Assembly (NCBI GenBank): GCA_034096865.1
Contig: JAWQFJ010008022.1
Span: 215,001 to 279,000, forward strand
Direction: 5' to 3'
Length of the DNA: 64,000 bases
DNA from: Theodoxus fluviatilis
Taxonomy: Eukaryota > Mollusca > Gastropoda > Cycloneritida > Neritidae
Shown: positions 1 through 64,000 of the stretch, piece by piece
Position numbering within the stretch: position 1 is the first letter of the stretch
Layout of the letters: each line of letters starts with the position of its first letter
The notes under the pieces: model-generated
The model's database searches: none
The model's input: only the letters and a program-made list of their open reading frames with translations
What the model was told of the DNA's origin: nothing
Program-made: the position numbers and the translations under genes

Positions 1-1635
1 TTTTAAAAGCGACACAGTTACCGAAGCAAATGCTTCCCGCTGGTAATGACCGATATGACGCAGTTAGACTGTTACGTCGGATTCAGAATTAGACCAGTTG
101 CCGGACAGATGGCAGGTAGACCAAGTGAATACTTTCAAAGCCTGCTATTGCAGGCCCGCTTTATCCATTCTAGTGCATTAAGCATCACTCAGCCCAGTTG
201 ACCATTTTAAAAATGAACGGCATCTTTCCTACCAGTACGTCTGGAAGAGACGGTTTTAAGCAATGTTGCAATTTCAAATATCACACGCTATTTCATGAAA
301 ATGACATCTTCACTGCAAACGGTTTCCCAAGTCATACAAATGTAATCGTCGCTGTGTACAGTCTCCTCGGCATCAGTTTGTACAGATTACAAAGAATTCT
401 AATGAAAATCTAAATCTCTGGGAATTCACGACGAAAGAACGTGAAGATGTAGCAAAACAATGCTCGTAGTTCTTAGCATCAGATTATACTTTCCTGCAGA
501 TATTTTGCTCGAAGGCGAGTTCACATAGATCTGTCATTTTCTTTGCAGAAGTTTTGAGGGTTCTTGAAGCATAGGATCTTTGCCGATGAAAAGTAAGTCA
601 GCTGAAGACCGAAAAATGTCATCGCGATCTTGTCATTAACCCACTCGATTCAATTACTGATGAGATCATTCAAGTATGGTCTATTGAGAAAGACTCAGTT
701 TTAAATAGATAAATGTGGACATACTAACAATGCTGAAGCACTGGATTTTAAAATGAATCAAAGAGATATGAATTTCGCAAACAAATACTGCGTGAATGTA
801 GCTCGTAAATAAAAATTCCGAAGTCGTGTAAACTGCGGTTGTAACATGCTGGGCACATGAAGCACTGCAATTCGGTCTGGCAAGTTTCCGAAAGCGAGGC
901 AGGCCTTGACTGTGTTTGGGATCAGCTTGAACTAAATTTTATCGATTTTTATGGTATGTTCTCACAAATGCGCCAATGAAATCAAACGGTAATTATTGTA
1001 TGAATGCAAAGGAAAATACTTTGAAGTATGCATTTGTGAAAGTGTCAAATGCACAAAAGTGTCAGCCGAAACGACGTTCATACCCACATGGTCCTCAGCA
1101 CACTCTATCGTGGGCGCTATGGCAAATTAAACAAGATTCCATTTCTGACAGCTGTGCATTCTGTGAAACAGACTTGGTTGTAAAAGGTGTTACAAGTCGC
1201 CTCTGGGTCTAGGGGTATGGTAATTTATCACTGGTTGGATGAGGCCTGACTTGCACACATAACAGTCACTGCTTTCATTCGCGCTGTTTCTTTCTCTCAA
1301 AACCAGAAGAAAAAGGTCATGAGGAATCAATTAATAACGATTTAATCAAGTAATGACAAACTATAATATATTCCTGCAAAAATCAAGCATGCACAAGAGG
1401 AGTAGTTAGTACTAGGCCAGCCTTAATTAATGAATATAACGTTACCCTCAGTTCCACTTGGATGACTTATCTCATGAGTCTGGGGGAAACGTTCTCCGAA
1501 TGTTCGTCGATGAACAATGTTCTTACAACACGAGTTTACTGACTGTCAAGTCCAGAATTTTCCAGGGGAAGGTAGGGATACACAGTTACCGCTGAAGGAG
1601 TATAGAGGCGATGGTGGCGATGGTGGGAACTAATC

Positions 1636-1809
1636 TTCCAACCTCAGCAGACGGGGGTGACGATCACAGCATTGGTAGCAGCGGTGGGATCTTGTTTTCC
1701 AACCTCAGCAGACGGGGGTGACGATCACAGCGTTGAGGGGGTAGCGGCAACAGCAGCTCTGGTGGGCAGCGTTGATGGGGTAGCGGCAACAGCAGCTCTG
1801 GTGGGCAAC
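1636..1809. repeat. Short compound tandem repeat
   Basis: A 35-bp block beginning TTCCAACCTCAGCAGACGGG occurs at 1636 and again at 1697. It is followed by two near-identical 39-bp units (1732-1770 and 1771-1809) containing GGTAGCGGCAACAGCAGCTC. The 39-bp period is a multiple of three, which keeps short frames open on both strands. Confidence 0.85.
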
Positions 1810-2944
1810 GTTGATGGAGACTTGTCTCCGTTCGTAGGGTCTTTGACAACAGAGTTGATGGTCAGGCACCTCTGAGACGAGTTGGAGGGAATACTCAGTC
1901 TCAGCGGGGACTTCGGGGCGAGCCTTGTGCTCTGCTTGTGTGGTTAGTCCGAAGTGAAGAGGGCGACAACTCTCGTTGCTTTTCATGAACCTGGATGCTG
2001 AGTGGCGAGCCACTCCTGTGGGACACGCCGGGGTTTGACCGCGTTGACTCCACCCACATTTTGGGAGACAGCTGCAGTCCCAGCCTAAATTGTCATTGAA
2101 ATTCGTATAATTAACTACTCCCTGGGAGGGCTAATGTTCTAGCTCTCCAACAGGACCCTGACAGAGCGCTTCCTTAATGCTTGACACGCCACCCTGGCCT
2201 GCACCTGCACTTGGACCTCAAGATAACAATAGCTACCTTCTCTTCCAGTAACCCTAACTTGTAATGTGGCTTGGTGCACAGATGGGCCTGGTGAACAATC
2301 GCTGCATTCTCTATTCATTCCCTTGATCCGCTTGGCTGAGCTCACAGATGGGAGACCATCACAAAGGACACGAAACATACTCAGTCAAGCGGTTCTCAGT
2401 CATATAAGTTGACTGTTTTCACAATAGTAGTAAAACCTCAAACTCAAATGGGAAAGTAATTGCACCTAAATTGGATTTTTATAGAAATAATGGCCTTGTA
2501 CATGTATTTTTATGAGCTCGGTGGAAAGCTCAGCCTTGCTTGGTGTCCATTCTTGTAGTAAAGGAAAAGCGTGCTATTCGTCAGTGGAGAGGCATGTCAG
2601 TTTATCCGCCTTTCTTGGGAACGTGTTTTTCCCCTTCTTTTTTGAGGCACAGCTCGACTCCCAACTGTGAAGAACTGCCGAGTGTCGTCCCATGCATTAG
2701 AATCAATCCGCACGAGGATTATGTAAATAGAAAAGTTGTTCTGTGTAAACGTCGGCACGAATGAAAATGGTGCACTGAGTTTTATTAACTGGCAGATATG
2801 TGCTGCATATCTGAGGCATAGATTTTGCCATGACTGAGGCTGACGCTAATCGTCCAACGAAATGAGACGAGGTCATGAGGCATGCTACAACTCTGCTTTA
2901 AGATAACACACGTTCCATACAATTACATGTAGCTCGTTACGCCT

Positions 2945-3028
2945 TTGTAGATAAATTGGAAGAAACGTGCCAAAGCAAACAGAATACATATTTACAGGAA
3001 CTTCCCTTCCCTTCCAATTTATCTACAA
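2945..3028. repeat. 18-bp perfect inverted repeat
   Basis: TTGTAGATAAATTGGAAG at 2945-2962 is matched by its exact reverse complement at 3011-3028, with a 48-base spacer. It could fold as a hairpin in RNA or DNA. No mobile-element ends or target duplication are evident around it, so its origin is unknown. Confidence 0.8.
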
Positions 3029-3718
3029 TAAATACCAGTTCCTGGCAGCCCACTCCCCAGTGCTCTCCCCTTTAGCATGAGTACACGTTCAGCTCCTCAG
3101 CCTCTACTCACTTGTGGAAACCACGTCTTTTTGACAGGCGGAGACAGGCGAGCATTCTCTGCGGTTGGTCGATGTTCGAGGTGCAGTGCAGCGGTTCTAT
3201 CCCCGGGACGGGAAGAATCTGGGTTTGTTCAAATATCGTTACATCTCGCCAATTTTCCCTGCTCTGCAATACGTCAGGTCAACGCTGGGCGGAAGACAGG
3301 TAGATTTTCACTGATGCTGGCATAAGCATTTGCATGCCACCTATTCATCGTGGCTTTACAACTAGTGGATAGTGACTTGAATTTCGCATAATTGTCATTC
3401 ATCATTTCAGCAGGGTCATCGCCTGCCGCTTTCTGATATCCGTGTTTCATGAGGATTCCAATGATGGATTTTTTAAACAGATGTTTCCACCATTTCTACC
3501 AAGTTTTGAATTTCGAATTATCGTCAATATAGACGGGAAGACGCAAGACCGGAAACATTTTCAAGGAGAAAGCAGATTAGGCCACGAGCTGTATAACAAA
3601 AAATCTCCGGGGAGAGTACTGAAACATACAGGAGAGGAGAATGCACAGGTTCACGTGCCTCCTTAAGCTGATACTTTTTCAATATGCAAGAGCCAAATGT
3701 TAGACCTCTGGCGTTGAA

Positions 3719-3721
<3 letters not shown>

Positions 3722-3805
<84 letters not shown>

Positions 3806-3884
3806 CACACAGAGACAGGCACACAGAGACACAGAGACAGAGACACAGACAGAGACACACACACAGACACACACAGAGACACAC
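3722..3884. repeat. (TG)n-(GA)n compound microsatellite
   Basis: A pure TG run (3722-3758) passes directly into a pure GA run (to 3801) and then an imperfect CA/GA mixture. The long Cys-Val and Arg-Glu frames here are artefacts of the repeat. Confidence 0.95.
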
Positions 3885-4784
3885 TGTCACGCCAAAGGTA
3901 GACTTCTCCACCTGGCGCCGGTATTTAGGCTCGTCAATCCACAATGACAAACAACCACATAACAATTGACGACATTTATTCCCCAAAACAGCACTCTATA
4001 CACTTCACCTACAAATAGACAGTTCCACAACACAAATATACAATTTCAAACATAAATATGCAATTCCAAAACACAAATATGCAATTCCAAAATACGGATA
4101 TACAATCCAAAATATATTACAAGTGCAAATTATGAAAAGTGAATTTAATCACCCATTCCACAAAATACAACCAACGCTTGCAAATGCACTGACCAAACCC
4201 GAACCCACAAAAGCCAGTTCGTCTATGCGCCTCTATGCCACGCACCTCATACCCACAAACGACCCGCAAAACACCCACCGACCCCGGCAACCTCACAAAC
4301 TCCAATACCACCTCACACACAGAGATCCGACACATCAACAAACCTCGGCACCCTCACAAACTCCAACACCACCTCGCACACAGAGACCAGACACTTTCGC
4401 CAAACCTCGGCACCGTCACAAACTCCAATAAATCTCCTCCCGCGCCAACACCCGATGCCAACTTCTACAACTCTCGGCCAACGCCGGTATCGTCAGTCAA
4501 ATCCACACAGCCCACTGCACCTCGCCCACGGCCAATGCTGACACTCATACACATTTCACGTCCGACTCTCTCATCACAGAAACCACTGACCTTCCGCCCA
4601 GTTCCAGCAAAAAACCTCCCTCTCCCTTCCTAAATCCTCGTTCTTATCCCTTCACATCACCGGCAAACGGCCCCTCTGATCAATCCTGCACGGGATAACC
4701 ACCCCACATTAGATTCCACGTGCATTACCCATAATATTGCACGAAAACCTGCATTATGCATGAACTGACAAGACCAGTGCGTGT
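3885..4784. other. AC-rich non-coding stretch with a 62-bp tandem repeat
   Basis: The first part (about 4020-4110) repeats short AT-rich units such as ACAAATATGCAATTCCAAAA. At 4283, 4344 and 4406 a unit of about 62 bp recurs, containing CTCACAAACTCCAA. The Pro/Thr/His-rich frames on both strands follow base composition and show no domain. Confidence 0.6.
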
Positions 4785-4881
4785 ATGGGTGTGTGTGTAT
4801 GTGTGTATGTGTGTGTATATGTATGTGTGTGTATGTGTGTGTGTGCGTGCGTTCGTGCGTGTGTGTGTTTATGTGTGAGCG

Positions 4882-4913
<32 letters not shown>

Positions 4914-4959
4914 CGTGCGTGTGTATGTGTGTCTGTGGGTGGGTGTGTATGTGCATGTC

Positions 4960-5005
<46 letters not shown>

Positions 5006-5012
5006 CGTTTCC
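4785..5012. repeat. Imperfect (GT)n array
   Basis: A GT-rich array interrupted by AT, GC and GGGT variants, with a pure stretch at about 4967-5000. His/Thr and Cys/Val frames on the two strands are repeat artefacts. Confidence 0.95.
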
Positions 5013-5276
5013 CTGTAATGTGTGGGTCTGTGTGTGTTTGTGTGAGGCAAATAGGACTGCTGCAGCCGAGCATAGGAGGCTGACCAGGAAAGCACGAGCC
5101 AGCAATCCGCAAGCGCCGGTCCCCAACTCCCGTGCCCACTGCTGACGAGCTTTCCGTGTAAGGACTGGCCACATCAGCCTTCTGTGCACACACCAACCTG
5201 CTGCAACCATCCTGCTCCCGGATGAATGAATGGTCGTCGTCGATCCCGACAGACAAGAAGGATCCGTGTATACATG

Positions 5277-5278
<2 letters not shown>

Positions 5279-5334
<56 letters not shown>
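5279..5334. repeat. (GT)28 microsatellite
   Basis: A pure GT run of about 56 bases. Confidence 0.97.
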
Positions 5335-5338
<4 letters not shown>

Positions 5339-5762
5339 GTGCGTACATGTGTGTTTGTGAATGCATGCATATGTTTATGCATACGAATAAAATCATAAGT
5401 CAACTTAATGACAGTCATTTTTGTTCGTGACTTGGCATTGCATTAAACGTTGTGATGTACTTATCAGTACTGACGGGCTATTACAATCAATAACGTTTGA
5501 GATTTTCACATGAATGCACTCTCACTTCTCCATGCTCATTCGACTAAGCCATGAACAAACTTCAAGTATTTTATAGTTACACCAAAGCTCGTGTATGGTT
5601 ACACTGCATGGTGTGTTCCCTCCTGCGCACTCGCAATCAATTTCTTTAGGCCCAAATAAAGTTGTTAAGGTAACACGGCAAACACAATCCACTCACCCCT
5701 CCCCCACCCTGGTCGTAGGCCTGCCTCCATTTTGAGTGACCACATTGACACTGCACACACAC

Positions 5763-5778
5763 GTGTGTGTGTGTGTGT

Positions 5779-5847
<69 letters not shown>

Positions 5848-5853
5848 CGTGTG
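5763..5853. repeat. (TG)n microsatellite
   Basis: A TG run with one GAG interruption and a GTGCGTGCGT end. It immediately precedes the directly repeated block that starts near 5862. The related (TG)n at 6677-6744 sits in the same place before the second block. Confidence 0.95.
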
Positions 5854-5861
5854 AGCAGAGA

Positions 5862-6684
5862 AATAAATGTCTCGCATACAGTAGATTCATCTGAACATAA
5901 ATCAAAATCTCTCTTTTGCTGAAAACACTTTCGGTTTAAAGAGTGCTCCTGGCGAAGATGAGAGCACGCAGATTGTAGTTTGTATTTGCTTTAATCCCCT
6001 TTTTAAATTCTTCTTTTTTCCCCACGGTCGAAACACGATTAGAGTCGGCATGAAAAAACAGGGTCGGTCGGGAAAGCGTAATGATTTTTTTCTCCTTATG
6101 GTGGACATCCGACATTGGAAGGCTGGTTTTTATTTTGCTTTGGACACGCAAACGTGAAACTCTACTGTCAAAATTGATAGCATAAGATAGATTGTAGAAC
6201 CCGGTGCAAGTAGTTTTGTTTGCATAAACAGTTGTTTTTGGAATCATTTAAATCTGCTATAGATGAGAAATATGCATGTGTTTTCTCACGTCGATAAAAC
6301 ACTGCCAATTCCACTGAAACGAGGCATTCGAAAAGGAGGACATTTGCAGAGGGGCACTTTCAAAGTGGGATTTCTGGGTAAAGAAATATTGGAGAACTCT
6401 TTGCGAGCAGCAGTAGGTAGCCTTCTCACGTATGAAAGTCATCACGCTTTCTTTGAAAAAATATACTTTCCCCCTTTTTTGTCCTTCTTTTCCCACATAC
6501 TGCGGTCAAATGACTGTTATATGTTCCATTTAAATTCTCTGGCAAGGATGTATTCTTTTGCAGTATGGATGGATGGATGGGTGAATGGAATTGTTGAGCT
6601 TGGTGGGAGCAGAACCGGTCTTCCTGTAAGCAATCGAAGAAGAAGTAGGCCGTTACTTACATTGATACTGCGCACATGTGTGTG

Positions 6685-6719
<35 letters not shown>

Positions 6720-7002
6720 GCGTGCGTGTGCGCGCGCGTGTGTGTAGAGAAATAAATGTCTCGCATACAGTAGATTCATCTGAACATAAATCAAAATCTC
6801 TCTTTTGCTGAAAACACTCTCGGTTTAAAGAGTGCTTAGGGGGAAGATGAGAGCACGCATTGCATTTTGTATTTACTTTAATCCCCTTTTTAAATTCTTC
6901 TTTCTTCCCCACGCTCGAAACACGATTAGAGTCGACATGAAAAAACAGTGTGGGTCGGGAAAGCGTAATGACTTTTTCTCCTTATGGTGGATATCCGACA
7001 AC
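5862..7002. repeat. Local direct duplication of a 255-bp block
   Basis: The sequence beginning AGAAATAAATGTCTCGCATA at about 5862 recurs at about 6748. Each copy follows a TG microsatellite and each runs about 255 bp, to near 6117 and 7002. The copies differ by scattered substitutions and small indels. The unit is non-coding and its family is not recognised. Confidence 0.85.
6112..6745. repeat. Dispersed repeat, third copy of the 9.6-kb block
   Basis: From ACATTGGAAGG onward this matches the blocks at about 9563-10257 and 33485-34170, including the stretch starting TTTGGACACGCAAACGTGAA and a (GGAT)n run near 6570. It lacks most of the SINE-like end seen in the other two. It shows that this block existed as a repeat before the large A/B duplication. 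Confidence 0.8.
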
Positions 7003-7160
7003 TTCCACTTTGCGTGATGAATACATCGGTTTTCTTTTGACTATATGATGCTCAAGTACAGCCCTTCCTGCTGTAAGGATCAGAACTGTGGGGACTAGAA
7101 AAAAGATAATGTATTGAAGTATTACACATGTTTGCATGTAAGCCGTTTTTAGATGTGAGA

Positions 7161-8199
7161 ACAAAATCATTTAATGTTGTGTGTTATAGTGAACTAGGAA
7201 GGTATCCTATGTACATAACTACCGTAATACGAGCAGTTAAATACTAGCTACGGCTTTGTAAAATGTCGGTCAACAGATTGCCAAAACAGGCCTATCTACT
7301 GGTGGAAAAAGAAAATTCAGCAGTTAAACTGAATCGGGTAAGAGCAATAGAGCAAGACTTGGGTTTGGGTACGTTTGGATAAACCGTGGAACGACACATG
7401 CAAAGAAATTCATTTACTTGCTTAGGCAAAGACTTCGTGATTGCTTTAAACAGGAATGGAATACGGAGATCAGTGAGAGTGAGAGATTCGTTTTCTATAG
7501 ATCATTTAAAAGGAAATTAGATTGTGAAAGTTATCTGACTTACGTTAACATACAAAAGTTCGGGGATGCATTCGTTTGCTTCCGTCTGCGGAACGATGCT
7601 CCCAAAGCAAACCCACGTGGTACTGAGGAGAACCTCAACAGAAAATGTTGATTATGGGACAAAACAGAAGATAAACACCTCTTTTTTACTCCAGTGCAAA
7701 GTTTATGATGATTTAAGGAAAACGTACACTCAAAAACATTTAGAAGGTCCTAGGCTTACTGGTGCTGCATATTTAATCAACGGACGCGACTTAAGGAAAA
7801 CGCTGGATGTCGCTCTGTATGATTTTTATGCCTACAAAATGCGTTGCGAAAAATTAGAAAATTCTTAGGAAAGCCTGAATGCCTATGACCACATGAACAT
7901 ATTAATGTAAATATTGTTAATAGCCTCAATAAGTAGCAGTGTATTATAACAAGATGCATTTAGAGTGTGAACATTGCTTTTGGTCTGAACTTGACTTGTT
8001 TTAAGTAACAGTGTCATATTGCAATGTGTTTAGCTTTGTTAAGTTTAACATAATGAGCCAAAGCCCTGCGTGGGACAGACAGGTAAAATTATAAGACCAC
8101 AGCAACAACGGTCTGTATACGGTATTGGTGCATTTATCAAATGTATATGACATCGATGAATTTTTATACTTTTAATCGAGGCGGGTCGTCGGCCTCAAT

Positions 8200-8205
<6 letters not shown>
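7161..8205 (+). pseudogene. LINE 3' end: C-terminal region of ORF2 plus 3' UTR
   Basis: Translation in shifting frames gives the carboxy-terminal part of an APE-type LINE ORF2. A block reading SELGRYPMYI then RAVKY is the same conserved tract seen in the minus-strand LINE near 43.1 kb (GDTGRFPLTV). It is followed by WNTEISESERFVFYRSFKRK and a degraded region resembling the Cys/His knuckle that precedes DDLRKTY. A TAG replaces the expected Trp codon after KY, and several frameshifts follow. The 3' UTR ends in CCTCAATAAAATC and passes into (TC)n. There is no reverse-transcriptase domain, so this is a 5'-truncated dead copy. Assignment rests on motif recognition and comparison inside the window. 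Confidence 0.75.
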
Positions 8206-8268
<63 letters not shown>

Positions 8269-8325
8269 GTCTCTCTGTCTCTCTCTCCCTCTCTCTCGCC
8301 CTCTCTCTCTCTCTTTCTCTCTCAT
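8204..8325. repeat. (TC)n array at LINE 3' end
   Basis: A TC run of about 120 bases with G and C interruptions, directly abutting the AATAAAA of the LINE 3' UTR. It corresponds to the longer array at 32181-32441 in copy B. Confidence 0.95.
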
Positions 8326-8671
8326 TGCGTGCGAGCGAACAAGCAGTGTCCACGCTACGTATCAATATGTAAATGCAGGACTCTCACAACTAGGTCTCGG
8401 ACGAAACAGTACCGAGCCCTCGTGTGCTACTAAGATCCTACGGCAGAATTTCACAGCAACACCGACCAACCAGTCCCCTTCCCGGCACTGATGGCATAGA
8501 TCTTCATACTTCACTTTTTCCTGCTTATTGAGTCCACGGAATGCTTTCGCTTGCCACATAACCTGTGAAAACATATCTTTTTATACCCGAGTCTAAATGT
8601 ACACAAACCTTTTAATGACAATTTGTTGTGCTGTACTGTCTTGTTCCTGTCTTGCCTTGCCTTGTCCGATT

Positions 8672-9120
8672 CCGTCCCGTCCCGTCCCGTCCCGTCCCGT
8701 CCCGTCCCGTCCCGTCCCGTCCCGTCCCGTCCCGTCCCGTCCCGCCCCGTCCCGTCCCGTCCCGTCCCGTCCCGTCCCGTCCCGTCCCGTCCCGTCCCGT
8801 CCCGTCCCGTCGCGTCCCGTCGCGTCCCGTCCCGTCCCGTCCCGTCCCGTCCCGTCCCGTCCCGTCCCGTCGCGTCCCGTCCCGTCCCGTCCCGTCCCGT
8901 CCCGTCCCGTCCCGTCCCGTCCCGTCCCGTCGCGTCCCGTCCCGTCCCGTCCCGTCCCGTCCCGTCCCGTCCCGCCCCGTCCCGTCCCGTCCCGTCCCGT
9001 CCCGTCCCGTCCCGTCCCGTTCCGTCCCGTCCCGTCCCGTCCCGTCCCGTCCCGTCCCGTCCCGTCCCGTCCCGTCCCGTCCCGTCCCGCCTCGTCCCGT
9101 CCCGCCCCGTCCAGTCCCGT
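8672..9120. repeat. (CCCGT)n pentanucleotide satellite
   Basis: About 90 units of CCCGT, with CGCGT, CCGCC and TCCGT variants, preceded by decayed CTTGC/CTTGT units. All forward frames read Ser-Arg-Pro-Val-Pro and reverse frames Gly-Thr-Gly-Arg-Asp, because a 5-base period gives a 5-residue period. The frames of 186-236 codons are therefore not genes. Confidence 0.97.
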
Positions 9121-9562
9121 CCATTTTGCCTCCTTGCGGTGTCTCATCTTGTCCTGTCTTGTCAACTTGCAAGATTCCTAGAAAGCGACCTGCACGAGTA
9201 GAGAAGATAAACTCGTTAAAACCCCGCAGAGATCCCCTATTGTCTTACTGGACCCAAGCGTACACCCAAATCACGCGATATTTTCCACGAGAGATCACGT
9301 CATGTATTGTCCCTTTCCAGTTGCTAATTTTTCTCTGATGTGATAGAGCGAACTATGGCAGAAACTTTGGGCACAGCAGTGATTTGAGAAACTTGCGCTC
9401 ACCATCGTCTGTAGAAGTCAACCATTAATCTTGTCCCGTTTCCTACTCCTGTTTGATTGAATGTTCTGCCGTCAAAATAAGCATGTAGAAATGTTATTTC
9501 ATTAATTATTCATTTTGATAAAAACAGCAACACGACCATGTCTGATTGAATTTTCAATTGCT
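9121..9562. other. Non-coding spacer in copy A
   Basis: Unique-looking sequence shared with copy B at 33026-33484. No frame with domain content. Confidence 0.6.
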
Positions 9563-10257
9563 ACATTGGAAGGGTGGTTTTATTTTGCTTTGGACACGCA
9601 AACGTGAAACTCAACTGTCAAAATTGATAGCTTGAGACAGATTGTAGAACCCGATGCAAGTAGTTTTGTTTGCATAAAAAGTTGTTTTCGGAATCATTTA
9701 AATCTGTTATTAATGAGAAATATGCATGACTTTTCTCACGTCAATCAAACACTGCCAATTCCACTGGAACGAGGCATCCGAAACGGAGGACATTTTGCAG
9801 ACGGGCACTTTCAAAGTGGGATTTCTGGGTAAAGAAATATTGGAGTCAACTGTTTTTGTTCTATGGATGTGAACTTTAGGTTGCCTTCTCACGCATGAAA
9901 GTCATCACGCTTTATTTGAAAAATATACTTTCCCCCTTTTTTGTCCTTCTTTTCCCACATACTGCGGTCAAATGACTGTTATATGTTCCATTAAAATTCT
10001 CTGGCAAGGACGTATACTTTTGCAGTATGGATGGATGGATGAGTGAATGGAATTGTTGAGCCTACGAGCTTCTGTAGACCATGTAAGATGGTGGGAGCAG
10101 AACCGGTCGTCCTGTAAGCAAGGGCCAATCGAAGAAGAAGTAGGCCGTTACTCACGAAAATAAAAAAGTGTTCAGTATAAAAGCACATAAAGTCACGATT
10201 TCTCCAGTCACGAATTGCGTAGGGAGACGTGATGAGTCTTTTCGTACCTCCACTCAC
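9563..10257. repeat. Dispersed repeat block with SINE-like right end
   Basis: Matches 6112-6745 and 33485-34170. The right part contains CGAATTGCGTAGGGAGACG near 10202, the same core as in the SINE-like insert at 20793-20982. The block ends at a long TG array. It has no coding potential, and the Met-Arg-Asn frame that recurs in each copy has no recognisable domain. Confidence 0.75.
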
Positions 10258-10261
10258 GTGC

Positions 10262-10424
<163 letters not shown>

Positions 10425-10593
10425 GGATTTTGCAGCATCTGTGCCCTGCATAAACACGCTTCCTTGCTTATTGTCTTCTTATGATGTTCTTTTTGAATAC
10501 ACGTTTATTCGTTATGACAGAAAACTCATTGTCAAAATTAAGTTTTTGAAACTTGTTTTCATTCCGGTGTGTCTACCACTTCTCAGGACGTAA

Positions 10594-10788
10594 AGCATTA
10601 TCTCACAAAGATTTCCTGTCCAGCATTATCTCACAAAGATTTCCTGTCCAGCATTATCTCACAAAGATTTCCTGTCCAGCATTATCTCACAAACATTTTC
10701 TGTCCAGCATTATCTCACAAAGATTTCCTGTCCAGCATTATCTCACAAAATTTCCTGTCCAGCATTATCTCACAAAGATTTCCTGTTC
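10594..10788. repeat. 28-bp minisatellite, seven units
   Basis: The unit starts AGCATTATCTCACAAAGATT. Unit 4 carries ACATTTTC instead of AGATTTCC, and unit 6 is one base short. Copy B has six units at 34410-34577 with the same variant at unit 4, so the array predates the duplication. Frames across it have no other support. Confidence 0.95.
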
Positions 10789-11948
10789 AGCATGGCAATC
10801 GTATATGAGTAAGCGAAATCGATATGTGCTATGATTCTCAGAAAGCGGTCTGTGCATAGTTGTGACAATATCATCATGAGTAGTACTATCAACAGCATCG
10901 AGGGAATAATTAATTCACCCACACGTACATTCAATGCACAAAGAATCGATGTCTGGAAAGCAATAACAACACAACAGCTGTCGTGTTACCATATCTGAAG
11001 AAATAATATTTGCGAAACGATCAAAGGAATAGTATATTCTGTACGCTTTTTGTGTAATGTGTATTCCCATATCTCGAAAACCTTCACGTCCCACGGCATG
11101 CTCGATGCACCGCAGTGAGAAAGGTTCAACTGCTAAAAAGTAGTGTCGTAATTCCACATCAAGAAGAATGAGCTTAGAAGACCTCCTAAGAGTTTCTATG
11201 ATGCCTTTCCAAGAACTCGGACATACGAAGGACAATGATCGGTGGCCATAGCAAGATACTTTCATCGCAAGTCACTTTAAGGTACAGACTCGAGCTAGCT
11301 GCGTGGCGAAACAACATCAAGAGCAGTCACGTATCGAGCTGATCATTGCACCAAGCATTTAGAGTCACAAGATTGAACAAAAGAAACTTCCAACGTACCG
11401 ACAAACAATGTAGCGACGCGTAGACACTCTTTTGACTGGGATATCTCTTTATCATCGACCCCTCTGTCTCTTGCGACATCCTGCCGAGAGGGAGAGAATG
11501 ATTCCAAGAAACATTTCCGTGCCAGTGGCAGGATCTCTCTCAAAGTAGTGGCGTGTGCTAGGTGATGAGCATCATCACGCTATGTCGGGCTGTGGTTTGT
11601 AGGTCGATTGTGTTGTGTCTCTCTGAACAGGAACTTGCACAGTGAGAGAAGACACCTCTCCTTCAGACGTCGACCCTGCAGATGTCAGTCACAAAAGGGC
11701 GTTGTCAGCCTCAGAGGGACTAAAGCCTGCTTCACACGCAACATCCGTTTTCGCTCGGCTTCCTTGGTCACTTGGCTGAAATGTCACGACCATGATGACC
11801 GACATCTATGTACATGGCCCTGATGGAGTCCAGATGCAGTTTCTGTTCATGCTTCGAAGCGTATGTTAAAACTTGACCGCTGTGAAAAATGTGAGGAAGT
11901 TATCCAGACATCACCGGAAATTTCACTTACCCTCGAGTTCTAACACTC
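10789..11948. other. Non-coding part of copy A
   Basis: Shared with copy B (34578-35728). A 116-codon minus-strand frame at 10915-11265 is broken by frameshifts in copy B and has no recognisable domain, so I do not call it a gene. Confidence 0.55.
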
Positions 11949-12157
11949 GAATAAGCGGAGAAGCCAGTTATTATTATTTCGTATATATACACTTGATATT
12001 GACTTTGTTTGATTTGTCCCTTGTTTGGTGTTTTCCTTCTCTTTCTCTTTGCCTTTGTTTGTTCTTGTCATGTATGTTTATTTTCTAAATGCCCCTTAGG
12101 GTTATGAAATAAATTGTGCCGTAATACGGCACCCAAACTTGAACTTGAACTTGAACT
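11949..12157 (+). mobile_element. Retroelement 3'-end insertion present only in copy A
   Basis: Copy B reads straight through this point (AACACTC joined to TGACAAAG), so the 209 bp are an insertion in A. The insert carries AAATAAATTG near its end and terminates in repeated ACTTGA units, the form of a LINE or SINE 3' tail. It is 5' truncated and non-coding. The tail units overlap the target TGA, so no clear target duplication can be counted. Confidence 0.75.
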
Positions 12158-12922
12158 TGACAAAGGCAGATCGACGGGATGGGGTGACGACACACACTTC
12201 CTCTGCACTCTGAGCGCTCTGTGGAAGAAGTCATTCGCAACTTTCGTCTCTGAAGACGTGTACAGTTTAGAACAGGGTTTGAAACTTATAATGGCAGAAA
12301 ACGCTTTAACAGCAGAGCGTCACGAAGTCCCGCAGTGAGCGGGTTGCGTGCGTGTCGGATTTAGTGTCAAAGCAAGAGTTGACATTGTCCAATAAGAAAT
12401 GGGGACATCAGTGTTTCTTAATACTTTCTGTTGGCATTAGAAGTTACGTGCGACCGCTACAGGTCGTAAAAGAATCCCAAAAACGTCAGTAACGATCTGC
12501 CAAAGAAACCTTTGTTCAAAAAGAACTTCCCTTTCAACGCGCACATCTTTGCCATTCTGAATTAGCATTATTTCAAATAAACAAGCTTGATAATAGTTTG
12601 CTTTCAATTTTGCTGAGAACAAAACACGGCAGGAGCTGCTCAATGCCCCTCTCACCAGCTGGAACCACTGGCTGCTGGGATGTTGGGGTGGGCTCCAGTA
12701 GATCAGTCAGGGGCGGCCTCAAGCAGCAACTCTGACCATCGGATCTAAAGGTCGCCCATCTCGACCTGTTTCTAGTCTGCCAGATCCAAAGAGATGCGGA
12801 TTCAGCCACTCTCTGAAGGTCCCCAATGACTCTATTTACCTCATCAGATCCGCAGCCCAGGCCTCTCAAGGATCGGATGACAGACCTTGTCGCAAAGTCT
12901 CTTCATCTAACCGCAACCGGCA
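12158..12922. other. Non-coding part of copy A
   Basis: Shared with copy B at about 35738-36493. No recognisable coding sequence. Confidence 0.5.
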
Positions 12923-13354
12923 GTGTCCGACCATTCTGTAAACCCGTGTCAGCAGTGACTCTGGCACAGTTCGCAGTGAATGCGTAATAGACTTGACCCT
13001 TCGCATTGCAGCATTGCGCCAAAAATGGTAAGTTCGGATACTTTTTTCTCCACTTTTTTTTTACAGAAATCATTCAGACCTCAAAACTTGTTTCCATTTC
13101 AATACAAACATTTTATTGTATCGAATAAACGTTTGTTTATTGCCTCAACAAGAGTAAGTTAAGAGTTTTGTGCGAAACAGTCTTCGAACTACTTTAACGG
13201 CGTATGCCAGGGAGCAGATCGGCTATCCCACAAGCGTCTCGTGTGACCTTCATATGCATATTTCGGACGAAAACTTCCATCACGTGATTTCAACTGGGCT
13301 AGAGACACTTTCGCCGGTAGGCGAAGTCTCTAGTGAACTAGAATGGTGTCCGAC
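12923..13354. mobile_element. MITE with 9-bp TSD (copy A)
   Basis: The element is 12932-13345 (414 bp). The 9-bp direct repeat GTGTCCGAC flanks it at 12923-12931 and 13346-13354. The ends are imperfect inverted repeats: CATTCTGTAAAC on the left and, read inward from the right, CATTCTAGTTCAC. A second insertion of the same sequence in the opposite orientation, with a different 9-bp repeat, lies at 56461-56870. There is no coding capacity. A 9-bp duplication is in the range known for Mutator-like transposons, but I cannot assign the superfamily. Confidence 0.85.
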
Positions 13355-14591
13355 AACCTTTCCCTCGTCGATGTTACTGGTCCTCTAATTTGTCATGTCT
13401 TGCCAATTTCCGCACAGCAGGTGCATGCAGCACGCCTGCAGTCTCGCTTAACTTTAAATACCTTATCGAGATTCGTCACGACGAGTGGGTTCTTTTTATA
13501 TAAAAAAAGTTGGAGTCGACATCCGTGAGCAACAACAGCCACTCACAACCCTAAACAGAAAGTTATGAATGCCACCATCTGGTTTCTAAAGACGCTTATC
13601 GCAGAAGTTTTCATGCACACACGGGGACCTCTTCAGTAACCAATTCAACTTCTGCTGCAGTCATCTTGAAGCTGCCAGCAGCTACGTTTCCCTCGTCCAT
13701 GTGGAACGTTCAGAGTCGAAGCAAATGTTTGCAAACATGGAGCTAAGAAGTTAGGCTTGACCTCGATCTATCTTGTATGCTCGTAGGAAGGCTTTGAAAG
13801 TTGATATACGTCCCTTTTCTCATTGAGAGCTATCGGCTTGTCTCGTCAGATACCTTGGCAGTCACGTTCTCAGTGTTATTTTCTTTTTCTGCACGTTTTC
13901 GTGCAGGCCCTATGGCAGATCCGATTCCTGATGTTGTTATGTCTGGATCGTTTTTCATCGGCTTTTGCGCTGCTTGCCCTATTCTGTTCTCCAGAAAATA
14001 ACTTAAGTTGAAGTGAGGATTTGTTGAGGCCTATACACCTGAATCAGGCGATTTTGCGATGTTTGAAAGTTACGTACAGATCTTCAGAACACCTCTCCTG
14101 CCCTTTTCTTCACCCACCCACCCAGGTTGTCATTGTGATGCTCTATCAAAATCTGTTTTCTGCTTGAACGTGTGCGCGCTCGCGCGCGTGCGTGTATGTG
14201 TGGGTGTGTGCGCGTGTATGTGTGTGTACTTGTATGTGTGTGTGCCTGTATGCGTGCGTGCGCGCACGCGTGTGTGTGTTAAAAAAAAATCAAAGTTTGA
14301 TTAGCTAATATTACGCAGTATGTTCTAGAATAATTAGTGCTGAGCCTCATTCAAGATTTTAGCATGTTGCTGTAGGCGATAATATTATGCTCTCTCACCA
14401 CACTGACTCATAACTCATATCATTTTATTAATCCATAAGGAAATTAAATTGGTCAACAGCATACATGGGTCATTAATGATTATAAAAGTTATAATAAAAC
14501 TCAGGATAAAACCATGATAATGAAATCAATTAATATGTATGACTACAATGCCCTTTTACTTGCACACAGCATGTCACACCAACACATACAT
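13355..14591. other. Non-coding part of copy A
   Basis: Shared with copy B at about 36923-38175. It contains an imperfect GT/GC array at about 14181-14280 that is also in B. No gene recognised. Confidence 0.55.
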
Positions 14592-15066
14592 ACATGCTTA
14601 CATATCAACAGAATTTTATTCACCAAAGTTGTACAATATCTATACATGGTGGATAAATACATACACTCGAAATATAGAGCCGTCAAGTATGAGCCCACAC
14701 TCTATGCCACAAGGAGGGAACCCCAAGGAAGAGAAATATAACAGACTACAACATTTCTTATTTCCCACACTACACTGAGATGGACAGGAGTGTCTTACTG
14801 CTGTTAAGCTCACTGACTCAAGGGAGATAATCGAGTTGCAACGGCACATTTCATGTATGAGAGAAATATCTGCAGTGCATACAATTCACTTAACACATTT
14901 TACTTCTATATGGGATAGACGGATACAATTTGAATCAATGAAACTACATCCTTGCATGGCTGACATCTGAAACTGGCATTAGTCTACATCATGTTTCAGG
15001 TCAAGCAAGGTAGTTTTGTAACATCAGCATATTTGTGCAAACGTCACTGCTTACATTATGATGCTC

Positions 15067-15097
<31 letters not shown>

Positions 15098-15123
15098 TGT
15101 CTGTCTGACTTTCTGGCTGACTT

Positions 15124-15210
<87 letters not shown>

Positions 15211-15263
15211 CTCTCTCTCTCTCTCTCTCTCTTTCTATTTCTCTCTCTTTCTCTCTCTCTTTC

Positions 15264-15304
<41 letters not shown>

Positions 15305-15607
15305 ACCTCTCCCCTTCCCCTATCTCTGTTGACAGGGGCGGAATCTTAATCCACTTGGTCACTCATTTAGTTCTCTTGTTAATATTGATGAGTATGCACA
15401 AATGCACACTCATAGGAGTCCTCAGCTGAATGGAGTCGCATCCAGCAGGCTTCATCTCCTCCTAATAGGTGGGGTATGGGGTTGGGAATGGGGAGGAGGG
15501 AGTGTAGGCACACGGGGAAAAGGGTGGGGACAAAGGAGGAGGTAGAGAACAGTTTCGGGTGAGGATGAAGATGGGGACTCACTGTCAGTGTACCGCAGGG
15601 AGTTTCC
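14592..15607 (-). mobile_element. Probable 3' part of an RLE-type LINE, absent from copy B
   Basis: Copy B lacks 14592 to about 15970. The minus-strand order is coding end (stop at 15608), then this 1-kb tract, ending in AATAAAATTCTG (reverse complement near 14611-14622), a possible polyadenylation signal. It contains (CA)n at 15066-15095, (CTGT)n at about 15127-15206 and (TC)n to 15300. The assignment to the LINE is inferred from position and the presence/absence pattern, not from sequence homology. Confidence 0.5.
15066..15300. repeat. Compound (CA)n-(CTGT)n-(TC)n array
   Basis: Three adjacent simple repeats separated by a short CTTTCTGGCTGA-type spacer. The Leu/Ser/Val frames here are artefacts. 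Confidence 0.95.
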
Positions 15608-15975
15608 TCATGGCAGGACCTGTCTGCACCTCTGCTTCCATATGATGAGAGAGCCAATCATGGCACTCACAGACACATATCTGGCGATGCCCTTGGCTCT
15701 GTGTGTCGATGTTCCCACCATCCTGAGGCCACTGACAAATCAGTTGTGTATGCTTCCTAGAGATCCTACAACCAGGACAACGATCCTACACTGAAATCCA
15801 AGTTCCTGGATGCGCTGGCTGAGGGGAAGATATTTGTCGAATTTGTGCTGGTAGCACTCGTTGATGAATCCGTCAAAAGGAACTGCAACCTCAATTATGG
15901 TACATGAGGCTGATTCATGATCTATCACACATAGATCGGGCTTGGTGTGTGGAACTGCTGTGAAGGCACTGTCAT
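15608..15975 (-). pseudogene. RLE-LINE ORF C-terminus: restriction-enzyme-like endonuclease fragment
   Basis: The minus strand encodes KPDLCVID followed by SCTIIEVAVPFD and VVLVVGSLGSIHN. This fits the K/R-PD-X(12-14)-D/E pattern of the restriction-like endonuclease at the carboxy end of R2/R4/NeSL-type LINEs (KPD, 14 residues, then E). The frame continues in register past a TGA at 15740-15742, reading FVSGLRMVG and then SVSAMIGSLIIWKQRCRQ to a final stop at 15608-15610. The internal TGA is consistent with decay of an Arg codon. The fragment is cut on its 5' side by the CATA array at 15973. No reverse transcriptase of this element is present. The family call rests on motif recognition. Confidence 0.75.
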
Positions 15976-16003
15976 ACATACATACATACATACATACATA
16001 CAT

Positions 16004-16034
<31 letters not shown>

Positions 16035-16289
16035 TACATACATACATACATACATACATACATACATACATACATACATACATACATACATACATACATA
16101 CATACATACATACATACATACATACATACATACATACATACATACATACATACATACATACATACATACATACATACATACATACATACATACATACATA
16201 CATCCATACATCCATACATCCATACATACATACATGCATACATGCATGCATGCATGCGTGCGTGCGTGCGTGCGTGCGTACGTACGTAC

Positions 16290-16320
<31 letters not shown>

Positions 16321-16944
16321 CATACATACATACATACATACGTACGTACGTACGTACGTACGTACGTACACATACATACATACATACATACATACATACA
16401 TACATACATACATACATACATACATTATACATACATACATACATACATTATACATACATACATACATACATACATACATACATACATACATACATACATA
16501 CATACATACATACATACATACATACATACATACATACATACATACATACATACATACATACATACATACATACATACATACATACATACATACATACATA
16601 CATACATACATACATACATACATACATACATACATACATACATACATACATACATACATACATACATACATACATACATACATACATACATACATTATAC
16701 ATACATACATACATACATACATACATACATACATACATACATACATACATACATTATACATACATACATACATACATACATACATACATACATACATACA
16801 TACATACATACATACATACATACATACATACATACATACATACATACATACATACATACATACATACATACATACATACATACATACATACATACATACA
16901 TACATACATACATACATACATACATACATACATACATACATACA
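15973..16944. repeat. 0.97-kb (CATA)n array
   Basis: Almost pure CATA tetranucleotide, with local CATC, CATG, CGTG and CGTA variant blocks at 16201-16370 and four ATTATAC interruptions. It lies between an RLE-LINE fragment and the 3' end of another minus-strand LINE. Tyr-Ile-His-Thr and Met-Tyr-Val-Cys frames of up to 404 codons are artefacts. Confidence 0.97.
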
Positions 16945-18580
16945 CACACAGTGCCAAAATGACCAAAAATAAATCCACCATGACCTTAAATCTAACATAA
17001 AGAAGTTCTGTAAAAAAGCATCACTGATAGTCTGTGGCCAGAACAATGGCTCGGTTGCTGTTAAAATATCTGACAGCTGAAGGAATGAAAGAACGCCGAA
17101 AACGCTCTGTTCGGCACGGAGGCATGATAAGTCTTCCATTCCGTGTGATGCGGAGCTCCATCAGTGCGCCGTGGAGGGGATGCCCTGAATCAAACAGAAT
17201 AGCCCTGGACTTACTGGCAAGTCTTCTCTCAACAAGGGTTTCCAAAATGTCAAGGCTCTGGCCCACAACAGAGCTAGCTTTCTTAATGAGCCTGTTCAGC
17301 CTGCCAGTGTCCTTTGCAGTGGCATTCCCTCCTCAACACACCTATGCAAACACCAATACCTGCACACCATACTCTGATAGAACATGTTCAGCATCTTGTT
17401 ACAAACATTAAATGATCTTAGTCTGCGAAGTAAAAACAATCTTGACTGTGTCTTTTTGAAAACAGCATCAACATGATTGAACCAGCTGAGCTTTTTATCT
17501 AAAACTACCCCCAAATACTTGTACTCACTAACAATCTCAATAGATTCCCCCTTAATGACTACAGGATGGACAATCTCTTTCTTCTTTCGAAAATCGAAAA
17601 TCATTTCCTTCGTCTTGCTTGCATTTAACACTAAATAGTTGAAATCACACCAAGACACAAAATCATCAATACGTTTTCTGTACAAGTTTTTATCACCATC
17701 AAGGATGCAACCAACCACGGCGGAGTCATCAGAAAATTTCTGAAGATGACATGACTCGCCTTGCACTTTAAAATCCGATGTGTACAATGTAAACAAAAAC
17801 GGTGAGAAAACTGTACCCTGAGGTGCTCCGGTGAAAGTGTTAATCATGTCTGATGTAAAAGTACCGTTCCATCGTACAAACAGTGGTCTATCTACTAAAT
17901 AATCCAGAATCCATTTCACAGTATAAGGATGCAAAGACATGTTTTGTAACTTCTGAGCCAAACGATTAGGCTGAATAGTCTGAAATGCAGAATAAACTTA
18001 ATTATAACACAAGCAGAGCTCTTTTCCAGATGTGTGATCACAAAATGCAGCATGAATAATATTGCATCGTCAACTCCTACTTTGGTCCTGTATGCAAACT
18101 GCAAAGAATCTTGAAAAACAGCAACTTGGAGCCTTCAATACAGTCAACACCAATCTTTCAAAAACGTTTATGATGTGAGAAGTAAGAGCTACAGGTCTGT
18201 AGTCACTAAGACATGACACATTAGGAAGTTTTCCAAGCAGATGGAATTTTGCACAATGACAAAGACATGGAAAACATGGTGTGAAAAATCTTACACAGAT
18301 GATCAGCACAGATGGACAATACCTTAGGCTTAACACCATCAGGTCCTGCTGACTTTTTAACCTTAGTCTTCTTCAGCTGTTTACAAACATCTTCAACTGA
18401 CAGTGTGATTTGCTCCTGTGCAACAGAATCAGAAAAATTCCCAGACCTTAAAATCATCTCCAGTACATCCTTAAAATCATGGACATCAAACCTTGCATAA
18501 AATTTATTCAACTCATCAGCATAGTCAGAACCTGCACCAGAACCATCAACCTTCTTTTTCTTTGCACACCCAGTAGCGTA
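16943..18580 (-). pseudogene. LINE reverse transcriptase, 5'-truncated and frameshifted
   Basis: In minus-strand order the frames read: NKFYARFD; KSAGPDGVKPKVL; LSDYRPVALTS (RT palm and fingers motifs); FAYRTKVGVDDAI; GAPQGTVFSPFLFTLYTSDF; QKFSDDSAVVG, the catalytic F-x-DD box at 17725-17736, with FSDD in place of the commoner FADD; then SKTKEMIFDFRKKK and EYKYLGVVLDKKLSWFNH. The C-terminal tail (17021-17266) ends with RFRRSFIPSAVRYFNSN. At least three frame changes separate these parts. No APE domain is present. It looks like a Jockey-superfamily (Rex1/L2/CR1-like) LINE, but the clade is a guess. Its 3' UTR meets the CATA array at 16944, so the array may descend from the element's own tail. 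Confidence 0.85.
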
Positions 18581-19396
18581 GGGTTGTCAATATTCAACAA
18601 TGGTGGGAGCAGGTGCAGCAAAGGTTGACTTAGAGCACGGAGGCCAGGGAGAGGGATAAACTGGGTCGCTCTGCTCATTTGCAAACCTCCGTCGTGAAGG
18701 TTACTCCTTTCATGGGACACCACTACCTCTGAGCCTGAAGGAACAGAGTAATTACTTACTCTGACAGCCTGGAAAACCACGGCAAGATGGCTTTACCTGG
18801 ATTTCAGCGTGAGACCTCTGGCAGAGTCTTGAGCTCTGGTGAGCAGAGTGCGCGACCGTGGCCAGAGGAGCAATGAGGAGGCTTTGTTTTCACGCCAGGT
18901 ACACTTCTTTTGTCTGTATCGAGATCAAGGTCGATACACGTCACACAGGGATGCCTCATTACCGTGATAGTGCCTCCAGCCTTGGGGTGTCTTGGATGGA
19001 ATGACTGCGCTAACAAATAGAGAGCTTATCTGCTTATATTCTGCAGTACTTTCGTCATGTCGATGGATCCTCGTGCGAAATTTCAGGTCCTAGTTCTTAA
19101 CTTCACTCCATGTCAAAGGTGTTTGCTGTGAGAGCGAATGAGACAAACAACTCAAAACGACATTGTAAAAGTCATTACGAAGAGAACGTGCATAACTAGA
19201 AGACAAAATTACTGGCTGATTGCGCTGCAGTTGACTCATTGTGAGGAACCTTCGCGAATGACTCAAGTCGTATTCATGGTTCTTACAGGGAATATGTAAA
19301 AGGTTCATTGGATGACATGACCATAATAGTTCTATACTTCCAAAAAATGCATGCACATGCTCTCTTCGTTGCAATCTCTGATGGTTTTGCTGTGGA
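18581..19396. other. Non-coding stretch absent from copy B
   Basis: No domain recognised. It lies within the segment 17556-19396 that is missing from copy B. It may include the 5' UTR of the truncated LINE, but nothing proves it. Confidence 0.4.
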
Positions 19397-19505
19397 AGAC
19401 ATACCACACATTTTTTTGCAGCGGTTAGGCTTTTTTCGTCGAGCACTCTGTGTGATGAATGTTTATAAAAAGTCGGTGAACGGACTTTATATGAATTGTT
19501 TTTGG

Positions 19506-19507
<2 letters not shown>

Positions 19508-19557
<50 letters not shown>
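19508..19557. repeat. (TC)n microsatellite at end of copy A
   Basis: A TC run of about 50 bases exactly where the A/B similarity stops. Confidence 0.95.
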
Positions 19558-19559
<2 letters not shown>

Positions 19560-19637
19560 CTTTAGGTAAGAAAACTACTCTTCGAATGCAACTATGAAGA
19601 TGTATGGTCACATCAGAGGGTATCTAACATTGTTGTT

Positions 19638-20600
19638 GATGATCTGCTGCTCAAGATTCTCTAGATGTGTCTCCGCCTCACTCAAACCATCCATGCAAAC
19701 ACTAGTCACATAACCCAGCCTTTCCTTTATCTCCATCTGTTCGGTCTGCAGAGTCTCGCTCCACTCGATCAGGTGCTGTACTGAGCCTGGGCTTTCCTAT
19801 CTGTTTCTGTATTGCGACCTGCAGTTGTTCTTGCTGATCTCCCAGCCACTTCATAAATGACTTGGTGTGGGGAATTTCGTTTTGCAGACTGTCAAATCGG
19901 TCACAAATCATGTTGGTCAGTCTGTCGTTGCCGTGCACCATTTGCATACTGTGAGATTCTAGCCTGTCAGCAACGCTACAGCTATACAATTCCTTGTCTG
20001 TCTGTGTTTCCTGAGTAGTTTCTGGTCCCGGATTTTAGGATATGTCACCGCTCCGGAGCAAATGTTGGGAAAAGTCATAACTGACACAGGGGGTATGGCA
20101 CGGTTTCACTATACAGGCGAAGAGCAGTGACGCGGTACATCAAACATAATTTTACAGAGGCACGCGTCAGCCTACCTTGGCCTGAGCGACGCGTGTTCAA
20201 TGACAGAAAATCACCGAGAGTAACGCGCTGCACATACAGGTTGAACATCAGAACAAACGCTGCATCCAAATGAAGTTCAAACTTGCCTTCGGTGTAGCGA
20301 CTACGGTCTGCTTTGCATTTTCGTTTCCGATGCGATGCACAGTAGAACAGGCCAATGCGAGCCCGATACGAGGACGTATCGTTCCCCATTACGGGGGTGC
20401 TCGCCGTGAACACAGCTCAGTTCAAAGTCAAGTGAAAGTTGCGTGTACCACAAAAAGTCACCAAATCCCCACCAAACAAGCAAAATAAATATTCAGTTCA
20501 CTCACTGACTCTCTTTTAGTGCCTCATGCCGACTGACACACGGGTCAACGTTGACTCAAAGCAGATTATCCCTATAAGCGAATCACACTGTCTGCTGATT
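19638..20600 (-). pseudogene. LINE ORF1 fragment with 2A-like motif (copy 1)
   Basis: Near-identical to part of the ORF1 at 53338-54308. In minus-strand order it encodes MFTASTPVMGNDTSSYRARI, a Cys/Arg-rich tract, then HLLRSGDIS-stop-NPGP, in which the Glu codon of the 2A-like motif has become TAA at 20035-20037. It continues into VADRLE and RLTNMICDRFDSLQNEI, a probable coiled-coil segment. It is truncated at 19638 before the RRM-like region found in copy 3. ORF1 proteins of such LINEs bind RNA. 2A-like peptides in several non-LTR elements cause ribosome skipping, but that activity is not shown here. Confidence 0.75.
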
Positions 20601-20601
20601 G

Positions 20602-22142
20602 TTCCTGTAATATCCGACTCGTCCCTGTTTCCGTGCGTCGCGCAGTGCAGCTGCCTGTCTTGATGTCAGTTCACCAGATAACTTCACTCCCTGTGAACGC
20701 AGGTATTATCTGCCTCTTCTGTAGGAGTGTTGACTTGTCTGACGTAAATGCTACGAGGATAGGTCGATAGCTCATGCTGGCTGTTCCGTGGATTGGATTG
20801 GATTGAGGGTGTTTTACGGCCTATCAGCCTTTGTAGTCTATGTAAGGCCATTAAGCATGAAAATCACTAGAACAATTTAGAGCAAACGCGAATCAAGTCA
20901 CCGTGTCCCTAGTTATTCGCCTCTTACGAATTGCGTAGGGAGACGCGGTGGGTCAATTCTTACCCCGAACCCACAGGGGGTTTGTTCCGTGGACCGAGTC
21001 TCTGCACTAGCACAATCCCTCGCTCTTGCCAGTCGACATCAGGAACAGCTTCCTGGAGCAAATGCCCCACAGCGTTCAGGCAGTCCCAATAGGTTTCGCT
21101 TTCTCCCTCTCGGACCCCAAACAATCTGACGTTGTTCCTAATTGTATGCAATTCTAGGTGCTCACGCTGCCTCGTCCAGCCTTCCCAGATATTCGTTTGT
21201 GACGTCGCTCTCCCTTTTTTAAAATTTCACTTTGCTCTATCTGAAATGCCTGACTTCACTCAATCAGATGTTGGTACTGTTTCTGAGACCATCTGTCGGT
21301 TTCCTGGATTGAATATTTCATGTGTCCCTGCTGGTCACAGAGCCATTTCACGAATGACTTAGTGTACATGATTTTGTTCTGCAGGCTATCAAGTTTGTCG
21401 CAGATCATCTTTGTCATTCTTACATTGTCTTCAGACATCTGTGTACGGATCATTACTTGACTGTCGACCATATCAGAATCAGGAGCATCCATTCCGGCGT
21501 TAGTGCTATCGTCTGCCTGCGTTCTGTGGCTGTTGCCAAGTCCCGGGTTCTCTGAGATGTCACCGCTCAGTAGTAAGCGTTGAGAGAAGGCATCGGTAAC
21601 AGTAGGCATTTGGCGTGGCTTCACAACGCAGGTGACAAGCAGGGTGAATGCCAGCACGCAAGCTTTCGCTGAGGCGCGCAGCAGTTGAGCCCAGCGTGAG
21701 CGCAACGCGCACGTATTCAGCCCATTGCAGACAGTGCCGTGAAGCAGGTGAATGCCAAACAACAGAGCAATACAAGAATCAACCTTTAGTACAAATGTGC
21801 TATCAGGGCAATGTTCGCGGTCGGTTTTGCGTGGAAGTTTTAATTGTGAAGCGGCGGAGAACAAACCGAAACGAGCGAGATACGTCGCCGTATCGTTCCC
21901 CATGACCTCTTGAACACAGCTCACCAACACAAATGGTATATAAATTTTCCTCGGAAAGTCACAAATAAATCTCTAACAATCAAAACTAATAGTCAGTTCA
22001 CTCACTCGTTCTTGTCCAGTGTTCCATGATGAAGAGATTTCGCGTCAACGCTGCTTCGAAACACAATCTGTCGCTAAACACCTTGTACTCAGTACGGAGC
22101 TCCGGCGCACATGTCCTTTCGTCCACAACGAAAGCTATCTCA

Positions 22143-22145
<3 letters not shown>
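20602..22145 (-). pseudogene. LINE ORF1 with 2A-like motif and RRM-like region (copy 2)
   Basis: The minus-strand frame starting near 21930 reads MLVSCVQEVMGNDTATYLAR, then a hydrophobic stretch (AKACVLAFTLLVTCVV), then SQRLLLSGDISENPGL at about 21538-21580, where the final Pro of the 2A-like motif is replaced by Leu. A coiled-coil-like stretch follows (MTKMICDKLDSLQNKI). After a frame change at about 21150 comes NNVRLFGVREGESETYWDCL, the start of the RRM-like domain typical of LINE ORF1 proteins. That domain is interrupted by a SINE at 20793-20982 and resumes as RNSQHELSTYPRSI below 20782. No ORF2 follows. The 5' end lies beside (GA)n at 22147. Confidence 0.75.
20782..20993. mobile_element. 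SINE-like insert with 11-bp TSD
   Basis: TGTTCCGTGGA occurs at 20782-20792 and again at 20983-20993. Between them lies a 190-bp non-coding element with a TTGGATTGGATTG repeat at one end and, toward the other, CTTACGAATTGCGTAGGGAG followed by CCGAACCCACAGGGGG. Removing insert and one repeat restores the register of the interrupted ORF1. Related cores lie at about 10202, 34125 and 56209-56284. An 11-bp duplication plus a simple-repeat tail fits a LINE-mobilised SINE. I could not confirm a tRNA-type promoter. Confidence 0.85.
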
Positions 22146-22146
<1 letters not shown>

Positions 22147-22188
<42 letters not shown>

Positions 22189-22190
22189 AA
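22147..22190. repeat. (GA)n array between two LINE pieces
   Basis: A GA run followed by an A-rich stretch and ACGAACGAACGAACC. On the minus strand this is the (GTTC)n(TC)n tail of the LINE fragment at 22191-23108, and it also abuts the 5' end of the ORF1 copy 2 element. Confidence 0.9.
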
Positions 22191-23106
22191 AAAAAAGAGA
22201 AAACGAACGAACGAACCAGGTTATTGTCTAAGCCTGCGGCCCATCACAAGTACAATGATGCAATACACTGCTAAACAACATACAACTGGACACTAACAAT
22301 GACACTCAATGATCCCTTGTTATCAAATACCGAGAGCGTTTGTGATGCTCTTTATTGCTATCTGCTTATTCTAGAAAAAAGTCATTCTGCGTACCCTGCA
22401 AGATTGTCGTCTTTTTTCTCATCAAGTATCTCTGTTACAGATGAGCTGCAAGTATCTCTGTTACAGATGAGCTGCAAGTATCTCTGTTACAGATGAGCTG
22501 CAAGTATCTCTGTTACAGATGAGCTGTACAAAAGGATCCTCCATTTCTTTACTTTAGAATTGTATTATATATCATACTCGTAGGTCGCACAAAGCTGGAC
22601 AATGCAAAAGCAAATGCCTTTCGTCTTCATCTTTCTCTCTGCAACTGGGACACAAGGTGACACAATTATCTCGGCTGTACCTAAGCATGTGAATAAACAT
22701 TTCACTGATTCCAATTGTGAAAATAATCATGCAGTCTCTGAAGATTTTTCTCTTCAATGCTGCCAGGTATGATTCTGATCAAAACAAACTTGAATGCTTT
22801 GTATATAAATTAGCGTGGACTCATACTATACTTAAGCCACAACTGTTGTGTGAACTCTAAAATGAGTCGTTCTCTTAAACTTTTCATAATCTCTCGTTCG
22901 TTGACCGCTGTATGTAATATCCAATCATCCGACAAACCATATTTGACTAATATGCATTTGATCTTGGATGCCCAATTGTTGCTCTCCAAGTTCTTCAACA
23001 TGTTTAAGTACACGACCCGTGGGTATCTATAATTTTCCATTTTAAGTAGCTCGAACAAGTATTTCATTGATTTCAGCATTGCATTGATGTAAAAAGAATA
23101 CCTCCC

Positions 23107-23108
<2 letters not shown>
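22191..23108 (-). pseudogene. LINE ORF2 C-terminal fragment and 3' UTR
   Basis: In minus-strand order: YLFELLKMENYRYPRVVYLN and NNWASKIKCILVKYGLSDDW, the conserved C-terminal tract also seen at 43.1 kb; then a frame change and VTLCPSCREKDEDERHLLLHC, a Cys/His knuckle typical of molluscan LINE ORF2 ends; then CPALCDLRV. The 3' UTR contains the 26-bp tandem repeat at 22423 and ends in ATGGGCCGCAGGC and GTTCGTTCGTT. It is 5'-truncated at a GA array. Confidence 0.75.
22423..22526. repeat. 26-bp tandem repeat, four exact units
   Basis: Four perfect copies of a unit starting CAAGTATCTCTGTTACAGAT, within the LINE 3' UTR. Perfect identity indicates recent expansion. Confidence 0.97.
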
Positions 23109-23152
<44 letters not shown>

Positions 23153-23177
23153 AGAGAAAGAGAGAGAGAGTAAAAGT

Positions 23178-23228
<51 letters not shown>

Positions 23229-23347
23229 GTGGAGTGTGCAGTCAGGCAGGCATACAGGCATATAGACAGATACACAAATATTCGACACAGATATCATACA
23301 CACACGCGCGCGCGCGCGCGCACACACTCACACACACACACACACAC
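23109..23347. repeat. (GA)n array followed by (CA/CG)n
   Basis: A GA array with TAAAAGTAAG interruptions to about 23225, then about 70 bases of plain sequence, then CACACGCGCGCGCGCGCACACA to 23347. Confidence 0.93.
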
Positions 23348-24188
23348 TAACGGACAGGCGGATGGATGCGGCCAGCACACTCCATGCAGTCATTGATTTT
23401 GCCGAGGTTAATGACGATGTTTATTGTGCACGGAATAGTGGCGTTACCTTATCTGCCCACTTATGTTGCTTCGCTTTCAAAAGTGCAGCGTAACCTTTTT
23501 GAACTCGGTCAGTGTTTGCTGTCTTTTTCTCTACAGTATTGCTATCAGCTGTCGTCAGGGGATTCACGTGCGACAACACCTACACTTTCGCCATTTAAAA
23601 GCGAGTCACGTGAGGGTGACGTGTCGGAGGCCCGTCTTATTTTCTGTTTGGCGAAAAAAAGCGAAAATCGATTGTGCCACTCGTAGACCTTTGCAGCGTT
23701 CAGTGAGGAGTGTACATACAAAGGATATTTCTTTGCAAATGGCAAAGGCGATGTGACAGACAAAATAAAAATGCCAATGAGTTGTGAACTTCTCTAGCCA
23801 AAGATCTGCAACTGAAAATGCCAAGAACTAGGTGCTTCTGAGCGGACCAAGTCAAACATCGCAATATAGCAATTATTTGTCAGCGTGTTTTTTTTCTTGC
23901 TTCTCCTCATCATATTGAAAAGCATGGGCTGAAAACATCATTTCTTGTCATTAGTTTGTTGACTTGTTTTCTGATAATTATCACAGGAAACGTCAACAAA
24001 CCAAAGGCAGGAGAACGTTATTTTCCGCCGGAGCTCTCCTTAGAATGATGTGAAGCGAGAGGGAAAAATCCCCTCAGCTAATAAAATCATTATTTTCGCG
24101 GTGATGGATTCGCACGCACAGAAGCTCCTACTTCTTGGCATTTGCAGCCGCAGACCTGCAATTCGAGACAATACCTATCTTTGGCATT
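23348..24188. other. Non-coding stretch before the LTR element
   Basis: Frames of up to 106 codons without recognisable content. No repeat family identified. Confidence 0.5.
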
Positions 24189-24193
24189 CCCAT

Positions 24194-25511
24194 TGTCACG
24201 TACAGAAATTCTTAATGTTTAATCAGTAATCTGAAAGAATTTCTGTACTTAGATTTCTGTGTATTTTTGGGTCATTCTGCATTTAGTTCTGTATGATAAC
24301 AAGATGTTTGCAATGATGAATTCTAAAGGTTTGGGACAACGTCATGTTTTGGAGAGGGAATGACGTCAACGCAGGTGGCTTTAGAAAAAAACGTCACTAC
24401 TGATCGAGTGGAGAGAGAGATTGAAAGGTTCGAGGAAGCCGAGGACGTTGGACCAGAGGCCAAGAAAGATGAAGAAGAAGAAGAAGATGATTGACTAAGA
24501 AGAAGAAGGAGAAGACGATTGAATAAGAAGAAGATTGCAGAAGAGGACGAGGAGGGATAGCAGCACCTTCAGGCCCCCAGACCGACGTTCTGTATCCGTG
24601 AAGAAGAAGAAGATTGAAGAGGAGGGGAAGAAGGATAGCAGCACCGTCAGGCCCCCAGACCGACGTTCTGTATCCGTGAAGAAGAAGAAGATTGAAGAGG
24701 AGGGGAAGAAGGATAGCAGCACCGTCAGGCCCCCAGACCGACGTTCTGTATCCGTGAAGAAGAAGAGTAATAGAAGAAGATTCAAGAAGAAGAGGAAGAC
24801 GATTGAAGAGGAAGCAGAAGAAGAAGAAGAAGACGATTAAAGAAGAAGAGAAGAAGAAGAAAACGATTGAAGAAGAAGAGGACGAAGAAGAAGAGGAGGA
24901 AGACGATTGAAGAAGAATATTAGGAAGAAGAAGAGGGAGAAGAGGAGAAGGACGTTGGCAGCACCGCCAGGTCATCAGAGAACGACGACTGCATCGGGAG
25001 GAGGGGAAGCAGAAAGACTGACGACGGAGTGGATTGGCAAGATGGACAATGAAACGTTGAGTGTTGACACGAGCAAGGATACAGCTGAAGATCCTCTGCA
25101 GGATCTCACCACCAAGGTGAAGACGTTTCAATTTTATTCGTATTGTACTGTTCTGAACTTGGAGTACACCGGGGAGAGAGAGAGAGACGCTATCCTCTGT
25201 GGGTTTTTTGTTCGTCTTGTCCGGCCGTGTCTGTTTTGGTAATGCGATTGAAATCGCCAGAGAAGTGTCTGTTTTGGTAGTGCGATTGAAATCGCCAGAG
25301 ATTAATTGAACTACAAAGATTCATGTTTTGTATAATTAAATAATTATATTGTTAACAACTGTTTATTTTTCTTTGGCTGAATCTGAGAGAGAAATATAAC
25401 GGTTGTAACATCAAGCAACCCCAAGACTGGTTGTGACATCTGGTGACCCCAAAGACTAGGCTCTAAAATATTGGTGACACCGATTTTCTCCAGCGTTAAA
25501 AAGCTGTGACA
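24194..25511 (+). repeat. 5' LTR
   Basis: 1318 bp, beginning TGTCACGTACAG and ending GCTGTGACA. By eye it differs from the 3' LTR by about three substitutions and two single-base indels. It contains an AAG/GAA-rich purine block with a 78-bp tandem repeat and an AT-rich stretch near 25321-25345 with TATAATTAAATAATTATAT that could hold a promoter. The 111-codon sense frame at 24907-25242 and a 244-codon antisense frame lie wholly in purine-rich low-complexity sequence and are not credible genes. Confidence 0.95.
24556..24765 (+). repeat. 78-bp tandem repeat inside the LTR
   Basis: GATAGCAGCACC recurs at 24556, 24634 and 24712, each followed by CAGACCGACGTTCTGTATCC. The period is 78 bp (26 codons), which keeps a Lys/Glu-rich sense frame open. 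The same array lies in the 3' LTR from about 29665, where the first unit has one C fewer. Confidence 0.93.
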
Positions 25512-25531
25512 TCTGCTGACCCCGACTATTT
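25512..25531 (+). promoter_or_regulatory. Position of the primer-binding site (not resolved)
   Basis: The sequence directly after the 5' LTR, TCTGCTGACCCCGACTATTT, is where a tRNA primer should pair. It does not begin with the usual TGG. TGCTGACCCCGAC starting two bases in is the closest candidate and would need one change to give TGGTGACC. I cannot name the tRNA. Confidence 0.3.
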
Positions 25532-25707
25532 CATGCTTACTTTTGATGTCGGAGTTTTGAGGTTGCGAAATTTTTGGTCAAGTTTTGCCTCGAAGGCTGA
25601 GTAATTGTTCAATGTGAGTTTGTGTTGTTGTGACAGTTGTGTATTTGAATGCCGCCATCCCGCCCTGATCATTATCTCTAGGTTTGTCCTTGTTGATAAT
25701 CTCTACC

Positions 25708-26994
25708 ATGTCGGAGGAAGATAGCAGGGAGGGTTCTAGGATGAAGACTGAGGAGATGGATGAGGCGCAGCTGTTCGAGTTTTACTCACAGATAGCAGAG
25801 AAAATTAAGATGCGGGGCGATAGATTAGCAGACTTTGTTTCTGGTCATGTTGAGAAAGAGTTGCTGCGTCGAGAACAAACAAAAGAGAGACAATCAAGAT
25901 TGGAGATGGAAGGGAAGCAAATGGAAGAAAGAATGGCTTTAGAGGAAAAGAAATTGGAGCATGCAAAATGGGAACTGCAAGAAAAGTTAAAAGCAAACCC
26001 AAACTATCAGGAGCATGCAAAGTCTAGCTACAAACCTACACTTCCCAAATTACCACTCTTCAAGGAGGGAAAAGATGACATTGATGCGTTTCTCTTCAGA
26101 TTTGAGAATCACGCTAGGGCAGCTGGTTGGGTTCAGTCGCAGTGGGCAGCGTGTGTGGCAACATTGCTAGAGGGGTCTGCGTTGTCTACATACCATTGTT
26201 TGGCTGCTTCGGGTGCTCTGGACTACGAGACCTTGAAGAAGAACCTGCTGATAAAGTTTCGATGTACTGCTGAAGGTTTTAGAGAACGGTTCCGAGCTGC
26301 TAGACCAGTGAGTGAGGAAGGCTTCAGTGCATTTGAGATCAAGCTGAGGCATTTGCTTGATCGTTGGTTAGACCTGTCGGAAACTCAGAAAACCTTTGAT
26401 GCTGTTTGTGAGAGAATGCTGTGTGAACAGTTCCTGAACAGTGTTTCGAAGGACCTGGCCACGTCACTGGGAGAACGCTTAGACGTATCAACTGCGAAGC
26501 TAAAGGACCTGGTTGAGGCTTCGGATCGGTACAGAATGGCTCATCCAGACAAAAACCTGGCTAGAAAGCCAGAGACAACTGTACTGGGTAGTGTTGGCGT
26601 AGGAGATAGGCACAAGGAGTCATTCAACTTGAGAGGGTTTTCCCAAAATCGGGGTTTTTATAGAGGTCATGGTGAGGGCAGGGGATTTCCCACGGGTCAG
26701 CAAGGGAGGCAGGAAAACTCAAGACAGGCACAAACATCAAATCAAAATGTTCCTGACAAGAAACATTACGTCCCTTTCTCAGGTGAATGTCATAACTGCA
26801 AACAGAAAGGACACAAGGCGAAGGATTGCTGGTCCAGAAAGAGCACTGGGTGGTCACCTCAAGGTCAGTTGAAAGGTCAGTCAAACTCGGGTCAGTTTGG
26901 ATCTTCAGCGCTGAGTCTTTTGTCAGCTTCAGGCATCTATCTTACCAGTTGTTCAGGGTTCAGTCAACGGCACACCAGCGAAGATTCTTCGTGA
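25708..26994 (+). CDS. gag: Gag polyprotein, Gmr1-like Gypsy with SCAN-like capsid region
   Basis: 428 residues from the ATG at 25708, the first in frame. An upstream TTG at 25684 is not needed. Residues about 1-110 are highly charged, with many Glu/Lys and probable helix. About 115-290 match the capsid of Gmr1-like Gypsy elements: LPLFKEGKDDIDAFLFRFE, then RERFRAARPVSEEGFSAFEI and LCEQFLNSVSKDLATSL, the tract from which the vertebrate SCAN domain is thought to derive. A Gly/Arg/Gln-rich linker leads to one CCHC zinc knuckle, CHNCKQKGHKAKDC (26788-26829, spacing C-x2-C-x4-H-x4-C), which would bind RNA. Gag would form the particle that packages the element's RNA. The frame is intact. It ends about 55 codons after the knuckle, overlapping the protease frame. 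Confidence 0.92.
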   Translation: MSEEDSREGSRMKTEEMDEAQLFEFYSQIAEKIKMRGDRLADFVSGHVEKELLRREQTKERQSRLEMEGKQMEERMALEEKKLEHAKWELQEKLKANPNYQEHAKSSYKPTLPKLPLFKEGKDDIDAFLFRFENHARAAGWVQSQWAACVATLLEGSALSTYHCLAASGALDYETLKKNLLIKFRCTAEGFRERFRAARPVSEEGFSAFEIKLRHLLDRWLDLSETQKTFDAVCERMLCEQFLNSVSKDLATSLGERLDVSTAKLKDLVEASDRYRMAHPDKNLARKPETTVLGSVGVGDRHKESFNLRGFSQNRGFYRGHGEGRGFPTGQQGRQENSRQAQTSNQNVPDKKHYVPFSGECHNCKQKGHKAKDCWSRKSTGWSPQGQLKGQSNSGQFGSSALSLLSASGIYLTSCSGFSQRHTSEDSS

Positions 26995-28762
26995 TACTGG
27001 TGCTACTTGTGCTGGAGTTAAGAGGGCACTGGTGCAACCAGATCAGTTCACAGGTCAAGAACAACGGGTTACTCTGTTTGAAGGTGCAGAGGATGTTTTT
27101 CCGTTGGCTTCTGTTTGGGTTGACTCACCGTTCTACACAGGGCAGCTTTTGTGCGTGGTCATTGATAACCCATTTGCTGACATTATTCTGGGAAATGTCG
27201 ATGGTGTTATTCCTTCTGTAGCACAGATGATGGACATGGTGCAGAAAGCTGGAAGTTTGAGGAGGCAGAGGGGTGAGACTGCAAATGTCTTGACACGGGC
27301 TCAGACGAAACGGGGTATGCCGGACACAGGGCAATTTATTCGTCGGGGGCCGAGGCTGAGACCGCAGGGACCACGGATACCCATCGCTGATGCCATGGGA
27401 ATGGGACGGTTCCCTGATGGTCAGACGGTACCAGCGGCTGCTCGGCAACAGAGACGCATGGAGGCCGAGGATCGCCGACAGCGGGAGACTGAGGCGAGGG
27501 ACATCACGGCACGCCACGCCATTGAGTACGAGGAGAAGTCGATGCTGATTGAAAAGAACCTGGGCCTGCAGGCTGACCTGAGCAAGGCCGGCGTGGACTA
27601 CGAGAGGCTGAGGCGTGAGGCTGCCGCCCGCCAGGAACAGGACCATGCCAACATCCTGAACCTTCAGTCCCAGCTCAAGGACTTCCGCCAGCAGTTCGAG
27701 GAGACCACAGAGGCCCACAAGAGGGAGGTCAAGAACCTGAATGCCAACATCCGGGACGTGGCACGCCAGCAAGATGCAGTCCTGCGGGAGCTGGCAGAGC
27801 TAAAGACACAGCTGAAGCTGGTAGAGGAGACCCGTGATGTCATCCGCCGTGACCTCATCGAGGTCAACCGCCTGGTCACAGACGACAAGCAGAGGATGGA
27901 TGTGCTGGAGGAGCAGAAGGCTGGCGTGGTGAAAGAGGCTGGGGAGCTGCGTGCCAACCTGCGTGAGGTGGAGAAGGCGCGCTTGGACGCACGTCGTGAG
28001 CTGCGGGAGCTGAGGCACCAGGTGAAGATGCTGGAGAAGCTGACCAAGGAGAGGCAGCAGATGGAATACAAGCTGGCAGCTGCTGAGGCCCGCATCCAGG
28101 AGCAGAGTGGGTCCCACAAGCAGCAAACGGCACGCCTGGAGTCTGACCTGGCAGCCAGACAGGCCGCGCTGGATGCTGCTCAACGGGAGGCCAAGCAGAG
28201 CAGCGAGATGGACCAGGAGATGGCTGACTATGAGGGGACTGTGATGACGCTCAACAATCAGGTAGCTACAAAGGAGACGGATATCCAGAGGCTGGAGGAA
28301 CGCAACAAAGCCCTGCAGGAGCAAGCAGACGGCGTTGAGGAGCAGGCAACAGTGAAAACAGAGATGGAGACGTTGCAGCAGGGTGCCAGGGAGAAGAAGC
28401 TAAAGAGCCTGGAGACTGCCAGACAGGAGGCCGAGGATGCCGGGAGCGAGCGGCAGGCAGAGAAACGGAAGCTGGAGAAGCGTGTTGCACAGCTGGAGGT
28501 GGGAGGCGTGTCCCCGGCTGCCTTTGCATCCAGCAACTCCGTCCCTGTCAAGGCCAAGGAGGCCAAGACAGGCGGTGATGATGATGACGACATCGACGTG
28601 TTTAGGGACGAGGCTGACGAGGAGGAGTCTCGTGGCGCTAGGGACGCTACATCAATGAAGCGCTTGGAAAGTCTTGAGAAAGAGTACAGGAGCCTGAAGA
28701 AGACTCAGGATGACCTGAAGAAGTTGGTGGAAGAAGTACGAAGAAAAAGAAGACGGTGGTAG
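26915..28762 (+). CDS. Retropepsin fused in frame to a captured rootletin-like coiled coil
   Basis: The open frame runs from 26915, just after a TGA, to the TAG at 28760-28762. It lies in the +1 frame relative to gag and overlaps it by 80 bases, so expression would need a +1 frameshift unless the offset is a mutation. The first part is an aspartic protease: VNGTPAKILRDTGATCAG, with the DTG-type catalytic motif at about 26993-27004, and later IILGNVDG. Next comes NVLTRAQTKR, the linker usual after Gmr1-like proteases. Instead of reverse transcriptase, about 480 residues of Gln/Glu/Arg/Leu-rich coiled coil follow without a stop. Block 27932-28035 (KEAGELRANLREVEKARLDA and onward) resembles vertebrate rootletin as I recall it. 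The end is acidic (DDDDDIDVFRDEADEEE) and then basic (VRRKRRRW). Another long coiled-coil protein is possible as the source. Confidence 0.85.
   Translation, partial: VFCQLQASILPVVQGSVNGTPAKILRDTGATCAGVKRALVQPDQFTGQEQRVTLFEGAEDVFPLASVWVDSPFYTGQLLCVVIDNPFADIILGNVDGVIPSVAQMMDMVQKAGSLRRQRGETANVLTRAQTKRGMPDTGQFIRRGPRLRPQGPRIPIADAMGMGRFPDGQTVPAAARQQRRMEAEDRRQRETEARDITARHAIEYEEKSMLIEKNLGLQADLSKAGVDYERLRREAAARQEQDHANILNLQSQLKDFRQQFEETTEAHKREVKNLNANIRDVARQQDAVLRELAELKTQLKLVEETRDVIRRDLIEVNRLVTDDKQRMDVLEEQKAGVVKEAGELRANLREVEKARLDARRELRELRHQVKMLEKLTKERQQMEYKLAAAEARIQEQSGSHKQQTARLESDLAARQAALDAAQREAKQSSEMDQEMADYEGTVMTLNNQVATKETDIQRLEERNKALQEQADGVEEQATVKTEMETLQQGAREKKLKSLETARQEAEDAGSERQAEKRKLEKRVAQLEVGGVSPAAFASSNSVPVKAKEAKTGGDDDDDIDVFRDEADEEESRGARDATSMKRLESLEKEYRSLKKTQDDLKKLVEEVRRKRRRW
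27310..28762 (+). other. Captured host-derived segment (inferred)
   Basis: From about 27310 the base and codon use changes abruptly to GC-rich third positions (CTG, GAG, CAG, CGC), unlike the AT-richer gag and protease. The frame is uninterrupted, as expected of intronless cDNA. The 5' junction lies just after the TRAQTKR codons and keeps the reading frame. The 3' junction may be near 28820-28860, where a GA run and an A-rich run follow the stop. Host origin is inferred from composition, coiled-coil content and the absence of any such module in known Gypsy elements. Confidence 0.75.
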
Positions 28763-29291
28763 AAGCACTTCTTTGTGCTGACTCTGATGCTGTGCCAACC
28801 GGACAAATAACTTTCGCAGAGGGAGAGAGAGAGAGAGAGAGAAAAAAAAAGAAAGAAAGTTTCAGCGTGCAAATTTCTTGTCGGCTGATTATACTTGGAT
28901 ATGCACTATTTTAACCAGGAGCGTGTCATATTTTAACATTGAGTTTTTGGGCTGTCGTTGCATTGTGGTGGGTTTCTTAATTCTTTGTGTAAAGAAGCTT
29001 CATAGTTTGGCATTATTTGGTGTGTGTACCTATAATGACAGATATAAATATTATTGGTTGTTTTCTCTTCTCAGTCCTGAAAGATTGATGAGTGAATTTT
29101 TTGGGAGCAATTATTTCTGCAATAGTGAGTGGTAACTGTCATTTCGTACTGAGAGAATTGCTTCTACTGTTCGGAATGCAACAGCCATTTTTAGTACAAG
29201 CGTATCATTCTGTTATATCAAAATGGGAGACAGGAGACTATTGTCAAAAAAAAAAAAAAAGACAAATTGGCATTTGTTGTTTTTTTTCCCC
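28763..29291 (+). other. Non-coding tail between coiled-coil gene and 3' LTR
   Basis: AT-rich, no long frame. It includes a GA/A-rich run at about 28820-28858 and a 15-base A run near 29247-29261. It may be partly original element sequence downstream of pol and partly captured 3' UTR. I cannot separate the two. Confidence 0.5.
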
Positions 29292-29303
29292 GGGTAAGGG
29301 AGG
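29292..29303 (+). promoter_or_regulatory. Polypurine tract before 3' LTR
   Basis: GGGTAAGGGAGG lies directly against the TGTCAC start of the 3' LTR, the position and composition expected of the plus-strand primer. Confidence 0.65.
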
Positions 29304-30621
29304 TGTCACGTACAGAAATTCTTAATGTTTAATCAGTAATCTGAAAGAATTTCTGTACTTAGATTTCTGTGTATTTTTGGGTCATTCTGCATTTAGTTCT
29401 GTATGATAACAAGATGTTTGCAATGATGAATTCTAAAGGTTTGGGACAACGTCATGTTTTGGAGAGGGAATGACGTCAACGCAGGTGGCTTTAGAAAAAA
29501 AACGTCACTACTGATCGAGTGGAGAGAGAGATTGAAAGGTTCGAGGAAGCCGAGGACGTTGGACCAGAGGCCAAGAAAGATGAAGAAGAAGAAGAAGATG
29601 ATTGACTAAGAAGAAGAAGGAGAAGACGATTGAATAAGAAGAAGATTGCAGAAGAGGACGGGGAGGGATAGCAGCACCGTCAGGCCCCAGACCGACGTTC
29701 TGTATCCGTGAAGAAGAAGAAGATTGAAGAGGAGGGGAAGAAGGATAGCAGCACCGTCAGGCCCCCAGACCGACGTTCTGTATCCGTGAAGAAGAAGAAG
29801 ATTGAAGAGGAGGGGAAGAAGGATAGCAGCACCGTCAGGCCCCCAGACCGACGTTCTGTATCCGTGAAGAAGAAGAGAAATAGAAGAAGATTCAAGAAGA
29901 AGAGGAAGACGATTGAAGAGGAAGCAGAAGAAGAAGAAGAAGACGATTAAAGAAGAAGAGAAGAAGAAGAAAACGATTGAAGAAGAAGAGGACGAAGAAG
30001 AAGAGGAGGAAGACGATTGAAGAAGAATATTAGGAAGAAGAAGAGGGAGAAGAGGAGAAGGACGTTGGCAGCACCGCCAGGTCATCAGAGAACGACGACT
30101 GCATCGGGAGGAGGGGAAGCAGAAAGACTGACGACGGAGTGGATTGGCAAGATGGACAATGAAACGTTGAGTGTTGACACGAGCAAGGATACAGCTGAAG
30201 ATCCTCTGCAGGATCTCACCACCAAGGTGAAGACGTTTCAATTTTATTCGTATTGTACTGTTCTGAACTTGGAGTACACCGGGGAGAGAGAGAGAGACGC
30301 TATCCTCTGTGGGTTTTTTGTTCGTCTTGTCCGGCCGTGTCTGTTTTGGTAATGCGATTGAAATCGCCAGAGAAGTGTCTGTTTTGGTAGTGCGATTGAA
30401 ATCGCCAGAGATTAATTGAACTACAAAGATTCATGTTTTGTATAATTAAATAATTATATTGTTAACAACTGTTTATTTTTCTTTGGCTGAATCTGAGAGA
30501 GAAATATAACGGTTGTAACATCAAGCAACCCCAAGACTGGTTGTGACATCTGGTGACCCCAAAGACTAGGCTCTAAAATATTGGTGACACCGATTTTCTC
30601 CAGCGTTAAAAAGCTGTGACA
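29304..30621 (+). repeat. 3' LTR
   Basis: 1318 bp, same ends as the 5' LTR and the same 78-bp internal repeat. It differs by one extra A near 29470, one missing C in the first repeat unit and about three substitutions by eye. It is followed directly by the CCCAT target repeat. Confidence 0.95.
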
Positions 30622-30626
30622 CCCAT

Positions 30627-31706
30627 CTAGTCTCACATTTTCACATTGCCACATGCACAGCAAGATTGCACGTACACTGAGGGGTTCGAAAGGTCTATGG
30701 GTGGCGCCATCGATTTTCTGCTTTGGAGCCAAACAAGAAATGGCACGCAACTGTCACGTGAGGCACTGGTGAATGGCATCGTAGACATTCATCTTCAGGT
30801 AGAATCTCTTGGGACCAACATAATTGTTGTGGTCGAGAAAAAGGGAGAAAGCACCGTCAAACAACTGAGTAGCGACTCGTATGACTCCATGAGGTCTTTC
30901 TGTCTCCCTCAGGCTTGCTCACTTCTGGACTGACTGCAGCCGGAAATTCACATCACACCCCATCACAGCCATGTCTTCATCGTGGATGCGCTTTCAACCT
31001 CTAACGTCTTCTGTGCTATGAGCTCATGTATTCTTTGACTCTCTGCCTCCTCTGTTAAGACAGCCGCACTGTTTTAAGAATCTGGAAACTGGGCGCAATA
31101 ATCAACTAAAGTCAGAATGTACTTGTTGCCTCAAGGGGTTTCTTTCAGGGGACATGAGAAATAAAATAAACATTACAAATACTAAATTCCTCTTATGGTA
31201 ACATCATAGTGTTCACATCATCATTGGTACAGGAGCTCCTGGTTGGTCCGAGGCCTGATGATAAGGCCTGGACCAACGCAAGACGGTGATGGCAGTGGTC
31301 TCTCCCCTGGATGTGATGGGATCTGCCTAAGCAAGCACTGCAGCCTCTATTTATCGAGATGGACAAGAGTAGGAACAAAACAGCAAGCATTCAGGAAAAG
31401 CTGTACGGCAGGGTGGAATCTCTCCAGAAGACATCTCATTTCATCCTTGACTCTAAAATCCAAGTGTGATGGCGTTCGAGAAGAAGAAGCCGGAACAGAT
31501 TCGGAAGGGTTCTCTTCCTGGGGACTTTCAGACAAAGGAGGGATGTTCTCTCTTCCCGTGAAAGAGGAGACCGGGGTAACAATGGAGAAAACAGGGGGCA
31601 GATAGGCGTGGGAAGGGTGGGTGGGTGGGTGGGTGGGTGGGGGGTGGGATCAGAGAGGCATGGGATGGTGCTGAGAATCTGGCTGCTCCAAAAGCTGCCC
31701 TCTTGG
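30627..31706. other. Non-coding stretch between LTR element and copy B
   Basis: No recognised domain or repeat family. A GGGT-type run occurs at about 31617-31642. Frames of up to 120 codons have no further support. Confidence 0.5.
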
Positions 31707-32176
31707 ATGCATCTTACTATAATACACTGCTACTTATTCAGGCTATTAACAATATTTACATTAATATGTTCGTGTGGTCATAGGCATTTAGGCTTTTCTA
31801 TGAATTTTCAAACTTTTCGCAACGCATTTTGTAGGCATAAAAAAGATACATAGCGACATCCCGCGTTTTCCTTAAGTCGCGTCCGTTGATTAAATATGCA
31901 GCACCAGTAAACCTAGGACCTTCTATTATTTTGTATTTAGAGTGTGAACATTGTTTTTGGTCTGAACTTGACTTGTTATAAGTACCAGTGTCATATTGCA
32001 ATGTGTTTAGCTTTGTTTAGTTTAACATAATGAGCCAAAGCCCTGCGTGGGACAGACAGATAAAATTATAAGACCACAGCAACAAAGGTCTGTATACGGT
32101 ATTGCTGCTTTTATCAAATGTGTATGACATCGATGAAGTTGTATACTTTTAATCGAGGTGGGTCGTCGGCCTCAAT

Positions 32177-32180
<4 letters not shown>
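31707..32180. mobile_element. LINE 3' end with 5' inversion (copy B)
   Basis: 31707-31925 is the reverse complement of 7741-7959 (LINE ORF2 C-terminus, minus strand: LTGAAYLINGRDLRKT-type sequence). After about nine filler bases, 31935-32180 matches 7958-8203 in direct orientation up to AATAAAATC and the TC array. Inverted 5' part plus direct 3' part, meeting at the same point, is the pattern left by twin priming during LINE insertion. In copy A the same sequence is collinear. Confidence 0.85.
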
Positions 32181-32232
<52 letters not shown>

Positions 32233-32276
32233 TCTCTCTCTGTCTCTGTCTCTCTCTCTCTCCCTCTCTTTCTCTC

Positions 32277-32328
<52 letters not shown>

Positions 32329-32355
32329 CTCTCCCTTTCTTTTTCTCTTTCTATC

Positions 32356-32386
<31 letters not shown>

Positions 32387-32388
32387 CC

Positions 32389-32441
<53 letters not shown>
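32181..32441. repeat. (TC)n array
   Basis: About 260 bases of TC with TTT, CCC and G interruptions, longer than the copy A array at 8204-8325. Confidence 0.96.
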
Positions 32442-32787
32442 ATTGCGTGCGAGCGAACAAGCAGTATCCACGCTATGTATCAATATGTAAATGCAGCACT
32501 CTCACAACTAGGTCTCGGACGAAACAGTACCGAGCCCTCGTGTGCTACTAAACTCCTACGGCAGAATTTCACAGCAACACCGACCAACCAGTCCCCTTCC
32601 CGGCACTGATGGCATAGGTCTTCCTACTTCACTTTTTCCTGCTTATTGAGTCCCCGGAATGCTTTCGCTTGCCACATACTCTGTGAAAATTTATCTTTTT
32701 ATATCCGAGTCCAAACGTACACAAACCTTTTAATGACAATTTGTGGTGCTGTACTGTCTTGTTCCTGTCTTGCCTTGCCTTGTCCGG

Positions 32788-33025
32788 TCCCGTCCCGTCC
32801 CGTCCCGTCGCGTCCCGTCCCGTCCCGCCCCGTCCCGTCCCGTCCCGTCCCGTCCCGTCCCGTCCCGTCCCGTCCCGTCCCGTCCCGTCCCGTCCCGTCC
32901 CGTCCCGTCCCGTCCCGTCCCGTCCCGTCCCGTCCCGTCCCGTCCCGTCCCGTCCCGTCCCGTCCCGCCCCGTCCCGTCCCGTCCCGCCCCGTCCCGTCC
33001 CGTCCCGACCCGTCCAGTCCCGTTA
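32788..33025. repeat. (CCCGT)n pentanucleotide satellite (copy B)
   Basis: About 47 units, roughly half the length of the copy A array, with fewer CGCGT variants. Open frames are artefacts. Confidence 0.97.
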
Positions 33026-33484
33026 CATCCCGTCCTGTCCTTTTTGTCTCCTTGCGGTGTCTCATCTTGTCCTGCTTGTCAACTTGCAAAATTCCTAGAA
33101 AGCGACCTGCACGAGTAGAGACAGATAAACTCGTTAAAACCCCGCAGAGATCCCCTATTGTCTTACTGGATCCAAGCGTACACCCAAATCACGCGATATT
33201 TTCCACAAGAGAGATCACGCCATGTATTGTGTCTCTTTTCAGTTGCTAATTTTCCTCTGATATGAAGGAGTGAACTCTGTCAGAAACTTTGGGCACAGCA
33301 GTGGTTTGAGAAACTTGCGCCCACTATCGTCTGTAGAAGTCAACCGTTAATCTTGTCACGTTTCTTACTCCTGTTTGATTGAATGTTCTGCCGTCAAAAT
33401 AAGCATGTAGGAATGTTATTTCATTAATTATTCATTTTGATAAAAACAGCAACACGACCATGTCTGATTGAATTTTCAATTGCT

Positions 33485-34177
33485 ACATTGGAAGGGTGGT
33501 TTTATTTTGCTTTGGACACGCAAACGTGAAACTCAACTGTCAAAATTGATAGCTTGAGACAGATTGTAGAACCCGATGCAAGTAGTTTTGATTGCATAAA
33601 AAGTTGTTTTCGGAAAATTTAAATCTGCAATAAATGAGAATAATGCATGACTTTTCTCACGTCGATCAAATACTGGCAATTCCACTGGAACGAGGCATCC
33701 GAAACGGAGGACATTTGCAGAGGGGCACTTTCAAAGTGGGATTTCTGGGTAAAGAAATATTGCAGTCAACTGTTTTTGTTCTATGGATATGAACTGTAGG
33801 TAGCCTTCTCACGCATGAAAGTCATCACGCTTTATTTGAAAAATATACTTTCCCCCTTTTTTGCCCTTTTCCCACATAGTGCGGTCAAATGACTGTTATA
33901 TATTCCATTTAATTTCTCTGGCAAGGGCGTATACTTTTGCAGTATGGATGGATGGATGGGTGCATGGAATTGGTGAGCCTACGAGCTTCTGTAGACCAGG
34001 TAAGATGAAGGGAGCAGAACCGGTCGTCCTGTAAGCAAGGGCCAATCGAAGAAGAAGTAGGCCGTTACTCACGAAAAAAAAGTGTTCAGTATAAAAGCAC
34101 ATAAAGTCACGATTTCCCCAGTCACGAATTGCGTAGGGAGAGGTGGTGAGTCTTTTCTTACCTCCACTCACGTGCGT

Positions 34178-34238
<61 letters not shown>
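33485..34238. repeat. Dispersed repeat block and GT array (copy B)
   Basis: Counterpart of 9563-10424, including the SINE-like core ACGAATTGCGTAGGGAGAG near 34125, ending in a GT run at 34180-34238. Confidence 0.8.
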
Positions 34239-34240
<2 letters not shown>

Positions 34241-34409
34241 GGGGTTTGCAGCATCTGTGCCCTGCATAAACACGCTTCCTTGCTTATTGTCTTCTTATGA
34301 TGTTGTTTTTGAATACACGTTTATTCGTTATGACAGAAAACTCTTTTTCAAAATTAAGTTTTTGAAACTTGTTTTCATTCCGGTGTGTCTACAACTTCTC
34401 AGGACGTAA

Positions 34410-34577
34410 AGCATTATCTCACAAAGATTTCCTGTCCAGCATTATCTCACAAAGATTTCCTGTCCAGCATTATCTCACAAAGATTTCCTGTCCAGCATTA
34501 TCTCACAAACATTTTCTGTCCAGCATTATCTCACAAAGATTTCCTGTCCAGCATTATCTCACAAAGATTTCCTGTCC
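34410..34577. repeat. 28-bp minisatellite, six units (copy B)
   Basis: Same unit as at 10594, with the ACATTTTC variant again in unit 4. Confidence 0.95.
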
Positions 34578-36493
34578 AGCATGGCAACCGTATATGAGTA
34601 AGCGAAATCGATATGTGCTATGATTCTCAGAAAGCGGTCTGTGCATAGTTATGACAATATCAACATGAATAGTACTATTAACAGCATCGAGGGATGAATT
34701 AATTCACCCACACGTACATTCAATGCACAAAGAATCGATGTCTGGAAAGCAATAACAACACAACAGCTGTCGTGTTACCATATCTGAAGAAATAATATTT
34801 GCGAAACGATCAAAGGAATAGTGATATTGTGCACGCTTTTTGTGTAATGTGTATTCCCATATCTCGAAAACCTTCACGTCCCACGGCATGCTCGATGCAC
34901 CGCAGTGAGAAAAGTTCAACTGCTAAAAAGTAGTGTCGTAACGCCACTTCAAGAAGAGTGAGCTTAGAAGACCTAAGAGTTTCTATGATGCCTTTCCAAG
35001 AACTCGGACATACGAAGGACAATGATCGGTGGCCATAGCACTTTCATCGCAAGTCACTTTAAGGTACAGACACGAGCTAGCTGCGTGGCAAAACAACATC
35101 AAGAGCAGTCACGTATCGAGCTGATCATTGCACTAAGCATTTAGAGTCACAAGATTGAACAAAAGAAACTTCCAACGTACCGACAAACAATGTAGCGACG
35201 CGTAGACACTCTTTTGACTGGGATGTCTCTTTATCATCGACCTCTCTGTCTCTTGCGACATCCTGCCGAGAGGGAGAGAATGATTCCAAGAACCATTTTC
35301 CATGCCAGGAGCAGGATCTCTCTCAAAGTAGTGGCGTGAGCTAGGTGATGAGCATCATCACGCTGTCGGGCTGTGGTTTGTCGGTCGATTGTGTTGTGTT
35401 TCTCTGAACAGGAACTTGCACAGCGAGAGAGGACACCTCTCCTTCAGACGTCGACCCTGCAGATGTCAGTCACAGAAGGGCGTTGTCCGCCTCAGAGGGA
35501 CTAAAGCCTGCTTCACACGCAACATCCGTTTTCGCCCGGCTTTCTTGTTCACTTGGCTGAAATGTCACGACCATGGTGACCGACATATATGTACATGACC
35601 CTGATGGAGTCCCGATGCAGTTTCTGTTCATGCTTCGAAGCGTATGTTGAAACTTGACCGCTGTGAAAAATGTGAGGAAGTTATCCAGACATCACCGGAA
35701 ATTTCACCTACCCTCGAGTTCTAACACTCTGACAAAGCCAGATCGATGGGATGGGATGACGACACACACTTCCTCTGCACTCTGAGCGCTCTGTGGTAGA
35801 AGTCATTCGCAACTTTCGTCTTTGAAGACGGGTACAGTTTAGAACAGGGTTTGAAACTTATAATGGCAGAAAATGCTTTAACAGCAGAGCGTCACGACGT
35901 CTCGCAGTGAGTGGGTTGCGTGTGTGTCGGATTTAGTGTCAAAGCAAGAAGTGACATTGTCCAATAAGAAATGGGGTCGCCATTGTTTCTTAATACTTTC
36001 TGTTGGCATTAGAAGTTACGTGCGACCGCTACAGGTCGTAAAAGAATCCAGAAAACGTCAGTAACGATCTGCCAAAGAAACCTTCGTACAAAAAGAACTT
36101 CCCTTTCAACGCGTACATCTTTGCCATTCTGAATTAGCATTATTTCAAATAAACAAGCTTGATAATAGTTTGCTTTCAATTTTGCTGAGAACAAAATGCG
36201 GCAGGAGCTGCTCAATGACCCTCTCACCAGCTGGAACCACTGGCTGCTGGGATGTTGGGGTGGGCTCCAGTAGATCAGTCAGGGGCGGCCTCAAGCAGCA
36301 AATCTGCCATCGGATCTAAAGGTCGCCCATCTCGACCTGTTTCTAGTCTGCCAGATCCAAAGAGATGCGGATTCAGCCATTCTCTGCAGGTCCCCAATGA
36401 TTATATTTAGCTCATCAGATCCGCAGCCCAGGCCTGTCAAGGATCGGATGACAGACCTTGCCGCAAAGTCTCTTCATCTAACCGCAGCCGGCA
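34578..36493. other. Non-coding part of copy B
   Basis: Matches copy A without the 209-bp insert. The empty site of that insert is at about 35728. No gene. Confidence 0.55.
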
Positions 36494-36922
36494 GTGTCCG
36501 ACCATTCTGTAAACCCGTGTCAGGAGTGACTCTGGCACAGTTCGCAATGAATGCGTAATAGACTTGACCCTTTGCATTACAGCATTGCGCCGAAAATAGT
36601 AAGTTCGGATACTTTTTTCTCCACTTTTTACAGAAATCATTCAGACATCAAAACTTATTTCCATTTCAATACAAACATTTTATTTTATCGAATAAACGTT
36701 TGTTTATTGCCTCAAGAAGAATAAATTAAGAGTTTTGTGCGAAAAAGTCTTCGAACTACGTTAACGGCGTATGCCAGGGAGCAGATCGGCTATCCCACAA
36801 GCCTCTCGTGTGACCTCTATATGCATATTTTGGACGCAAACCTTCCATCACGTGATTTCAACTGGGCTAGAGGCACTTTCGCCGGTAGGCGAAGTCTCTA
36901 GTGAACTAGAATGGTGTCCGAC
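36494..36922. mobile_element. MITE with 9-bp TSD (copy B)
   Basis: Element 36503-36913 (411 bp), flanked by GTGTCCGAC at 36494-36502 and 36914-36922. It is the same insertion event as 12932-13345, inherited through the duplication. Confidence 0.85.
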
Positions 36923-38199
36923 AACCTTTCCCTCTTCGATGTTACTGGTCCTCTAATTTGTCATGTCTTGCCAATTTCCGCACAGCAGGTGCATGCAGCA
37001 CGCCTGCAGTCTCGCTTAACTTTAAATACCTTATCATGATTCGTCACGACGAGTGGGTTCTGCTTTTAAAAAAGGTTGGAGTCGACATCCGTGAGCAACA
37101 ACAGCCACTCACAACACTAAACAGAAAGTTATGAATGCCACCATCTGGTTTCTAAAGACGCTTATCGCAGAAGTTTTCATGCACACACGGGGACCTCTTC
37201 AGTAACCAATTCAACTTCTGCTGCAGTCATCTTGAAGCTGCCAGCAGCTACGTTTCCCTCGTCCATGTGGAACGTTCAGAGTCGAAGCAAATGTTTGCAA
37301 ACATGGAGCTAAGAAGTTAGGCTTGACCTCGATCTATCTTGTATGCTCGTAGGAAGGATTTGAAAGTTGATATATGTCTCTTTTCTCATTGAGAGCTATC
37401 GGCTTGTCTCGCCAGATACCTTGGCAGTCACGTTCTCAGTGTTAATTTTTTTTCTGCACGTTTTCATGCAGGCCCTATGGCAGATCCGATTCCTGATGTT
37501 GTTATGTCTGGATCGTTTTTCATCGGCTTTTGTGCTGCTTGCCCTATTCTGTTCTCCAGAAAATAACTTAAGTTGAAGTGAGAATCTGTTGAGGTCTATA
37601 CACCTGAATCTGGCGATTTTGCGATGTTTGAAAGTTACGTACCGACCTTCAGAACACCTCTCCTGCCCTTTCTTCACCCACCCACCCACCCACCCAGGTT
37701 GTCATTGTGATGCTCTATCAAAATCTGTTTTCTGCTTGAACGTGTGCGCGCTCGCGCGCGTGCGTGTATGTGTGGGTGTGTGCGCGTGTATGTGTGTGTA
37801 CTCGTATGTGTGTGTGCTTGTATGCGCGCGTGCGCGCACGCGTGTGTGTGTGTTGTTTTTTTAAAATCAAAGTTTGATAAGCTAATATTACGCAGTATGT
37901 TCTAGAATAATTAGTGCTGAGCCTCATTCAATATTTTTGCATGTTGCTGTAGGCGATAATATTATGCTCTCTCACCACACTGACTCATAACTCATAACTC
38001 ATATCATTTTATTAATCCATAAGGAAATTAAATTGGTCAACAGCATACATGGGTCATTAATGATTATAAAAGTTATAATAAAACTCAGAAAAACCATGAT
38101 AATGAAATCAATTAATATGTATGACTACAATGCCCTTTTACGTGCACACAGCATGACACACCAACACATACATACATGCGTGCATACATACATACATAC
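36923..38199. other. Non-coding part of copy B
   Basis: Matches copy A 13355-14591, including the GT/GC array near 37750-37850. No gene. Confidence 0.55.
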
Positions 38200-38341
38200 A
38201 TTACATTACATTACATTACATTACATTACATTACATTACATTACATTACATTACATTACATTACATTACATTACATTACATTACATTACATTACATTACA
38301 TTACATTACATACATTACATACATTACATACATTACATACA

Positions 38342-38372
<31 letters not shown>

Positions 38373-38535
38373 CATACATACATACATACATACATACATA
38401 CATACATACATACATACATACATACATACATACATACATACATACATACATACATACATACATACATACATACATACATACATACATACATACATACATA
38501 CATACATACATACATACATACATACAAACATACAT
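38200..38535. repeat. (TTACA)n then (TACA)n array
   Basis: About 29 pentanucleotide units, a mixed transition of TACATTACA, then about 47 tetranucleotide units. It replaces the CATA array and RLE-LINE segment found in copy A. Confidence 0.96.
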
Positions 38536-38586
38536 ACATACATTCATACTAAGCTAGATAATTATACATGCTAGTGTCAACACCAG

Positions 38587-39198
38587 CACACACAGTGCCA
38601 AAATGACCAAAAATAAATCCACCATGACCTTAAATCTAACATAAAGAAGTTCTGTAAAAAAGCATCACTGATAGTCTGTGGCCAGAACAATGGCTCGGTT
38701 GCTGTTAAAATATCTGACAGCTGAAGGAATGAAAGAACGCCGAAAACGCTCTGTTCGGCACGGAGGCATGATAAGTCTTCCATTCCGTGTGATGCGGAGC
38801 TCCATCAGTGCGCCGTGGAGGGGATGCCCTGAATCAAACAGAATAGCCCTGGACTTACTGGCAAGTCTTCTCTCAACAAGGGTTTCCAAAGTGTCAAGGC
38901 TCTGGCCCACAACAGAGCTAGCTTTCTTAATGAGCCGTTCAGCCTGCCAGTGTCCTTTGCAGTGGCATTCCCTCCTCAACACACCGATGCAAACACCAAT
39001 ACCTGCACACCATACTCTGATAGAACATGTTCAGCATCTTGTTACAAACATTAAATGATCTTAGTTTGCGAAGGAAAAACAATCTTGACTGTGTCTTTTT
39101 GAAAATAGCATCAACATGATTGAACCAGCTGAGCTTTTTATCTAAAACTACCCCCAAATACTTGTACTCACTAACAATCTCAATAGATTCCCCCTTAA
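38587..39198 (-). pseudogene. LINE reverse transcriptase C-terminus (copy B)
   Basis: Counterpart of 16943-17555. Minus-strand frames give EYKYLGVVLDKKLSWFNH, then the C-terminal tail ending RFRRSFIPSAVRYFNSN. The catalytic part of the domain is missing because of the deletion that joins 39198 to sequence equivalent to 19397. The 3' end is separated from the microsatellite by about 50 bases. Confidence 0.85.
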
Positions 39199-39310
39199 AG
39201 ACATACCACACATTTTTGTAGTAGCGGTTAGGCTTCTTTCGTCGAGCACTTTGTGTGATGACTGTTTATAAAAAGTCGGTGAACGGACTTTATATGAATT
39301 GTTTTTGGTC

Positions 39311-41070
39311 CAGCGTTTGAGCGATACTTGCTGATGAACACTTGTTACTCTCTAAAGGGTTTTATTAACTGATAAATGCCAATGAATATGATGCTTCCAC
39401 GTCGTGCTCTCTTAACACTAGAAAAACTTGCAAACTTAAAAACCCGTGACTTGGCGAATCATGGCGGATCTTGGACAGAGTAGACGCTCAGGTTTTTGCG
39501 TTTGTGAAATCTCTTGCACATTTAGGAACACCTTTGTTATTCCCGTCCATGGTTTGACAGTCGTGGTGGATTTGAGACGACGGGCATTCATGGTTGTTGC
39601 AACCATTTATTTGCCCACCAAAAACCCAAAACTCGTCCAGAAGTTAGCGTTGACATCATGGCGGAATCTCTTGTTTTCGCCGATACAGTGGTGTACTATT
39701 CATGGTGTTTCGCGTTCAACGTAAATAGTATTCTTAACACCAAGGAAATAATCTGAAAGTCAAGAATTGATTGGGCACGTGATCACCGTAACATTGCAGG
39801 CGTAGGGGATTGTAGTCATTTTGTGCGTTATGGCGGATGCAGCGTTTGCCTTCTACTTCATTCTCGCCGAATGACCAGGGATGGCAAATACTAATAGTCG
39901 TGCCAATTGCGGAAACCCTGTGTCAGCCTGGTCAGCAATTAAATCTATGAACACTTCATCCTTTCGCATCAGCATACCTGAACCATTTCATCCTCAGAAC
40001 GCCTCGTCTAGGACAGTGAAAGTCAAGGCTAGAAACGGGATCACTTGCCGCTTTTGTTCTTTTCCAGCTGCAAATGTAATGTACGGACCATGATATGTTT
40101 TATTAAGATTTGAATGTTAATGAAGAAAATGTTTGTTAAATTCAAATGCCAAAAAATGAAGACGATTCTTTAAGTGCCAAATGGCGTGTCAAAAGTACAT
40201 TCATCAAAGGTGTATTAAAACGGGTACGAAATTCAATCATGATTCTAATGTGCTTAATTTGGTGAACTGTGCTTTGTTAGTGAATGAAACTTTATCTCCC
40301 GACTGGTTACTGCCGCGCAGGCGTCCGTACTCAGAAGCGCCACATACTCACGAAAGACATAAGATGTAGGTGAGATACACATTTCTGTAGGGTTAGCTTA
40401 CATCTTTCCCCAGACGCCAATAATTTGTCCCCGGATGTCCATATCCTTTGGTATCCCTGTACTCACCTTGAGTTGCACTCTGACGCGGGACACAGGTTAT
40501 CCATTGGAAATCGTGAACCAGTTGGGGCCGTAGATAGGTGAACAATGTTATCCGGAAATGTCGTGAAGAATGTGAGTTCGTACGTCGTTTGCACCAGTGC
40601 CATTGCACTCCACGGCGGCCATGACCTCACAAACCACACCGTTTCTTTACAGGAAATACAGTTATTGGACTCTATACTGCCCCCTGTCTGGTTCCTACTG
40701 GACACCCTAAAAGATAAAAAGGGCCGAGTTCCATCGCCCAAACTTGCACACCAGAGATGAGGCGATTATGAGTCGTGGATCAAACCCCGCTCGGGGTGAC
40801 TTGACTGCTATTTTTAATCACTTCGATTTATACACTAGAATATATTGCTTTGGCATACCGACAAACTCAAGGAATGAACGTGTTTCTTTCGGAACTCTCC
40901 CAAGGCATGCGCTTCAAATGAATTACACGTTTCCCGTTATGAAGTAACAAGAATGGAATTTTTGGCTCCTTCTGCCGTCACGCACATGAATTACTGCCCT
41001 GGCATACAGAGCAGATATGAAATCCATGGAAAAGTAATCTGTGTGAAACTCACCTTTCCACGTATAACAT
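39311..41070. other. Non-coding stretch
   Basis: No frame longer than about 95 codons and no recognised domain. Three ATGGCGGA motifs (near 39461, 39658, 39828) recur without forming genes. Confidence 0.5.
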
Positions 41071-41071
41071 T

Positions 41072-41220
41072 TGTTGAGAGAGAGAGAGAGAGAGAGACAG
41101 AGAGACAGAGACAGACACAAAGAGAGACAAAGAGACAGAGAGACACAAAGAGAGACAAAGAGGCACAGAGAGAGGCACAGACCGAGAGAGAGACACAGAC
41201 CGAGAGAGAGACACAGACAC

Positions 41221-41285
<65 letters not shown>

Positions 41286-41299
41286 AAGAGAGAGAGAAC
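41072..41299. repeat. (GA)n array, 3' tail of minus-strand element
   Basis: GA-rich with ACA interruptions, followed at 41297-41316 by (GAAC)n. On the minus strand this reads (GTTC)n(TC)n at the end of the element described next. Confidence 0.95.
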
Positions 41300-42370
41300 G
41301 AACGAACGAACGAAATGATTTTAATGTATAGGCCACCGGCCCATTACATTGGAGACACGAAGGAACGATCATGAAAAAAAAATCAATATAAAAAGTTCTT
41401 CGAAAACTGGCGACCAGATTCGGCACATGCAACGAGCACGCGTGAGGACGATGAATTTCTCGGAATGTTCATTTTCTGCGTGCAACGCGTGGAGGTTGCT
41501 GGCGCGTCGGCGATGTCCTGCTGGTTGTGGGCTTGTTTACGCTGGCGGCATCCCTGTCGCGTTGACGAACAGCTGATCGAGGAGGAAGTACAGGTCGAGT
41601 ATCTCCGGGTGGACTTGTACGTGCCGACAGGAAGGTCCACTTGTCTGATGCCTCGGGATCGTGCAGGCAATTTGTAGAGGTAGAGGGAAAAGATGAAGCC
41701 TCGTCTGTCACTTTGCCCGGATAACAAGCCTCTGCAGTGCTGGTCCCGAATGCGCTCATGCTCCGAGCCATCTCGCTCATCAGCTTCTGCAGGTCCTCAA
41801 ACGTTGCCTCTTTCCTAGGGGATGGAACCGTGCTAACGGGAGGGTCATCAGGAATGTGTAGTGCCTCTTCTGCAGGGGAATCCTTGTTGGAGGAAGAGGT
41901 TGCTGCTTCTTCCATGTCATCACAGCTGGAGGGGTCAGAGGTCACGGGTGGTGGGGTGACGTAATCGGCCGGCACTTGAGAGCGAGTACTTCGTGCATCA
42001 GCGTGAGCACAAACAGTTTCTTTCACGACACAATTTCCGACTGAATTTTTTCGCGAAATATGCTCGAAATGTCTCTGCTCACCCTTCTGTCGATGTTCTT
42101 CTGCCCGTTGTTGGTCCCGTCGTCTCTGTGCCGGAGTCTTCCTGCGCCAAAAGCCACGCGTATTGCTCGTGAGCAATGGCTGACCGTCGCGCTGTCTGAA
42201 TCTCAACACAACGACGACACTGTCACCTTCACCGTCCACCTTCCAACTCTTAGGCTCCTCGGTCATCAGCAGGGATGTCAGAAGCGTATCCAGGGCAGCT
42301 GGAAGTCCAGCAACTGGCATGGTGCTACTGTTATTTGACGGTAGTGTTAACTGGCCGGAGCGAGACAGGC
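41300..42370 (-). mobile_element. ORF1-only LINE derivative
   Basis: The minus-strand 3' end reads ATGGGCCGGTGGCC, an AT-rich bridge and (GTTC)n(TC)n, the same terminal signature as the LINE ending at 42473. Only about 140 bases separate the stop of the ORF1-like gene from this 3' end. There is no room for ORF2, so the element is an internally deleted LINE or a half-LINE. Confidence 0.6.
41469..42320 (-). CDS. LINE ORF1-like protein, 283 residues
   Basis: The ATG at 42318-42320 gives MPVAGLPAALDTLLTSLLMT; the longer upstream frame is only translated TC repeat. The order is a short N-terminal region, then SWKVDGEGDSVVVVLRFRQ (probable strand-rich segment), then a basic block RRKTPAQRRRDQQRAEEHRQ of a type I associate with molluscan LINE ORF1 proteins, then a long Ser/Pro/Thr-rich disordered region and a basic C-terminus (QPPRVARRK). 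There are no catalytic motifs. A nucleic-acid-binding role is inferred from the basic block. The frame is intact, unlike its neighbours. Identification as ORF1 is moderate. Confidence 0.5.
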   Translation of the reverse strand: MPVAGLPAALDTLLTSLLMTEEPKSWKVDGEGDSVVVVLRFRQRDGQPLLTSNTRGFWRRKTPAQRRRDQQRAEEHRQKGEQRHFEHISRKNSVGNCVVKETVCAHADARSTRSQVPADYVTPPPVTSDPSSCDDMEEAATSSSNKDSPAEEALHIPDDPPVSTVPSPRKEATFEDLQKLMSEMARSMSAFGTSTAEACYPGKVTDEASSFPSTSTNCLHDPEASDKWTFLSARTSPPGDTRPVLPPRSAVRQRDRDAASVNKPTTSRTSPTRQQPPRVARRK

Positions 42371-42385
42371 ACGTCCTGCCTGAAA

Positions 42386-42387
42386 GA

Positions 42388-42429
<42 letters not shown>

Positions 42430-42472
42430 AAGAAAGAGAGAGAGAGAGAGAGAAAGAGAAAGAACGAACGAA
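42386..42472. repeat. (GA)n array, tail of the large LINE
   Basis: GA run with AAAG interruptions followed by (GAAC)n; the minus-strand 3' tail of the LINE at 42473-46290 and the 5' boundary of the ORF1-only element. Confidence 0.95.
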
Positions 42473-42481
42473 CGAACATTT

Positions 42482-43180
42482 TTATTGATGAGGCCACCGG
42501 CCCATTTCAAGAGTACAGTGCGGGTGGTAAACTTTAGTCACAATAGAAGCTGTCTCGCTCAACAGATTCAATAGGATCTTACATATGCTAGTTGATCTTA
42601 CATTCTTCATTTGTATATCGGAAAAAAGGTCTTTAATAGGATCATTTCTGTTTACATCCAGACAGGTAAATATATATATTTCCCTTATATCACTAAGAGC
42701 TGGACAATATAATAGAAACACATAAATACTCGTTAGTACCTCTCGAGTAACTGTGTTTATGGATATACAACTCCGATAACCCCATCCTGACTCTGATGTA
42801 TGCATCTCGAAATAAAATATAAATAACTAGGTACCAATGAATGTTTTAAAGAGATTGTAAAATGAATACCGATCAATATTTATGATTCTTAACTTCTATT
42901 CAGAATGAAAAATACTGATAAATTTCTCTCTGATGTTTTTCAATAAAGCTGTCTCGAACGTAACCCGCTGATTCAACCAGATCTCTTCGCAACCACATTC
43001 CACAAGTATATTCTTTACTTTGGAAACCCAAGTTTTTTCATTGTTAGATATATACATCATGTGGTAGACTCTGTAGGATAATCGGTATTCGCCCATTTTT
43101 AATATCTTGAGCCAGAACTTAAAACTGCGTAGTTTGGTATTGACGGTAAGAGGAAAGCGACCAGTATCCCCATAAACCAT
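42482..43180 (-). pseudogene. LINE ORF2 C-terminal domain
   Basis: The minus-strand frame 42896-43180 has VYGDTGRFPLTVNTKLRSFK and KTWVSKVKNILVECGCEEIW. The frame at 42482-42805 has LLYCPALSDIREIYI, the end of the Cys/His knuckle region. The same tracts occur at 7161-7868 and 22572-23079, so three LINE copies in the window share this C-terminal architecture. Confidence 0.8.
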
Positions 43181-43313
43181 ATCATTAGGTGTGCGTAAAG
43201 AAACATTTAAGAAGCTCTTAGAGCATGCAAATGGACACCTTCTATAATGCGACAGTCATCAGCTCCCCAAATTTCAGTTCCATACAACAGAATGGGTTGA
43301 ATCTGTGCATCAA

Positions 43314-44699
43314 TTAAAAAAACACATCCGGTGATACCTGTGCAATTTTTCTCAGTGACCTCATCAGAAGTAAAAGTGCGGCTTTAGCTCTACAAGCCAA
43401 ATCTTTCTGAATCTCGTTTGAACACAACTTAGTAGAGAGTACATTCCCTAGATATTTGTATTCTCTTACCACTTCAATCTGCACCTCACCTAAATACCAT
43501 CTCTCATGTCTGGCCAAATGACCTCCCATCCTGTAAACCACTACTTTTGATTTATCAATATTAACTTGAAGACCAAGTCTACGAAATGCACTTTGAAGAA
43601 AGTTAATCTGATTTTGGAGACCTACCACTGTGTCCAAGAGCAGAGCGACGTCGTCTGCAAACAGCAGAGCACTTATGTCTTGTGTGTTGGGCAAGATATG
43701 TACACCGTGTTTGCTATTTTCAGAGATCTCTACAATTAAGGAGTTAAAAAGGTAAGAAAATAAGACCGGATTGAGTTTGCAGCCTTGTTTTAACCCCGAA
43801 GAGGACTCAAAGAAATCAGTTTGACCTTCTCACCCTCTGACGCAGTAACGTACCAATCTATACATGGCTATCGAAATATTCAAAATTTTCCCCGAAATTC
43901 CATTTCTTCTCAAAATATTCCACAAAATACTTATGTTTACAGTATTAAAGGCTTTCCTAAAGTCAACATACCCAACATACATTTTTGGTGCATACACAGA
44001 TATTTGTCAAGAATACTATGAAGGACATATATTATCAACAGTGCTATATCCTTTCCTGACGCCCCCTTGCTCTTCCCGAATTAGGTCATGTTGATCTGCC
44101 CAATCATGAAGCCGACAACAGACAATATGAGTAAACACCTTACTAAACGTGCTAGACAAGGCTATACCTCTGCATTTATCAGGATTGTCGTTCGGGCCTC
44201 GTTTGTGAACCGGAACAATAATTGCTTCAGACCAAACATCAGAAAACACACCATGATCAAATATAGCATTAAACAGACGGAGTAACGACGGAAGTATCAA
44301 TTGTTCAGCTGATTTTAACATTTCAGCTAAAATGTTATTAGTACCTGCAGAGAACCCAACTTTTAGGTGCCTTATGGCATTTGTTATCTCGGTCCGCGTA
44401 ATGGGTGAATTTAAACTGCTGTCATCCAGGTGATGGTTCATTTCTGCCTGCACCAGACCCTCGCTATTAGTAAATGATACTTCAGAAAAGACACCCCTAA
44501 AATATTCGCATAGATATTTGCAGAGAAATTTTACAAGAAACTTGACATTTTGTACCCAGAGTTTTAACTTGTCTCCAAAAATGTGTACTGTCTTTGAGAC
44601 TGGCACCAAGGGAATTACTCTCCATTTATATGTGTTTTTTATCTCTAACAATTTGCTTGTATTTATTTCTTTGATAGACATATGTCCTTCTATCCTCAT
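43314..44699 (-). pseudogene. LINE reverse transcriptase domain
   Basis: The first frame (44016-44699) contains KVGFSAGTNNILAEMLK, VPVHKRGPNDNPDKCRGIAL and EEQGGVRKGYSTVDN, the fingers and early palm motifs. Catalytic motif A would lie in the damaged stretch around 43.9-44.0 kb. The second frame (43314-43694) contains ALLFADDVALLLD, with the catalytic FADD at 43650-43661, then DKSKVVVYRMGG and EYKYLGNVLS. Several frame shifts and stops separate the parts, so the copy is dead. Confidence 0.85.
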
Positions 44700-45183
44700 C
44701 TGCGTTAGTACTCAAGAACTTTCGTAAATATCGTCTGGCGTTTTTCTGTGAAATTATACATTCTCTATCATTCCAAACTCTCGAGGGTGACTTCTGCCTG
44801 AGATAGAATGATCTCTTAAGAAAATCAGCTGCCTGCACGAGACATCTTGTCAGGGTTACAGTGAGCATATTTACCTTCGGATGGGTTTCCAAATCAGTTT
44901 CTTCATCATTCAACTCTGATAGGAAAATCTGGAGGTTATGAATATATTGGTGAGCGAGATTAATATTCCAGACGATTTTAATGATTGGCAAGGAGTTCAT
45001 TTCTTTCGCATATACTGAACATGTATTCCATCGGGAAATATTGAGCTCAAGACATGTCAGGGGAAGTAACTGTTTCCACCACGAGTAAAGAATCAAATAG
45101 TACAACAAGATCATCAGACGCAATGCAATAATCTATCACACTACTTCCATTATGAGATACATACGTAAATTTTCCCGAATTAA

Positions 45184-45595
45184 TAATAATAATAATACAG
45201 ACTATTTCTAACGCACATACATTCCCTAATAGGCAAGCTCATGGCGTGTACAATGATAAAGTCTACACTCATACAAAGCATTCTAACACTCACACACTAT
45301 ACAATTGAAATAAAAAGAAAAATTTGAATACAATACAATTAATTAAGTAGCAGGCAAAACACGAAGCATAAAAGAGGCGCCTTCACTGCTCGTCAGGAAA
45401 GACTGACCGGAACAGGTGTGTCTTGAGGGAGGTTTTGAACTGGGACATGGAATTAGAGTGACGGACAGGGAAAGGTAGGCTATTCCATGTTACAGGGCCG
45501 ATGTAGGAAAAAGCTCGCTGTCCTTGGGTTATCTTTTTGCGACGGGGGACATTTAACGTTTTGGTGTCTGCAGCCGAACGGTTATTTCTAGCGGG
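45184..45595. mobile_element. Short non-coding repeat inserted in the LINE endonuclease
   Basis: The endonuclease reads GLFGEN up to 45596 and SGKFTYV from 45183. Joining the two sides restores the frame, with AATT present at both borders as a likely 4-bp target duplication. The insert begins with (AAT)n and has a non-coding body containing GAGTGACGGACAGGG, TCTGCAG and CTAGCGGGT. These elements recur in the split repeat at 46396-46798 / 51656-52065, so both belong to one family. Confidence 0.75.
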
Positions 45596-46281
45596 TTAAT
45601 TCTCTCCAAACAAGCCGTTCAAAATAGTAAGATCGTATGCAGTACACAAAGCCAACAAATACTGACCAAACTCACTCATTGTGACATCTTGAGAATCGCG
45701 CAAAGAATTTACGTTGCCTAATCTCATGTCACCTAGTGCATCACTGTCCCATGAATTATAACTTGACGTTCTAGCGTTCAGGTCTCCACATAGCAAATAT
45801 AGCAAGCCTGATATTTGTCATTAACATCAGCAATACAACTTTCTAGAAAAAGGATACCGTCAGTTTCATCTATCATTTCATAAAAGGGGGAACCAGCTGG
45901 GGGCACATATGCAAAAAATACGATTACATTTTTCGTTGAGCCAAATACTGTTTTGTCGACTTTGAAAACCATTATATTCTTATAAGTACACTCAATATGA
46001 TAAAACAAAGATAATATAGACTTCTTCACAAAACACACAAGCCTCCCAGACCTTCTCCCTCTAGACGAAAGCTTGTTTGCGGGCACCACAAATTTATCAT
46101 ATGATGTCAAGCAATTTAAATAGTCAATATTTTGCAAAAATGTTTCATACAGACAAGCAACGGAAAATGTTTCTAAATACTGAAGAAAGTCGGCGTCATC
46201 GAATTTAGAGAGTAAACCTTCAACACTCCAAGACAGCAGTCTGAAACAGTGAAGGAGACAAACGATACGGATACCTTCCAA
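45596..46281 (-). pseudogene. LINE AP-endonuclease domain
   Basis: Minus-strand frames at 45778-46281 and 45596-45805 together encode most of an APE nuclease: LLSWSVEGLLSKFDDADFLQ (the N-terminal SWN-type motif), LYETFL, GRRSGRLVCFVKKS (with R in place of the usual G-G), then, after a frame change near 45790, CGDLNARTS, the GD-x-N motif of the catalytic centre. The domain resumes beyond the inserted repeat at 45183 with GKFTYVSHNGSSVIDYCIAS, the C-terminal S-x-IDY motif. The enzyme would nick target DNA to prime reverse transcription. Confidence 0.85.
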
Positions 46282-46290
46282 ACCAGGACT

Positions 46291-46801
<511 letters not shown>

Positions 46802-46817
46802 AGGCCCGGTCTCAGTG
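46802..46817 (+). repeat. Harbinger left terminal inverted repeat
   Basis: AGGCCCGGTCTCAGTG next to the TTA target. Confidence 0.9.
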
Positions 46818-46845
46818 GCCGATGGACACAAAACGTATGCAAAAA

Positions 46846-47135
46846 GGACACAGCGGATGAGCAAAATTTTGGGGGTAGCTCCATCCGGTTTCATCCGCTC
46901 CAAAAATGGACAAAATTGCCGAACATTTGCGAAAACAGAACGGAAAATAACGTAAGTGGGTAGTATGTGGTGGGGATGCTAAACGGATGTTCATAGGATG
47001 TCTAGACGATGAAAGTGGATGACAGCTCCGAAGGGGTAACCGGGGATAATGGAGAAGCAGACGCATAGCGGAAAGAGCGGATGCATAGCGGATGAAGCGG
47101 ATGCATCACGTACGCCTAACGGAAACAGAGGGGAT
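46846..47135. promoter_or_regulatory. Left subterminal CGGATG cluster
   Basis: CGGATG or its complement CATCCG/CATCCGG occurs repeatedly, for example near 46853, 46882, 46893, 46984, 47078, 47090, 47098 and 47140. The same motif is dense at the right end (about 51334-51592). Such paired subterminal clusters are usual binding sites for transposase or its Myb-like partner; the role here is inferred. Confidence 0.6.
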
Positions 47136-47291
47136 GCCGCGCGGATGAATATCAGATACAAACCGTTCACTGCGCATGCGGGGGGTATGAATTGCGTCAG
47201 CTCCGTGGTTATAAAAGAATGCAACACGCACGCAGTCAGCATACATCAAAAAGACGTGCTGGCGGCTACATCGAAATATTTTATCAAAACC

Positions 47292-48920
47292 ATGGTGCGT
47301 CAGTCAGGCAAGAAACAGAAGTCTCTGCCTATTCGTTCAAGCCCTGGCAAGGTGAAAAAGGCCAGAACCAGAACCTAACCCCCTGACACTGACTCTGATG
47401 GTGAAGCTGCTGCTGCTGCTGTGGTGGACAAGCCCCAAAGCCTTCAAGTCCTTCAAAGTCCTGCTGCTGAAGGTCCTTTTGTTCAAGAATCTGAAGGCCC
47501 TGATGCTCAAGCCCGAGAAGGCTCTGAAAAAGGTACCGAAGACCCTGATGTTCAAGCACATGAAGGCCCCGCTGAAGCCCCTGAAGGTACTGAACAAGCT
47601 CCAGTGAGAGGGATGAAGAGGCAAGGGAAGAAGAAGGAAGAGAGAAAACAGTATACTGTTTCCGAAGAGCATGAGGACGATGTGCTGGAATGGCTGAGGG
47701 AGAACGAGTACCTTTGGAGAAAGGGCCACATACTGTATCGGGACACCAAGAAGAAACAGGCAGCTTGGAGAGACAAGGAAGAGAGCCTGGGGTACACTGC
47801 ATAAGTACTTCAAAGATGGTGGAAGCACATGCACTCCTGGTATGGGAAGCTACACCTCAAGAAATCTGGGCAGGCCGCCGGCAAGCTCACTGACCGGGAG
47901 AAGTACGTCATGGCCAAATGCACTTTCCTGGAGGGTGAGATCCGCCACCGAGGAGCATCCCCGTTGATACCCCTCTCCCTCAGCCAGCCCACAGACAGCC
48001 AGGCATCTTCAAGCCAGGCGCCACCTGCCCTGTCCGGACTGGTGTCTTCAGAGGGCCCCCCAGCAGAGACCCCCTCGACAGTTGAGGATGCTGTAGAGGC
48101 TGACGCCCTGCTCTCACAAATGGAGGAACAAGCGGCAGCCACCATAGGCCAAGCAACCCACACCTCCGGCTCCAGCACCAGCTCCAGAGGACGCAGGCAG
48201 AGAGGCAGACTAGAGGGCCAGGAAGACAGTGTGCTGCTGGAGATCAGGGACACAATGAAGACCAGCACAGAATTTATCTCTCAACTGGTCGACTTAGACA
48301 GGGCATCCTCGACCCGGAAGCCCTTTATCACCTACGTAAGCCAGACCCTGAGGGACCTGCCCGAGGCCGAATACCAGATGATGAAGAAGAACATCACAGC
48401 ACTTCTCCATAACCCTCAAGGCTCTACTGAAGCTCGTCCTCTCCAGTCCTGGTCTGCACCCCAGGTGACGTCACAGCCCTTCCACGGCTTTCAACAGCCT
48501 CTCACCTACCAAGGCTACGACTACCAGCACTTCCCACAGCAGAACCAGAACTACCCAGTCCAGGCCCATGTTCTTCGGACGCCACAGACGCCACTCCTCA
48601 CCCAGCTGCAAATCAGACAGCCCCAACACACTCATCCCAACCCTTCCTACAGCCCAGAGCAAATTCCGTCAACGGGACTAACAGCGGTGTTGGGTCTTAC
48701 ATCTAAAATCTTTGATGAAGAGTCGCTCAACCTCACGGGACTGAGTCAACTCTCGGAGACCAACTTTGGCGTCCTGACCACACCACAACCTGCTGTAAAC
48801 TCGAGGACATGCACCCCACTGCCGCGTCAGACCAGTACTCAAGCCACAGCCACAGTAACAGCCCAAGATGTCACAGCTCCGGATGTGGTCGCTGCCTTCC
48901 TTCATCAGACTGCGATGTAA
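47292..48920 (+). pseudogene. Harbinger MADF/Myb-like DNA-binding protein with two in-frame stops
   Basis: One reading frame runs from the ATG at 47292 to the TAA at 48918-48920, broken only by TAA at 47376-47378 and TAA at 47802-47804. It starts MVRQSGKKQKSLPIRSSPGK. After the first stop comes an acidic, Glu/Ala/Pro-rich stretch. The DNA-binding domain reads YTVSEEHEDDVLEWLRENEY, then LWRKGHILYRDTKKKQAAW. The second stop falls in the middle of it, followed in register by VLQRWWKHMHSWYGKL and LTDREKYVMAKCTFLEGEI. The rest is Ser/Pro/Gln-rich. In Harbinger systems this protein helps bring the transposase to nucleus and transposon ends. Both stops are TAA, one step from CAA. Confidence 0.85.
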
Positions 48921-49025
48921 ACACTTGCAGAGACTGATGTTGAGTTGTGATTGTGAACACATGTTGTGAACACTTGGGAACATGATGCTACCTCTAATGG
49001 TTTGTATACTGATTGTAGCTGTTCA

Positions 49026-49028
<3 letters not shown>

Positions 49029-49098
<70 letters not shown>
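49029..49098. repeat. (AT)35 microsatellite
   Basis: Pure AT for 70 bases in the spacer between the two Harbinger genes. Confidence 0.97.
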
Positions 49099-49101
<3 letters not shown>

Positions 49102-49119
49102 TTATCTGGTAGGGCCCTA

Positions 49120-49338
49120 CGGTATAATAAACAGCATTGTTTACATTTAAAAATGTTTTGTTTAGTGTTGGTACACACTTTGAAAGAATACAATAACCGG
49201 CATTGTTTACTTTTAGAAATGTTTTGTTTACTTAATAAAGTGTTGGTACACACGTTGAAAGAATACGAAGGTTAAGGCATAATAAACAGCATTGTTTACT
49301 TTTAGAAATGTTTTGTTTACTTAATAAAGTGTTGGTAA
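49120..49338. repeat. 75-bp tandem repeat between the Harbinger genes
   Basis: Three units, each with GCATTGTTTAC, AAATGTTTTGTTTA and GTGTTGGTA. The first is shorter because it lacks CTTAATAAA. AATAAA within the units could serve as polyadenylation signals for the plus-strand gene. Confidence 0.9.
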
Positions 49339-49782
49339 CCATAGCAGCATGCGATGGTCCACCAACACAGTCTGGCATGAGATCACTTGGCCACAGTTTG
49401 CTCTTTATATTTCAATATTTTTATTGATGGGCAAAGAGGGCCCTTTTCACGAGGGATGCTGTACTTTATTATTATTTGGGAAAAAGACTTTTGGGCTTGG
49501 GGAAATGCCGGCTTGCAGTGCAACCATACTGGAACTGGATAGTACACCATCCCAGCTGCCACACATATGAACTTTTATTATCAAGAGCAATTTATTCAGT
49601 AATCAACACATTTTAAATTAAAGCAAAGCTGTTTATTAATTTATCCATTGTAGCAACCCACAATATACATCTAATAAATATAAGCAGCTAAAAGTATACA
49701 ACAACATAGTAATGCAGTGTTCTTTAATGGCACAATCTCTATCTCATCAGTTTTATGCAACAGTCTCAAGGCAGTATCCATT

Positions 49783-51013
49783 CTAATCATCTATCATCCT
49801 CTCTTGCCACTCCACTGATCCAGCTGGGGAGTTGCACCAGTGCCTCAGGAGGTTGCGCAGCTTCTTCCCTTCACGTGAAGCTCTGTTGGGGCCTTGTACA
49901 TCCACAGTGTCCATCAGGTTACGTCCTTGCCTCCATTCACCAGGCTCCATGTCCCCGTTCCCTTGCTGACGGTCGACAAGTCTGTTCTGCAACACTGGGT
50001 ATCGGGTGCGCATGAGATTGTGCAGGATGCAGCAAGCTTCCACGATTCTCCTCACAGTCTCTGGGTCATGCTGCATGGTGGTGAGAAGTATCTGGAACCT
50101 GTTGGCCAGGATGCCGAAGGCGTTCTCCACCACCCGTCTTGCCCTGGACAGACTGTAGTTGAAGATCCTCTTTTCACGGATGAGGTGTCTTGAACAGTAC
50201 GGCTTCATGAGGTAGGTTCTGAGGGCGAACGCGTCATCACCAACTATGAAGTAGGGCACATCTTGTGTGTCATTGGGAAGGGGGTCTGGGCCTGGAAACC
50301 CCATGATGAGGTTGCGTTCCTGCCCATCCTTGAGGTCACTTTCGTAGTATATCTGGGCATCTGAAGCTGGCCCGTTGCCTGAAGTATCGATGTAGATGAA
50401 CTTGTAGTCAGCATCAACCATGGCAAAGAGGATGATGCTAAAGAAGCCCTTGTAGTTGTAATAGGTGGACCCTGAGTTGGCTGGTGCTTTGCAGGCCACG
50501 TGCTTCCCATCTATGGCTCCAACGGTGTAGGGAAAATTCCACCTCAGATACCAATCTTCTGCAAGTTGTCTCCAGCCTTGTTCAGTGGTGGGGCACCCGA
50601 GTAGCTCGTGCGCGTAGTCTTCAATGTTGACCTGTACAACTTCTGTATGTGGTTCCAGAGGCTAGGTGCCGCAGAGTAAGTGCCACCTTTAGTCCAGGGT
50701 CCAGGTTGGGACGGAAGTTGATGCTTGGCTTGGTCAACCTGGGTCTCAGACGCTCTACAAGTTCGTCAAACATGGCTGGTGGCATCCTCATGAAGTGATG
50801 GAATGCACGAGGGTCTTCATTCCTCAACTCCACCATCAACTGGTTATACAGTCCAAACTCCATTCTTCTCTCGATCCATCCTCGGACCCACACAGCTTTT
50901 TGACGTCTTCTTCTTCTCCTTCTCCTTCTGTCTAAAACTTGAGACAGTCTGAACAGGTTGTGGTTCTGCTGTTGAATGAGCGCAGCTATCAGATGGACTC
51001 TTTGATCATCCAT
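49783..51013 (-). pseudogene. Harbinger DDE transposase (HARBI1-like) with internal deletion
   Basis: The ATG at 51011-51013 starts MDDQRVHLIAALIQQQNHNL, followed by a run of Arg and a helical region with FDELVERLRPRLTKP and LTLRHLASGTTY. At about 50640 the frame breaks and about 20 family residues are missing. The second frame then reads EVVQVNIEDYAHELL and runs to 49783. Catalytic residues are visible: Asp in VGAIDGKHVACKAP (50509-50511), Asp in ASDAQIY, Asp in GDDAFALRTYL, and Glu in RARRVVENAFGILANRF. The enzyme would cut and paste the element at TTA/TAA targets. The deletion between the N-terminal and catalytic parts should inactivate it. Confidence 0.9.
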
Positions 51014-51636
51014 GGTGGAGAACAATTGATGATGCTGAAGACCAAGACCGAGGGTGATGAGGTCTGTACACCACAGCTGCCCGACCCATACTGAGATCCA
51101 GATGATTTTCTCCTCCATTTTATACAAAATATCGGGAGTCCGCAAATTGTCCTTCTACATACTCTGGACATCCTAAATATACGAGATACATCCCAGATAC
51201 AAACGTTGTGTCTGTTTAGAATACTTTATATACGAGATGCATACGCTTACATCCTTTCTATTTCCGTGCTACTAACAATGTATAGACGTTCCATGTACCT
51301 TATCTTTCCTTTCTCTTTCCGTTTTCACCTGCAGCGGATGCGAGTCGCGAGGATCCCCAGAGGATGCAGAGAGGATACAGTGGACGTTTAACGGATGTTT
51401 ACGAACATAGTACGTTTGCTGCTCGTATGTGTCGCGGATTTACATCGTACGTTCATCCGTCCTAAAAGTTTTGTGCAGCTCAAAACATTTTGCGCGGATG
51501 AAATCACAGTGGACGGATGCTCAATGGATAGAGCGTATGAAACACGAATGCAATGAGTACACAACGGATGCATAGCGGTTTCCAACGGATGGCAAGATTA
51601 TTTTTACGTTTTACATCCTCTTTGCATCCACAAGTG

Positions 51637-51652
51637 CACTGTGACCGGGGCT
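51637..51652 (-). repeat. Harbinger right terminal inverted repeat
   Basis: CACTGTGACCGGGGCT, the inverted partner of the left end with two mismatches, next to the TTA target. Confidence 0.9.
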
Positions 51653-52065
51653 TTAGACAGGATTCGGGAACGATTTCAAGAAGAGGTGAGTTTTGAGAGC
51701 AGAGCGAAAGGTCGAGGGAGATGTAGAGTGACGGACAGAGGCGGGGAGGTCATTCCAGATAGAGGGAGCCTGATAAAAGAAAGAGCGTTCACCAAATTTT
51801 GTTTTAACTGGAGGGTCCTCCGGGAACCTGAGGATTCTTGTGTCTGCGGAAGAGCGTAGCTGTCTAGCGGGTGTGTAGTTGCGCGTGGTTTTAGAGAGAT
51901 ATTGAGGAAAGGATTCAGCGAAGTAATGGTAGCAAAGACAGGCAATCTTGTATTGGACTCAAGCACTAATGGGCAACCAGTGGAGAGAGCGGAAGAGAGG
52001 AGTGAGATGATCTGACTTTTTTGACTTACAGATGAGTCGAGCTGCAGCATCTTGCACTCTTTGAA
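51653..52065. mobile_element. Right half of the non-coding repeat split by Harbinger
   Basis: It continues from the TTA target with GACAGGATTCGGGAACG and contains GAGTGACGGACAGAGG, TCTGCGGAAGAGCG and CTAGCGGGTGTG. These landmarks are shared with the insert at 45184-45595. It ends near TGCACTCTTTGAAGTTGA. Confidence 0.65.
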
Positions 52066-52594
52066 GTTGAGTGTCGGAGTCTTCCTTCCCATACCCTTTC
52101 TTCACTGCCTTGCACAGTTGTCACCTCTACACTGCAGCTTGGGGGCTGGGATCTGTCTATCTCCGTCCTCGCGTCGTCGAAGTCGTCGTCTTGGAGCCTT
52201 TCTTCTTCTTTTTCTTCTTCATCTTCTTCTTCACCCTCAACCCGTTTCTCCGCATCTTCGTCCTGTTGGTCTCTGTCCTCATCGCCCTCTTCCTCACCGA
52301 TGACTTCTTCGTAATGGTTCTCCTGCGGTTTTTCTCTGTGTGTGGCGCTGGACTGAGTTGTATCAGTGACTACCCACCAGTCGAGAAGGGTGCGCTGAGC
52401 ACGCACTGCACGCTCCGAGTGAGCACGTCTCGAGCCATCACTGGATGAGGCAGTCGCAGGTTTGCTGACGTCATCATGCTTTTCATTGGCTGGCTGCACA
52501 TGGGGGAAATCCTCCTGGGGTTGTTACGGTTGACTGTTTAGCCCCATACGCTTCTCTGCTCGATGTAAACATCGCGGTTTGGTATTGACTTCGC
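52066..52594 (-). other. Acidic open frame of unknown origin
   Basis: A 157-codon minus-strand frame at 52026-52499 begins MQPANEKHDDVSKPATASSS and has a Glu/Asp-rich centre. Its final third overlaps the right end of the non-coding repeat. No domain is recognised, and the acidic centre is low complexity. It may be a chance frame or a remnant of the LINE upstream of it. Confidence 0.25.
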
Positions 52595-54315
52595 CTAGGC
52601 GTGGGGGTCTGTCACAGAACGTAGTTGGTTTATCTCAGAATGAAGATTCTTGAGAACGCACATGCCGGAATCATGCCCATGCCGCAGTTCGGTGTTGGAG
52701 ACCGCTATTAAGTTCATCTCGTTGATCCTTCTGTTTCTACTCTTGCCTGTGCCCCTGAAGAAACGAGGGGGATACAATCCTGACTGGTCAGCGCGTTTAG
52801 TGGTGGGATTTCTTTGCACCCTAGTTCTTGTTGTGCGTTGATGATGTCCTCCCAATTCCCTGTACTGTGCATCGCCGTAGTCAGTAGATGTGTAGCTACC
52901 GTGCCCGGAGTGCACACTCTCGGCTCCAGCATGTGCTCGTAAAGAGCGAGAAGTTGAGGCGTGCGGTTTGCTATCTCTATAGTCCAGCTGATTGCCACGG
53001 AAGTTACACACTTTACCCTGTCTCTTGAGATCGTGAAGCACACCCACCTGCCTATTTGTGAGTTCAGCTGAAATCTTGACTCCCTTGAACCTGAGGCAAT
53101 CTCTGCTTTCTGCAGGAGTGCCAATTTGTCTGACCACGTAGCCAGAGACACGATGATTGGTCGAGGGTACCTCTGATGACTGTCGCGTGCGCCCATTCTC
53201 TGCACACGCACGACGTCTCGCTCACGCCAGTCTACATCGGGAACAGCGTCTTGCAATAGGCTCACTACAGTACGGAGGCAGTCCCAATAGGTTTCCCTCT
53301 CTTGTTCTGGAACCCCAAATAGCCTAACGTTATTCTTGATGATCTGCTGCTCAAGATTCTCTCGATGTGTCTCCGCCTCACTCAAACCATCCATTCAAAT
53401 ACTAGTCACATAACCCAGCCTTTATCTCCATCTGTTCGGTCTGCAGAGTCTCGCTCCACTCGATCAGGTGCTGATACTGAGCCTGGGCTTTCCTATCTGT
53501 TTCCTGTATTGCGACCTGCAGTTGTTCTTGCTGATCTCCCAGCCACTTCATAAATGACTTGGTGTGGGCAATTAATTTTCGTTTTACAGACTGTCAAATC
53601 GGTCACAGATCATGTTGGTCAGTCTGTCGTTGCCTTGCACCATTAGCACACTGAGAGATTCTAGCCTGTCAGCAACATCACAGCTATTAAATTCCTTGTC
53701 TGTCTGTGTCTCCTGAGTAGTTTCTGGTCCCGGATTTTCGGATATGTCATTGCTCCGAAGCAAATGTTGGGAAAAGTCATAACTGACACAGGGGGTATGG
53801 CACGGTTTCACTATACAGGCGAAGAGCAGTGACGCGTACAGAGCGACTCCCATCAAACATAATTTTGCAGAGGCACGCGGCAGCCTACCTTGGCCAGAGC
53901 GACGCGCGTTCAATGACAGAAAATCACCGAGAGTAACGCGCTGCACATACAGGTTGAACATCAGAACAATCACGGCATCCAAATGAAGTTCAAACTTGCC
54001 TTCGGTGTAGCGACTACGGTCTGCTTTGCATTTTCGTTTCCGATGCGATGCACAGTAGAACAGGCCAATGCGAGCCCGATACGAGGACGTATCGTTCCCC
54101 ATTACGGGGGTGCTCGCCGTGAACACAGCTCAGTTCAAAGTCAAGTGAAAGTTGCGTGTACCACAAAAAGTCACCAAATCCCCACCAAACAAACAAAATA
54201 AATATTCAGTTCACTCACTGTCTCTCTTTTAGTACCTCATGCCGACTGACACACGGGTCAACGTTGACTCGAAGCAGATTTAACCTATTAGCGAATCACA
54301 CTGTCTGGAGCTCTA
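52595..54315 (-). pseudogene. LINE ORF1 with 2A-like motif and RRM-like domain (copy 3)
   Basis: The most complete of three copies. The first frame (54126-53584) reads MFTASTPVMGNDTSSYRARI, then hydrophobic LMGVALYASLLFACIV, then HLLRSNDISENPGPETTQ, with the 2A-like core at 53725-53748. The third core position is Ser where canonical 2A has Glu. The coiled-coil-like RLTNMICDRFDSL follows. A short insertion near 53575 shifts the frame. Farther on (53394-52714) comes LEQQIIKNNVRLFGVPEQER, then VDWRERDVVRVQRMG and PRPIIVSLATWSDKLALLQ, an RRM-like RNA-binding domain as in L1-type ORF1. A C-terminal tail in another frame ends near 52595. No ORF2 follows. Confidence 0.78.
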
Positions 54316-54351
54316 ACCCATACATCCGTCCTCGACGAAAGCCACCTCGAG

Positions 54352-54355
<4 letters not shown>

Positions 54356-54397
<42 letters not shown>

Positions 54398-54444
54398 CGA
54401 GACAGAGAGAGAGAGAGAGAGAGTGAGAGAGAGAGAGTGAGAGA

Positions 54445-54480
<36 letters not shown>
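54356..54480. repeat. (GA)n array
   Basis: GA with C and T interruptions, directly upstream (minus strand) of ORF1 copy 3. The adjoining ACGAAAGCCACCTCGAGAA resembles ACGAAAGCTATCTCAAGTG at 22127, so both ORF1 elements start at a GA array in the same way. Confidence 0.93.
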
Positions 54481-54481
<1 letters not shown>

Positions 54482-54483
<2 letters not shown>

Positions 54484-55296
54484 AGCGCAAAGAGGTCACC
54501 CAGCATAGAAAAACATTCGAAATGTCTTTAATGTGGCTGTCGTCTCAGGGCATCATGGGAAATCAGCGGGAAGGGTGGCTTGAAGGACTGCCTGCTAAGC
54601 GCTGAAAGGACAGGACTCCCCAGAGCGCTTTGGGGGCGATGGAAGATTCTCCAAAGATGTCTGCAACTCCAAGCAGTAGTGAGCGTGTGTACTACAACAC
54701 TTTGGCAGTGCTCTGGCCGCATGGCTACTGCGGTCCAAAAACGATAGCTTGCAGGTAGCGGTTGCGGCATTTGAAGCTGTGTGGGCCACAAAACTGCATC
54801 CTTGAGCAAGTTTTACTTAGTTCACACTGTTTTTCCGTAGCCAAGAATAAGAATGTGCACCTGTGGAAACGAAGGCTGAGCAACGGTGGACAGACTTCTG
54901 GGGCGCGTTCATTGGCAGGCTGGCTGCACGTTTTTCCAAAAGTCTGAGACGGTGCTAAGACGATGTGTGATATGTGACGACCAGGTAGTACATGCATTCA
55001 ATTCTTTGCCTAAAAATGAATGACAAAGTGCCAGAATAAACGTTAAGACTTTCACTACTACCGCTCACAGTAACTTCTTCAAATCTATAGAACGACCTCT
55101 GAATATATTTTGCAGAAAATGAAAAGGGTTTTACGAGCAACAATAACAACAATAGCAGCAGCAGCCGCGGCAAGAACAACAGCATTAAAAATGACGACTA
55201 TGATAATTTTCAACTACCCCATTGGCATGTGGAGGCGCAGGTTGAGCTGTGTAGCGACTTTTCGCAACAGTTGAGAGAAAACGCCAAGGAGACGTA
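54482..55296. other. Non-coding stretch
   Basis: No recognisable domain. Frames up to about 90 codons only. Confidence 0.5.
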
Positions 55297-56173
55297 CAGT
55301 GCAACCCACTTAACACGAACTCGCTGAAGCGTTTTTTTGTCCCCTGAGAACGCAAACCTCCGATAGGGCGAAACCTCGGGTAACGCGAAGCGTTTTTCTG
55401 TCCCCTGTGAATGTAAACCTCGGAATAGACGAAACGTCGGAAACCTGGAAGCTTTCTTCAGCTCCTCGAATAACATTCCCCGAGAATGTACAACAACATG
55501 AAAACAAAGTCAATGTGGCTTTACCACAACGCTCCCTGCTGCCACCGGCTGCCTTCCGGTGGCTGCAGAGGTCTGAGCGATCCTGAATTCAGCAACAGGT
55601 CAACCTGTCAACGGCCCTCTGATGTCTGCTGACAGACATTAATTGTCTGGCATGGCCGCTCCTGTCTCGCACGGCCGCTCTTGCAGGTGTTCCATCTCAA
55701 TCCACGGCCTGGTTTTTTTTGTCTCTGAGACTTTGTGTCTTGGTTAACTAATTGCCATTGGTTTTTATCTTTCATCGGCATACTCTTGTTAGACCAGTGG
55801 CACCAAGTCAGGCCTTTAGGAAATACTTGGAAACGATAGTTCTTGATTATTGCAATCTCTGCGGGTCTGAGAGGCAGTCATGTATATAATCTTGCAATGT
55901 CTTCAACGCACTTCACAGTATCCAGACTAGAGAATAAGTCTCCATTTCGGATACATTCAACTTCTTCGTACTTTTGAATACTCAAAATATAGGTTATAAA
56001 GTTCATTTGTCAATACCTCGGAAAACACGAAGCCGAGGCAGGAAATTTCGTCTTATCCGAACCTCGGATAACACGAACCCCGATAACACGAACCTTGGAT
56101 AAGACGAACCTTTTTGTACCCCCCCCCCCCCCCCCCCCCCCCCTTAGGCGTTCGGCTTATCCGGACTGCACAG
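55297..56173. mobile_element. pogo/Tigger-like MITE
   Basis: TA dinucleotides flank both ends (55295-55296 and 56174-56175). The left end is CAGTGCAACCCACTTAACAC. The right end, read inward, is CTGTGCAGTCCGGATAAGCC, with about 15 of 21 aligned positions matching from TGCA to CGAAC. Internal copies of AACCTCGG-A-AACACGAA at both ends recall Tigger subterminal sequence. No transposase is present. The right end contains a 27-base C run. Confidence 0.6.
56119..56145. repeat. 27-base poly-C run
   Basis: Uninterrupted C, inside the right end of the MITE. Length is likely unreliable. Confidence 0.9.
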
Positions 56174-56208
56174 TATGTCATTCAGTGTCGAACTACTGAC
56201 AATCAGCC

Positions 56209-56284
56209 TGTGGAATGGGGGTAAGAATAGACCCACCGTGTCTCCCTGTGGATTGGGAGTAAGAATAGACCCACCGCGTCTCCA
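56209..56284. repeat. Tandem copy of SINE-like head
   Basis: Two adjacent units of about 38 bp share GTAAGAATAGACCCACCG and GTCTCC. The reverse complement of the SINE at 20793-20982 contains the related GGGGTAAGAATTGACCCACC followed by GCGTCTCC. Confidence 0.75.
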
Positions 56285-56319
56285 TACGTCTGAATCATCT
56301 CGGATTGGTGGTTCACAGC

Positions 56320-56430
56320 GCTGCTCAGCGCTGAGTGAATCACGCCCCAAAATTGCTGTTCAGGAGTGAATCACATGCAGCGCTGAGCAGCGCTTTGCAG
56401 CGCTGAGCAGCGCTTTGCAGCGCTGCGCCT
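56320..56430. repeat. CAGCGCTGAGCAGCGCTTTG repeats
   Basis: Short self-complementary units (AGCGCT is a palindrome) repeated several times, able to form alternative hairpins. Confidence 0.8.
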
Positions 56431-56451
56431 CCTGAACAAGCCTCTGGTATA

Positions 56452-56879
56452 GTAATACCACATTCTAGTAAACTAGAGATTTCGCCTACCGGCAAAAGTA
56501 TCTCTAGCACAGTTCACATCACGTGATGGAAGGTTTTTGGCCAATTTATTCATACGGAGGTCACACGAGAGGCTTGTGGGATAGCCGATGTGCTCCCTCA
56601 TATACGCCGTTAAAGTAGTTCTAAGACTATTTCGCACAAAACTCTTAACTTACTCTTGTTGAGACAACAAACAAGCGTTTATTCGATACAATAAAATGTT
56701 TGTGTTGAAATGGAAACAAGTTTTGACATCTGAATGATTTTAGTAAAAAGTGGAGAGAAAAATAGTATCAGAACGAACTATTTTTGGCGCAAGGCTGTAA
56801 TGCGAAGGGTCAAGCCTATTACGCATTCATTGCGAACTGTGCCAGAGTCAATACTCGGGTTTACAGAATGGTAATACCA
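56452..56879. mobile_element. MITE with 9-bp TSD, independent insertion
   Basis: The element is 56461-56870 (410 bp), the reverse complement of 12932-13345 with substitutions. The flanking 9-bp repeat is GTAATACCA at 56452-56460 and 56871-56879, different from the GTGTCCGAC repeat of the other insertion. The ends are CATTCTAGTAAAC on the left and CATTCTGTAAAC read inward from the right. Two separate insertions with perfect 9-bp repeats fix the element boundaries. Confidence 0.88.
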
Positions 56880-57550
56880 TACATGGAGGAAAAAAGATTC
56901 ACAGCAAAAATTCTGTCCTCATTACATTTCCTGATAGAGTAAAAGACTGTGTGCAGTGGAAGAATTACAAGTAGCACTCCCAGACTTATTTTGGCCTCAG
57001 CTGTTAAAGCATCGGAGATCCATTTCATAGCTTTCCCTTTCTCCTGCATTCTTTGGGTTCCGGGCGACAATTGCACGGAAAGGGAGCGGCAGAGTGAGGT
57101 TTTTTTAATCGCCTTCACTCATTTGCCTTGGCTATTTACCAGCAAGTCACGTGCGTCTGCATGCTCACCCTTTGACTTTTCACCTACTACAAAGAGAAGG
57201 CTTCTTTTCAGACCGGTGATTTATTACCCGTCAACCGTCAGCCGTCTCTCTAAGCGGTAAAGCCCCAGTCTGTTACCCCAAAATATTCTGCTCTCTTTGG
57301 AAAGTTAAATCTTCCGTCTTTTCTTATCTGTATGGAAGAAACTCACGGGAAAATTACCTTTCATTAAAGCAGCTCGCTTAATAGAGCTTAAAGCATTGTG
57401 GAAACACCGAAGTACCTAAGTGTTTTGGCTGATTTGTTTTTGTTGTTGTTGTGTTTTTTTCGGGGGGGGGGGGGGCAATAGAGAGAAACACCGATAACAC
57501 CTGCCACCAAAACTCGTTGTCTCCCTTTTAATGGAAAAACCGCAAACGTT

Positions 57551-57593
<43 letters not shown>

Positions 57594-57735
57594 GCCACAG
57601 TCTGTTACCCAAAAATATTCTGCTCTCTGTTGAAAGTTAAATCCTAGGTCAAACTTCAGTCTCCTCTTATCTTTTAAGGAGGCGTTTTGGTCGACTTGGG
57701 GGGCAAGAGAGAGGAACACCCGTAATACCTGCATG
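56880..57735. other. Non-coding stretch with a partial tandem duplication
   Basis: CAGTCTGTTACCC followed by AAAATATTCTGCTCTCT occurs near 57269 and near 57599. GAGA(G/A)AAACACCGATAACACCTGC near 57481 is matched by GAGAGGAACACCCGTAATACCTGC near 57708. A segment of roughly 335 bp was therefore duplicated and has diverged. Homopolymers G14 (57462-57475) and C35 (57553-57587) lie between. No gene. Confidence 0.65.
57553..57587. repeat. 35-base poly-C run
   Basis: Uninterrupted C. The Gly-only minus-strand frames around it are artefacts. Confidence 0.9.
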
Positions 57736-57774
57736 CGGGTGTGTGGGTGCCTCCCTTCCCACCCCCCAATGACC

Positions 57775-57925
57775 CAAAAACGAAAACTCATAACCAGAAA
57801 TCAACACTCATAACCAGAAAGCAAAACGTGTAACCTAAAAGCAAAACCTGTAACCCAAAAATGAGGACCGTAACCAGAAAACAAAACCTGTAACCTGAAA
57901 GCAAAACTGCAACTGAAACCTTAAC
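57775..57925. repeat. Degenerate 20-21-bp tandem repeat
   Basis: Units of the form AAAGCAAAACCTGTAACC with ATAACCAG and GTAACCAG variants, about seven copies. Confidence 0.7.
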
Positions 57926-58464
57926 CACAAAAAGAAAAACTGGTCTGTTTTTGCCGCAAGCTTGTGGAGGCTTGTAAGGGAGGTGCGGGTCAGTAAATAG
58001 CAGCGAATTTCGCCTGGGTTTGATTCTTGGGTGTGCGGGATTTCATTTTGTATTGAGAGAGAGTGCGTGTAAGGCGGTACATAGCTTGCTTAGTAGTAGC
58101 TGTGTAGTATATCTGTCGTGGCTAAAAGTCGGAATTGCCTAAATCTGGGAATTAGGCACAGCTGTTGCCTATTTCAAGGAATAGGCAACAGCACTGCCTA
58201 ATGTCTGAACTCAAGTTTCTCGCTTGCCTATAACGCGAAACAGGCAGCCTACTACGAGAAATAGGCAGCCGAATCCTTTCTCATTCTGACAGTGCAATCC
58301 GGAAGTAGCTTGATGGCATGCTGCGAGTGAAGAAAAGGGCTACTTTCAACCCGCAACGTTTACTTCCGGGTCACAAAGCCTCTATTCAGTTGCGCCAAAT
58401 GTCTCATTCCGGAGACTTCCGGAGAACGCAACTACAGACCCGACTTTCACTGCATGCAAGAGTC
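57926..58464. other. Non-coding stretch with TAGGCA motifs
   Basis: From 58130 to 58265 TAGGCA or TGCCTA occurs at least seven times in both orientations, including a perfect hairpin. No gene. Confidence 0.5.
58161..58192. repeat. Perfect 13-bp hairpin
   Basis: GCTGTTGCCTATT, loop TCAAGG, then AATAGGCAACAGC. Confidence 0.85.
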
Positions 58465-59150
58465 TGAGTGTCTGGCGGTTGTGGTGGTGGTAGTGGTCTG
58501 ATAGCGGTTTGTCGGTTAAGGTGCTGATGGTGCTGATGGTGGTGCTGGTAGTGGTGCTGGTGGTGTGGTGGTGGTGGTGGTGTGGTGGTGGTTGTTGTGT
58601 GATGGTGGTGGTGATGGTGCTGGTGGTGGTGGTGCTGGTGGTGTAGTGGTGGTTGTTGTGTGATGGTGGTGGTGATGGTGTAGGTGGTGGTGGAGGGAAT
58701 ATTGATGGTGGTGGTAGTGGTGATATGGGAGGTGACAGTGATGGTGATGGAAGTGGTGGTAGTAGTGGTGGTGGTAGTGGTGGTGGTAGTGGTGGTGGTA
58801 GTGGTGGTGGTAGTGCTGGTGATGGTAATGTTAGGGATGGTGGTTGTGGTGGTGATGGGGGTATTTGTGGTAGTGTTGGTGGTAGTTGTGATGGTGGTGA
58901 TAGTAGTGGTGATTGTAGTTGTTGTTGTAATGGTGATGTGAGGTGGGGATGGTGGTGGTAGTGATGGTAATGGTGGTGGTGGCGATAGTGGTAATGATGG
59001 TAGTGATAGTGGTTGTGGTAGTGATGGTTGTGATGGTGATGGTGGAGGCGGAGGTGATGATGATGGCGGTGTTGATGGTTATAGTGGTGGTGGTGGTGGT
59101 GGAGATGATGAAGACGACAACGACGACGATGATGGTGGTGGTAGCCACAT
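58465..59150. repeat. GGT-rich trinucleotide array
   Basis: An imperfect (GGT/GAT/AGT)n array of almost 700 bases, ending in (GAT/GAC)n. All frames are open for long distances (Val, Gly or Ile/Thr-rich), and none is credible. It stops directly before the LINE fragment. Confidence 0.93.
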
Positions 59151-59159
59151 AAATACTCC

Positions 59160-60745
59160 TATAGTAGAAAGTACAACAAACTTCACAATAAGAGAACGAT
59201 ACGAAATATCTGCAATAACATAATCGAAAGTACAGAAATTACTGCAAGAACTTGGCACTAATAAAGCAACTGGCTTAGATGGTATCAATGCTAAAATGTT
59301 AAAACTATCATCTCATATCATTTGTTAAGCCATTGCTAAAATAGGCAACTCTAGCATAGAATGCTGCTGTTTTCCTGACCAGTGGACAAAGGCAAAAGTA
59401 AAACCTTTTTTTTTAAAGGAGACAGGTCAACTATAGAAAATTACAGACCAGTGTATATTCTTCCCGTACCGAGTAAAATTCTATAGCGCCATGTACACGA
59501 TGTTCTCTCTGAATATTTCGAAAAACATAAATTGCTTCCTGCAAATCAGTCTGGATTCAGATCCAAACATTCATGTCAAACGATTTTGACACACATGACA
59601 AATAAAGGGTATAGTACAATTAATGAGGGGAAACTTGTTGGGGTGGTCTTTCTGGACTTCTCAAAGGCTTTTTATCTCGTTCCGCATAATCTACTTTTTA
59701 AAAATTACATGCATCAGGATGTGAGGAATCATCACTTATTTGGTTTCAATTGTATCTTAACGGAAAAACACAACAGATTCCAGTCGACACGAAACTCTCA
59801 AAAGAATGTAAAATCAGTTCTGGCGTACATCAAGATTCAATTCTCGAGCTTGTACTTTACTCCATTTTTTTCGGATTTACCTTCAGTAACCTCCCAGTAT
59901 GACGCTGATCTGTATGCAGACGACACCACTCAATCAAAACTCCAAAAAAAACTTGATGATGATAAGAATAGATTCCTAGACATGACAAAATGGAATGACC
60001 CTGAACCAGCTAAAAGCAACATGTATGCTAATAACTACCCAGCAAAGAAGACGAACTCTCTCCTCTGTGAAACTAAACCTGAAGTTACGCAATTATTCGA
60101 TACCAAACGTTCATAAACAAAAATTACTTGATGTGCTTATTGATGACAGTCGGTCTTGGACCAGTCATGCCGAATATGTCATTAAAAACTCAATACTTAG
60201 TTATTTATTAAAAAAAAAGATAAAAGCATTCCTTCCCACGGAAAACAGGAAAATGTTTCACACTGCATACCTCGCCCCACATATAAATTACTGTTTAAAT
60301 ATCTGGGGACATTGTCCTCACAGATATAAAGATTCTGTCCATCGAATAATGAGGAGATCTGGACGTAATATCATGAAGAAATATGAAATGCCTCTAAATG
60401 AAATATTGTCCAGTTTGAACTGGCTCTCTTTTGAACATAAATGTCAGTTTCAAACGCCCATATTAGTATACAAAACGTTGACATTGCAATCTCCATCCTA
60501 CCTCCAAAAAATGTTCTCATGCTTAGGCGAAACACGCCTCCGTTCATTCTCAATATCAAATCTTCATCCTCCCATGGTCCGCACGGAAGTGTTTCGTAAA
60601 TCGTTCATTTATAATGCTACAAAGATATAGAACTCGCTACCTTTTTCTGTACTAAAAAATACATCGAATCTTCAGTCATTCAATAAGCAGTTAAAACTCT
60701 ATCCCAAGAACAATAAGAAGGCTAGAGAAAAACGTGATGTGAAAG

Positions 60746-60790
<45 letters not shown>

Positions 60791-60932
60791 GAGACAGAGA
60801 GAGAGAGAGACAGAGAGAGTTTACATTCTTCTTGTCGCAATGTTTTATTTTGAGGGCCACTGGAAGATGGACTTTTTATTGTACAAGTGTATACCCTCGC
60901 TAAATAAAATAGTTAAATTGAATTGAATTGAA
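59160..60932 (+). pseudogene. Degenerate LINE reverse transcriptase and 3' end
   Basis: Forward frames, with many stops and shifts, give TGLDGINAKMLKL, NYRPVYILPVPSKIL, LPANQSGFRSKHSCQT, VGVVFLDFSKAF (motif A with its catalytic Asp), a garbled motif B and DLYADDTTQ (catalytic YADD at 59913-59924). Then the frame at 59995-60630 gives QKLLDVLIDDSRSWTSHAEY, YLAPHINYCLNIWGHC and RSGRNIMKKYEMPLNEILSS. The tail ends in SFNKQLKLYPKN and a stop near 60750. A GA array (60748-60822) sits in the 3' UTR, which closes with AATAAAATAG and TTGAATTGAATTGAA. The first half of the fingers region is very eroded. It is a different LINE lineage from the one at 42-46 kb. Confidence 0.82.
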
Positions 60933-63472
60933 AGAGGACTGGTACAGCGGGAAAGAGGACTGGTACAGCGGGAAAGAGGACTGGTACGGGAGGAAAGAGG
61001 TCTGGTACAGGGGTAAAGAAAACCAGTACAGGGGGAAAGAGGTCTGGTACAGGGGGAAAGAAGACTGGTGCAGAGGAAAAGAGGTCTGGTACAGGGGGAA
61101 AGAGAACTGGTGCAGAGGGAAAGAGGTCTGCAACAGGAGGAAAGAGATCTGGTACAGGGGGAAAGAGGTCTGGTACAGGGGGAAAGAGGACTGGTGCAGA
61201 GGGAAAGAGGTCTGGTACAGGGGAAAGAGGTCTGGTACTGGGAGAAAGAGGACTGGTACAGGGAGAAAGAGGTCTGGTACAAGGGGAAAGAGAACTGTGC
61301 AGAGGGAAAGAGGACTGGTACAGAGGGAAAGAGGTCTGGTACAGGGGGAAAGAGGTCTGGTACAGGGAGAAAGAGGACTGGTACAGGACGAAAGAGATCT
61401 AGTACAGGGGGAAAGAGAACTGTGCAGGGGGAAAGAGAACTGCTGCAAAGAAAAAGAGGTCTGGAACAGGAGGAAAGAGGACTGGTACAGGTATAAAAAT
61501 GACTGGTACAGGGGGACAGAGGTCTGGTACAGAAGGAAAAAGGTCAGGAACAGGAGGAAAGAGGACTTATGCAAGGAGAAAGAGGTCTGGTAAAGGGTGA
61601 AAGAGGACTGGTACAGGGGAAAGAGGACTGGTACAGTGGGAAAGAGGTCTGGTGCAGCTGGAAAGAGGTCTGGAACAGGAGAAAAGGGTGCTGGTGCAGC
61701 TGAAAAGAGGTCTGGAACAGGAGGAAAGAGGACTGGTGCAGAGGGAAAGAGGACAGGTACAGAAGGAAAGAGGTCTTGTGCAGAGGGAAAGAGGACTGGT
61801 GCATGGGGAAAGAGGACTGGTGCAGGGGGAAAGAGGACTGGTGCAGGGGGAAAGAGGACTGGTGCAGGGGGAAAGAGGACTGGTGCAGGGGGAAAGAGGA
61901 CTGGTGCAGGGGGAAAGAGGACTGGTGCAGGGGGAAAGAGGACAGGTACAGGGGGAAAGAGGACTGGTGCAGGGGGAAAGAGGACTGGTGCAGAGGGAAA
62001 GAGGACTGGTGCAGGGGGAAAGAGGACAGGTACAGGGAGACAGAGGTCTGGTGCAGGGTGAAAGAGGTCTAGTGCAGGGGGAAAGAGGACTGGTGCAGGG
62101 GGAAAGAGGTCTGGTGCAGGAGGAAAGAGGACTGATGCAGGGAGAAAGAGGTCTGGTACAGGAGGAAAGAGGACTGATACAGGAGGAAAGAGGACTGGTA
62201 CAGGGAGAAAGAAGACTTTTTACATGGGGATAGAGGACCGGTTCAGAGAGGAAGAGGACTGGTACAGGGAAAAAGAGAACTGGTGCAGGGTGAAAGAGGA
62301 CTGGTGCATGGTGAAAGAGGACCGGTGCAGGGGGAAAGAGAACTGGTGCAGGGGGAAAGAGGACTGGTGCAGAGGGAAAGAGAACTGGTGCAGGGTGAAA
62401 GAGGACTAGTACAGAGGGAAAGAGGACAGGTACAGAAGGAAAGAGGTCTTGTGCAGGGGGAAAGAGGTCTGGCACAGGGGGAAAGAGGACTGGCACAGGG
62501 GGAACGAGGACTGGTGCAGAGGGAAAGAGGACTGGCACAGGGGGAACGAGGACTGGTGCAGAGGGAAAGAGGACTGATACAGAGGGAAAGAGGACTGATA
62601 CAGAGGGAAAGAGGACTGATACAGGGGGAAAGAGGACTGGCACAGGGGGAACGAGGACTGGTGCAGAGGGAAAGAGGACTGGTACAGGGGGAAAGAGGAC
62701 TGGTACAGGGGGAAAGAGGACTGGCACAGGGGGAACGAGGACTGGTGCAAGGAGAAAGAGGTCTGGTAAAGGGTGAAAGAGGACTGGTACAGGGGGAAAG
62801 AGGACTGGTACAGGGGGAAAGAGGACTGGTCCAGCTGGAAAGAGGTCTGGAACAGGAGAAAAGAGATCTGGAACAGGAGGAAAGAGGACTGGTACAGGGG
62901 GAAAGAGGACTGGTACAGGGGGAAAGAGGACTGGTACAGGGCGAAAGAGGTCTGGTACTGGAGGAAATAGATCTGGAACAGGAGGAAAGAGGATTGGTAC
63001 AGAGAGAAAGAGTACTGGTACAGGGGGAAAGAGGACTGGTACAGGGGGAAAGAAGACTGGTACAGGGAGAAATAGGACTGGTACAGTGGGAAAGAGGACT
63101 GGTGCAGAGGGAAAGAGGTCTTGTACAGGGGGAAAGAGGACTGGTGCAGGGGGAAAGAGGTCTTGTACAGGGGGAAAGAGGACAGGTACAGGGGGAAAGA
63201 GGACTGGTGCAGGGGGAAAGAGGACTGGTGCAGGGAGAAAGAGGACTGGTGCAGAGGGAAAGAGGACTGGTGCAGGGGGAAAGAGGACTGGTACAGGGGA
63301 AAAGAGGACTGGTACAGGGATAAGAGGACTGGTACAGTTGAAAAGAGGACTGGTACAGGGATAAGAGGACTGTACAGGGATAAGAGGACTGGTACAGGGG
63401 GGAAAAGGACTGTACAGGGGGAAAAGGACTGGTACAGGGGAAAGAGGACTGGTACAGGGGGAAAGAGGGATG
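60933..63472. repeat. 21-bp minisatellite, about 120 units
   Basis: The unit is GAGGACTGGTACAGGGGGAA plus A, with T/C variation at GGTCTGG and GGTGCAG, and some 18-20-bp units near both ends. Because 21 is a multiple of three, both strands stay open for up to 394 codons (RGLVQGE on plus; SSFPLYQ, SPCTSPL or PVPVLFP on minus). There is no evidence that these frames are genes. The array begins directly at the TTGAA tail of the LINE. Confidence 0.95.
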
Positions 63473-64000
63473 TTATCACTACCAAATGGTTAGATTTTAT
63501 CCTGCATGAAGTGTACAGCAAATTGCTTGTGTCTGGGACTCCTGAAAACAAAGCATTTGCCTTGTAGGTGGAGCATGTAATTATTTTCATTAGTTGCGTT
63601 ATTTTTGAAACGATAGTTTGTTTAATCTTGTGGCAGTTGCCCTAACTACATATTTACAGATAGCGAGTTGAAAATGTCCACACTTGCTTCATTTAGTTTG
63701 CATTATGCAACCAAATGGTACTAAAATGCTTTGATGGTGTGTAGAGTAGTTTTTAAAGTGGGTTTTGCGTTCCATTTTTGGCGGGAGAACATAATTAAAA
63801 GCACAAAATAATTGTAGTTAATTCTTATTTATCAAGCATCATAGACTAGACTGATTGCATATGTTTTTGCAAGCCAAACAGAATGGTGTAGAGTTCATTG
63901 TTCAGTGTTGAATAGAATCTGAGATATTCATACCACAAATTTCGATTGTTTACAATGACATCCTTTTCGGACTTTTGGTAACCATGGTAACCATAAGACA
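63473..64000. other. Non-coding end of window
   Basis: AT-rich sequence with no frame or repeat of note. Confidence 0.6.

Follow-up and report, generated by a model that had tools for sequence, protein, structure and literature searches.

Host sequence has been described in several LTR elements. The maize element Bs1 carries segments transduced from three host genes (PMC13317346), and the animal elements CrocERV31 and CrocERV29 hold host mRNA, that of nectin3, which replaced env, and that of KIT ligand, respectively (PMC4299795). In bdelloid rotifers, LTR retrotransposons have extra ORFs that are common to different retroelement groups, one of which encodes a coiled coil (PMC5408684). In Gmr1 elements, integrase precedes reverse transcriptase (RT) (PMC6238403). 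Among the listed open-access titles and abstracts on rootletin, spectrin, coiled coils or gene capture in LTR elements, a body of literature that leaves subscription papers mostly outside, no element of the kind reported here was found. The locus that we describe lies in a 64,000-nucleotide stretch of Theodoxus fluviatilis DNA (the window, which means the whole stretch analysed) and very probably belongs to a daughter family that descends from a Gmr1-type Ty3/Gypsy element and is non-autonomous; in this family pol has been replaced by a mosaic that includes host sequences, and movement would depend on a helper.

The element spans positions 24194–30621 of the window, is young, and contains gag, a protease and a coil-rich segment of 484 residues, all on the forward strand. 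Its LTRs of 1,318 bp each (24194–25511, reading TGTCACG...TGTGACA, and 29304–30621) differ by three mismatches and two 1-bp indels and lie between equal copies of a CCCAT target site duplication (TSD; 24189–24193 and 30622–30626, unstranded). Beyond the 5′ LTR is a stretch that resembles a primer-binding site (25514–25529), 12 of whose 16 letters equal those that we take to form the 3′ end of tRNA-Trp. The gag gene runs from an ATG at 25708 to a stop codon ending at 26994, and its frame (25684–26994) holds a SCAN domain (approximately 26272–26523; Pfam E 3.7e-7, which passes the cut-off) and a CCHC knuckle (approximately 26785–26829; Pfam E 0.0027, which misses it). The protease and a TRAQTK linker occupy 26945–27309; this stretch has a DTG motif and a weak match to Asp_protease_2 (E 0.0014) that likewise misses the cut-off. 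The captured mosaic (27310–28797) stands at the place of pol, and the 3′ region of the element (28822–29303), which is set apart from the mosaic by 28798–28821 and ends in a purine tract (29292–29303), leads to the 3′ LTR.

With paired TG...CA LTRs, a TSD, a gag with a CCHC knuckle and a protease (the last two with Pfam scores below the cut-off), the window element is a Ty3/Gypsy derivative. It is also non-autonomous, in that no RT, RNase H or integrase was found in the 9 of 28 interior stop-to-stop frames of at least 60 amino acids that were scanned, whole or largely. Both the LTR pair with its CCCAT duplication and the lack of these enzymes had been claimed in an earlier note on this DNA, and both claims hold, the second for the frames scanned. 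The same note described gag with a CCHC knuckle, a retropepsin and an in-frame coil. The domains are there, and protease and coil share a single open frame (26915–28762), but in the window copy gag and protease are in different frames. (A programmed +1 frameshift between gag and protease, suggested by the window copy, was dropped as a candidate because the gag start and the coil share one frame in eight of the ten other copies compared.) Similarly, the captured segment does start at 27310, but its end, which had been put at 28762, lies at approximately 28797, beyond the stop codon (28760–28762).

The same genome holds a relative that has pol, L043, which shares with the window element the protease and linker (97% identity), the 3′ region (96%) and the LTR (75% over 1,192 columns). 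In L043 the linker is followed first by integrase domains (Integrase_H2C2, 7.7e-22; rve, 6.1e-16) and then by RVT_1 (2.7e-18) and RNase H (2.8e-37), and these enzymes occupy the position that the coil takes in the window copy; pol of the L043 type measures approximately 3.0 kb and the mosaic in its place, from 27310, approximately 1.5 kb. This order of integrase before RT, read in L043, the coil-less relative that has protease, 3′ region and LTR in common with the window copy, supports the affinity to Gmr1 that had been proposed. The order also contradicts the stated norm that the TRAQ linker continues into RT. The suggested need for a helper is supported, pol being replaced in the coil family and present in its relative. 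Note that seven near-identical coil-less gag copies were found, and that pol content was read in one of these, L043.

The coil block has at least 26 matches in the genome including that of the window, each covering at least 98% of the block at 98–100% identity, a lower bound obtained from 40 of 59 candidates scored. (Counts from further copy searches, in which 40 of 41 and 150 of 220 candidates were scored, are lower bounds also.) Other copies of the gag-protease-coil structure with different TSDs, put forward previously as a check, do occur: when 11 copies were searched for equal 5-mers beside any start and end motif 3–9 kb apart, eight had perfect 5-bp TSDs, all different, and three were without a complete LTR pair. 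Ten of the 25 other near-full copies were compared with the window copy (the partial matches C1345, C3808 and C15306 were excluded), and all ten have gag, protease and coil, with gag internally deleted in four. Over the 1,779 bp of protease and coil, indels and stop codons are present in none of the ten, and it is suggested that this frame is maintained.

Versions of the mosaic are found in LTR elements of other types. Longer ones with spectrin repeats occur in the gag-less elements L010 (TSD GCAGG) and L014 (TSD CTTAG). In L015, which has a 304-bp LTR pair, and likewise in L012, the coil is in frame with another CCHC Gag. The L010 and L014 versions, together with this second Gag-coil fusion, argue that the mosaic has passed from one LTR element to another. 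Moreover, the immediate donor of the block was probably an element RNA, because its longest relatives are either borne by elements with LTR pairs (L010, L014 and L015) or element-like (L013, in which a pair is undemonstrated).

We regard the coil family as most likely a trans-mobilised parasite of a Gmr1 element. As to the part played by the coil, there is close to an even chance that it is a passive passenger, carried in defective elements that a helper packages, with an open frame that is the legacy of recent capture; this alternative competes with the functional part of our explanation only. Consistent with passive carriage, the pN/pS of the coil is 0.94 (10 copies, window as reference), the copies are young (block substitution 0.82%), and at least 12 gag-deleted matches are on contigs that also have the coil, with the coil in the same element in all four inspected, from which it follows that an intact Gag is dispensable in cis. 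Between classes, dN/dS is 0.58–0.71 for L013, L014 and L015, 0.97 for L009 and 0.87–1.52 for the eEF1-delta part, and the coil appears to be under little or no residue-level constraint. Harder to reconcile with a passenger is the contrast between the coil, with 0 gap events and 119 substitutions in 14.5 kb aligned, and the 3′ region, with 34 gap events and 122 substitutions; these totals are sums over per-copy comparisons with the window copy, the reference for all divergences, so that a window-specific indel recurs in each comparison, and they are not independent events because the copies share ancestry. The window block differs from L013, L014 and L015 by three indels, of 21, 6 and 9 nt, and all three preserve the frame; the gag-deleted copies L019, L024 and L027 still keep a single gag-pro-coil frame of 820–824 amino acids; and there is a second Gag-coil fusion. 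Each of these also speaks against a passenger. Tentatively, a Gag-protease-coil polyprotein may be made and may co-assemble with the Gag of the helper, the coil aiding multimerisation or transport, which would account for both the open frame and the second fusion. A broader proposal, which we think rather unlikely, is that the host-derived coil is a mobile assembly or transport module, present on two different Gags and passed among LTR families, whose frame is kept because Gag-coil proteins get into the particles of pol-bearing relatives more readily than plain defective copies. Were that so, the coil would be the invention behind a successful lineage of retrotransposon parasites.

The block (27310 to approximately 28797) is a mosaic that joins, in frame, pieces of at least three genes whose host copies have introns, and it includes spliced coding exons of rootletin, of a second coiled-coil gene (L011) and of eEF1-delta (an assignment that leaves aside 27310–27655, 28329–28467 and 28628–28705). 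When the coil was compared with the PDB, it matched the rootletin fragment 6l5j with E 3.7e-26 and the best non-rootletin entry with 0.09; against 28 homologues its best score was 84.7 bits, compared with 38.1 for the highest-scoring of 301 controls, which were the reversed sequence and 300 shuffles that preserved the heptads. The likeness to rootletin that the earlier note had pointed out therefore exceeds chance. An intron-containing parent with near-identical exons, which it had proposed to look for, is present in L038: within the rootletin-derived part (27656–28036), positions 27902–28035 are 96.3% identical to host exon L038:1507–1640. Relative to L013 this part has a 168-bp (56-codon) internal deletion, with a scar at 27860–27871 in a CAACCGC repeat. 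(Exon skipping was rejected as the source of the gap, since the stretch that is lacking here is present in L013 and the joint falls within the repeat.)

Capture of a single host rootletin mRNA, as first proposed, would fit this match and the 96% host exon, but is very improbable given what lies 3′ of 28036, where parts of the block match two other intron-bearing host genes, and given the longer forms of the block in LTR elements. The part from the second coiled-coil gene (28030–28328) matches L011 exons at 94.3% over 158 bp and at 81.1% over 164 columns with a 21-nt gap, and is spliced at 28187 across an L011 intron of approximately 1.07 kb. The eEF1-delta part (28468–28627) is 92% identical to host exon L017:4954–5116, and a further short eEF1-delta piece lies at 28706–28736; its intron-bearing parent is L017 together with L029 (EF1_GNE 1.1e-10). 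The identity of the L017 exon, at first our presumption, is assigned from the EF1_GNE exon that lies further downstream on its contig, as the exon alone matched no eEF1 family (best in Pfam, Ribosomal_60s at 0.0057, below the cut-off; best in the PDB, nucleoporins at 0.025). Thus the claimed capture of host mRNA that includes rootletin, in place of pol, stands, whereas its origin in one mRNA does not, since L011 and eEF1-delta sequences are joined to it. Of note, the L011 gene and the C-terminal half of the coil gave only weak or chance-level matches in the PDB or Pfam, the coil had no match in the protein collection, whether taken whole or as its C-terminal third, and coil and gag had none in viral contigs.

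Retrocopies are common, and the block is without introns, as would be expected had a LINE-made processed pseudogene entered a Gmr1 element that then lost pol. However, the flanks of 27310–28797 show neither a poly(A) tail nor a flanking duplication: the longest repeat common to both is 8 bp, a length reached in 232 of 300 shuffles, and no poly(A) run stands at the donor junction near 28797. (An A-run near 29247 was rejected as a captured tail because the coil-less L043 matches all of 28822–29303.) The mosaic is, moreover, multi-genic and common to other LTR elements, and its 5′ junction is an in-frame join at ACGGG (27310–27314), a microhomology common to both partners; we regard this origin as very improbable. 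That the coil is an ancestral Gypsy gene merely similar to rootletin, or an assembly chimera, has just as slight a chance, for although several LTR element types of the genome bear it, the host exons are near-identical and intron-bearing, L043 has pol and no coil, the near-full matches number at least 26, and TSDs are distinct in 8 of the 11 copies examined.

Pol is thus replaced in frame, and the mosaic that stands in its place, spliced host exons included, begins directly behind the linker of the protease. In the explanation that we favor, a helper-moved daughter family, such a mosaic may have been built step by step as reverse transcription switched templates among co-packaged RNAs, and may have entered the element from a donor like L013 or L014 via the ACGGG microhomology. 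The family would then transpose with RT and integrase supplied by relatives of the L043 kind. One genome holds host genes with introns that are the parents of three parts, gag-less LTR elements whose longer mosaics make them likely intermediates, a pol-bearing Gmr1 element related to the recipient and, as the product, a multicopy daughter that lacks pol. It therefore offers a stepwise test of the way in which LTR elements assemble several host mRNAs into chimeric genes. The system also allows the success of a pol-less parasite lineage to be tested.

The coil matches the region of rootletin (CROCC) solved in 6l5j, but the element has only a fragment of it, which lacks 56 residues internally and continues into pieces of other genes; because it is a fragment within a chimera, we do not class its product as rootletin despite the homology. 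In the bdelloid elements the extra ORF lies downstream of pol, and the available part of that account describes no mosaic of host cytoskeletal genes (PMC5408684). The CrocERVs are vertebrate endogenous retroviruses with one gene apiece, whereas in the present family pol has given way to pieces of several genes (PMC4299795). With the Gmr1 clade of Ty3/Gypsy the family shares a SCAN domain in gag and, in L043, an integrase upstream of RT, and it differs in that the coil family is without pol (PMC6238403, PMC4131045). Like Bs1, the window element is an LTR element to which more than one host gene has contributed spliced segments; Bs1 is a plant element, and the mosaic described here is fused to Gag-protease, is multicopy and is found in LTR elements of at least three types (PMC13317346).

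The element at 24194-30621 is, as the earlier note had described, an LTR retrotransposon with LTRs of 1,318 bp each and CCCAT at both borders; it is real and young. Between the two LTRs there are 3 mismatches and two 1-bp indels. Its gag carries a SCAN domain (Pfam, E 3.7e-7) and a CCHC knuckle below the cut-off (E 0.0027), and a single open frame at 26915-28762, out of frame with gag, comprises the protease and the coiled coil that follows it. Of the 28 interior frames of at least 60 aa, 9 were scanned, and none of these yielded a domain of RT, RNase H or integrase, in keeping with the absence of these enzymes claimed before. (Note that the LTRs contain, at 24400-24950, internal 78-bp tandem repeats and purine-rich GAAGAA tracts.)

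The suspected resemblance of the coil to rootletin was borne out. The best PDB match is a human rootletin fragment (6l5j, E 3.7e-26; next protein 0.09); in Pfam, nothing in the coil passed a family cut-off. When a 142-residue piece of the coil was compared with a large protein collection, 28 of 147 candidate proteins matched at 45-84% identity, one of them bearing the source name "rootletin". The best real score against these 28 proteins was 84.7 bits, and 301 controls reached 38.1 at most. Similarity in the 28 starts and stops at shared positions resembling exon edges. Third-position GC is 0.41 in the protease and climbs to 0.81 in the rootletin part.

An in-frame block with spliced coding pieces of several genes occupies the place of pol, and many copies of it have LTR pairs and target-site duplications (TSDs). 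An intron-containing parent with a near-identical exon was found at L038 (contig C17987), where a rootletin exon with AG/GT borders matches 27902-28035 at 96.3% identity over 134 bp. Roughly 1.27 kb of intron separates it from the next exon, and another element, L010, has the two joined. A second host gene, at L011 (C2014), shows GT-AG borders at three exons, all of which are joined in element L014, and the window block spans the L011 intron at 28187, with exons 94.3% and 81.1% identical. The third source is eEF1-delta: an exon at L017 (C1462; donor GTAAGC) is 92% identical to 28468-28627. This exon alone gave no match to eEF1 models; about 4.8 kb downstream lie an EF1_GNE exon (1.1e-10) and, later, ...VQSVDIVAFNKI followed by a stop. 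For 27310-27655, 28329-28467 and 28628-28705, no host match was found in this analysis. Thus, the proposed capture of host mRNA holds for spliced host coding sequence that includes rootletin but not for a single mRNA, since other pieces match the L011 gene and eEF1-delta. (At L017:117-1787, minus strand, another gag-protease-like ORF with weak Pfam matches below the cut-off adjoins the eEF1-delta exon.)

A gag search of the genome gave at least 22 near-complete matches at 96-100% identity, 15 on contigs that hold the coil and 7 on contigs without it (C4626, twice, C4382, C11562, C5544, C9544 and C616); in at least 12 further copies the middle of gag is missing, and 12 of 12 lie on coil contigs. 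The one coil-less copy read of the 7, L043 on C4382, has a protease 97% identical to that of the window, followed by integrase (H2C2 7.7e-22, rve 6.1e-16), RT (2.7e-18) and RNase H (2.8e-37). This order supports the Gmr1-like affinity proposed earlier: Gmr1 is distinguished by an integrase that precedes RT (PMC6238403). SCAN is reported in more than half of Gmr elements only (PMC4131045). A second relative, L044 on C8331 (gag 89%), is pol-bearing as judged by eye.

Comparison with L043 and with L013, a locus of the donor type, defined the junctions. The 5' joint lies at 27310-27314 within shared ACGGG, because the window agrees with L043 up to ...AAACGGG, where L013 reads CCCCACGGGG. The window match starts exactly at 27310 in four loci (L009, L010, L013 and L014), the donor match stops at 28797 (L013, L015), and L043-like sequence resumes at 28822 (96% over 483 columns); therefore about 3.0 kb of pol was exchanged for about 1.5 kb.

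Related mosaics occur in other elements. Both L014 (TSD CTTAG; LTRs 94.4% alike) and L010 (TSD GCAGG; likeness of 96.0% and 93.3% for two LTR pieces) lack gag and carry mosaics longer than that of the window, interrupted by stop codons and with Pfam spectrin repeats (L014, 1.7e-30; L010, 5.2e-18 and 3.1e-18). By eye, the mosaic of L010, read in reversed orientation, runs on at 4907-6013 into hydrophobic, membrane-like segments. The same kind of gene is present at L009 (spectrin 6.7e-25) and L013 (spectrin 1.5e-21, alpha-spectrin 3e-49), where no LTR pair was demonstrated; in L013 the rootletin part is whole (6l5j, E 1.6e-38 in one stretch). L015 has a 304-bp LTR pair (98.7%) with no clear target duplication at its borders. 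Both L012 and L015 have an open frame that contains the knuckle CFYCQKRGHIQRYC (0.02-0.033, below the cut-off) and continues into the coil; we take the sequence upstream of the coil, in which Pfam found no gag domain, for a putative Gag. Relative to L013, the window block is without the spectrin part and without 168 bp of rootletin, the latter loss being located at a CAACCGC repeat; these losses would fit L013-kind donors and template switching.

When 27310-28762 was searched in the genome from which the window comes (965 Mb in 19,668 contigs), at least 50 matches were obtained; counting that of the window itself, at least 26 of them are 98-100% identical and span no less than 98% of the block. 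Ten of the other 25 near-full matches were fetched. Further copies with different TSDs, which the earlier note had proposed to look for, do exist: the 5' region, gag, protease and coil are present in all ten, the middle of gag being absent from four (L019, L024, L025 and L027), and perfect, differing 5-bp TSDs flank 8 of 11 copies, the window's included (CCCAT, CCTAC, TGTGT, ATAGA, CACAG, ATAAT, GTTTA and TAGAG). The others lack a complete LTR pair: L021 and L023 run off their contigs, and L024 is without a second LTR start. LTR sequence flanks both sides in 9 of the 10, two of these being cut by a contig end. Gaps apart, 1 to 7 mismatches separate the two LTRs in each of L019, L020, L025, L027 and L028; L022 has 3 over 1,026 aligned columns, and L026 has 36. 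Of the remaining three, L023 has a cut pair that aligns poorly (84-91%), L021 offers 171 identical bp and L024 no pair. LTR lengths vary among copies. The flanks on the two sides of L022, about 1.66 kb of sequence, are 98% alike and give the impression of a tandem duplication around the element.

Across the 10 copies, the 1,779-bp protease-coil frame is free of indels and internal stops. Measured against the window copy, substitution is 0.82% in the coil block, where gap events are absent; in the 3' region it reaches 3.13%, with 8.7 gap events per kb, and in the 5' region 2.09%, with 9.9 per kb. Scaling the 3'-region ratio (34 gap events to 122 substitutions) to the coil's 119 predicts about 33 coil gap events, a figure weakened by shared ancestry of the copies and by low-complexity tracts. 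In the coil pN/pS was 0.94 (gag 0.73; protease 0.21, on few changes), and distinct coil variants comprise 19 synonymous and 45 non-synonymous changes, near the proportions expected by chance, 0.26 to 0.70; these values speak against residue selection in the coil. Between element classes, dN/dS over 27533-28696 was 0.68 (L013), 0.58 (L015), 0.71 (L014, with 4 stop codons in this interval) and 0.97 (L009), or by part 0.18-0.54 for rootletin, 0.55-1.02 for the second gene and 0.87-1.52 for eEF1-delta, with indels of 21, 6 and 9 nt. Among the matches listed, 29 belong to the family and have no stop inside the match; their open frames are 1,022-1,037 aa in 10, 820-834 aa in 7, 349-913 aa in 11 and 2,334 aa in one. 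The gag start and coil share a single frame in 8 of 10 fetched copies, not in L026; L025, with an open frame of 828 aa, was missed by the motif used.

Elsewhere in the window are a DDE_Tnp_4 transposase, presumably Harbinger-like, at 49786-50661 (minus strand, Pfam 3.1e-30), reverse transcriptase fragments at 17299-17997 (minus strand, RVT_1 7.5e-13) and 59487-60113 (plus strand, RVT_1 2e-6, below the cut-off), and a long tandem array at 60845-63600 with several frames open (SPCTSPL / RGLVQGE repeats). Further arrays, of IHTY and PSRPV type, lie at other places.

We infer that the block was assembled by recombination during reverse transcription, and the coil family would move with enzymes of L043-like elements; conjecturally, the coil may help co-assembly or transport. 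Comparable elements are known. Crocodilian ERVs took up nectin3 and KIT ligand (PMC4299795), and bdelloid LTR elements have extra ORFs common to different element groups (PMC5408684); the excerpts available for these systems and for maize Bs1 (PMC13317346) describe no cytoskeletal mosaic that replaces pol. With pieces of three host genes inside, Bs1 resembles the window element in its capture of several genes (PMC13317346).
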